Below are positions 1 through 64,000 of a DNA stretch of 64,000 bases, piece by piece. This stretch comes from Maylandia zebra (taxonomy: Eukaryota; Chordata; Actinopteri; Cichliformes; Cichlidae), in contig NC_135176.1 in NCBI RefSeq assembly GCF_041146795.1, forward strand, positions 13,636,286 through 13,700,285, in the 5' to 3' direction. Made by a program: the position numbers and the translations under genes. The notes under the pieces are model-generated. The model saw only the letters and a program-made list of their open reading frames with translations. It was not told where the DNA came from and did no database searches. Numbering within the stretch: the first letter of the stretch is position 1; the number at the start of each line of letters is the position of its first letter.

Positions 1-2757
1 GAGACATACACCATTTCCCACAGTACACAGTCAATATTTAAATTATGAAGAGAAGCTCCCTGAATTGTCCCTGGATGATGAATAGATTTCATTCTGGACA
101 ACCTCTAGCACCTTCAATCTAGAGCCTCCATCATGTTAAAATGGCAAGAATATACATCTCAGTGAAATACACATGGACATAAAGTTTGCAAATGGATTCG
201 CCACTGACAACTGCATCCTGTCTTCCAATACATTCAGCAGCAGCTCACCTTCCTTCCACTCCCCTCTTCTTTTCTTCGTGCAAGGTTTTTTAGTATTGCG
301 CATTTCTTACAAACACTGAAACCTCTGGAGGCCACGGAGTGTCACAAAACACATTATTACACCAAAATATTTGAAAAAGTAAGTGTGAAGGTGAAAGTGA
401 AGCGCCTGGCTTCAAGTTGACATTGAAGGATTTTTCTGCAGTGCACAAAAAAAAAATGAGCTAACTGCAATGGCTAAGTGATAAACAAACAAGAATACCG
501 CCCGATGTAGACTTAGTGACACTTAAGCTGTTTTTTGACTCAAGCTGGATGTTGATGGGTATCACAGCTATGTAATGCATCATCTCTTGAAATTTAATGA
601 GGAAATGAAAAGAAGAAAGCTTCTAATGAATTTAAATGAGCTGCGCAGCACTGAAAAAGATCATTAAATAGAAATAATGTGACTAATGGTGAAAGCATAT
701 TACATGTCCAGTGATTATTTCTCAGGTTTCAGAGCTTAGGGAGGGGAAAAAAGATAGGATACAAAATACTGCTAATGATGATTGAAGCAAATGAAAGTTT
801 TGGGGCTTTTTTGTTGTTGTTTTGCATAATGTCTGAGCCATTTATCCTTTCGTGGATCCTACACAGTAAGAGTCCTCTGGGAAATCTTGCAGCAGCCGTC
901 TGTGAGAAAAAAGTCAGCGCCGTGGGAGCACGATAATTTAGCATTTTGTTATAATCTATGAATGTGTAAAAGGATGAAAATTCAGATACAACTACGACCT
1001 CGACATGTGATGTAATAGGGTGTAAAGTCCCTAACTGCTCCATAGAGGGTGAACATGGAAAGATGGCAAGTGTGACTCAGATCCCCAAGGCAGATACTCT
1101 CGGGATACGAGTACATTTTGTTCAGACAAAACTGACATTAGAGAATGAAGCTCATTTGGGTACAAGAGCTGTGGATCAAAAGAAGAACAATACTAACATT
1201 TGCTATCAAGCAACACAGCTCTATAGTGTATATCATAAGCAAATCATTTGGATTGCTTTTCTACTCCAAGTACCAAAAACAAAACAAACACAAAAACAAA
1301 ACAAAAAACAGCTGACTTTGGCGTTAACAGTTCGCAAAAGAATCGGAAACACCTGTCTTGCATTTCTAGAAAAGCAAGAACATGATGACAATCCGACAAT
1401 AAAAACAATGATGTGATTGAATAAGGGCAGTTGTTTTAATGGGAAAGAAACAAAACTTTCTTTGCCAAGTCTGCGTCCACAGTAGCCAATTAAAAATCTG
1501 TATTTCTAACACAGAATGAAAACTAGGCTTGAAATATTATTTCTATTCTCCATGCACTATATTGAGATGACATAAACAGCAATTAATGTGCAATTGGGGC
1601 CTCAAACAGTGTTAATTTTCAGACGAATACTGGCCTGGTTAGAAATCCTTTTTTTTTTTTTTCACCCCACAAAAATGTCTGGCTCAGCATAGAAGTGAAT
1701 TTGCGTCTTCAAACAGACCCCATAAGCAGGCAGCGCTTGTCAGATATACGAGACTAATGGAAGTAATTTGAAGTTCTTGTCTGGCTGAGCGCTTGATTTT
1801 TTAAAAATTTATTTATTTATTTTTTGTGGGTAGTGGAGTGGTTTTCCCATTTGTGAGTAAATGTTCCCTGTGCTTTGATGGGCTGTTATTCAACATCACT
1901 GAATAAAACATAGCTTTTACATGTTAATAAAAAGGCTGGGTGAGCCGCTGAGTGTCACGCTCTTCTTTCATATGTATGAAATTAAATTAATGGGGCATAT
2001 TTCGGTGGAGGTAATATTTTAAAATTGCTTCACATTTAAACTGAAAAACAGTTTATGTCTGTCCCAATAACAGATAGATAAACATACACACAGGAGGGTG
2101 TACAGTTATTCTTTTTAAGTATACGGAAAACTACACACCCACAATGAATAATTAAAGAACGCTCTTGATATTGAGAGTCTCCTAAATATGTCTGTTTTCT
2201 ACTTAGCAGCAATATTCGTATAGCAACTCTGATCACAGAAAAAGGGAGCTGCTCAGTCTAATAACCAATCATCTAGTCTTCAGATTTCCTCAGCATCTCT
2301 AACATGTCTGGTTTTTACTTAATCATAAATAAAGAAAACATAGTCCCAGCTGGTAAAGTAAGTTGGGAATATAACACTTGCCTCCATCTGCATTACATGC
2401 ATATCTATTTTAAGACTGATCTCATATAACGTTATGTACATCAGTAATAAGTAGGCAGAACATTGCTTATGTAAATTGTACATCCATTAAAGCTTTTGAT
2501 GCAGGTCTATTATAGGAGTAATCAAGTGTGATGGTGTGTTCATCTGTTACATAAAGATTTGGTAGCACAACATGGTACATCTGATTAGAAGAAACGAGAT
2601 AGTTAAAGCTAGGTATTTTGCTGTGATTCTAATTCTTCAGGACACTGAACATGTCATGAAAAAGAAAAACACTTTGATGACATCTCTTTTGTGGGGGGAA
2701 AGAAAAAGAACAGGGGAGAACTCGGGTTTTTAAATCTGCCATCTATTTGTATCATCT
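1..2757. other. Noncoding stretch, no gene recognised
   Basis: I find no exon, RNA gene or intact transposon here. Open frames are short (117 codons or fewer), low in complexity and match no family I know. The DNA is AT-rich with short T-runs (about 1650-1662) and an ATTT-rich run near 1803-1822. The block at about 1840-2000, with several TTAAT-type motifs, has the texture of possible regulatory DNA, but nothing proves it. Confidence 0.6.
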
Positions 2758-4400
2758 CCCTGTGTCTGCATGGATTCTCTCTGGCTTCCTCCCACAGTCC
2801 ACAGACATGCAATTAGTAGAGATGGACCGATCCGATATTACGTATCGGTAGCGGTCCGATACTGACCTAAATGACTGGATCGGATATCGGAGAAAAATAA
2901 AAAATGTAATCCGATCCATTAAATATCACGAAAGCACCTCACAAAACTTGCAACACGCCGTAACTCACCTCAGAACGTTAGCACGTCAGAGCAGTATGCC
3001 TCACGTGATAGAGTGGCTGTGGCATGCGGGACCTGTCGGTGGTCTGGATAGCATTTGGAGCTTCGCTAGCAACCTGGCATTTCATCTCCGGCAAAGTTAT
3101 CCCCGAGAGAAGTAAAGCAAGTGTGTAAGTCCATCTCTGAATGTTTGTAAAGCATTCCTGCGTTAAGCTTAACGAGCGACTGCCTCTCGCTCTCCGGCTG
3201 CTACTTCAATCGTGAAACTGCTTAAATGATCAGCTGATCGGCTTTTCTGTCGCGACTCCGTCTCTCTTCTTTGTTTTTGGCCCACTTTGCACCAGAAAGA
3301 GGAAACCAGCGGCTGAACAACAGCAGCACGTTTAAGCTTGATAAGCTGTTGTTAGAATTTATTTAATATTACTTTCTACACCAGGATCCTTTTCTACGTA
3401 GCTGACGCTGGTAACTGTGCAGGGGCGGATCTAGCAAAGTTTAACCAGGGGGGCCGATAGGGCATTAACTGGGAAAAGGGGGCACAAAGACATACTTTTC
3501 TTTCTTATTCTCATTTAAAATGTCTAGCTTTTAATAAATAATTATCTGACACACAAAGTTTTAATTTGATGCAAAATAAATAGAAGTCCATTACTGTATA
3601 TAGTGACTATTAAGTCTAATATATATACCCTAGTAAGCTATAGTACTTTTTCCTTTGGGAAGGTACCATCTGTGCAGTCTGCAATTTTGTTGAAGAAAGA
3701 TGTTGAATCTATTTAATATTTCTTGAAAAATAATTGATTTCTGTGCATTTTTTTTTTCACACTGCATCAAATTAAGGTTGATTACGTCGATTAAGCATCA
3801 TGAGGTGGCGCGTGAGGGGTGGTTCCCTATTTTTTATTTATTTATTTTTGTTGTTGCTGGGAGTTGGAACCCTATTAGTTAGGTTGCTTAATATTTACGC
3901 TAAGTACTCTTTAAAATACCAGAATAGGGAGGATGGTGTAGGTTTAAGTTTATTAGATTGATCAGTATTGCTGAACTATGAAATATTTTTTTTGTATACA
4001 GGTATAACAGAATAGCTTTAGTGTAGTTGTTGTTTTAAACTTGAGTATGAACTTGCAGACTTGCAAAATGCAGCAAGATATTTTAAAAAACAGTTTTGTT
4101 GATTAAAAAACACTATATCGGATTCATATCGGTATCGGCAGATATCCAAATTTATGATATCGGTATCGGTATCGGACATAAAAAAGTGGTATCGTGCCAT
4201 CTCTAGCAATTAGTAGGGTTAGGTTAACTGGTGATTCTAAATTGCCCACAGGTGTGTGTGTGTGGCTGTCTGTGTTAGCCCTGGTGACCTGTCCAGGCTG
4301 TACCCTGCTCTCTCTGCTCACCATATGGCAGCTATAATAGGCTCCAACCACCCCCATCACCCTGAATTGGATAAGCAGAAGAAAATGGATGGGTGGGCTA
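2758..4400 (+). repeat. Dispersed teleost repeat, split in two by a hAT insertion
   Basis: The left piece (about 2758-2816) contains the 'GGCTTCCTCCCACAGTCC' block. The right piece (4206-about 4400) contains the 'TAACTGGTGATTCTAAATTG' block, then the 'CTGTCCAGGCTGTACCC' and 'CTGAATTGGATAAGC' blocks. I recognise this order from a very common fish dispersed repeat of uncertain class. The two pieces become continuous if the element at 2817-4205 and one copy of its target duplication are removed. Another copy, in reverse orientation, lies at about 12540-12740. The hAT insertion is therefore younger than this repeat copy. Confidence 0.75.
2817..4205. mobile_element. Nonautonomous hAT-type element, 1389 bp
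   Basis: The ends are an inverted pair: TAGAGATGG at the left and CCATCTCTA at the right, extending imperfectly to a shared CGAT. Identical 8-bp flanks (GCAATTAG at 2809-2816 and 4206-4213) are the target duplication expected of the hAT superfamily. Both ends carry clustered ATCGG/CCGAT motifs (about 2829-2885 and 4118-4178), likely transposase-binding repeats. I find no transposase frame inside. The middle (about 2950-3330) is GC-richer and could be a leftover untranslated or promoter region of a parent element. The stretch near 3421-3490 (a GGGGCGGATCTAGC block) resembles another common fish repeat, but I cannot find its own ends. Confidence 0.85.
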
Positions 4401-4444
4401 AGGGGAAAACAGATGCAATTCACAGAAAGGATGTAATGAATGCT

Positions 4445-7400
4445 AAAAGGCCGAAATAATTATTCACACCTGCTTCTATCAAAGTTTGCTTTGATATTGG
4501 TACAGATTATACATGCATGCATGTTTAAACAATACTAATGTTCTCCTATTTTTCTTATGTGGAAGCCAGTTTCTGCTGAATGGTCCGTGTACAAAGGGCT
4601 CCAGAGCGCTTGTGGTTTAGGTAGTAGAGTTGCTCCTACAGTCTATATGTCAAAGTATCCTTGGGAAAGATATTGAAGCTCAAATTGCCCCTGATCCATT
4701 CATCACAGTGTACATGTGTAAATTGATACAATAGTGATTAGGTATAGATAAAGGCACTGTAACAATGTATAGGTGATTGGGTGAATGAGAGTTGTAGCAG
4801 AAAAACCAAACTAGTTCCAGTCCATTTGCCATTCTTTTTCTAACTGTAACATCACAAACTTTAACACTAAACATACTAATTGAGTCAGACAAGCAGCTCT
4901 TGGGGTTTCTGCAAAAATCTGAGCACCGCAAAGTCTGACTTTGGGGTAAATTTGCTGGATTTGAGCTTTTGTACAGAAAACTGCCAAATTTTCTGTTATT
5001 ATACAGATACTCACAGAGGCTCATTATCCGTTAATTGAGTACGTTTGATTAACAGTATCTTGTTGCTACTTACCCTCTTAAGCAGTCCCTATGGGGGGAC
5101 TACTTGTTTTTTTGTTTTTTTTTGTTTGGTTGTTGTTGTTTTACTTTTTAGAGACTATTTTCTTGTGATGTGTAACTCAAATAGGTCTCCTTTTCCACAA
5201 TAGTTAACCCAAAATTGAAAAAACAAAACAAAAAAAACAAAACACACCTCTCAGCAAAGGTAAGATTTGCATTAAAAACTGGATGCTGCAGCAAGGACTT
5301 CACTATAAAAATTATATTCTTACCATTATTAGTCAAGAACAGAGAGAACCATAACTATAAGGGATCAGCTTGCAGAGTCTCACTTCAAACCCTATGCAGC
5401 ATTTACAGAACTGCAAAGACTCATATAGCATGGTTTTTCACAGGACTGCACATGAATGAGTCCACAAGTGCAACATGCATTGTTTTTTAAAACAGTGTCT
5501 TTATTTTTAAAAACATCACAGGCTGCAGGCTGGCGAATCACCTGCAATACCGCTCATTTGACCTGAATAACTGACCTCAAGCAATGTGACAGAACTGGTC
5601 TACTTTCACTGGCCGCAAACCATTTTGTCAACGTTAAAGACTGTATTAAGACAGTAGTTTTGATGGTTTTGACAAAGATCAAGATTGAAATGATAATAAA
5701 AAAGGGAAGATCACTCTCCTGAGTTACAATTAAAAAAAAAGAAAAAGGATTCGCCATTTGAAATAAAATGCCATTTAAACACATACAGCATTTTTGCCTT
5801 TAGGTTTCAGAATAAGTAAATGGTGAATCATTAGATCGTTAACCTTGCACATATTAAAGAAACTCAGAAATGCATAATAATTACTGAACTCCACAACTAA
5901 AGACCCAACAAATCAAATGGTCACTTAAAAAAGATCTACACCATTAACTAAGTAAAATAAAATGCTCATTACTGGCCTGATTGCTGCTATTGTTATGCTT
6001 TACTCTGTGAGCAAATAAAGTATGTAAGCGAGCAGAGATTCATTAGTCTGCAAACACAGAATGGAAATTAAATGTCTGCTTGGGTATTGTAATGTTTTTG
6101 ATGTACATTAGTGTGAAATGTAAATAGCCATCTTTCAGTAATTATTTTTATAGTAACTGTTGCACAGTAATTAACTTTACCAACAATTATAGATGCTGAA
6201 TCTTTTTGCCGTGAAGGAAAACTGCACACAGGGCTGGAAATGCAGAATTATTAACGATGTGAGGCACAATTACTTTGGATCAGTTGGACGTGGGAAAAAA
6301 AAGGGTTTCAACTTGCTATACTATAAAAATGTCACTGAATGCTTTTGCTGCCTAATCTGGTTTAAAAGTCATTATTGTTCATCTTTAGACTCATTATTCG
6401 TGCTAATAAAAAATTTAAAAAGTTAGCTTAGGAGTTGTGGGCGGAAAACTTTCTCCTCTTTTCTTCACAGAGAAACTTTAGGCTCTGATAAGCTGAGCTG
6501 ACCTCAAACTCACAAAAAGCTTCATCAGGCAGGCTTTTCTGTCACCTCACTTCGCTTCACATCTTTGCACTTTAACACACCACAAAGACTTCAGCAAACT
6601 AACATTCCTGTGTAGACTTTTTTGTGAAGACTCAAACGATTAGGCCAAAGACATTTGGGATATATGATGGATAAACATTAAGAGAAGGTCAGGGTGAATC
6701 TAATTGTTATTCCTTTCACATGCTGAACTGAGGAGCTGGTAGGAGGACCAATGAGGATACATAAACAGACAAAATAAGCACAAAAACACGGAGACCTCTA
6801 CCACCACAGGAGGTAAGGAAAACTAGAAATATGAGATCTAGCTATATTACTACAGGTCTGTTACATATGAATGATTAAGAATTAAATACAGCACCATCTT
6901 TTAGATGACAATGAGAGAATGGAATTGGTAATAAGGTACATTTTACAAGGAGATGATAATGGACCATGTCTAGCAGGAACACCATTACCACGAAATACTG
7001 ATGGCTTTAACAATAGTCACAATCACACTGACACAGAGCACAGGCGATGTACTGGTACATTTACCCCGTCAGGTGGTAAGTCGGACAGGCAGCGAGGAGA
7101 GAGTGGGTTGTCCAAACCACAAAGGAGTGTTGGTGGCTGCCGGAACGAAACAAAGAAGACAACAGCTACAGCATCCCACATAAAAGTTCTGCTCTTCCTC
7201 ACAGACCAGAGAACGGAGTCTTGAATCTCTAGCTGCATCCCTGAGCAGTCTGAAGATACAAAGCTTTAGTGCACACAGCACTGACCAACGCAAAAATAAT
7301 ATGTATATTATGTTGGATTTTTTTCTCTGATCTTGAATAAAAGTACTATTACATTCAAATAAATTCTACTAAGCTTCTATATTATATGCGTATATAACAT

Positions 7401-10334
7401 TTGCACAATCACATACGAACTTTTTAAAACATAGCAATATATAACACTGTATTAATTGTGGCATTGTGTTTGTATGAAAGATTATGCTCAATAAAAGCTG
7501 TCACAAGTTCAACGCTAAACTCATTTCACAGTTTAATACTCAGCAGGTCATGAAGCACATTCAGCCTTTGAACACGGAGGGTGGATGAATGCAAAACTGC
7601 TTATCAAACACTCAGTATCATACACTGTCACACATATTGCCGGGGTAATTTCATTAAAAGTCAGTGCCTCCCGTCTGATTTTTTATTTATTTAATTATTT
7701 TTTTGTACAATAACTTGTATGTACTACATAAAGCCGTGCAAAATCTTGCCTTTGCTATGAAAATCTTGAAGTACACAGGATTGAGGGCAAACTTTTCACA
7801 TTTTAAGCCACTGAAGAAAGTTTTTTCATATAACCAACTTTAAGAACAAAAATCACAGGATACATCAACTTGAAAAACAAAACGTCATCAGTTTAAGGTT
7901 TTGCATAAAGAGTAAGAAAACCAAACATTGGTGTCGTGGATGTGAAAGAAATTTAAAAAGTGCACTTTGGCTAAACTTCAAGGGGTAACGTTACCATGTG
8001 GGATAGGTGGCTGTCAAAACAAATTATAGCATATCTACCGTCTCTCTATTTTTTTTAACCTGCATTTTGATGCCTTGCTTATCTTCTGGCTGTGATTCAT
8101 ACCGTGTCAAAATAATTTTATAATTTAGTCATATTGTAAACGGTTGCAAATGTAGCTAACAGCCATGAAATGGAGAAACAAAACTGATGTTCCTTAGTTC
8201 TTTAAAATGCTGAAATTTGAGCTCACAGAAAGGCATAACTAACATGTGTACTTTGAGGGCCTGTAATGAAAAATATACTATTCATAATATAGCATGAAGG
8301 TAAAATTTTTACATTTTCTCCAATAAATACGCTTAAACAAAATCACAAGTTACTTGATCATGTATAGAATAACCCCCCTATTCCCTAGAAGTTGGTATTA
8401 TATCAGAAGCCTTAATATATTCTAAGAAAACCATTTTATTTCATTTGACTTTAAAACATTTTAATACATGCATAATACTGACCACTTCACAAGCTGAGTG
8501 TGAAGTAATAGATTACAGATGATATAAATCCCTCTTTTAAAGTCAATAAAGAGATCTATCCTAGATTTTATGCATAGACAAAGTTGTTAAAATTACTATC
8601 AGGTAGTACCTTGAAATGCAGTTACCTTAGCAACTACATTGGCACATTGATAACAATTCAGTTAAAGAATCTGTATAATGGTGGTACAGATGAAAGCCTT
8701 TGTTCAGGTCTTTCCTCAACCACTAGAAAATGTACTTCTAACTACAACGACAAGTGCAAAATATGTGATGCTATACAATCCATTTTAATATCAGTGAGAT
8801 TTGCATGAACAGGAATGTTGCCTTAATTTTCAGCGAGCCGGAGGAGGAAGCTGAAGGGTTGAAAAGAAGTAATAAGGGAAAGGGTGGCAGCCTATCCAGT
8901 CCCTTCATGTCAGTGGAAAGCTTAAACACATCCTTACACCACTGACAGTTCAGGAAGCTAAAGTCAACTTGGCTTTCTCCTGGAATGACAGCAGAAGGGT
9001 CTTAAAAGATTAATGAGTATGGCTTTACTGCCTCGTCATGTTTAGCCTTGCATCGATAGGAACTTTATTAATCTCATCTGTTTTAGGTTCTTTGACATTT
9101 GTGGGACCAACATCACATTTTCTGGAGACAGATGCTTTTAAATTTGTAATGCACCAGAAATTCTTTTCACACGTAATAAAAACAAAAACAGATCACTTTT
9201 TCTTTTTATTCAGCATTGCATGTTATATATATATAAATGTTAACAAAAAAACTTGGTGTCTACGCGTGCCATCAGAAAAGGCTTTCCTGTGTCAGTTTCT
9301 GGACCCCGGTGCAAAGTAACCAGGGTAAACGCTAAGTTAGCATTGCAGTCCTCGGTGCTCGTGTCAGATTTATTGTCATATTGCATTTATTTCCCCATTT
9401 GTTTGGCTGTTGACATTATTTTGAATCCTACTGTATAAATGTAATCATGGAGGCCACACAACTTGATTACATCAATAACTAATACACAGAATAGAGTGTG
9501 TCTTTATGAGGACATGGAGAGAAAAAACGGAGACACCAATCATAATGGCAGTGGAGGGCACTAAAATAGCGCAGCCATTGTGTCTAAACAGGAAAAAATA
9601 AAAGAGCTAAACAGGCTGGTGCGTTCAAGCATAATCAAAGGCATTCTGTTTCACGTCTTTGCCTCCGACAGACGGCTTTTCATGTCTGATTTCATTTTTT
9701 ATTGAATGCTGAACTCATTCCCTGCTTTCACACTGGAGACTGGAATTACCAGTGCAGGTCCAGTTTTGAAGTTGTGAAACATCTATATCGTCTAGCAGGG
9801 AGGGGATCAAAAGTCTTTTGAAAAGTCTGAACTTGGGATTTTTCGATTCCGCAGGCACTTGATTTATTGGGATGTGTCTGTGATACCTGCCCACACTTTG
9901 CAGACTCACAAAAAAAGAAGAGAGAAAAAAAAAGGAGAGATCTCTATTCTTAGGTTGGAGAAGCAAAAAGAAAGAATCATAGATAAAATTGGTGAGAAAA
10001 AAAAACAGCATCATAATCTAAATGATCATGCTTTGGGGTGAGCCTATCTCTTGTACAAAGAGATACAAAAACGTTAATATCTGATACCGATATGTAAATA
10101 ATAATAACAAGTCCGTCAGTCTGACGCCTAAAATGCATTAATTACTGACAACAGTGGTAAAAGCTGAAACCTCTTAAAAGTAAGTGGAAGTTTTTCTGTG
10201 CCACCTTAAACTGTACTTAACTGCATCCTGTTTACTTTAGGTCTCAGTCACACATACCTGATGACTGGTCAGTGATCATCTGGCAAACAGAGGTTACAAG
10301 GGAAAGAAAAGAAAGAAGAAAGAAGTTCATTCTC
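4445..10334. other. Noncoding stretch, no gene recognised
   Basis: Nearly 6 kb without a supportable gene. Open frames do not exceed 114 codons and show neither family motifs nor linked splice sites. The segment at about 6919-7240 has two overlapping frames of 60-101 codons on + and two on -, but their translations resemble nothing known to me. Purine-rich low-complexity tracts lie at about 9907-9935 and 10300-10325. Confidence 0.55.
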
Positions 10335-10785
10335 AGACCTGTTTGTGAGTGGTCGAAGGAAAACGTTAGCGTGAAAGTGGTTGCAAAGAGGATACTGCAC
10401 CAAAAACCTCTTTGTGATTGCTTTGTTAGCTAGCAGGTTGCCACAGTTACATGTAGATGTAGTTTGTGTGGAAGGCAACAACCTTTCTGCAAACACTTGC
10501 AAGCTACTCACCCAGCAGTACTGAAATTGTACAAGTACAACACAGATCAAAAAAACTTTTACCCTGAAGGTGAGCACTCTCGATTTCAGGTTTGCATCAC
10601 ACATTTTCAAGTTTCATTACAACTCAGAAAGTAAATAGTACAATCTATGCAAATCACAAACGACAAGAACATTGTCCAAAAGATCAAAGCAATCACAAAG
10701 AGGTTTTGAGTGTAGCACCCTTTTTGCAAAAAAATTTCACCTAGCAACAGCCAGCAACCACTCACCAACCTGTCAAGGAATACAC
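10335..10785. repeat. Foldback (long imperfect inverted repeat) element
   Basis: The arm at about 10335-10430 is complementary to the arm at about 10675-10785, leaving a loop of roughly 245 bp. The best-matched inner part is AACCTCTTTGTGATTGCTTT near 10405-10425, whose exact reverse complement lies at about 10690-10712. Outer matches include the GTGAGTGGT / ACCACTCAC pair near 10345 and 10760. No transposase is encoded. It looks like a foldback-type MITE, but no clean target duplication was found, so the class is uncertain. Confidence 0.6.
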
Positions 10786-11089
10786 ACATTTTTCCCTGGA
10801 GATTACCTGGGGGTTAGTGTTTAGTCTCCAGGCCTGTGTGAGTCCACCTCTGACAAACTAAAGTGGCTGTAAATAGTTTAGAACAACTATGTGAAATAAA
10901 GGATAATGTAATGATTTGTAAATAATGTAGACCTACTGAAACGTGACAGTTTACTACAAACATCTCTTCTGAAACACAGGTCTCAAAATCCAAACTTACT
11001 GTCAGTGAAAAAGAAGACACCATGAAGTCCAAGTAACTCTCAGTCAGAGAGTTTTAGAAAAGCCATTCCTAAAACTTGGAGCACACCAG

Positions 11090-11960
11090 CCTCAATAATT
11101 ATGAAATTGAAGAAGTTTGGGAGCACCTCGGCTTGTCATAAAGTTGGCAGTCTAACTCAGTGGTCAGTCAGAGTGAGATTCATAGGTCCTCTGAAGAGAT
11201 ACCTGCTGGAAGGATGGCCATGCCGATGGCACTTCATCAATCAGGCTTTTAAGGTAAAGTGGCTAGACAGAAGCCACTCGAGGAAAAAAGACATCTGACA
11301 GCCCAATTGGAATTTGTCAAACGGCATTTTCAAGGACTCCAAGAACATGAGAGAAAAGCTTCGGGTTTCATGGAAAAACTGAAGTCTTCCATCACAAGCT
11401 ACTAAAGCTTGGGGTGGCTGCATCCTACTGCAGGAGTGTAGTGACCGAGGAGCTGCGTGAAAACTGTCAAATAGATACACAAAACCTGCTCCAGAGTGTA
11501 CAGAAATGCTGATCCTGGCACCTATGGATGAGATTGCAAGAAGCTCTGCTTGTAATGTCCTGACAAGTACGAGGAGGGGCTTTGATCCATCTGTAATGTT
11601 GTAATTAACAATGAAGCTCTCTTATTTTAAGACAAGAGAAAATAATTACTATTAAGTGCGAGAGAGAAAGAGAAACCGAAAAGATATCCCCCCTCCTTCC
11701 CTCCAAGGACACATCCGTGGCAAACACGGCTCATGCATCATCTGTGGAAAGACTTGACGATGGCAGTTGAGAGATGCTGCCCTTCCAATCTGACAGAGCT
11801 TGAGAGGATCTATAAGGAAGAAGGGGATAAATTGTTCATGTTTGCAAAGCTTGTAGAGACTTACCCAAGAGCCCAAAGCTTTAAATGCTGCCAAAGGGAC
11901 TTCCAAAAGTACCAAATTAAAAAGGCCTAAATAATTATGAAAATGAAAGACTTCAGTTTT
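11090..11960 (+). mobile_element. Degraded Tc1-like transposon
   Basis: Decayed Tc1-type transposase DNA reads on +. The first half (about 11098-11370) retains the family text around 'LKKFGSTS' and, further on, 'AFKVKWLDRSHSRKKDI', matching the region between the paired-type DNA-binding domain and the first catalytic Asp. The tail (about 11735-11900) matches the part after the last catalytic residue ('LWKDLTMAVERCCPSNLTEL'). The middle, including the catalytic core, is missing or scrambled by stops and shifts. It cannot be active. Exact ends were not resolved. Confidence 0.75.
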
Positions 11961-12099
11961 TCCATTTTTAACAGATTTACGTATTCTTGTGTGACCGATG
12001 GGCAGAAAATTGCAATTTCATCCATTCAAGATCAAATCTACAAGATAAAAATGTGTCAAAGTGAAGGAGCTCACATACCTTCTGAATCCACTGTGCTTT

Positions 12100-12102
<3 letters not shown>

Positions 12103-12140
<38 letters not shown>
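12103..12140. repeat. (GT)n microsatellite
   Basis: Uninterrupted GT dinucleotide run of about 38 bp next to the Tc1-like relic. Confidence 0.95.
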
Positions 12141-12144
<4 letters not shown>

Positions 12145-12539
12145 CAACAAAAAGATCACAAGACTCCTACAGTCTGGCTGGTGCCCTCACAATACACTCT
12201 CTAGCAGCTGAATCCAAAGCGCTTGTGAAAATAGAAAGGCACAAGACAAGGTGACAAAGTGCACGGAGAGAAACAAAACAGGGACGACTGGGTGAGCACC
12301 TCTGAAGCTAAGTGAGTGGAGTCAGGAGGAAAATCCATTTGTCTTTAGTAAACAGACACCTATAGTGAAGCGTCACTCTCAATCACTGAGAATAGCAATG
12401 CAATAATGCTATGTCCTGAGCAGCTCCTATTCATGAAAAAAAAATAAAGAGTACAGTACAACGATCAAACACTACATCACATCAATCATCATCAAGAGAA
12501 AACACCACAAGTTTACAGACTCAACAGATTTGGCCTTTA

Positions 12540-12740
12540 TCCATCCATTCTCTCCCACTCATCCTTATCAAGGTCATATTGGGGGGGGGGCTACCTTAGG
12601 GCGAGACATGAATTACACTCCGGACAGGTCGGCAATCTGATGCAGGGCTAACACAGAGAGACAGACAACTGAATTCCAACTCAGAACCTTCTTGGTGTGA
12701 GGCAACAGTGCTAACCACCAAGCCACCGTGCTGCCGCAGC
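12540..12740 (-). repeat. Dispersed teleost repeat, reverse copy
   Basis: Reading the minus strand gives the 'GGCAGCACGGTGGCTTGGTG' start followed by the 'GTTAGCACTGTTGCCTCACA' block, then the later blocks of the same common fish repeat seen at 2758-4400. The copy is diverged and includes a run of ten G at about 12582-12591. Confidence 0.7.
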
Positions 12741-13260
12741 TAAAAAAAAAAAGCCCTGTAGCTGGGAAAATGCAACCCAACCTACAGCATCAGCCTAGAC
12801 ATATGAATGTCTTAATCCCCGCACACACGCGTGCTTCAATTTAGCTGCTGCACATTTCTCAGCATCTCTATGTTTCCCTCAGCAAAAACACGCTTTCTTC
12901 TTCAACTAACCTGAAAACTCTAGGTGCAGCTTTTGTTTCGCTTCCTGCACCACACACACACAGACCCGCAAAACAAGAAACAGTGGGGAAGAGAAAAGGA
13001 GGAAGTGTTACAGTCTTTAAAATTCTCCTCTCATACCATCTCTTTCCATCAAACAGACCTCGGTGCATCCAAAGTGTGACAGCGGGTCTGTTGGATAGAC
13101 TGCAATAAGAAAATGTGTTCACAGTGAAAACAGAGATTTTAATGAAGTTATTGTGCAGACAATTTTCCACCCCTTTTTGGTCAAGAGTTACCCTAGAAAA
13201 GGAAGAGATCACTCAGTTCTTTTCAGATACCTGTGTCTAGATGTGTCAGACAAATTGCAT

Positions 13261-13640
13261 TTGCTCTGTTGATTCAGATGAAAATCGGCACTTCCCTAAT
13301 TAAAACGAAGCCTTCTGAATCAATATTCACAATGCACTGGTCACACAGTCAACAGTTATCCTTTTAATTGCTGGCAATCACAAATGGAAGCCTTATTTAA
13401 AATAGTATGTAATTAACCTGTTGGTTTTAATTAAAAACAGAAAAACTAATGAATGCAAAGGAAAATATTAAGCTTTGGGCCCGCTGATATTTTAAGTGCA
13501 TGGTTGGGGCTCTCTCTGTCTAGGACAAACTATCCATGATCTCCAGATAATTGCCCGAATCGCAGCTAATAATCAGTCTCCATATGCTTTAATGAGCCTG
13601 CAATTACACCTTATAATCAAAGAGCACTTTGAGGTCAAAG
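13261..13640. promoter_or_regulatory. Candidate conserved noncoding element
   Basis: An open-frame-poor block of moderate complexity packed with homeodomain-type cores (TTAATTG, GTAATTAA, TTTTAATTAAA, GATAATTG, CTAATAATC, GCAATTACA). It lies far from any recognised exon and lacks repeat signatures. This texture is common in vertebrate developmental enhancers. The call rests on composition and motif density only; no alignment was possible. Confidence 0.2.
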
Positions 13641-13879
13641 TTCCATGAATACAACTGAAACTGAACTTTATCTGAATTTCAGGAAAAAAAGAAAAAGAAG
13701 AAAAAAAGTTTCAGCCTACACCGCAAATCGCTAAGTCAAGAAAGCTTCCCACGGTGTTTGCTCATAGGTGGAACAATCTGTCAGCATGTAACAAATGTTA
13801 AATCAACCCGAAGGACGTTGTTAGAGGTAACATGACCCAGCAAGGCCTGCTGTATGTAAGTCAAAAGAACAACCCTCAG

Positions 13880-13917
13880 TGCTCTACCCGGGGCACTAAC
13901 TTGCCCTGGGTAGAGCA
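13880..13917. repeat. Short inverted repeat (16-bp arms)
   Basis: TGCTCTACCCGGGGCA at 13880-13895 and TGCCCTGGGTAGAGCA at 13902-13917 are reverse complements with one mismatch, separated by CTAACT. The fold would be a 16-bp stem with a six-base loop. That is too short for a typical pre-miRNA. Confidence 0.8.
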
Positions 13918-14699
13918 GTAATTAAGCAGAGGCATAACTTTGCATACAAAGGGGTTTAATCTTTCAATATCCAGAAAGGGACGCATGATTAATTGTAGAT
14001 CCTGCCACAATTGTATAGGTCAGCAATGTTTATTTCTATTTTTAATTCCCCTGACTGTCCCAATGTGGTATCGTCTCTCTTCCATTAAACCAATTATATT
14101 CTTTCAATGTGAAAACTATCCAAGTAGAACAGAATGTACTTGGAAGGGAGTTTTTTCTGGGAGTGAATGGAGAAAACTTGCAGCTCTTATGGAAAAAGAA
14201 AAGAAACAAAGGTGCAAATATAGTGACAAAGAGTAAGGTAGCTCTGACTGACCCTCTGACAAGAGTCAAGAATCAGATTTTTCTTTCGGGAATCTATTGT
14301 TGGCTCTGCTGGATTTGCTTTCCAATCCAGTCCTTAAACCTGAAATAACACTTTCTTTTTTGCCCAAATGTTCTCTCTGGGCTCGACAGCTGTTCTGATT
14401 TTTCTAGTCGTCCTCCCCAGTCTTTAAGGCAACTGTACTATTCTTCATTTTACAAGTCACTGTTTTAGTTTTGGGATTATAAAAAGATTTTCCTCTCTCG
14501 CTGCACTGTGTTCTGACAGACAGTAGCACTGTGAGTCTGATGTTATCCACCTAATAAGGGAGTTCGATTTGGTTACTGCAATGCATTTTTTTTTTTTATT
14601 CTTGCCAGATTAGATACCTACTTAGAGGTGAACTGTTTGGTGAAAGTACACCCAACTTCATCTTATCTTTGAGTAGGTGTGTGCATGTATGCGTGTGTG

Positions 14700-14701
<2 letters not shown>

Positions 14702-14734
<33 letters not shown>
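14702..14734. repeat. (GT)n microsatellite
   Basis: Uninterrupted GT run, preceded by a degenerate GT/GC-rich stretch from about 14676. Confidence 0.9.
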
Positions 14735-14736
<2 letters not shown>

Positions 14737-16569
14737 GATGAGCGCAGATATGACAGTTTCACCTGACTGAACTCAGTTGATGCTCTGCCAGCCAGACTGC
14801 CTGTGCCTCTCCTCTGGCCTTTCAATGAAAATAAATGATCCCTGGGTGGCTGTTTCTTTTTCTACAAAATGGCCACAAGTCAGCGGGAACTTAATGTCCG
14901 CTCCAAAGGGAAGGGAAATTAAAAGCTCAGAGACAATTTTCTAAAGTTCTTAATTTATCCACCAGCACAGCAGACGTTAAGCTTCTTTGTGTGTGCAGGT
15001 AGATGCATACAGATGAATATCAAAGCCGTGATCCAAGGCTGGCCTTGTTTAAAAGTAGCGGCAGATGTTGATGCCGTGATGACGGGGTTCAATACTATAA
15101 GCTTTTTCAAGCAAACTATTAGCAAGCTATTCAATTTGTGCAGGAAGCTGGGAGTGCGCCGTAGCATTGCTTGACATGAAGGGAGGCACACCAGTGCTTT
15201 TTTAAAAGAATTATCAACTTCTAAAATATTAAATGTGCTCCTCGGCAAAAATAACTTGGCCCACTTTGTGACAAATAAACAGAGCAATAATTAACCGCCT
15301 CTTGAGCGAGTCTCTTGTCTTGTTCAGATTCCCATTGCCAATGTCTTGGACAGCAGTTAGCTAAGGAAGTCTTTGTTCTGTTCTGCAGCCTTGCCGAGCT
15401 TTAAGTTGCAGTACTTTTTTTTAATTTTATTTTTTTTAAAAAGCCGTCACCAGCAGCAGACCAAAATTGTTTAAACTGCAGGACAACAAACTCTCAAGCA
15501 GCAGCTGAATGATATCAAGAACTGCCAAACTGTGACCTGCCAGCCTGCTGGTAGGGAAAAAAGGCAAAAAATACAAAAGCTCTGGTTAGCAATGACTAAA
15601 CTTTCAAAATAAGAGCAAGGGAATTTCCTGCTGCAAAGATTATCGCAGAAGACACGGTTTAGAGGGGGTAGACAGAACATGAGCCAAGCCAGTATATTAA
15701 TGATTTCTCACTGATCTCCAAATTTAGTTGCACTTTTAAAGAGGTTTTCAGCATTAGCTAAAAACAGCACTTTCAACTTTTCTGCTGTCACAGAAGTTAA
15801 ACTCAGTCAGACCTGACTGAGTCCAATTAACACATAAATCACAGTGTGATATATCTGGTGAAACTCTTGAGAATACCGCCACTCTTGATTTATGTATTTT
15901 TAACCATAAAAAATGCCTGCGATCAGAGGGAGCTGAAATTCAAAGTCAAAGCAAATGAAAATCTACATCTCTTATTTAGTTTGTCAGCTGTCAAATCAAA
16001 CGTGATTATTTTCAGAATATTTGAATATAGATAAAATTTTGATTAAAAAAACCCCAGAACTAAACAAAACAAAGACTGACAGGAAAAAAAACCCTCAAGG
16101 TTGGACAAAATTCACAAAAATGGTGATAACTAAAGGGCTATTTACCTCAGAGACAGCAAAATTCATTTCATAGCAGTGGCACTGGGGATTTCAGCAGCAG
16201 CAGAAGGCTTTTAGAGCCACACGAGACATGTGAAGCATCTTGATTTGCAAAAATCTGTTAAACAGATTCTCGGGGCTTTCATTTTATGTAAAGCTGTTCA
16301 ATCTGTATGGAATCTAATGCGGTCACACCACTTACACTGCTACAGCCGCAATACAATTTAAAAAAAATATACATAGAAAAATCATCTTGTCTATAAAAAT
16401 AAACCTTTTAATGAACAGACATCGCGTTCTGTGAGTGCTGGATTTTATGGTCCATTTCTGTCATGGAAAAAAGCAACAGCGATCACTTACAGACTCTTTG
16501 AGGGTAAATATTAAGAAGCAATTTGTTTTCCAGACTTTCCAGCATTTTCCCTTAATTGCATTATACTGA

Positions 16570-16690
16570 CAAAGAGTGACGGGAATGTGGGGACAGGGAG
16601 AAAGGGTAATGACGTGTTAAAGGTCCCTGGCAGGAATCAAACAGGTGTTGGTGTAGTTAAGGCTGCTGGCTCACCGTGATGCCTCTGAGA
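16570..16690 (-). repeat. tRNA-derived SINE relic
   Basis: On the minus strand the sequence reads GTGAGCCAGCAGCC, then a B-box-like TGTTTGATTCC, then CCAGGGACC and a pyrimidine-rich tail near a CGTCATTACC block. This order matches a common teleost tRNA-related SINE. It is diverged, and the A box is poorly preserved. Confidence 0.5.
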
Positions 16691-17814
16691 GGAGATTACA
16701 AAAGACAGCAGTCACATATATTAAGTGCTTACTACTGAATCACCGTAAGATGAGGGATGACATTCATTTCAAGGACTTTTTGTGGAGGAAAGATAAACCC
16801 AGTGCTTTTTCTTCACTGAGCTCGAGATTAGTCCACACACCATGCTGCCAGTGAACCTTAACTATTCTTTTCTGGCATGAAATCTGCACCACAGGCAGTT
16901 CACTAGTCCATATATAGATTAGGGAGGTTTCAAAAGAGGTGAGCACATTGTGCAAATACATCTCGTTTCTTTATACATGATGAGCACTGTATACTCTAAA
17001 AGCTCACTCTCCTGTATCCACCCTGCTCGGGATACATATACAGAGATGACTCTTGCAGCAGATGGAATTAGAAATGTGTCTGGAGTCAAACAGAGGGAGG
17101 GCCTATAAAGAGTGACTTCTCCCTGCCCATAGTGTAACCTATAATTGGGGGCCCAATATCAGCGCGCCTAAAAACACAGCTTACTATTTACACTTTTTTA
17201 AAATAGACGTGTTGTGGTGGGGCAGGGCCACACTTGGCAGGATGAGGTGGATTCTCAAGGCCTGAATATGCTTCACTTGTCAGCGTGTCCACATTATCTC
17301 CCATGAACAGAACCCAAACGATGTCTGCAGCCACTTAAGTACACTTGATGTGCTTTTCCTCCAAACGGCATGCTGACGTGCTGGTGAGAAGATCCTCCTC
17401 TCGAATTTGCACAATGTCAAGCCTTGAAAATAATGTGAATAGTTAAGCTTCAATGCTTACAATCTCTGACAAGGTCTTGATTAATGCTATGGCAAAAAGG
17501 CGTTACCGGCATTCAACCAGAATGCAGAAAAGTCACTTTTAACGCACTGACACAGCAGGTTTTCCTTTTTCCAACAGTGACGCACAAATTCAGCATATCT
17601 ACAGACTGAATTTTTTTTTTTTTTTTTTTTTTAAATGCTCATTCACTTTTCTCTGTTAATAACTTTTTCCACTTAATTAACTTTAACTTCTTATTTACAA
17701 TTAACCATTTACAGCCAATTTACGACAACTGCTTTTATGGGGTCTGTGTCGCCGTTTCAAAGAAATTAAATTAACAAGAAGGTCAGTAGTTTGAGCTACA
17801 GGCTGTCAGGAAAT
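16691..17814. other. Noncoding stretch, no gene recognised
   Basis: Nothing identifiable except a run of 22 T at 17611-17632. The segment at about 17100-17360 is somewhat GC-richer but has no supported exon. Confidence 0.5.
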
Positions 17815-17945
17815 GAGGAAGCGCCTTTTCCTCTCGGTTGCTACCATCACTGAGATGCCCTTGAACAAGGCCTTTAACACCCAACTGCTCTGCTGGAGAT
17901 GCTCAATTGCCAATAACTGTGACTGCCGGGCAGGATGTTTAACCT
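17815..17945 (+). repeat. SINE-like relic
   Basis: Contains GATGCCCTTGAACAAGGCC followed by TTTAACACCCAACTGCTC. This is the conserved body of a widespread fish SINE family (usual form 'CCCTTGAGCAAGGC..TTAACCCCCAA'). Ends and tRNA head are not preserved well enough to name it. Confidence 0.5.
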
Positions 17946-19483
17946 AAACTAGCCTGATGAAATCTAGATTAAATCTATAATTAACAAGTCAATAGTGTCA
18001 TTAGTGAACTTTTATACATACAAGATCTCACAATTTAGTCCTCTCCAGGATTCAGGACATACTATCCAGTTTAGGTTTATGCTACACAATAAAAATGTAT
18101 TTCGTACATTTGCTTGTTCATAGCTGTGTTTTGAGTATGAACAGTTCTACTGAGGATATTTAAAGGGGAGCCTGACATAAGAGAAGTAAAAGCATGGCTT
18201 TCTCTTACTGTGCTGCACTAATACAAAAATAAATATTTGAGTAAAACCATCAAAAATAATCTCCTAAGCTTATAAAGATACATGATTACTGGGAACTGCA
18301 TGAATCCAATTTTGCAGAAATCCCTCTAAGTAAGCCCAGTTAGCCTCTGAAATTCCCTTTAGGCTTTTCAGTTAGCCAAGGTTGTCTTGAAAACTGTCAC
18401 TTCCAAAATTGTTCTTACCATCTGTAAACCAACCCCGTTACCGTTCAGAAAGTCAAACAAGACACTTACAGGTAGAAAAAAAAATGTAAAGAGAGATGAT
18501 GGCAGGGACTGTGTGAACCACTCCAGATCTACCCTTCCCCCTTCCTCCTTCCTGAACAGTAGCAGATGACAATAGCTTCTAAACCAGGGCACGCCAGACA
18601 TCCTGACAAAGGCAGGCTCCTCCCAAGCTGCTGAGTCCCCGGTTCCCAAATAAACACAGCCACAGGGAGAGGGCAAGAGTCGGGGATGTGGAGCATGCTG
18701 TGTCCAGACAAGCAGCAAAATGAGTCCTTTTGCCCGAGAGCAAGGCACTCTCCCAGCAAACCATAAAATTCATCTTGGACAAGGGAAATCTCTTGACACA
18801 CTACAAGGCTTAATCGCATAATTAGGGCTGCAACAAAAACAACGGTGTCACACTCATTTAAAAAAAATAACATAAAATAAAATATTAGAAACTGAGAAGC
18901 AAATAACTGCATCTCCATATGCGCTGCTGCAATTGTATATCTTGAATGCTATTCAGCTCTTACTCACATGTAAGCAGGCGAAAGGGGTGAGGACCTGGAT
19001 GTCTTAAGAACTGGCACTGGGAATTTCCAGCTGACAGGAGAACCGCTTTTCCATTTCAACGGCATGTTGTTGTCACCAGAATGGTGCTACAGCAATACCA
19101 ACAGCAAAGACCATTTCCATGAAAAGGTTCCCAATGCAGTCTTCCATCCCACTCTGCCCACACCATTTAAGGGGGAGGGAGAGCAGCAGCGGCACCAGCA
19201 GCTACAGAAATACACTGGTAAAGGCAGTGCGGGCTACAGTCGGGGTTGTGACTTTAGCGGCAGCACTGAGAAGCCAATAGATTGCATCCACCACGACTAC
19301 TTGCCCTGCTGCATTCACAGTTGTCTCGTGGTAGGAGGGGGAAGAAGCCCTGCCTTCTCATCACCCTTTCAGGGTAGTGAATAGCCCAGTAGCTAAGCAA
19401 CAGTGCCACCTTGTTAGATGAGCTGTGATTACAGCTCTTGGCTTTCGGTGCAAATACAAGGATGGTAGATTAAGAAAAATATA
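17946..19483. other. Noncoding stretch; one unrecognised GC-richer open frame
   Basis: No known gene. The + frame at 19064-19384 (106 codons) is GC-richer than its surroundings and begins with MLLSPEWCYSN, but it matches no family I know and has no supporting splice context. The minus frames at 18368-18918 overlap each other, which argues against coding. I treat all as noncoding. Confidence 0.45.
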
Positions 19484-19491
19484 TATACAAG

Positions 19492-20935
19492 TAGAGCAGG
19501 GCGATATGGCCAAAAATATTTATCACGATATATATTTGAAAATTTGCGATAACGATATAACCGACGATATAATTGATGCGAGACAAAATACAACTCCACA
19601 ACATTACTAGCGCAAAAAGACAGCCTTCCATTTATTTTCACTTAAACAAGAAGCTGGTTTTTATGTACATTAAAGCTTTATAAAAATGTAACAGTGCAAA
19701 TGCAAATTCCTTGCTGAAAGTTTAACCAAAAGGCATTTCCAGTAGAAATGGGCTGACATATCCTGAGCATAACCATGTATAATATCCACTGAAGTTAAAA
19801 AGAGGTGCTTTGCAACATTAAACTGCAGTGTGCAGTACGCATTTTTCGGACCATAAGGTGCACGGGATTATAAGGCACATTAAGCGAAACAAAGCAGTCA
19901 GATAAATCAAACTTTATTAAACTCATTCTTCTTGCTTCCTCCACTTCTGTACCATTGATTCATTAATGTTGAATTCTCTGGCAGCTGCTCTATTCCCATG
20001 TTGTTGCAGTATATTAATGACTAACCTCGTATTGTGGATGGATTATCTCAGTTGTTCTCCTGACTGAAGTTTGGTCCGTTTACAGCATCCTGCCATGCGA
20101 TTGCATTTGTCTCTAACCATGAAGAACCTTCACGTTAACTTTTATAAGTGGAAAAGTGTTAGTGTTCGTCCTCCAGCTTCACTGTTTATGTTATGCTAAC
20201 ATAGCTGTGTCGCTAGCGATCACGTAGCACATCATTATATACCAGCTAGCCCAACTTCAGTAACCCTACAAACGTTACTGCTGTTTAGTTTCCTGTCTTC
20301 ATTTATGTTGGAAGTGATAGCAGAGCTGTACGTTTGATTTTTTTCAGAAATCTCTCAGTCAGAACATGCTATATCATGCTTAGGTAACTAGCGAAACTAG
20401 CGAGCTAACTTCCGCTAGCTTCCTGCTAACTTCTAACTCCGTTAAATGTAATAACTTTTGTTTTCATGGATGCCTGGAAGTTAAACTTTATAGTTACACC
20501 TGGTAAAGCAGCAATGCTGATCGTTTTATTAAAGATGAAAGAATTTAGACAGTTTTTAACTCTAAGTGATGCTGCAGTGTTGTTTGACCTGAAGCATACG
20601 GAGTTTAGGACCCAGATTACTCCCAGATTTAAGAGCATCTTAGTCCGACAAATACGACAATAACAACGGCCGCTTGCATGTTCTGCAAAAAAAATGTGCT
20701 TTGTTGTGTATCTGACAGACAAACACCAAACCAGTTCCACATCACGGAAGTTGCACCATTTTTACAAACCAATTCTGGTTCATCTGTTTCACTCAACAAT
20801 CGGCCATGTGCGTATGAAAACAAAGGCACTGCGCATGCGCGTTTTACTCCCATTCTATCGCGATATTTCATTTTCCTATCGTTGCCTAACATTATACCGG
20901 TATTACCGTGAACGGTATAATATGGCCCAGCCCTA
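19492..20935. mobile_element. Nonautonomous hAT-type element, 1444 bp
   Basis: The left end TAGAGCAGGGCGATAT and the inverted right end (TAGGGCTGGGCCATAT on the other strand) match at 13 of 16 positions. The flanking 8-bp duplication is TATACAAG at 19484-19491 and 20936-20943. Subterminal CGATAT-type motifs are repeated near the left end (19502-19571) and right end. No hAT transposase was found. Inside lies a piece of an unrelated transposase gene (19923-20096, minus), so the element either carries or was invaded by another transposon. Confidence 0.85.
19923..20096 (-). pseudogene. Fragment of a helix-turn-helix transposase (pogo/Tigger-like)
   Basis: Fifty-eight codons on the minus strand run from a Met to a stop, with one in-frame stop after codon 17. 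The second half contains HGNRAAAREFNINESM followed by VQKWRKQEE, the recognition-helix signature of the N-terminal DNA-binding domain common in fish pogo/Tigger-like transposases. The catalytic domain is absent. It sits inside the hAT-type element 19492-20935, indicating nesting or capture. The family assignment is from memory of this motif. Confidence 0.6.
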
Positions 20936-20943
20936 TATACAAG

Positions 20944-21195
20944 TCAATTAAAAAACAAACAAACAAAAAAACAACCAAAGGATCCAGTCTCAAGAGATGG
21001 GCATGTCACTGATTAAACTATATAGTTCTATATACTAAGTACTGGACATGGGCCACTATATTCATATTCCCATTGCCTTTTAAATTAACAGTACAGAAAG
21101 AGCGCAAATTGATCAAAATTTTAACTACACTACCTGAACTGTTCCACTTTACCAAACCTAAGCATGTAGGGATTTGGAGTCAACTGCAAGTTGAT
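20944..21195. other. Short spacer between transposons
   Basis: AT-rich DNA between the hAT element and a Tc1-like relic, including an A/C-rich run at 20950-20980. No other feature is seen. Confidence 0.5.
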
Positions 21196-21199
21196 GTTC

Positions 21200-21600
21200 T
21201 CTTCCTCTTAAATTATCCCCCACACAAAACTGATTGGAAGGCGATTGGTGGTGCAGTTGGATAATGACCTAAAACCATGGAAGCAACCCAAGAGCTTATT
21301 AAGGCAAAGGAGTGGAATGCTCTTAAATGGACAAGCCAATCATCTAACTTCAAACCAACTAAGCCCACCTTTCCCTTACTGAAAGAAATAAAACGGAAGG
21401 CACAAACAAGACCCACAAACAAGCAGGTACTGGTGCTAGATGCAGTGAAGGCAGGGCAATGCATTCCACAGGAAGAAACATCATTTGGTAAGATGCTCTG
21501 ACTCAAGACTTCAGACAGTCATTAACTGCAAAGGATTTGCTGTAAGGAGTCCCAGTAGGCTTTGCTTTAGGTCACAATACCTTTGAGATACAATGCAACA
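21200..21600 (+). mobile_element. Tc1-like transposase 3' fragment (degraded)
   Basis: The + frame at 21277-21501 translates to 'QELIKAKEWNALKW', then SQSSNF, 'PLLKEIKRKAQTR' and 'NKQVLVLDAVKAG'. This follows the text of a Tc1-like transposase from just after the second catalytic Asp to the C-terminus, and further matching DNA continues to about 21545 ('ATTAACTGCAAAGGATTTGC'). The PDLNPIE motif is lost (it reads SSNFKPTKP), so the fragment is inactive. The 5' two thirds are absent. Confidence 0.75.
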
Positions 21601-22852
21601 CCTTTTACAATCCATCTGATTAATAGATCAGATGATCGAACACATCGACAGCTGAGATTTACACTGATGTTATAGAATATTACGTTACGGACTACAGCCA
21701 GCTTTTTAGCTATAGCATAATTTTCTACCTCTGCAATTAACTAGAGGAGCCTAAAAACTGCTGCTCAGGCTGTACGAGTCAGACTGTGGTCACGGGACGA
21801 CAGAGTTGTCACTGTGATTGTGGCTGTGGCCATGGCTGTGCTTTGGACACGGGCATGATTAAAAGGCTTTGACACATTGGTTTCTGCTGCGAACTGAAAT
21901 GGCTGTGCATACTGCAGGTTCTGAACTCTTGTGCTGCGTGGGTAAGTCATTTGTCTTACCTACGCTTTCTTGGCTGGGAGGTCATAGAAACAGTGCAGAG
22001 TAGTTACAGCACAGCGAGACATATCCTTAGCGCCACAGATTGGCTGATAAATGCAACCACAGTTTATGCTATGCCCGCTTCCACAGTCAGAAAGGGCAGA
22101 TCCATCTAAAGGCTATGCACAGTTATACATATGCAACAGGGCTGCCCTTGAAAGTTAACACTTCATTTAATGAAGCATTTAATGAACATATCTAATTTGA
22201 TTAACATTCCCCAACTCAAATCAATTATTTATCTACCTGACAACAAGGGCTGTGAAAACTAGGAAAACTGACCAAAAGTCACTCTTATTTGAAAAACACA
22301 CACAAATATTTTAAATAGCTGCACACATTATATGTGCACATTATGTCCACAAGTGGTCAAACAATAGAACTAACCTGAACAGGTACATGTACTTCAACAT
22401 AAACATGCCATTTACAAGCCCTACATTACCACATATTACAAAAAATATATATATATAAATAAATAATAATTTGCTTCTATTATAAAGAATGGACATTCGA
22501 CACCCTTTGCGAGGTCTGCTGTGGCAAAACATGGAAGATTAATCGTTTGCTCAACATGCAAATGGGAAATAATCAAACCAGCAGGGGGCTTAGGTCCACG
22601 AAGCTTTGATCATCATCCTGTTCTCTATTCAGTATCTAGCCAGTTAAGGCTCCACGATTTGATGTCTGCTGACAAAAATCTATTTTACCAAACAGGAGTC
22701 AGAATGTAAATCATTATCTGGAGCCAAGATGGGGTTTCATCTTTCTACCATTATTATCATACGACTGTTTTAGAAATTATTCCAGGCGTAAGCTTATCCC
22801 CTACGGAGCCGGAGCACTCTGAAAATTTTGTATTTAACAGCTGTGGTTCAGA

Positions 22853-22888
<36 letters not shown>

Positions 22889-23100
22889 AGCCCTCAAGTT
22901 TTTTCATGTATTTTTTTTATCGTACTGTTATTGCCTGTCTTAGTTTTTGGTTTTTTTTTTGGTTTTTTAAATGGTACACATAATAACAAACTAAAAGATT
23001 TTTTGGGGGGGAAAGTAGTTTTAAAAAGTTGAAAAAAAGACATAAAATGACTTAACACCTGCTCACCCTCAGCTGTTCAGCTGATATTTTTGTCCACTTC
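21601..23100. other. Noncoding stretch with homopolymer runs
   Basis: No gene is recognised. It holds a 33-bp A run (22854-22886), further T and G runs at 22909-23008, and a TG-rich low-complexity patch at about 21800-21845. Confidence 0.55.
22854..22886. repeat. Poly(A) tract, 33 bp
   Basis: Uninterrupted A run. It could be the tail of a decayed retroelement on +, but no recognisable element body precedes it. Confidence 0.9.
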
Positions 23101-23123
23101 AGCTACATTCACCTGCTCCCTAA

Positions 23124-23262
23124 TTCAAAAGGGTCACCACAGCAGGTAGCTTTCTGACACAACCCCAAAGGGATACACATCTGCCCCTGGGATTTAACTG
23201 GATATGTTTTACTTGGTAGGTGAATTTGTAAACCACTCCACCATGGAGCCACATTTACTTGG
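23124..23262 (-). repeat. tRNA-derived SINE relic
   Basis: The minus strand begins GGCTCCATGGTGGAGTGGTT (A-box-like tRNA head), passes a decayed B box near CCAGTTAAATCCC, and ends with the GGTTGTGTCAGAAAGC and GCTGTGGTGACCC blocks. This order is characteristic of an abundant fish SINE or SINE-like repeat. Confidence 0.6.
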
Positions 23263-25855
23263 CCACTTATGTTCCCTGCTTGTGGCAAACTAACAGTGAA
23301 AATGTACACCTGTATTTTCATCTACACCATAGTTACTGGGTAACCGCACACCCTTGTCTCCCCCTGGAAATGTAACTACATGACTGTGATTGACCTCATC
23401 AGTATAATCCTTTCTTCTTATTTCTTCCAACTCCTGTTTCTGCCCTTATTTTTTATTTTTTTTTTGAATGGACTAGATCAACTTAAACAGAAACTTGATT
23501 GCAAACCAGTGTTTTGGAGGCAAAGCTGCAGTACAACAGAGACACAACAGCACAAGCATAAATTTTGGCAACGTCACCAGCCCTGTGCGTGGACTACAAA
23601 ATAGGCTCTCCACAGATTCGACTCGCACAAGTCATAATTAGTCTTAAATCCTTCACCACTCTCTGCGTATCTGAGGTCTGAGTGAGACGTCCACCTAAGA
23701 TGCTACCTTTGCCATATATGAATATGGAGAATTCAAAACACTTAGCATTACATTTTGTGATTCTTCTAACTTTTTATTTGCCAGAGACTGCGAAAAGCAC
23801 CGAGAGCCAACCAGAGGCCAATTCCAAAACAGTGTTTTTGTGTGTTAATTAAACTGCAAATCGGTTATATCAGATAGACTTCTTGGATCATTGCAAAAAA
23901 AAAAAAATATTAAAACGTAATATGTCTATGTATGTAATATCTACTTCTTTAAAAATACAACAGTAGCAGCATTTCAAAATAAATCTTTCTTCTCTGTGTT
24001 ATTTTTGTCTAACCTCAACTCACCATCAGACTGCTGCAGTTTCAAGTGGCCAAGAGTGCACTGTCCCGCTATTACAGGAAAGGCTTCATGTGAAGTGTTC
24101 AAGCATAAATTCTTTCTGGTGGCTGATTTTGTGACAAAGTCCCTCTCAGAAAAGATGAATATTTGTCCACTTAATCTGTTCTTGTGTCAAATTTCAGCTA
24201 CGCTACATGTGTGTGCAAGCACCCCCTCTGTAGTGGATATTCCTGCATATGACATACAAACCCAGCACTAGCCAAACAATAACATCTTTAAATAGTCTTC
24301 TCTCCTCTTGCATTCTGAAATACATATAACGGTCATGACCCTTTTCCCCCTCTCTTCTTCTCCTCAACTGGCGGTGCCATCTGTATTACAACCCCCATCA
24401 TCACACCTTACGCTGTAACTGGCAGAATGACCTTGCGTCTTAACCAAGGGCAGCAGTCATCGTGCCGCTTCTGTCAAAGCCTGAAGGCTCAGTGCTACAC
24501 CCATTATTCACAGTCCTATTCTATCACTCTCCTCCAACAACTGCAAACCCCCACATAATAGAGCTGTCCATGTCAAATGGCAGCAATACAATAATTCCAC
24601 ACCAGTGTAAAGATTTTATTTTACATGAATGAACTGTGAACAGCAAGGTTTCTATGCTAAATACAATTTGATTATTATCCAAAAGCAATTAACCATAGGA
24701 GAAGTGAAGTTATGGTGTTTTTAAGCTTCTTTCATTTATTAAACAGGCTTTTCTAAATGTGTTACTGATAGCTTATGCTGTGGAGAGACAGTCAGCAGTC
24801 CGCCTTAACTTTACACTCACAACTGTGTTCTCCAACTGCCCATCCATTTGGTGGTGTGTCTCATCCACCTCCACACAGTCTCAGTTCTGTTCTCGAGCGC
24901 CTTTTACAGACCATAGCTGTCCAAAGGGAGTTTAACCTACTCAAATTTAACTAAATTTTAATCAAAGAAGTCACGGTTGAGAAACTGGCTGTCTGAACTG
25001 GCAGGATTAAAAAAATAAACAACCTCAAATAAATATGAGGAATTAAATTAATCTAATTCCAGCTAAAAGTAACACCAAGGCTGCAGCCAAAGCCAAGGAG
25101 GAAGGCTGGGGAAAAATGTCTGCTGTGTAAATTAATAGGCATCAGCATCACCGCCCCATTATTAAAGCAAAGCATATCTGATTAGAACTATAATTATGTG
25201 TTCCATTTAAATTTTGTGTTGCTTAGATGCAATCTTATGGCATGTACGACTACTTCACCCTTTTCTTTCAGGTGCGACCCTGCCAATGTTAAACAGTCTC
25301 GAAAGCAATTAAAGATCAAATATAAGCATGCTTACAAATCTTTCACAATCTCAACAAGTATTCAAAGCTTCTTCAGTGCTAAACGAAGGCCTTAGGATCA
25401 ATAAAATACATCTGAAATTGTTTGCTACAGGCTAGAATAAAAAACAACGAGGCAAAGGAAAATGTTCCCTCTCCAGAGAATCAATATTGTCATTGATGTT
25501 TTGGAAAGACAAAGGGTTTAGATGCTCTATTAAAAAGACTAGATGCTCTCTATCTACACATCAAAATGTTTTTTGGTAAAAGTGGTTGACCAGTTAATCA
25601 GGCCTTTAAATGCAAACATCTGTTACCTGGAAAATAAGCAGCTCTGAAGCTTTTTAGAGATAGAACTGAAATTACCATGACTCAGTTGGCTCACTTAAAC
25701 TTTGTTTTTGTAGCATGCATTATTCAGGAAGTTAAAATTACTCCCTATTTTGCCTGGATAAGTTACTTTTATCGATAGTGAAATGCTGGTGCTAAGACAC
25801 CAAAGATGATCAATTTTCAAGTTCAATAAAAGTGGTCACTACCTTAATAATACTT
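23263..25855. other. Noncoding stretch, no gene recognised
   Basis: Open frames are short (91 codons or fewer) and unrecognised. T/A runs lie at 23451-23465 and 23896-23910. No repeat of known type was identified. Confidence 0.5.
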
Positions 25856-25861
25856 AGGTTG

Positions 25862-25975
25862 TATTATTGTAGGGTCTTTAACTTGCAATATAAAGCGCCT
25901 GATGTTATGATTTGGCGCTATATAAAAAAAAATTTCATTGACTTTAACTGAAATTGAGTTGAATTGAATCAGATC
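25862..25975 (+). repeat. LINE 3' tail
   Basis: Contains AATATAAAGCGCCTGATG, then ATTTGGCGCTATATAAA and a GAATTGAAT end. This is the conserved 3' tail of a common teleost non-LTR element (L2-type). The coding part is absent. Confidence 0.65.
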
Positions 25976-26565
25976 AGGCAGTGCATCCAGCCTAAAATGT
26001 GTGCCAAATCAAACATGTGGTGTGGTGAACCCTCGGGAAATAAGGGACCAGCTGAAAGTACCTTCTTCTTCTATACCTGCTATGAAATTGTTGTCTTCTA
26101 TCAGTGATCTCAACAGAAACGTGCACATCTTAATTCTATTAGTACCACATCAAAGAGCTGTAGCAGTTATGAAACCGAGAGTGAAACCGCAACACAAATA
26201 CCAACAGTTTTGGTGCACAGTTTGACTTCCTTATCTCTTCATCTATCGCTTTTGCTTAAAATGAAAGTTATAAGCTACAAAGGCAAAAGATGAACAGTAA
26301 ATCTACAAAAAGCTCCGACTTCTTATATAAATCTCTTTAACACCTATCCATTCAAATCAGTAGGTATTGTGCCGTCTTAATCCAACAACAGTGGAAGAAG
26401 CTAAAATGAGGACAAAAGACTAATTCTGTCATCTCTGCATGCATGAGTGTCACTATTGATTTTAAAAATAGTTATGCCCGTCTCTAACTTTAAGTCCCGC
26501 CAGGAACCGAAAACAGAGGGCACCATCCACCACAGTTATACCCAGTGTTGGTCCATATTAGGTCA

Positions 26566-26619
26566 CATCAAGTTGAGTCAAATGACTCAGCTTGATGAGT
26601 CATTTGACTCAACTTGATG
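26566..26619. repeat. Perfect inverted repeat, 24-bp arms, 6-base loop
   Basis: The arm at 26566-26589 is the exact reverse complement of the arm at 26596-26619; the loop is GCTTGA. Each arm contains a TGACTCA/TGAGTCA AP-1-type core and a TTGAGTCAA core. A perfect palindrome of this length in noncoding DNA is unlikely by chance. Nearby 'CCCAGTGTTGG' (about 26541) hints at a repeat edge. Function is unknown. Confidence 0.9.
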
Positions 26620-27239
26620 GGGGTAAAAAACAAAAACAAAAAACAAAGACAAAACAAAACAAAGAAACTGCTTGTTTTCAATTATTACCAAGTCCAGTTA
26701 TAAATACCATTAAAATCCAATTTGAGTATATATAGAAAAGTATGAAATAACTATGAGTATGTGAAAATACTGCTTGTTTAGTGAGAAATAAGCCACTATT
26801 ACACACAGGCTACTCAGGCAAGATGTAAAAGGTAAAGTACTGGAGAACAAAATAATATATTAGAGTCACTGGAGAGGCTCAGGGGTTTTAGCAGTATTTT
26901 TCAGTCCTGGCCTATGTATACTAATGCATTAATACTTTAATTCCTTAACATGTAATAAATACTACTTAATTAACACCAGGTAGAAGCCATTCCTATCCAG
27001 AATTTAAACCAAGCATTACCTACAGTTTAAAAATGGCCCACCATCAATTCTCTATTGGAAGATGCTTTTTTTAAAAACGACTAATTTTGGCTGGTTACAT
27101 TTAATATTATTCTAAGAGAAGGAAAAGAAAATCTTAAACATTGCTTACACCGTATGTTAAACATTCCTTAATTTTTGGTAAGTTTTGTGAGCAAAATATA
27201 AAATTCATAGGCATATTAATAAAAACAAAAATGCAAGAT

Positions 27240-27331
27240 GAGGCCGCATTACCATACCTATCGTGCAGTCCGACGGGCATCGTCTCCCCTCTGTGTATAG
27301 GGTGCTCCATACCCTCGCCAAAAACCACACC
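27240..27331 (-). other. Weak exon-like candidate on the minus strand
   Basis: A GC-richer patch in AT-rich DNA. On the minus strand it is open and reads 'VFGEGMEHPIHRGETMPVG' then LHDR, ending at a GATAG|GTATGG splice-donor-like site near 27259-27260, with a possible acceptor (TTTGAG) near 27331. I do not recognise the peptide and no partner exons were found, so this may be coincidence. Confidence 0.15.
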
Positions 27332-27379
27332 TCAAAAGCAAAATATTTGTGTTAAAACCCTTCTCCAAGAAGCACACAC

Positions 27380-27416
27380 ATTATGGCATTTTCTGAACTC
27401 CAGAAAATGCCATAAT
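27380..27416. repeat. Perfect inverted repeat, 16-bp arms
   Basis: ATTATGGCATTTTCTG (27380-27395) and CAGAAAATGCCATAAT (27401-27416) are exact reverse complements around AACTC. Confidence 0.9.
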
Positions 27417-28099
27417 ACTTTTTTTAATTAGGTGATTTTTAATTCAGCACTTTTAGGAAAGTTTTGACAGTATTAACAGCATTTTTAAACTGAACTTACG
27501 TTATCATGTTTTAAAGTTTGCACACTTTAACGAGCCAGTTTAAGAAAGCTTCTCCAGCAAGGCATTGATCTTTTCTTAATCCACTTTACCCCATGTCAGC
27601 TGACACAAACATTCAGTTACATGGCAATGCACCATCTGAACGCTTATTCTCATCAACTGAGATGTACCACACACACACAAATCCCTCATATAGTTTCACC
27701 TTAGACGATATTAAACTTACATTAACATCTTAAATAATTGGTAGTAACAAAGTGCGTGTGCATGCATGTTACTTTGTAGCTGAAAGCTGAAATAGATTGA
27801 CAGAAGGGTGAATGGGTGTTTCTTTGACCCCATCCGCTGCTAAAATGTTACAGTTACATCACAACTTGTTGCTTTACACTGAACTAGGCTAATTAATGCT
27901 AAATATAGCTCCAGTCTATGTTACTTGAGAGAACAATCTTCGTGCTCGTTTAAAATACAGCAGCATCACCTTTAAAATAAGAAAAGATGAGCAAACTGTC
28001 ATCGCGATTGTTTCAAAAGCTTAGCTCAAAAGTTTTTGATATTTGAGAAGTTTTCCTAAAACTTTGATTCCCTCTGTTTAAGAATTAATTTAGTGACAG

Positions 28100-28560
28100 G
28101 GTTTAATTTGGGACGAACGTTTGTCACCACAAAGTGCCGAGCTGTCGGAGAGACGTGTGGAGAAGGTGAGGTTAGTCCTTTTAAAGCTCAAGGTTTGATA
28201 TCGTGATGTATGGGAGAGAAACTAAAACTGACTTTGTTCCTAGCAAAGGCTTCAGGCTCCTATCTTTAAACACGTCTGTCTCCATTAGCCGGACTGCGAC
28301 AGCTGTTCAGACTTAACAGACAAGGCAACCAAATGGGAGCTTTGCTCATTTTCTGGCCATGTTTGACTCCATACTGTCGGTACACCTCCGGTGGGAACAG
28401 GCTAATGCTAACTAGCTAGGCTAACCCTATCGTTAACATTTGCTAGCTTAAAATAACATCAAATCACGACAGTCGACTTTGTGGTTGTCGCGTAAGTTTC
28501 TCTTAAGCAATCTTCCCATAGCGACATTAGCTTAACCAGTGACGGCGCAAAGGACTGTGG
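28100..28560. promoter_or_regulatory. Promoter-like CpG-richer block (candidate)
   Basis: CpGs are denser than in the flanks, and the block contains the GCTAACTAGCTAGGCTAAC-type motif cluster that also marks the 5' ends of wdr44 (about 32560) and u2surp (about 53670-53870) in this window. A donor-like AGAAG|GTGAGG lies at about 28163. No coding exon is recognised. It could start a noncoding transcript on either strand, or be the internal promoter of a decayed transposon. Confidence 0.25.
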
Positions 28561-29275
28561 TCCTAATATAAGTTAGTTGGTTTAGTTATTAGTTGGTCTG
28601 GTTGGTTGGTTGATCTACCACCACCAACAGATGCCTATGGCTAACTGACAACCCGGTATGTGTTGAGCTTAATATACTACGTATAACATATTCATTAATG
28701 TAGGCAGTTTAACTATACTCTGCAAAGTTTTATAAAGCATATTCCATACCTTCCACAACGATATAGCGTTACCTTGCGTCCTTGTTTTCCTTCCAAGCCC
28801 TCAAATCCACTTATACCCCTGAAGCCTCCTTCCTAGTTTTATCCAATGCAGTTGTAGCTTACTAGGAAAGCCGGAGTATCCACACTTTCCATTGGCGGAA
28901 GAGTATGGCAATCTTCTCTCATTGGCTTAAAACTTCCGTTACTAAATAATGGTTTTAAGACAGCTTTTTTTATTTGAAGCACCTGGACACTGAAATGCCT
29001 GGATAATACTTTGTGAGGTGAACCATAGCCTTCCATTTAAAAACATTCGTGAGCTATATTCATAATGAAAAGTATCACATGTTGGAAATTAGTGAGACAG
29101 GGACGCACATAAAGTATGATAATTAGGTTGGTTATTTATTTATTTATTTAGTTTACAAAAGCAGAAGTCTGAATTTGGAGTTTGAATATTGTGGTAAATC
29201 AAGTGGAAATTTCAAGATGAGCTAATGTGAGAGGCTAATGTTGTTGAAATATGGAAGTGATTTGTTTTTTCACAG

Positions 29276-29359
29276 GTACAGCAGAGATCGGTGTTCCTGC
29301 TGCCCAATGACATTCCAGCTCAAACAGCAAAAATTAAAAGGACTCTGACAAATAAATAA
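29276..29359 (+). other. Candidate terminal exon of an unknown transcript
   Basis: A good 3' splice site (TTTGTTTTTTCACAG) precedes 27 open codons (VQQRSVFLLPNDIPAQTAK...), a TAA stop and an AATAAA signal at 29351-29356 overlapping the stop. The only upstream partner I can propose is the donor at about 28163. No family is recognised. Confidence 0.2.
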
Positions 29360-29653
29360 GACAACACATACCTCATTTATCCCAAAGGTCAGGAATTTCT
29401 TTTTTTACACCATGTAAAGTTAACTAGAAAAAAACAAATAAATATGTTAAATAAAATTAAATAAAATATAACAACAATACATAAAAAATATTTTTAATTA
29501 GTTTTTACTATTGAAAAAAGTAAAAGATGGATCAATTCTGCAATGAAAATGACCAAATAGACAAACAATAGCCACATTTGTTCACAGTATGTAAATCATT
29601 TTAAAAGACATAAATGCATTTTTGAATGACAGGCTACCTGTAAAATATGTTTG

Positions 29654-29687
29654 GTTTTTTTGTACTTTTTTTAAAGTACAAAAAAAC
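29654..29687. repeat. Perfect inverted repeat, 15-bp arms
   Basis: GTTTTTTTGTACTTT (29654-29668) and AAAGTACAAAAAAAC (29673-29687) are exact reverse complements around TTTT. It is partly low complexity, so less surprising than the others. Confidence 0.8.
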
Positions 29688-30244
29688 TTTGAGTCTTTGA
29701 TGAGTCTTGTGACTTTGTCTTGTGACTCAGAGATCCTCTTCTGCATGCCTTGGTTGTAATGGGTGGTTATTTGAGTTAACAGCTACAGTCTACAATGACA
29801 AAATGTGTAAAAATAATGTATGCATTCATTAAAATGCACTCAGATTCTCCAATTATCACCTTTCTGCAACCTCCACCTTTTCATACTCTTGAATAATCCA
29901 TTAGATTGTAGTCTTATTATCAATCAGCTGATGCATTGATCTGGAACAAAGAGCGCTTTGATTGCAAATGAAAACACTTCAGTCTGTGGTGATTTTTCCG
30001 TACCTCATTCACTGTGCCTGTCGCAGCATGTGAGAAAGAATGAGCGGGGCATAGAGCGGCTAACATATGAGCGTGTAACTTAAATGAGTTTTTCAATGGA
30101 TTTATTAAGCACTACAATTTAATTACACTTTCTAGTATACTTAACAATACCCCTGCACTAATTACTGATCAGTAACCGTGTATAGAGTGGGGGAAATGAT
30201 TGTTTGAGAAATGCTGAGTATGATCAAAAGAGCACCATTCCTAC

Positions 30245-30895
30245 ATTCAAGCACAGAGGTGAAAACATTATGCTTTTGGTTATTTTTCTGCTAAAGGTAC
30301 AGGACGACTTCACCACATTGAGGGACCAATGAGCAGGACCATGTACAATAAAATCTTGGACAATACCCTTGTTTGCTCACCCAGAACACTAAAGATGGGT
30401 CAAGGATGACTTTTCCAGCATGGCAGTAGCCAAAACCAAGGCAACAAAGAAGCACATTAAGATTATGGAGTAGCTTAGCCACTCTCCAAACTCTCTCAGT
30501 CCTATAGAAAATTGGTGGAGGGAGCTGAACCTTTGAGTTTCCAAGTTGCAGCCAAGAAACCTAAAAAAGTTTCTGTAAAGAGGAGCGGGCCGAAATCCCT
30601 CCTCAGATGTGCACAAACCTGGTGACCAACTACAAAAAAACTTCTTACCACCATGCTTGCTAACAAGGGTTTCTCCAGCAAGTACTAAATCATGTTTTGA
30701 TTGGGGCTCAAATACTTACTTCACTGAATGATATGCAAATCATCTTATAATTTTTATGTAATGTTTTCTTTCTGGGTTCTTTATTAAAATCCTCCTCTAT
30801 CCTTTCTCTCTCGGTTAAAATAAAACTGCCATCAAATTTGGAGACTGTTAATTTCTTTGTAAGTGAAGATCAAAATAATTATTTCCATCACTGTA
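30245..30895 (+). mobile_element. Tc1-like transposon, 5'-truncated relic
   Basis: DNA from about 30300 reads through decayed Tc1-like transposase text ([21 protein letters not shown], then SLSPIENWWREL around the third catalytic residue), with stops and shifts. Downstream, 30860-30893 matches a Tc1 terminal repeat (AATTATTTCCATCACTG) followed by the TA target at 30894-30895. The 5' end and DNA-binding domain are missing. Inactive. Confidence 0.75.
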
Positions 30896-32059
30896 TCCTG
30901 GTCACATTTATTTAGCCGTTTTTCTGGTGACCTTACATATAATAATGTTATTCTAACTAATAATTAAGATATAATTATTATGTCTGTGTGTCTGCTTAAA
31001 ACAACCAAATGTCAGCAAGGCTCTAAACTGCTCATTAGTGGAAAAGTCACATGCAGTTTGCATACAAACCAAATCTGCCATGATGCAACTATACATGCTG
31101 CAGAGAGCTAACTCCCATCTAAAAAAATGGCTGCATGCAGAGGATCACTTCCTTTGATTTCTCAAATTAAAATGATCCAGCTCTTCTCTCTGCTGAGAGA
31201 AAAGCGATAAGAAATGTCAGTAAACATGTATACCATCTCATGGGTTACTGACAGAGATTAGTCAGTGCTATGTCTGATTTGGTGATGTGCAGCACAGAAG
31301 CTCCACAGACTTTCAATGCATGCGACCTACAGAAATACTCTGACAGTTCTGCAGTGGCAGTGAATTTATTAGTGATAGGCAGGAAGAGTACAGAGCACCA
31401 GTGGATGATTGTGTGGCGTGTTCTGTGAAGAAACGGCAAAATGATGAGATTTTCTGTCAATTAGGCGTTGCAAGCCCAGTGTACTTGCCTGTGGTCTGCT
31501 TTGGGAGCTGGTGACATGAACAGAATCACTGAAAAGGCTAACTCTGCAAATGCCAGCAAACTGGTCACTTTTGAAACTGTGGTGAAGATGTGGTGTCAGT
31601 GAGCAAACTTTAAACTCCATGGATAATCCTGTCCCCCTCTGCACCACTGACAGGCAGCGGATCACCTTTTCCAACAGACTGTTTCGGCTCCACTGCCACA
31701 AGGACAGATATAAGAAATCTCTCAGACCAAATGCTACCTGCCTCTATAATTCAAAAATGTCTGTCAGAGAGTCATCTGCCAGATACACTAATAATAATAA
31801 TAATTTCTCAAATATGGGTTAAACAAACTGTTGCTCTAATCATGATCATATCATCCTGAGTGGATTATTTAGGAACCAAAAACTACACCTTGCTGCTAGA
31901 CCAACTAATACACTCTACTCCACCTGATCAGTGGCTGTTATTCTCTTGGTTGTTCAGTGAGTATTGTAATGTATACAGTAATTTTATAAAACGGCACTCA
32001 TATTAGTGAAGTAAAATGAGTGAGAGTTAAAAGATTGAAAAAAAGGATTTAGCAACCAA
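30896..32059. other. Noncoding stretch upstream of wdr44
   Basis: No gene is recognised. Frames at 31245-31822 on both strands overlap and lack family resemblance. A short (AAT)n run lies at 31790-31804. Confidence 0.5.
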
Positions 32060-32150
32060 GTTGTTCCATTCAGATTCCAGTCCAGAAGGTGGCAGTATTA
32101 GCCGTAAAAGCTGTTCTCCAACCGCCATTGAAAAAGAAGAAGAAACAAGA
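32060..32150 (+). repeat. Promoter-proximal teleost repeat
   Basis: Reads CCAGTCCAGAAGGTGGCAGT, then TTCTCCAACCGCCATTGAA and AAGAAGAAGAAAC. I recognise this order (GGTGGCGGTAATGC..AACCGCCATT..AAGAAGAAG) from many teleost promoters. Here it lies about 450-530 bp upstream of the wdr44 start codon. Its class is uncertain. Confidence 0.6.
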
Positions 32151-32589
32151 GGGCGCCTGTGCCCCTCCCTTGCTTCGTTAGGATGTATTTTTTTGTGTAG
32201 CTGGTTTGTTTATGACGCGGTTCTCTGGTTCTGTTAGCTTGACAGCTTATCAAGTGTGTAATGTTGTGAAAAAGCATAACAAAAAACTCGCTTGTGGCGT
32301 TTTTTTCGGTCGATACTGTGCTTTGTGCAAGATAGATCTAAAAGAGGGTCAGGGTTAGTTAGCATTAAGTGCTGCTTAGTCGTTCGACAGGATTACATTT
32401 GTTAGCTGCAGCGTAATGTTGGACCGGAAAGTTGTTATTTGACGACTCCCGGGCTCGGGCAATGGAATATCAGTGTTAACATAGAGGACGTTACAAGCGC
32501 ATATGTAATACCTTTCAGTCATTGGCAGGTTAGGCTTATACACAGCTGCCTGGAAACTAGGCTAGCTAGCGAACTACATTGACGTTAGC
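32151..32589 (+). promoter_or_regulatory. wdr44: Likely wdr44 promoter and 5' UTR
   Basis: CpG-richer DNA directly upstream of the wdr44 ATG. It includes CCGGAAAG (32423-32432, an ETS-type GGAA core), a CTCCCGGGCTCGGGC block (about 32446-32460) and GCTAGCTAGC-type motifs near 32560-32575. No obvious TATA box is seen. Transcription start sites cannot be placed by eye. Confidence 0.5.
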
Positions 32590-35500
32590 ATGGCGTCAGA
32601 TACAAGTGACACGGAGGAATTCTATGATGCTCCAGAGGACCCCAATTTTACTCCGTCTCCACAAGTGTAAGAAAAGACGTTTTGCCAATATTACTTTTGA
32701 AAACGGTGTTAAATTGCTTGTTTTTTTCTTGTCTCATATATATCTAGCTAGCGTAGTATTGACAGCTAACGTTAGATTTGCAAAATGGCCATTCTTTCAT
32801 GAAAAGCATGAACTCAAGCTGCTTCAAAGCCAGGTCATGTGCCGTGTGCAAAATACGACCCAGTCTGTTTTGTATTTAGATGCCGAATATTAATTATATG
32901 CTGTCATACAGTGCTTATGTTCACCAGCTATTCAGTGCAGGTACAGGAGAGTCTAACCCTCAAAACACTCACAAGTCACATGATGACAGTAGGATTTGGA
33001 CTGAAGGAACAGGTTTCTTATCAAAGCTGAAACCACAATGCAAATTTACAGTTTTCATCCAAAACATAGCTTGTTGGAATAAAAAAAAAAAACCCGACTG
33101 AAGGTAGCAGTAGCTTACAAAACAGTATTTTTGTATGATCCGCTGTATGACAGCTCGATTAGAGATTAATAATGTAATGTAACTTTTAAAGGTTCATTTT
33201 GTGTCTGCTTAAAAGCAAGCGGTTACTGAACCACTCTGTAAATGTTTAAAGTGTGTGCTCTGTTGCTTCTATTATTTCTTCTGATCAAAAGTTATATATG
33301 GGGTAAAAGTTATTTAATTCATTGTCTCAACTGCTTAGGTGACAGGTAAAATTATAAAAAGTTAGATTTTTGTGTTGTATTTGGGTTTTTTTCTCTGCTT
33401 TATAAGTTTAGCCTATATCAGTTTTAAACCACGTGTTTTGTGTTTCTTAGGTCTCCCGCAAAGTTCGTCATTCCTTCACCTCAGGTATGTTTATTTAAAT
33501 CTAGGCACTGTTGAAACAAGGTGTCACGGGTTGTGCTGAGTTGCTCTTGGAATGATTACTCTATAGTTCAAAGTAATATGGCAACAAAATAGTGACTTTT
33601 TGATTTTTCAAATTCATATATATATGCGCACGGACACACACATAAAACACTATTAGTTTGTAGCTTGTCTATAGTTTTCCTGTCTCTGAATGACCTTTGG
33701 GAAGGGGTGACTACAGTAAAAAAAACAAAAAACATAGAGATCTATGCATTTTCCAGTTATGTTTATTAATCTTGCTTTATCCATGTTTATCCCTATGAAA
33801 GGTGCAGATTTTTACCTGTACCTTGGTGATCGTGTGTAAACGGCTATGAGCAATACCGTTCCTAAACACCTTTGTGTACTAATTGTAGAAGGTCCCCTCC
33901 AAGCTCATGGCGATGTAATGTTTTTTTGACGACTACCTTTATGTTACCTCTCAGTGAAATTTGCATTACTTTGCATGTTGTTGTTTTTTTTTTTTTGTTT
34001 TTTTGCATGACCTCGCAAAAATTTTTTGCATTTCCTCTGACTCATCGTAAAAGGCTTTACTGTTTTATGATGTGGTGTCATGTGGTATTCTAGACTGCTG
34101 CTGGTTGTGACAGCAGTGAGAGTCAGGACACCCTCAGCTGTATATGTACTTATGACTGCAGAGTTGGGTTAGAGATCGTTGCTGTCAAGACTTGTTTTTT
34201 ACAGTTATGGCTGTGACAAGTTTTAGTGGTGCAACATTGATTATTCACTGTGTGTGTGTGTGTGTGTGTGTACTGATGGTGTTGTTCCTGCTCCTGATCC
34301 ATCATTATTATAATGTTTGTCCAGGATGAACATTGCAACTGACCAGTCACATTGTTGTCATGTCATAGCTTTGGAATGCGGAGGAAAAAGAAAAAAATGC
34401 CTTTGTTTATATAAAAATCCTTTCTGGAGTAAATTGTGGGCATTTCAAATATTTTCCTTTTTATTTTATGAATTATGACAAATATGCTATTAAGTTACAT
34501 TTGCCAAATTTAGGTTAGTTGGTTTTCTTGTGATAGTTTTTAATGGCGTTTTTAAAGAAGATAACTTCTTGCCTCATGCTAACTGAATGCTCAGACAATG
34601 TGTTTGGTCATTTGCAATTTTGATTCTGAACCAACATTGTTATGATGTTAGTTACATGTTAGATGATGCTGATAGCTGTCCAGGATAAGAGTTTAATGCT
34701 ACTGTATGTTGGTAGTATGACACATTTGTCACTGAAGACCTGATCTGGGCCAACAAACAACCGAACTTTTCAAATGGATCATCAGGAATGCAAAGCAGGT
34801 TGTCAGAGAAAACAAGTTACTGCAATGAAATGCACAAATAATTGCAAGGAAAAACAAAAATAATATATATGCTATTGCAAGGTGATGCAAACGTTAAAGA
34901 CAACAATCGCCTGACCTCACTCCATGCAGGAAATGGGACCAAAATAGGAGAGCGGTATACACATTTTGAGTGGTAACAAGATGTAGACATTACTTTCAAT
35001 CTAGAAAAGCCATTTGTTATATCATAAGCTGGCAGTTACACAAGGAATTAATATAAAGGTAAACAAAGAATTATTACATAACATAACCTCCAAGACTGTG
35101 TTGATGAATATCATAAGATAGATAAACAATTCATCTCTAGGTTTCCATTTGTGTGGATACGCCTGAATAACTGTAATTTAGCTGTCATGTTACTGTTGAT
35201 ATTTCTCCTGTGTGTGTGTGTGTGTGTATTGTAAGTACATGTTGGTAAATGGTCTATATGTTTGTTTGTTTTTTCGAAACAGCTTTTGCACAATTCAGTA
35301 AACGTTGCGCAAGATTTGAGCTGTGCCACTTCTGAGACTCAGCAAGATGATTCGTTACAGGTATGTTTCTCTAGTCTCATCCTTGTTTAGAGTTTTGTTT
35401 TAAGTTCTGTGCAAAGAGAAACACATTTTCTTAGAGATGAGCTATAACGTAAAAAAATAGATGTTGTATTGCTAAATCGACTGTGTTTTCTCTTCTTTTA

Positions 35501-38500
35501 GATCATTGATAGTATCATCGAAGAGAGTCAAAAGGGAGACGTAGGTGAGGTGGCTCAGCTGTTAGATCAGCTGCATGTTGATGTAGCAGCCGAGCCAAAT
35601 GAGCAGAATAATGGTGACAGGCTCCCTGGGGAGCTGGCTGTGCCAGCTGCTGAACCCCAGCTTGTCGAGAGGCCAGAGGAACAACAGAATAGCATAGTAT
35701 CAAACGGCGAGTGCTCTATACCTGCTCTCGAGCCCACAGGTCTCCCAGGGCCATCAGCTGGCTCACAAGAACATGTTCAGCCTCCAGACATCACCAGCAC
35801 CATAGGACAGAGTCAGCCCAGCCTGTCTGTTGCGGTTGCAGAAGGTGGTCAGGAGCCAAGACCGGCTGACATCTTAGACCAGGTTCCCTTGACTGACAGG
35901 CCAGCTGACTCGGACTCCTCTGGGTCTTTAAAACCTCAGCAGTTCACAGTGGAGCCAGACATTGTAGCTAGCACAAAGAAGCCTCCTCCCTCACGCCCAC
36001 CCCCTCCAAGCGGGGGTCCTCCTGCAAGACCTCCGCCACCATCTCGGCCGAAATTACCTACCAAGAAGTCACAGGAGTGTGTTAGGCCAAGTGGGCTGGA
36101 AGGTAGGCAATACAGTGCGATTTTAATGGGTCTCAATGTCAAATGTGTTGCATCAATCCAGTGTGGGATTTTAAACTGTTACCTGTTACTAAACAAGTGT
36201 TAAAATGTCTTTATCTTTTATGTATGTCTATGTACTTATCTGCCACATCATATGAATCACACTAACATAAAGCAGACAGAAAAAGAAGACGGTTTTTCTT
36301 ATAAAGTTTTTTTTGTTGTGTTGCGTGATTTTTTCCAGTGTCTGCTGTCAGTGTGGTCTGCAGTGATTCTCTGGAGCCATCAGGCCTCCTGTCTCCTGGC
36401 AGCACTGTGAGGAGTCTAACCAAAGAGCTGCAGCATTCCTTGGATCTGGCCAGTGCTACCAGTGGAGACAAGGTGGTGACGGCACAGGTGAGTGAGGCTC
36501 AGACCTCTTTTTGGTGCTAAAAAAGGAATTTAAATATTGTGCAGTAATTTCTATTTTATTTATTTATTATTTTTATTATTTATTTTTAGGAAAATGAAGA
36601 TGAACAGACCTCATCTCAGAGCGGAGGACAGACCCCAGGCCCTCAACGTCCTCGGTCAAATTCTGGCAGAGAACTGACAGATGAAGTAAGAGTCAGTTTT
36701 TGTGTGTGCTTGAGTCCAAGCCACAACCTAAAATCGACACATTCCTGGCACCGGTCGTCATTGCAACAAAAATATGCTTGTGGGCATCTTAAAACAGGAA
36801 ATCTTGGCCAGTGTGATGATCAAGAATTTAGACACTGGGGAAGAAATTCCTCTAATTCAGGCGGAGGAGAAACTTCCTGCTGGGATCAACCCTCTCACTC
36901 TGCACATTATGAGGAGGACCAAGGAGTACATCACGTAAGCAGAACATTATTTACGTGGGTTAGCTCGTGTTGCTGTTGTCAAATTCAATTTAAAACTGTT
37001 CAAATCACAGCTTATTAAACAAGTCAATGAGGGAAAGATTAGGGTGAAGCCAAACACTTGACCTTCAGATCAGATTCTCAGAAAAGGTTTTCCCTGTTGA
37101 GGGAATAAGTTGATTACAATGGGTTGCACTGATATTGCTCACATAAGTTTCCCATGGAAAACATGGTTAAGCTTTATCATCTAAAACAAGAACCTGGTAA
37201 AGTTTCGAGACGACGCTGATATATTTTTGGCTTTGCAGGAATGATGCAGCACAGTCAGATGATGATGAGAAGACTCAGACTCCAATGACAGACACAGACG
37301 GTGGAAAACTAAAACAGAGAACGTAAGGACTAGTGGTTTTTGGTTGCCTTTTGCTGAAACTTAGTGTATTTCCCTCTTTCACAACATCATCTAATTTAAA
37401 GTATATTAATGGTTTGTTGGTATTTCTGACCAGGACCCAGTTAAAAAAATTCCTCGGCAAGTCGGTGAAGAAGGCCAAGCATCTGGCTGAGGAGTACGGA
37501 GAGAAGGCAGTCAACAAAGTGAAAAGTGTTCGTGATGAAGGTAAAAAAAAAAAAGAGAAGGAAGTGAAAGGATGTTGTGCAGAGGCAGTTGTATTTTTTT
37601 TTAAAAACCATACAGCCTATATTCATGTTCCTGTGGATAACTTACTAAACATTACAAGAAAGTGTCCTGTCCAACTACAACCCTAGTTGTCGGTATAACA
37701 AGTTGTGTGCACACACCGTTTTTAGTGTGTGCTTTTTTTAAGCACCATAAAGAAAAAAATGCATTAAAAATACAGTTTTCTTGAACACAAGAAAATAAAT
37801 AGTCTTTGACTCTGTCTCAGTTGTACGTGTTCACTATTAGAGCTCTGACTATTATCACAGAACCCTTATGAGTCCAAGAGTGCAGAAATATGGACCTGGT
37901 AATGAGCATAATGGGTCTGACTTTAAGAATATCCCAAATGCCAACACAGGCTTGTGAAATAACCCTGATACACTTCTTCTTTTTGTTTATCCTACGCTCA
38001 GTCTTCCATACAGATCAGGATGATCCATCATCGAGCGACGATGAGGGTATGCCTTACACCAGGCAGGCCAAGTTCAAGGCAGCGCATAGCTTCAAGGGTC
38101 CCTTTGACTTTGACCAGATTAAGGTTGTGCAGGACCTCAGTGGAGAGCACATGGTGGGATTATTGTACCATGTTATTTTATGCACTGACACACTGTGTGC
38201 TACTACATGCTTGTATTAAGAGATCTTTGTTTGCTTGTGTTTTTTTTTTGTTTTTTTAAGGGGGCCGTTTGGACAATGAAGTTTTCTCACTGCGGGAGGC
38301 TGCTGGCAACTGCGGGCCAAGATAACGTGGTTCGCATTTGGGTCCTGAAAACAGCGTTTGATTACTTCAATAATATGAGATTAAAGTACAATACTGAAGG
38401 TAAGCGCATTAGCAACATATTTGATTTCTTTTTTATTTGTATGATAATTGATTATTTGGGGGGAAAAAGAATTCAGCTGCCTGTCATTTTGCTTTGAAGG

Positions 38501-38501
38501 A

Positions 38502-38540
<39 letters not shown>

Positions 38541-41500
38541 TCGTCTTGAGTCTCTCTGAACTATTACAGACAACATAACAAAGAAACGATTTTAAATTTA
38601 TAGTATGGAACCGATAGTTTCAGCAATCTCCCTCCACGAATCTGCTGACATTTGTGAGTGTTTATTATAGGGAGTGCAGAATTATTAGGCAAGTTGTATT
38701 TTTGAGGAATAATGTTATTATTGAACAACAACCATGTTCTCAATGAACCCAAAAAACTCATTAATATCAAAGCTGAATGTTTTTGGAAGTAGTTTTTAGT
38801 TTGTTTTTAGTTTTAGCTATTTTAGGGGGATATCTGTGTGTGCAGGTGACTATTACTGTGCATAATTATTAGGCAATTTAACAAAAAACAAATATATACC
38901 CATTTCAATTATTTATTTTTACCAGTGAAACCAATATAACATCTCCACATTCACAAATATACATTTCTGACATTCAAAAACAAAACAAAAACAAATCAGC
39001 GACCAATATAGCCACCTTTCTTTGCAAGGACACTCAAAAGCCTGCCATCCATGGATTCTGTCAGTGTTTTGATCTGTTCACCATCAACATTGCGTGCAGC
39101 AGCAACCACAGCCTCCCAGACACTGTTCAGAGAGGTGTACTGTTTTCCCTCCTTGTAAATCTCACATTTGATGATGGACCACAGTAGGGCTGCACGATTA
39201 ATCGTTAGAAAATCGCGATCTCGATTCATACTTATGTGCGATCTCATTTCCAAATGACAACGATTTAAAAAAAAAAAAAAAAAACAGACGACGACGATTG
39301 TACCGCAATCTGATCCGGGACGTAATCTGCATGAAAACAAGCGCTCACTCTTCCTGCTCAACAAATGACAAGGGCGGAGCCTTATACCACGTGAGGGTAT
39401 TAGCAGGGGAAAAAACAACGGTGAGCACGTCAGTGACAGGAGAAAATCTGTCCCGGTCAACCACCCAAACATCAATAACGGGAATCTTATACAGCGCTTC
39501 CCTATACCCGTCGAACTCCCGCAGGCACAAAGAAATTACGGAGGTTATTACTTATCACCTGACCAAAGATATGGCTCCCATCAACACTGTGCAAAACGAG
39601 GGATTTAGGAAAATGATCAACACCCTAGACAAACGCTACACAGTGCTGTGTTATTTTTCTATTGTTGCACTACCTGCTCTATACACGCAGTGTCGAGCAA
39701 CAGTGGAGACGGAATTTCAAGCAGTACAACATTTTGCGGCAACAACAAAACATGAGACAATTGTTGTTTTTATGTTTGTTTATTGTTTTTATGTTCAGTT
39801 TCAACGAAGTTGATGTGCAGTTAATAAGTGCAATAAATATTTATACTGGAAAAGAAAATTGTGAGAGAATCGTGATCTCAATTCTAAGCCAAAAAAATCG
39901 TGATTCTCATTTTATGCAAAATCGTGCAGCCCTAGACCACAGGTTCTCAATGGGGTTCAGATCAGGTGAACAAGGTGGCCATGTCATTAGTTTTTCTTCT
40001 TTTATACCCTTTCTTGCCAGCCACGCTGTGGAGTACTTGGACGCGTGTGATGGAGCATTGTCCTGCATGAAAATCATGTTTTTCTTGAAGGATGCAGACT
40101 TCTTCCTGTACCACTGCTTGAAGAAGGTGTCTTCCAGAAACTGGCAGTAGGACTGGGAGTTGAGCTTGACTCCATCCTCAACCCAAAAAGGCCCCACAAG
40201 CTCATCTTTGATGATACCAGCCCAAACCAGTACTCCACCTTGCTGGCGTCTGAGTCGGACTGGAGCTCTCTGCCCTTTACCAATCCAGCCACGGGCCCAT
40301 CCATCTGGCCCATCAAGACTCACTCTCATTTCATCAGTCCATAAAACCTTAGAAAAACCAGTCTTGAGATATTTCTTGGCCCAGTCTTGACGTTTCAGCT
40401 TGTGTGTCTTGTTCAGTGGTGGTCGTCTTTCAGCCTTTCTTACCTTGGCCATGTCTCTGAGTATTGCACACCTTGTGCTTTTGGGCACTCCAGTGATGTT
40501 GCAGCTCTGAAATATGGCCAAACTGGTGGCAAGGGGCATCTTGGCAGCTGCACGCTTGACTTTTCTCAGTTCATGGGCAGTTATTTGGCGCCTTGGTTTT
40601 TCCACACGCTTCTTGCGACCCTGTTGACTATTTTGAATGAAACGCTTGATTGTTCGATGATCACGCTTCAGAAGCTTTGCAATTTTGAGACTGCTGCATC
40701 CCTCTGCAAGATATCTCACTATTTTTGACTTTTCTGAGCCCGTCAAGTCCTTCTTTTGACCCATTTTGCCAAAGGAAAGGACGTTGCCTAATAATTATGC
40801 ACACCTGATATAGGGTGTTGATGTCATTAGACCACACCCCTTCTCATTACAGAGATGCACATCACCTAATATGCTTAATTGGTAGTAGGCTTTCGAGCCT
40901 ATACAGCTTGGAGTAAGACAACATGCATGAAGAGGATGATGTGGACAAAATACTCATTTGCCTAATAATTCTGCACTCCCTGTATATTGATGCTATGATT
41001 ATTTTTTTATTATACTGACATGGTGATTGGTATTCTCTCAGTGATAAATTCAAAAGCCCTGGCAAAAAGGTAGCTGGAAATGCATACAGGGACTCTAAAC
41101 AGACTGTGTTTACCTGATATGTAGCTACATTTCTAGGGAGGTGCACGTCAGGTTACACCTTAGGCTTTCAGAGGGGTTTGTGGTTACAATGTAGCTATGG
41201 CATAGATTTCCCACTGAAGCATAAATCCCCAGTAAGACATAGGAAAAGGTCAAGCAAAGGACCTGAAAGATGCAGGACCTTGTGCTGGTCCATCACCTGA
41301 TCACTGAAGCCTCATCAGAAATGGTCTCAATGAAAGGTTGGCTTTCAAGAAGCCATTCTTAAGGAAGGAGAATAGGGAGAAAAGCCTGAGGTAAGCCAAG
41401 TTACACAGAAACTGGGCTGAAAATCAGTGACAGCAGGTCTCATGGAGTGATGGATCCAAATTTGGCATTTCTGGTTTAAGTTGTCAGTGCATATATGGAA

Positions 41501-44191
41501 GGGATCAGGAAAGGGGTTGCACAACGAGGATCTCCAGTGCTACTGGAGATCAAAAATGAAGAAATTTTGAATGCAGAAAAATCAGATTTTGACATATATT
41601 TCTGAACATGTGGCAGTCAGTGTAACAAGGCATACCTGGATAGAAGAACGGAGTGAAACACTATCAGTCAGCTTTGAATGTCCTTCAAGAGGCCTGCAGA
41701 ACCATTCCTGAAGACTACTTAAAGAAATGAGCAGAAAGCTTCTCAAGCTGCCAACTCTGTTTTTGCCCTATATACTGCATCTGATGTATGTTTACACATG
41801 CTTTAGTAAATAGTTTGTTACACCTATTTAACATTTTCCTAGCCAAATATAAAGAAATTAAGACTCAAGACTTTTCCAGAAGATGTTCAAGTTCTTGTTA
41901 GAGAAACCTTCCTTTGTTTTTTCTTCTCCAGGTCGAGTGTCACCTTCTCCTTCTCAGGAAAGTTTATGTTCTTCTAAATCTGACACTGAGACTGGGGTGA
42001 GTGATGACACTAACACAAAAATCAGACATTTTTAAGCCATTTTTGTTCCAGATGTGTACCTAAGTGACATTTTTATTGTAGGCGAGTTGTATTCCAGAGG
42101 ACCCAGACACGGAAGATAGGAATGCCCCTTTCCGTCAAGTCCCTTTCTGCAAGTACAAGGGTCACACGGCTGATCTGTTGGACTTATCCTGGTCAAAGGT
42201 GATTAAAGCACCCTGTTAAGTTTTTCTACCCCCACACATTTTCTTCTCTCTTGTCTCATCTTTTCCAAAAAAATTTTTGTCTAGAACTTTTTCCTGCTCT
42301 CCTCTTCCATGGATAAAACAGTCAGGTTATGGCACATATCCAGGCGAGAGTGTCTCTGCTGCTTTCAGCACATTGATTTTGTCACAGCCATTGCTTTCCA
42401 TCCCAGGGTACGTTAAGTCACCTTGCATTACTGCTCTCAGCGCAAATCATACATCTATTATTTTGTCTCACAGACTCCATTCATAGTACTTTTTTTTCCT
42501 TCTTACCCAGGATGACAGGTACTTTTTAAGCGGCTCTCTAGATGGAAAACTACGGCTCTGGAACATTCCAGATAAGAAGGTGGCTTTGTGGAATGAGGTG
42601 GATGGCCAAACCCGGCTCATCACCGCTGCCAACTTCTGCCAAAATGGGAAATATGCAGTGATTGGCACCTATGATGGTCGATGTATCTTCTATGACACAG
42701 AGGTATACACATACATTGCTTCATCCAGCCAATACATGGTTTAATTATTTCTTTATAGTACTTTTTTTCATGAACACATCCATTCAAATATGAAGCAAAT
42801 GCATTTTTCTGTTTGCACCTTGTTTTTAGCGTCTGAAATACCACACGCAAATTCATGTGCGGTCCACCAGAGGAAGGAACAAAGTGGGACGCAAGATCAC
42901 TGGCATTGAACCTCTGCCTGGAGAAAATAAGGTAACAGCTGGCCATCACTACAAATATGTCTGCGGTGGGTCGTCAATAGGGCTTGGTAAACTGCGGTTT
43001 ACTAGACCATCTTTATTTCAAGGCTTTCATAGCTTAATTTTTCAGATTTAAAGAGAATAAAAAAAAATATATAAAGAGAAATAAAATATAATCTTAATAT
43101 TTAAAGATATTGGTCAGTAAAACTTTGAGGGACTGACCTGGAGCTGTTGGGTTTTGCTGAATTGCTGTTAACATTATGATGGTGTAGATGTTAATAATTA
43201 AAGTCTTGTTTTTAACAGCACAGAATTTTGAGTCGAAGTCCAGGGCAAACTTCAGAATGCTGATAGGCGCTGGTTCATTGAACTAATCGATGGAATACTT
43301 GATTACTAAAATAATCGACAGCTGCAGCCCTAGTCGTCAGTGTAACAAGTCGTGTCTGTAAGACTTGTGAAATGCCAAATGTTGAACTGTACCCTTTGCC
43401 CATAGATTTTGGTGACATCAAATGATTCCCGCATTCGCCTTTATGACCTGAGGGACTTGTCTCTATCAATGAAGTACAAGGGTTATGTCAACAGTAGCAG
43501 CCAGATTAAGGCCAGCTTCAGGTAAGTGTGTACATTGCTTCTAGTTTGTTTGTTTTTTGTCAGTTTCTAACCTTAAGCATGGACAAAAGCTCTTTCTGTT
43601 GTTGTTGTTGTTGTTGTATTGACACAGTATGTTGCAGTAAACCTGTTTGGCCTTTTTCCTGTAGTCACGACTACTCCTTCATTGTAAGCGGCTCAGAGGA
43701 CAAGTACATATACATCTGGAGCACTTACCATGACTTGAGTAAATTCACATCTGTACGGCGGGACCGCAATGACTTCTGGGAAGGGATTAAAGGTAACTGT
43801 GGTTATGCTAAGTGGCAAACACCGTTTAATGTAAGCAGCCATGGGGCTGCCACTAAAGAGTTTTTCTCTTTCAGCACACAACGCTGTGGTTACGTCAGCC
43901 ATTTTCGCACCCCACCCAGGCCTTATTGTCCCACAGGAGAGTGGTGCAGAGAAGCCAGAAGCAGAGTGTAAGAGCCTGGACTCCACAGACTCTGAAACGA
44001 TACCCTCAGGTATGCCCCCTTTAATTTGCATATGACTCAAGATTTCTTAAAACATCACAGTTCAGTGTCGTAAACTTGCAATGCCATTTTCTCTCTTTGC
44101 AGGAGCATTAAAGACAGATCACACAGAAGTTCTTCTCTCCGCTGACTTCACTGGAGCCATCAAGGTTTTTATCAATGTAAAAAAATACTGA
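32590..44191 (+). CDS. wdr44: WDR44 (Rab11-binding WD40 protein), complete, 20 coding exons
   Basis: Coding exons: 32590-32666, 33451-33484, 35283-35360, 35502-36102, 36339-36487, 36590-36685, 36798-36934, 37239-37322, 37434-37540, 38002-38153, 38261-38399, 41932-41996, 42082-42198, 42285-42407, 42511-42702, 42830-42931, 43406-43521, 43665-43792, 43875-44009, 44103-44191. All introns are GT-AG, phases agree, and the total is 2721 bp (906 aa plus stop; human about 913). Residues 9-17 (EEFYDAPED) form the FFAT-type motif that binds VAP proteins of the endoplasmic reticulum. A proline-rich SH3-ligand segment lies near 223-250 ([14 protein letters not shown]). The conserved [12 protein letters not shown] segment near 300-310 leads into the Rab11-binding region. 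WD40 repeats run from about 506 ([16 protein letters not shown]) to the C-terminus. WDR44 is a Rab11 effector on recycling endosomes that tubulates membranes with GRAF proteins and restrains ciliogenesis. Exon 4 is the fast-evolving part. Intron 11 (3.5 kb) is filled with transposons. Confidence 0.97.
34246..34271. repeat. (GT)n microsatellite in wdr44 intron 2
   Basis: GT run of about 26 bp. A second, shorter run (35210-35227) lies in the same intron just before exon 3. Confidence 0.85.
38505..38537. repeat. Poly(T) tract, 33 bp, wdr44 intron 11
   Basis: Uninterrupted T run shortly after exon 11 and about 130 bp before the Tc1-like element. It may be the reversed tail of an old retroelement. 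Confidence 0.9.
39185..39934 (+). mobile_element. hAT deletion derivative, 750 bp, nested in the Tc1 element
   Basis: Terminal inverted repeats are TAGGGCTGCACGATT and AATCGTGCAGCCCTA, exact over 15 bp. The 8-bp duplication GACCACAG occurs at 39177-39184 and 39935-39942. Subterminal ATCGCGATC/CGTGAT-type motifs are repeated at both ends. Inside is part of a hAT transposase frame (see 39298-39813). Perfect ends and duplication indicate a fairly recent insertion. Confidence 0.95.
39298..39813 (+). pseudogene. Remnant of a hAT (ZBED-like) transposase frame
   Basis: A frame of 171 codons lies wholly inside the nested hAT element. The part at about 39505-39645 reads [18 protein letters not shown], then [12 protein letters not shown] and [14 protein letters not shown]. 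This matches the conserved segment following the BED zinc finger in hAT/ZBED transposases (typical text 'KDM.P...V...GF..M...LDPRY'). The BED finger, catalytic residues and dimerisation region are missing, and the start and end of the frame are not family-like. It shows that the 750-bp element came by internal deletion from an autonomous hAT. Confidence 0.75.
41085..41900 (+). mobile_element. Second Tc1-like relic in wdr44 intron 11
   Basis: Decayed DNA retains long blocks of another Tc1-like family on +. Examples are 'GCTGGTCCATCACCTGATCA' (about 41286), 'AAGAAGCCATTCTTAAGGAA' (about 41349), 'CTGGGCTGAAAATCAGTG' (about 41413), 'GCATACCTGGATAGAA' (about 41630) and 'CTTTGAATGTCCTTCAAGA' (about 41674). 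Internal deletions remove most of the catalytic core. It is a different family and far older than the DD37E element next to it. Confidence 0.7.
42978..43332. mobile_element. Short hAT-type MITE in wdr44 intron 16
   Basis: Begins TAGGGCTTGG and ends GCTGCAGCCCTA, with flanks GTCGTCAA (42970-42977) and GTCGTCAG (43333-43340), a 7-of-8 target duplication. The right end (AATAATCGACAGCTGCAGCC) is the end of a very common fish hAT-type MITE. At 355 bp it has no coding capacity. Confidence 0.75.
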
Positions 44192-45017
44192 GCATTTTAG
44201 AGGCTCTTGGCTCTTCAGGTTCAGGCCCGTCTATCAGTGATCAGTCCTAAAGGTTGAGGACAACTTGTCTCAGAGCCTTGTAAGGTCACTAAGTACCTAA
44301 TGGTACTGAGACAAAGTTGTCTGTAGTAGCGGTTTTTGGTAAACAGGGACTAGGTGGAATAAATAGACTGTAAATGGACAAAGTGAGGTTCCTTACCACT
44401 TTTTGTTTTTAAATCTTTGATACCAGACAACTGTGAACAGTTTGGTCTGAACGAAAGATCTGGACATGTCAAGCGTGAACAGAAACTAAATATGTTCAGA
44501 TACGCACGTGTACATTTCAGGCGGTATGGTCAGGGCTGAATATAGCTAGAAGACTACCTGTAACAGTATGGGGCACCTTATGCTTTCTTTGGCTACCACA
44601 TTTCAGAAGAAATTTAGAGAAGCAAGGCCCTGATGTTGGGCAGATTTTCATGTCTTGTGTTAAGACGCATTTGTCTCAAGGTGTCTAAAGCTGGCCTGTA
44701 ATGTCATTTACAAAATATTCGTGCCTACAGAGTCTAGATTGCTTTCTAAATTACACTTCTAAAGCTTTCCTCTCACTTTGTCAAATATTTCAGCAGATAA
44801 CAAACATTTCAGTGCAGGAGATGTTTGGCTACTAATGATCGGGGCTGGGCATCTTAAATCTGTGTTTCAGAACCAGTATTGGGTCAAGTACTTTTGATAC
44901 ATTTCTTTGTTCAATGAAAGCACATTTCATTCTATAAAACAGTTGTGTAAATTTACTGTGTAACATTGCATACTTAATGCTTTTGTAAACAAATGCTCTA
45001 TTACTTTCCTCAATAAA
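44192..45017 (+). other. wdr44: wdr44 3' UTR and polyadenylation signals
   Basis: Two AATAAA signals follow the stop codon, at 44358-44363 and 45012-45017. Either could end the transcript. The piece from about 44838 (GGGGCTGGGCATC..) resembles one end of a hAT-type repeat, but no second end was found. Confidence 0.45.
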
Positions 45018-45127
45018 AATCCACACAAACTAAAAGAGTGCTTGTCGACAAGTCATTAACTTAACATTTTGATGCTTTTTCTCACGAATCATCTTACACA
45101 CACACACGCTTCCATCACCAAAGGTGA

Positions 45128-45133
45128 TTTATT
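45128..45133 (-). terminator. u2surp: Probable u2surp polyadenylation signal
   Basis: AATAAA on the minus strand, 219 bp beyond the stop codon. It is only 110 bp from the distal wdr44 signal, so the two genes converge tightly. Confidence 0.5.
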
Positions 45134-45351
45134 TAGTGTCCGAACTTTACAGCGACTTGTTTGTTTTAAACCAAACATTAAAACAAAAATAAATATAATT
45201 ACAGTGTTCATTCTTCATCATATAAAAGTGTACTGAATCTTGCATGGAGTGTTTTAGTTATGACAGAGCAGACGGGTTGGTCTGTTTGAAAGAGCGCTGC
45301 AGAAGTGCACTGTGTTACTTTGTGGACAGGAGCACGCACTGCAGAGCTGAG

Positions 45352-53067
<7,716 letters not shown>

Positions 53068-53639
53068 GCTCAAGCTGCAAGCAGTACATAATAATACACA
53101 AGGGTGGAAAAGTTCATGTTAAAATGCCTTTCAATTGGTAGCACAGAAGCAATTGTAGAGCTAGCACTTTCTTGTAGCATTTTCATGCTTTGATAATAAC
53201 AGTAAATCTTAAAGAGAGCTCCCTGATCCAGTGGGAGGAAGAGCCCACAGCAGCAGACATGCACTGAAGGGCAAAGCAATAGAAATCTCTGTCTTCTGTT
53301 GAGTCATCTTACCGATTTAGTGTCACTTATGGCATCCTTTCTTTGGTAAGATATTGGATACAGACTATTAAAGGAGAAAAACACAGAGTATTAATCGCCA
53401 AATAAAATAAACAACACACAGGCTTAGAAAAAACTAGTGCTACTCATCAATAACCACACACAGTGCTAACCTATGGTACAAGGGGGGTGGACACTGGAGT
53501 GTTTACAACCCTTAAGTTTGATAGTTAAAGCCAAGAAGATGAAGTGCATTAAACTAAGAGGCTTTTTGAACAATAAACATGCACTACTTAAACAGAGAAG
53601 CTGGTCAGGTCCATCTGGAGCAAATAAACGTGTTTAAAA

Positions 53640-54250
53640 GGCCTGGACAACACACAGGCTACCATTCCACTTTGCTAATGTTAGCTAACGAATAAAGAGC
53701 TAGCCCACCCTTAACCTTCACATGAATAATGCTAGAGCTTATATTTCCTCTGTCAACCTATGACCCCAACAATTCAGTAACTCGGACACATTTGCATCTT
53801 TCATAATCGCAAACACCTCCCTCAGTGCTAACACTCACACAGAGCTCAGACACTCTTAGCTAGCTAACATAACTGTCTCTTTATGTTGTTCTGAAACGCC
53901 GCAAAAGCGCCGACTGACCGCGCAGGACAGCGTTTAAACCACAGTGCATGCACACAACCCGATATAACCGCAACTTACAACGTGTGTTAAGCTATTGCTT
54001 CACCATTTGTTTGCGACTGACAAGTGGTTTTTTTATCACATCGTGCTAGCACGAAACGAGTGGAGCTCCTGTGAGAGGACGCCTGCTCTTCTCTGCTCGG
54101 TCCGCAGCTTAATTAAAGGAGTCCGTATCTCTGTGCGCTCATACTCCACTCATTACGGAGACTTCTCTTTCTTTCATCTACCTGCTGCTACAGTTTTGCC
54201 TCCTCACGTCCAGGTTTGTGGTGGTCACCGGCTGTGGGGTTTTCATAAAT
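53640..54250 (-). promoter_or_regulatory. u2surp: Likely u2surp promoter and 5' noncoding exon region
   Basis: CpG-richer block upstream of the u2surp start, with GCTAGCTAA-type motif clusters (53670-53700, 53855-53870) like those at the wdr44 5' end. A strong donor-like ACGTT|GTAAGT on minus near 53974-53980 could end a noncoding first exon, and a second donor-like site (ATCG|GTAAGA) lies at 53312-53313. No TATA box was seen. The exact start site cannot be placed. Confidence 0.4.
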
Positions 54251-54510
54251 CTCATAAATGTCAGTTTGGGGTTTAAACAAAGAGAGAGAGAGAGAGAGAC
54301 CCCTTTATTTATTAAAGTGCAAGAGGCTGATTTAAAGCACTTTTGAACACCAGTGGACAAAAGACAGTCCGAATCAATTACTGATTATAAGTGACACGTG
54401 TGATGGAAAATATTAAGGTATATAAAATAATTATAATAAATTCAAAACGTGCCCCGATCATCAAGCTGCAAAGCAATTGGTGGACCTTGGCTTACTTGTT
54501 TTCATGATCA
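54251..54510. other. Intergenic spacer with a (GA)n run
   Basis: Contains a GA microsatellite (54281-54299). Nothing else is recognised. Confidence 0.6.
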
Positions 54511-54514
54511 TTTG

Positions 54515-55640
54515 TACCCATTATTATCCAGTCCAATCCAACTTTATTTATAGACTTTAAAACATAGTTACCAAAGGATAGCCATAAAAAACAATAACCA
54601 CATATTAAACAAAAAGGAAAAATAAATAAAACATACTACAAACTACAAAGAAAAGATGTACAATAAATTAAAATTAAAAATACATTAAAAAAAATTAAAA
54701 CTAATCAAATAACTGACTAAAACTGATTAGAAGCCAACTCTGATACTACTCCTAAAATGCCTTGAAGAAAGTGTGTGTTTTTAAACGTGATTTAAAACTC
54801 AAGTGTTAGGTCCAGCCTAATATGGAGGGGCAACGTTGCTGTCGTGGCAATTTGGGAGCCACACCAGCAAAAGCTTGTCCCCCTGGTGTTTTTTCAGACA
54901 AGGAGTGACTGGTCCTTGTTGTCCACTTTGAGGAGTGTATATGTGTTGAAGGTCTGCCAGGTAGGAAGGAGCTAGGCAGCTAAATATTTTTTTAATTAAT
55001 TCTTAAATGGACAGACAATCAACGTAAAGAGGCAAGACCCAAGGAAATATGTTCATGTTTAGGTGTCCCTGTCAGCAGACAAGCTGGGTTTTTGGACTAT
55101 TAGTAGGCACAATAATGAGGCCTGATCAATACCAACAAAAAGTGCATTACGGTAATCAAGGTGAGTGGTCACAAATACGTGTAAAACTCTCTAACTCACA
55201 AAAGTGATAAAAGACACAAGTTTAGAGAATTGCCTGAGATGAAAACTGTATTTATTTTGTCAATTTTAAGATTTATGCATATTTTTACCCCAAGGTCGGT
55301 AAAAACTGGTTCGTGAATCTGACAGTCATCTACATAAAAATGAAATGAGACATTGTGTTTGTTAAATGAGAGCACATCAAATAAATAAAAGAAAGGGGTC
55401 CAAGGATGGATCCTTGAGGTACACCACATGGGAGGGAGATGAACAAAACTTACCAAGTGAGACAGAAAAATATCTGTCAGGTAGGTATGACTTGAACCAG
55501 TAAAGGCAGGACCTCTGCCAACATGATGTTAAATGTTATGATCTAATGTGTCAAAGGCTACTGTGAGATCTAAAAGCACAAGTATAACAGAGTCCCCAAA
55601 GCCAGTGGTTTGAAGAAATAATAATAATTAAAAAAAAATT
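54515..55640 (-). mobile_element. L2-type LINE fragment (reverse transcriptase relic)
   Basis: Minus-strand translation gives GFGDSVILVLLDLTVAFDTL at about 55600-55540, then LPCGVPQGSILGPL at about 55440-55395 and FHFYVDDCQIHEP at about 55345-55310. These are consecutive reverse-transcriptase motifs of L2/CR1-like LINEs: the DL.AAFDT.DH block, GVPQGSILGPL, and the YADD box here as YVDD. Stops and shifts interrupt the frame. The 3' side runs to a TTTATTTATAGACTTTAAA-type tail near 54541. The endonuclease half is missing, as in most 5'-truncated LINE copies. Confidence 0.8.
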
Positions 55641-56268
55641 CAAAAGTACTTTAAAAACTTGACTGAAACACCTCAAAAATATTGTATTTGAAAAAAAGGC
55701 TGCAGCTGTAAGGCCACTAGTTTTACACACGTGGTACATGTATAGAGAATAGTTTTGATTAATGAACATCACAATACACAGTTTAACTGAAACCTTATGT
55801 GATATTAAATGGAAAATGAAGCAGTATAGTAAATGTCCACACACACCTGCTGTCGTCTATTTCCTATCTCTACCTTAGATTAAAAAGTTTCAGGTCATAA
55901 TCCGCTGCCTTCATGAGCTGCATGTCAACATACAAAAAGTGGAAACTTTTATTAAAATACACATCTTTCTGTTTTCCTGTTGTCATTAGCTAACACCACT
56001 TCTGCTTGTTTTGGTCATTTTAAAAGTATTATGTCTGCAATAGCTAATTAGGTTTTAGAGAGACTACTAACCTCATTAGAACAGGGCAGATTAAAAGAAC
56101 TACATTCAACCTATGATATCTTGTTGCTATGATAAATACATATATAAATATATTGATAATATACAGTTTCAAGATCCAAAGTTTAAAAGAAAAACGTATG
56201 GTACAATGTGCCATGCTCAAACTGCAAACAGTGCAACAACAACAACGTATGGTGAGACACATTTTGCC

Positions 56269-56270
<2 letters not shown>
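55641..56270. other. Intergenic stretch, nothing recognised
   Basis: AT-rich DNA between the LINE relic and the GATA repeat; no feature identified. Confidence 0.5.

Positions 56271-56364
<94 letters not shown>
56271..56364. repeat. (GATA)n microsatellite, about 94 bp
   Basis: About 23 uninterrupted AGAT units, long enough to be highly variable between individuals. Confidence 0.97.
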
Positions 56365-56639
56365 GTTGTTTTGGATAACCTTCAGTTTACTTTAGCACCA
56401 TTCTGTGACATTACTGGGATAGTGGAATGCCCCATTAGGACCCGGGTATGATGGTGGAGAAGTTTTCACAATGACTGAAGAGGATAATTATTTGACTCAC
56501 TGTTCAGACAACCAGGAGCAGTAAAGCAGTAAATGATTAGTGATATCCAGTGAATGTGATGAGAGCTGTACTATAGAAACATGTTAGATTATATATGTTT
56601 TATTTCAATGTTATAATAAACCTTTATACGCTAAACATT

Positions 56640-56983
56640 TTTTAAATAACTATCTACAGTGCACCAATTAATGTGCTATGCTTGTGCCCCCTGTGTCATT
56701 CTGGGTCTCCTGTTAAAAGGTGTTTATTACCAGATGGAGAGAAAAAAGGGTTAAAAGCCCAAAATGGCCACCATATCCCCTCATCATCATCATCATCACC
56801 ACCAGCAGCAGCAGTAGTAGCAGCAGCAGCACCAATACCTCAGAAGCCCATCCCCTAGCGTCCGTGCTGGGAATGTACCGTGTATGCGCATGGGCGGAGA
56901 AACTGCCGCTGTGCGCTGTTATTATTGTAAGAGTAATTTCTTTTTTTTCTTTTTCTTTTCTTTTTTTCTTTTTCTTTTAAAAA
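56640..56983 (+). promoter_or_regulatory. lrch2: Probable lrch2 promoter and 5' UTR
   Basis: DNA upstream of the lrch2 ATG contains a CAT/CAG/TAG trinucleotide stretch (about 56776-56834) and a pyrimidine tract of about 40 bases (56939-56978, CTTTTT units) ending right before the start codon. The latter could also be a 3' splice site tract, but no AG follows before the ATG. GC content rises towards the exon. No TATA box was seen. Confidence 0.4.
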
Positions 56984-57218
56984 ATGGCGTCCAGTCAGGG
57001 AGGCGTGGGAGCTGTCACCGCTCTACAAAGCCATCACTATCCCACCGGACCTCACTGGAGCCCGGGCATCACACCGTTCCAGCAGCAGCACCACACGGCC
57101 CGAAGCCTGGACCGGGCTCTGGAGGATGCCGTGTGCTCGGGGATACTGAACCTGAGCGGCAGGAAGCTGAGGGAGTACCCGGGGATGAGCTACGATCTCA
57201 CCGATACAACACAAGCAG
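56984..57218 (+). CDS. lrch2: LRCH2-like protein, first coding exon only
   Basis: Seventy-eight codons plus one base, ending at CAAGCAG|GTGGGT. The text HHTARSLDRALEDAVCSGIL followed by NLSGRKLREYPG and YDLTDTTQA is the conserved start of LRCH proteins just before the leucine-rich repeats. SGRKLR.(F/Y)PG..YDLTDTTQ fits LRCH2 best (human LRCH2, as I recall it, reads LSGRKLRDFPG), and WDR44 and LRCH2 share human Xq23-24. Downstream exons should add nine or so LRRs and a C-terminal calponin-homology domain; none were found before the window ends. LRCH proteins are cytoskeleton-linked scaffolds, and LRCH2's own role is poorly known. The N-terminal 30 residues are low in complexity, as in relatives. 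The start codon is the only Met ahead of the conserved block. Confidence 0.88.
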
Positions 57219-59739
57219 GTGGGTTGGTGTGCACGCGTGAGGACTACAGGAAACAAAACGTAAACCAACAGAAAACACGTACTCGTGGATGAATGCAGCA
57301 TGTCCGCATTGTGCATGGATTTTATCTCGATTTTGTGGATAAAGGCGCAATAACGTGTAGGATTATGATAACGTGACATTATTTATAGGAGTATACCGTG
57401 TACTCCGCGGACTTCTGTAAATGCACATTTGCTACATCCTGCTTGTAATTACTGTCCACCGGGGCTCGTATATATGTAGTTTAGTGCGCTGTTGTGTTGG
57501 TCGACGCCAGTAGCTTTCAGTCCCCCCCCCCCGCCCCCCGAGACACATGAATGAGACGGCAGGCGCACCCAAGTAGGTGCTGTGCAGTGGTTTGCACACC
57601 AAGCTGCAGCTGATTCGGCACGGGGCAGCTGGAGCACTACACGAATGAAGACTGCGGCAACGAAGAGTGTGATTCTTGCTCAATGAATATCATTTGTGAT
57701 GAACATGTGGCACACACACGCGCGCGGCTTTTTTCATATTCGGCACAATCAGACAAAAGATGCAGGGTTCTTGCTGGCAGCCTCACGCCCCTTTGGTTGC
57801 TTGGCTGTATATGCCCATATAGTGTAGCTTGTAATGTACCAGACAGGAGGAAGACACGGGTTTACTTTTGGTTTCACGTGTAGGCTGATTCCTGTTTTAA
57901 CCCATGTCTTTATTGGGCGATCTTTTTCTGGGTCACCCTTAACCGTAGTTAGTGGGTCAGTATTAGTGTCACGTTTTTCAGCAGTCTGTGTTATCAGTGT
58001 GAGGTCATACATACATAAGTTTTATTGGGAATGGCCTGACTTCAGTGGCTGTGCGTTTAATTAGGGTAGACATACATATATTCATCTTTTTGCACACATT
58101 TGGTAATTTTGGTAATACTGGCTTGCTATTTATCATTTCCAAGCATTAACATGAGCATGTGGAAGATGCCAAATCTCAGAAATGATAGTCTCCTCCTCTG
58201 ATGTGTCCATAGACCATCTGGTGTTAATCTGTCATCATGTGCAGCTCTTACCCTTACCCGTACCCCCAGGGTGTTAAAATTTTCTACTCCAAGATTTCAG
58301 AACCTCTTCACATCTAGACAGTCTTCTTTGAGCACACCTGAAAGTGACTTGTTTAATTACTGAATCAAAAATAAAGCAAAAAGCACGATATGCACAGGGC
58401 TCCAGCCACTGAAAATCAGTTGTGGGCTTGGTAGGAGGTGAAAGGTTTGCTGAACAAGCAGACATGTCTTCCAGTACTAAGCTATAATCCAACTATTTTC
58501 TTACATGCTGCTCTGCTGTTCTTAGTCGTTAGTAATCGTTTTGTGAGTGGGCTTGTCCACCCAGATCTATGGAAATTTGCTCATTTGATAGTCATATGTG
58601 CTAATTCTCCAGAATAAACAGGACTTATAACAATACACACCATTAATAACCCAGAGGAGCTCAGGGCCTTTTTGTTTTACACAGATTGCCAGTCATGTTT
58701 CGTGACAAACCGCAAAACAGGAAGTTTGGGGTGAACTATTTACAGACTGTTAGGCCGTCTTTGTAATGATCTGCTCTTCTACTAGTCAGCTTTGCTCCAT
58801 TGAACTTCAGTCAAAACATCTGCCAAGAGTTTTATTTATTTATTTATTTGCGTTTTAAATTTAGAAACAGCTTCTATTATCTGGAGTGCTCATTATAACA
58901 GCGATGATAACTCGAAGAGGTGGGAAGGTTTATATTTCTGTGCCAGTGCAATTCAGGTGCTGTAAATGCTGCACGCCTCGCGCTTGTATCTCACGCCTTC
59001 ATTTCACTCTGTCAAATTAAAGGTGTGCCAGAAGGGAAGTGTCACTTTCAGATGTGCGAAGAGAGATCAACACCTCACGGCGCTACCCTTTACATCAATT
59101 GCAATCTCTGCTGCAAATAGAAACGGTGTCATTTTTGCTGGCTCAGTCAAAATCAGATGCAATTTAAAGTTAACTTTAATGCATCTTTTCTTATAAGTCT
59201 TTGCTGCAGCTTTCAGTCCTCACTGAACAGTGCCAGCTCTGTAAACTAAGACCCAGCTTGTTAAGCTACATTATTTGTTACACCTGAAAACTGAAAGGCG
59301 TTTAAAAAAAGAAGAAGTGGCTCTTGATATGTCTCGTGATAAGCTATTTCGATAACATTGCGTTGCTGCTCTTAGAAAGCGAACGGATTCATCTGACGGC
59401 TAAGCAGCAACCAAAAAGGGAGCGGACATCACACGAGGGTGTCCGTTTGCAGTGTGCTGCTGCTAGTTTGTCTCCAGTCGGGTTGTTTTCCCACAGGGAA
59501 AGCGCTGAGAATGCTGCCCCGAACTTGTGTAGAAGTGCATGCAGGTTAGTGCATCTATCTGGTTCATAACCCCAGCATGCCTCTACCTGCCATTACCCCA
59601 CCGCCGCGAGGTGCCTTCACCGTACCTTCACAGGTGTGCGTTATTGTCAGATATTCAGCCAAGTTTACACCAGCTGTTTCTGTGACTTCTCAGGAAAAAT
59701 GCTAATAAAGACATTTCAAATTGGGATTTCTTGGAGACC

Positions 59740-59945
59740 ATGATGACTCATTTATGGTTTAATCAACAATACATGCATTAGATTTAGTGTGTGGTTTTAT
59801 CTTCCATTTTTAATGGCTGTGCCACAATTGAAGATCGCACCTAATCTGTCATCACACTATAAACACGTCACTGTCTGGCTAATTACTCCGTCATCCACTA
59901 ATAGTTTGATCTAATATTTAATGGCCAAAATGAAGAGGTAAGTGA
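59740..59945. promoter_or_regulatory. Candidate conserved noncoding element in lrch2 intron 1
   Basis: Unique-looking, moderately AT-rich DNA with spaced motifs (TTTAATC, TTTTTAATGG, GCTAATTACTC, ACTAATAG, TATTTAATGG) and no repeat signature or coding potential. This is the texture of vertebrate enhancers. A similar, shorter block lies at about 60180-60310. Inferred from composition only. Confidence 0.2.
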
Positions 59946-61149
59946 AAAAAGGCGTGTAATGCAGTTTTTGTCACAAAAAGAGATAATTTGACAGCCAAGA
60001 ACAAACCAAAAAGCCCACTAAGATACTGGAAGTCCTTGAAACAGGGGGCCAAAATGCAACTTGGGCATTCTTTATTCGATTTTGTGGGACTTTGTGTGCA
60101 CAGTAAATCTCACAAGGTGCTGCTGCATTCCTTATAAGTTAAACTCTTCAAGGACGGCCTCCACAAGGACACAAGTATCAAGCAAACATTCTCTGCCTTA
60201 ATAATCAACCAGTGTAAATACTGAAAGCGCCACAGCTCATTAAAGTTCAAGCAGGCTGACGCCCCCCAAAGGCTTTAAAAGTGCTGCTCATTCTCTGTGC
60301 TCTGTTAAATCAAACATCCTCTGTCTCTCCTGAAAGCCTGTGCAGAACAGCAAGCGCTTCGGGCAACAGAGTCGTCCCATAATTATGTCTTATATATGAG
60401 ACACAACATAAAATTTTCCTTTAAATCCCTTTTTGAGAAAATTCTTAGTTTCCTTTAGTTGAAGGTAGTCTTTGAAAAATATCAGAGATAAAGGCCTTTA
60501 CTCACCCACGCCTAGACTGGGTTATAGACGCAGGCCTGTATATTAATGATGCCACTGTTAAACATTTAGACTTGAATGTAAAATGATCAGAAAATGAAAC
60601 GGTGGTCTCTAATTGATTCTTTTCTGTGAAGCAACAGCTTAAAAAGCACTGGAGTTACAAACACGTTCAACAGAAGTAACATTCACATTTTAAAAAGGCA
60701 CCAAGGACATGTTCACAGAATTTTTCTTTTAGTTCGCAGCTAGGCTTTATCTGCGTGGCGTACGTGCGTGACAAAAAGCTCAACAAATGAAGGTATAACC
60801 ACAGTAAATTAGAAATGTGTGTGTCATATAACAGAGTGTGACTATTTTAGTGTCGTCTCAAAGTAGGATGTGTTAGAATTTAACAGGAACAATGTGGCAT
60901 GTCTGAATTTTCCAATCAGACATTTGTAGTGTCCAAATTTGTGTAGTGTGACACAACCAGAGTGTCTGCTTCTTCATTTAAAAATAGGAACATGAATCAA
61001 ATGCTTGACATGTGATTTAATTTCATTCAATTAATTTCTGGTGTAATAGACTCAGTGAAAAATTAATGTTGGGGTTAATATCTTAGGCGCTAAATGTATA
61101 ATAAATAGTTTGAACAAAAATCAAATACGTCTGAAAAGCCTATGATCAT

Positions 61150-61450
61150 AGAATAGAATAGAATAGAATAGAATAGAATAGAATAGCCCTTTACTGTAAA
61201 TAAAAATAGTAAGGCAGCAGGAATAACTAACAAACAGGAGAAATATATACAAAACAAGGGAAAGGCACACATTACAGATCAGGTTGCAAAGGACTTGGTC
61301 TGAGTAGAGTCCTTGTGAGTGGCCTGAGTGATGAGGGTTACTAAGACCATGGCTCAGATTGGTAGGTGGGTGGACAGGGATGCGGTGTAGGGGGATAGTG
61401 TTTGTTTACAGACCAAATGGTCCAGGGAAAGAAGCCGTTTCTGCACATCT
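61150..61450 (-). repeat. (GAATA)n tail and LINE-like 3' region
   Basis: Seven GAATA units (61151-61186) are followed by CCCTTTACTGTAAATAAAAA and a body ending near CAGGGAAAGAAGCCGTTTCTG (61423-61442). The same order is seen at the 3' ends of a frequent fish LINE-type repeat read on the minus strand. No coding region remains. Confidence 0.5.
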
Positions 61451-61530
61451 ATAGCATCTATATCTATATTAATGTTTTCGCATATTAATGTGTCTGTGTG
61501 TCTGTCAACACCGGGTGCTGCTGAAGCATG

Positions 61531-61568
61531 TCTCTGCCCAATCCTGAAGCATCTGGATTGGGCAGAGA
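61531..61568. repeat. Perfect inverted repeat, 14-bp arms
   Basis: TCTCTGCCCAATCC (61531-61544) and GGATTGGGCAGAGA (61555-61568) are exact reverse complements around a 10-base loop, TGAAGCATCT. Confidence 0.9.
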
Positions 61569-63610
61569 TCAAAGGATGCGGTTCATGGATCAATTGGACC
61601 GCGTTAGTGCCTGACGGTGATTACAAGCTCTCACGGACAACCCCTGCACAGTAGCTGAACAAACGCAGCTGATCAAGAGACTACCCGATCTCTAAGGCCA
61701 AATCTCACAAAGAGCACTCTGCACGGTCCAACCCGCAGCACCGGACCACACCCAAATCCTGACAGCCATAGTGGCTGTGGCACATCTGCTGCAGGGTGAA
61801 AATTAATTAACCCCAATTAATCATCTCCTTGACACCTTGACATGCACCTTCCATGTTTTCATTAAACTGAATCCTGCAGCATTATTGACAGAATACAGTA
61901 AATAGAGTATGATGGGCTCATTTTCCTGCAGCTTAGAGACAAATAACTTAGTGATAACAAGCTGAATTTCTAAATAGCAACTTAAAGCTATTTTTATCCT
62001 CTCTTCAAAATCAGTCTCTTGCTGATCAGAGACTCACTGTTTGCTCCAGAAGAAAGCAATTAGTATTCATTTTGCTGTGTCATGGAAGGACATATCCAAG
62101 CAGCATCTGCACTACGAACACAAATGAATAGATTGATGGTGCCGTGGAGCCTTGGTGGAGTGCTTCTCTGCCTGGCGGGCCTTGTTCTGTGGGAGCTTGA
62201 GGCTGCAAGCAGGTGGATTAAAGACCCACTGTGCGCTGCAGATGGTGCGTGGCCTAGGTTGGAGGAGGGAAAAGTGGGAAAAGATAGACAGGCATATAAA
62301 GCCTGTCTCCACCTACCCCCCAGCTCCCCCATCACCCAGATGATTCAGCTACTAACACAGAATACCCAGTTGTGGGACCAGATTAGGGTGTGGAGGGAGA
62401 TGGGGGAATTGACTATATGCAGCTGGGTTACAGCATCAAGGTCCAAGCCTGAGGGAGAGGCAGAGTTTAGTCTTAATGGAAAGCGTGCATACCTTGTGAC
62501 CTCAGCATTAGTCTTTCCCCATGTGGTAATTTCTGCTTCCCTTAACCCTTTGGCTTCTTTTCCCTTTGTGCTGCTGACTGTGTCATAGTCTGCTTCTCAC
62601 TTCTGCTTACTGACTGCTGTCAGAGCCCATAGACAACTACACAGTCAGAGCCTATCTGTGGAAACCTGCTTGAGCTTTAAATCCATATTATCTGACCTTA
62701 GTTTTCTATAACCACTGTCTGGACGTTTGGTCATTTTAACTGACTAGTTTTAGTTTGACTAGTCACTAGTTTTGCTGCAACTAGTGGCACTTTTGTTTAA
62801 ATGCTATTGTGAGAAGCCATATTAGGAATCAGACTAGTAGCACCAGAAAGCTAATCTGCTTTCATGTATTAGTGGCATGTATGTAATAAATGCAACTTTC
62901 TCTTTTCCCTGGTATTAATTAACAAACAACAAAAACAAGAATTATCCCTCCAGACAATAACTGCTGCAATCAAATGTCCGACAAGTAGTGATAATGACTA
63001 AGATCACGGAGGACACTGACATCTGATATAAAGGATATGGAACAAATATCTAGTTTATTATTGATTCTTCAGTTTGTCTGATTCTTCAGGCGGTTTTGTT
63101 CTCCTCAAACTATCTTGTAATCTGACCGAATGGGGCGAAAGGTTCAACATATAGTATGTAATGTTAAAATGCAGGTAAATCAGGCCATTTCAATACAATT
63201 CGGGTCAGTTTCTTTTCATAGCTGATAACAACCTTCAGTAAAAGTAGAGAAGGTGTTACATTGCACTGGGGATGAATGAATAAAGGCCTTACTTCCCATA
63301 TTTAAATACTAGATACGATATCCTTCATACTAAACAGTAACATTTAATAGCAGGTAAGTGAATTTAGTTTCATTAAAACCTTTATACTGTAGCTCAGTTG
63401 TTTAATAAATAGTGGTGCCTATATGTAATTTCACATAATGAGGGGATGGAGGCGCAGCAGTGTTTGGTTTTCCCAAGCAAAGGATAGCGCACTTTGGTTA
63501 TGTGGGACAGAATAATTGAAAGCCTTCTGTTTATCTGGAGCTCTGCAGCAGCAGCTCCTCACTCTAATTATCTTGTCACCCAGAGATAATTCACAAGACA
63601 AGATTGTTCA

Positions 63611-63649
63611 CGCATGCACACACACGCACACGGACACAGACACGCACGG
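63611..63649. repeat. CA-rich imperfect microsatellite
   Basis: Run of CACA, CACG and GACA units with interruptions. Confidence 0.7.
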
Positions 63650-64000
63650 CTCAGGAGGGAGAGCGGGTTGTTCACTAACCCCCTGCTACTCTCCTCATGT
63701 TGAAATGTCCTTGCCACGATACTGAACCCTTACACCGAACCCTGGTGTATTATCCGTATGTGAGCATGTGTACAGTAGAAAAACAGAGTTGTAAGACTCA
63801 GGTTGCGGTGTAAGGTGCTTTTAGAAAAGTGATGTGCCAATGTGTCCACATTCTCAAAGAATTTAAAGGACATTAACTTGACTTACTGTCAATTTCCTCT
63901 GATCTAAACTACTATTTGCCCAACCTTTAAAAAGGCATTAATCTTAGTAGGTAGTGATTTATGTTACTTTGTAGCAGACATCCTCATAATGTAACTGTGT

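Follow-up and report, generated by a model that had tools for sequence, protein, structure and literature searches.

The closest described relatives of the element analyzed here are the Tc1-like transposons of the DD37E/TRT family, which was published by Zhang et al. 2016 (PMC5630946) and includes DrTRT (Mariner-14_DR). As given in Table 1 of that paper, the elements of H. burtoni, M. zebra and 'P. yererei' are 1563 bp long, with 27-bp terminal inverted repeats (TIRs), and encode 338 amino acids; the TIRs of the family measure 26-44 bp (27 bp in many fishes), and the vertebrate genomes in the table carry from 6 to 435 copies each. The same spacing of 37 residues between the second aspartate and the glutamate of the catalytic triad is found in the mosquito elements (MS/ITmD37E) and in L18, the latter compared by description only (PMC10379824); the catalytic motifs of ITmD37E differ (MDDE, PDLA and V/CPQA/FRPIE; PMC5630946), and MS is described from invertebrates only in PMC10379824.

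Sleeping Beauty (SB), a DD34E element of the IR/DR type, resembles the element described here in having two repeats at each end and a transposase that combines a paired-like DNA-binding region with a DDE domain, but the sequence identity is low. In SB, 34 residues separate the second aspartate from the glutamate, whereas the respective spacing in our element is 37.

In a stretch of 64,000 nucleotides of Maylandia zebra DNA (the window), we analyzed an element that, judging by its sequence, is a copy of the already known TRT family (Table 1). In common with TRT, it has the DD37E triad, the TA duplication and the family motifs, (W/F)TDE, Q/HDNA and SPD/HLNPIE along with GRKK, which can be read in its translation when compared with those printed in PMC5630946; the 23-bp subterminal inverted repeat of TRT is present as well. 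Unlike HbTRT, MzTRT, PunTRT and DrTRT, for which the same paper lists 1563 bp and 338 amino acids, precisely the values of the majority sequence of the siblings analyzed here (1563 bp, 338 codons), the window copy is 1557 bp long without its insert, consists of 336 codons and is split by a hAT-type insert.

We put at about 95% the probability that the locus is a copy of TRT, a family that has recently spread, which was later broken by the insertion of a non-autonomous hAT-type element. This explanation is built on the observed anatomy of the element, the abundance and near identity of its relatives, the empty hAT site in the siblings and the uniqueness of the TRT-hAT junction. Under this scenario, the TRT transposase would bind the outer and the inner repeat of each end, excise the element and insert it at a TA, in the cut-and-paste manner, and the family would have spread through the host genome recently by such mobility. 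After the TRT copy had landed in the window, a non-autonomous hAT-type element would have entered codon 277, four codons beyond the catalytic glutamate, duplicating 8 bp and breaking the frame. The nearly intact ends of the window copy could, presumably, still be recognized in trans by the transposase of a sibling.

Table 1. Positions of the element, its parts and the flanking matches in the window
Feature	Position	Strand	Remarks
WD40-type Pfam match	38189-38497	+	
TA, left side	38666-38667		
TRT (DD37E Tc1-like) element including nested insert	38668-40982	-	TA flanks; siblings
Left TIR and outer DR	38668-38692	+	first base T; C in right TIR and most siblings
19-base repeat GTGCAKAATTATTAGGCAA	38674-38692	+	
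Left subterminal repeat (inner DR)	38857-38879	+	one base off the DrTRT repeat printed in PMC5630946
19-base repeat GTGCAKAATTATTAGGCAA	38858-38876	+	
Transposase part 2	38996-39184	-	C-terminal 60 codons past the break, and stop (38996-38998); includes left 8-bp duplication copy
Left copy of 8-bp target site duplication GACCACAG	39177-39184		single in 72 of 79 siblings
Nested non-autonomous hAT-type insert	39185-39934		750 bp, 15-bp TIR; no Pfam match in two frames scanned
Right copy of 8-bp target site duplication GACCACAG	39935-39942		
Transposase part 1	39935-40764	-	276 codons: DNA-binding region, GRKK, D144, D235, E273
19-base repeat GTGCAKAATTATTAGGCAA	40784-40802	-	
Right subterminal repeat (inner DR)	40784-40803	-	starts at 40803
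19-base repeat GTGCAKAATTATTAGGCAA	40958-40976	-	
Right TIR and outer DR	40958-40982	-	
TA, right side	40983-40984		
WD40-type Pfam match	43510-43971	+	

Anatomy of the window copy and its nested insert

With the insert, the element spans 2315 bp. All four 19-base repeats are exact; in 100 shuffled sequences, their mean count is 0. The TIR is 25 bp long, its first base being mismatched, or 27 bp if the TA flank is included, and the counting rule behind the published lengths may differ. Part 1 of the transposase opens with an ATG at 40764 and remains open as far as the insert, and part 2 runs from 39184 to its stop codon, giving 336 codons in total when the duplicated 8 bp are counted once. An earlier note, prepared from the window sequence, had placed the element correctly to the base and pointed out its TA flanks and four IR/DR copies, with no mention of a published family; its description of a DD37E Tc1/mariner transposase of 336 residues, with both parts open in one frame across a nested hAT insertion and all three catalytic residues in place, agrees with our results: the triad consists of D144, D235 and E273, with 37 residues between the latter two, and the insertion is of the hAT type, 750 bp long and bordered by an 8-bp duplication.

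Part 1 matches the Pfam family DDE_3 with 51.8 bits (cut-off 28.6), and its matches to helix-turn-helix families fall below the respective cut-offs, the score of TRT against the Tc3-type family PF01498 being only 16 bits. Among solved structures, its best relative is the catalytic domain of SB100X (5cr4; E-value 1.3e-13), followed by a weak match to Tc3 (1u78; 0.045). No relatives of part 1 were found in phages and plasmids or among the 5 pattern stretches from viral_contigs and the 24 stretches from genome_contigs, and the IR/DR core has 0 matches in viral_contigs. The frame of part 1 continues for nine residues into the insert before a stop codon, so that a product of the window copy would still contain the catalytic triad but be without the last 60 residues; the copy is no longer able to make a full transposase.

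The 15-bp terminal inverted repeats of the insert (TAGGGCTGCACGATT) are identical, and a Pfam scan of two of its frames detected no hAT transposase. By its ends and the 8-bp duplication only, the insert is classified as a non-autonomous hAT element; it resembles such elements in the duplication, the short TIR and the lack of a complete transposase. No match to it was found in 87 other loci of the same genome, mostly TRT copies. In the 72 of 79 siblings counted in Table 1, this site has one GACCACAG and no insert, and the remaining 7 were missed by the exact probe. Among 80 loci, the 750-bp gap is confined to the window copy, and a genome-wide search for the TRT-hAT junction, allowing at most 1 mismatch, finds it a single time. 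Given the empty site in the siblings and the unique junction, the hAT-type element landed in the window copy after the TRT insertion; the uniqueness of the junction further implies that the TRT-hAT composite has not multiplied. Sibling L082, with a frame of 295 like that of the window copy, was considered as a second carrier of the hAT element and ruled out: it has C-terminal stops of its own, and both pieces match it without interruption. A nested copy is, in itself, an ordinary event.

Sister copies and the differences of the window copy

The searches of the host genome covered 962 Mb in 63 contigs, many of them 34-70 Mb long. Part 1 yielded 140 scored matches, one of them the window copy; these rank highest among 9,364 first-look candidates, and the set therefore favors intact copies. 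All are 98-100% identical, 133 of the 140 are stop-free within the match, and 134 are two residues longer than part 1 of the window copy as judged by match spans. Our comparison took in 79 of the 139 siblings, with part 2 compared as DNA only, within the sibling loci. Under a strict rule, 66 of these 79 are uninterrupted and full-length. The 13 others include truncated copies and three (L013, L027 and L043) with a displaced piece and, accordingly, another insert; L016 and L017 failed solely because the match ends 2-3 bases before the break.

The 66 siblings differ from their majority sequence by a median of 0.51% (range 0.13-1.09%) and carry 1-13 substitutions each (median 4) that are private to one copy. 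Nearly all (64) have TA on both sides, and the 25 bases of the TIR also end 58 of them at the 5' side and 52 at the 3' side. The best frame has 338 codons in 48 copies and 336 codons in 4; under a strict motif and C-terminus test, 45 copies remain, every one with the 37-residue spacing. Because the set was picked by protein score, its share of intact copies is not that of the genome. The expectation of the earlier note that intact sister copies survive in this genome is thus borne out by 52 of the 66 uninterrupted siblings. Its proposed search for near-identical uninterrupted copies, run here with part 1 and the IR/DR core, returned these siblings along with the thousands of TIR cores described below. 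The recent activity that it had suggested is favored at the level of the family, by the near-identical siblings; the intactness of one copy is weak evidence of it, and the frame is kept in only 4 of 12 copies chosen by TIR spacing (see below).

Of the 1565 positions compared, the window copy departs from the sibling majority at 8. Two of these differences are absent from the 66 siblings, one is present in L066 only, and five are carried by 5 to 27 of the 66; one of the two absent ones, 242G, reappears in L099 of the later TIR-spacing sample. Three are synonymous, three are non-coding, and two change residues (K60Q and R196W in the majority numbering), each carried by 12 of the 66 siblings. In addition, the window copy lacks one of the two units of a 6-bp tandem, which reduces a run of four glycines in the catalytic domain to two, and its left terminal base is T. 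The earlier note had called the hAT insertion the only visible lesion; this was an overstatement given the in-frame contraction, which recurs in 5 of the 79 siblings (L011, L023, L059, L060 and L061), and the changed terminal base, which recurs in 5 of the 66. By match span, the contraction is present in 6 of the 140 scored matches, the window copy included; among the copies chosen by TIR spacing, it is seen in 0 of the 10 later ones with a readable run, and L035, which belongs to the first set as well, also has four glycines.

These changes bear on the possibility that the window copy would be functional apart from the hAT insert. Both of its parts are open in one frame, the triad is present, and the two residue changes are those shared with a dozen siblings each. 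However, when aligned with SB, the contracted run falls on the glycine strip, the SB clamp loop pivots on three consecutive glycines (PMC7827188), and the window copy lacks two of four glycines there as well as the usual terminal base; we regard a functional copy as rather unlikely. On the sequence evidence, the occurrence of both changes in siblings would neither prove nor exclude function. The contraction was rejected as a subfamily marker, its four full-length carriers being no closer to one another than random sets (0.707 of 5000 draws were as close or closer), and so was the terminal-base variant as a clade marker, with five carriers (0.844 of 5000 draws).

Abundance, frameshifted copies and mixing of variants

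We counted 4,226 exact occurrences of the TIR core in the genome, 2148 and 2078 on the two strands, and the reversed control has 0 occurrences on either strand. This abundance exceeds the 6-435 copies per vertebrate genome in Table 1 of PMC5630946, with the caveat that the counting methods differ. The first 100 listed core places (contig C1, 0.16-25.5 Mb) form 42 convergent pairs within 10 kb and leave 16 unpaired; 34 of the 42 pairs have the spacing of a full-length element, which, if the density is even, corresponds to some 1,280 full-length pairs genome-wide. Extrapolated from this one contig stretch, the genome contains more than a thousand full-length TRT elements, and about two thousand if every core pair represents one element. 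Together with the persistence of many near-identical full-frame copies, this abundance makes tests of insertion polymorphism and activity straightforward.

As a sample by TIR spacing, we took the first 12 pairs with the spacing of a full-length element (L089-L099 and L035, the last of which is also in the protein-chosen set). Their identity to the sibling majority is 98.5-99.7%, and only four of them (L035, L096, L097 and L099) keep the 338-codon frame; near identity and an intact frame are, therefore, separate matters. Four others (L089-L092; 98.6-99.6% identical to the majority) have one identical 1-bp coding deletion in common, which is absent from all 66 protein-chosen siblings; copies of this kind are missed by the protein search because the frameshift cuts the match. 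Their other variants largely differ, with 727C shared by three of these copies and 1448C by two. The shared deletion suggests a variant that multiplied or was spread by conversion, and it may also be an assembly error at one site. Frameshifted copies appear to account for an appreciable share of this young family.

The occurrence of the frameshift in 4 of 12 copies on differing backgrounds suggests that broken copies are propagated by foreign transposase. By the same route, the composite in the window might still move in trans, carrying the hAT element inside TRT ends, and its TIR and inner repeats are, indeed, almost unchanged; but with the junction present once (at most 1 mismatch) and no second composite in the assembly, there is very little chance that it does.

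Variants are mixed among the siblings. At the 15 biallelic sites with at least 3 carriers among the 66, all four combinations were observed in 52 of the 105 site pairs, and in 19 of the 28 when only transversions are considered. It is unlikely that recurrent mutation alone produced this mixing; the sequence patterns make gene conversion among the copies, or template switching during gap repair, the likelier source, and the near identity of the copies could partly reflect such exchange rather than many recent jumps. Taken further, the mixing would fit a family that is older and no longer jumps, the copies of which are kept alike by gene conversion and recombination among dispersed loci, as would the failure of both the 6-bp contraction and the terminal-base variant to cluster on a shared background. 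We consider such an older, homogenized family improbable: all but two of the 66 siblings are located in clean TA duplications, as left by transposition, ectopic conversion alone would have difficulty in keeping whole elements, with their termini, at a median divergence of 0.51%, and template switching in gap repair within an active family would be expected to mix variants too.

The frameshift common to several copies, together with the mixed variants, presents a small, testable case of the spread of defective DNA transposons. A broader picture, which we advance tentatively and to which we assign somewhat less than even odds, is that TRT in this genome comprises over a thousand reticulating copies, with coding-broken variants copied in trans; it draws on the frameshift on different backgrounds in a third of the TIR-spacing sample and on the 2-glycine contraction of the clamp-loop run, which recurs on unrelated backgrounds. 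If true, these variants would be parasites of a parasite, one base from an autonomous element and made common via template switching in gap repair.

Surroundings and other elements

An Rfam scan of the window at the gathering threshold gave no match. Of the other window frames compared with Pfam, all 4 of one set and 1 of 3 in a further set had no match, and the remaining 2 gave the WD40-type matches that flank the element (Table 1). With such matches on both sides, on the plus strand, TRT is probably intronic and oriented antisense to the gene, which we take to be a WD40-repeat gene, perhaps WDR44.

Elsewhere in the genome, at least 150 scored matches to PF01498, L001-L008 among them, evidently represent other Tc1-like elements; many of these have open frames of 361 residues and nearly equal scores, which suggests another young family. 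The window also contains a perfect 24-copy ATAG array at 56269-56364.
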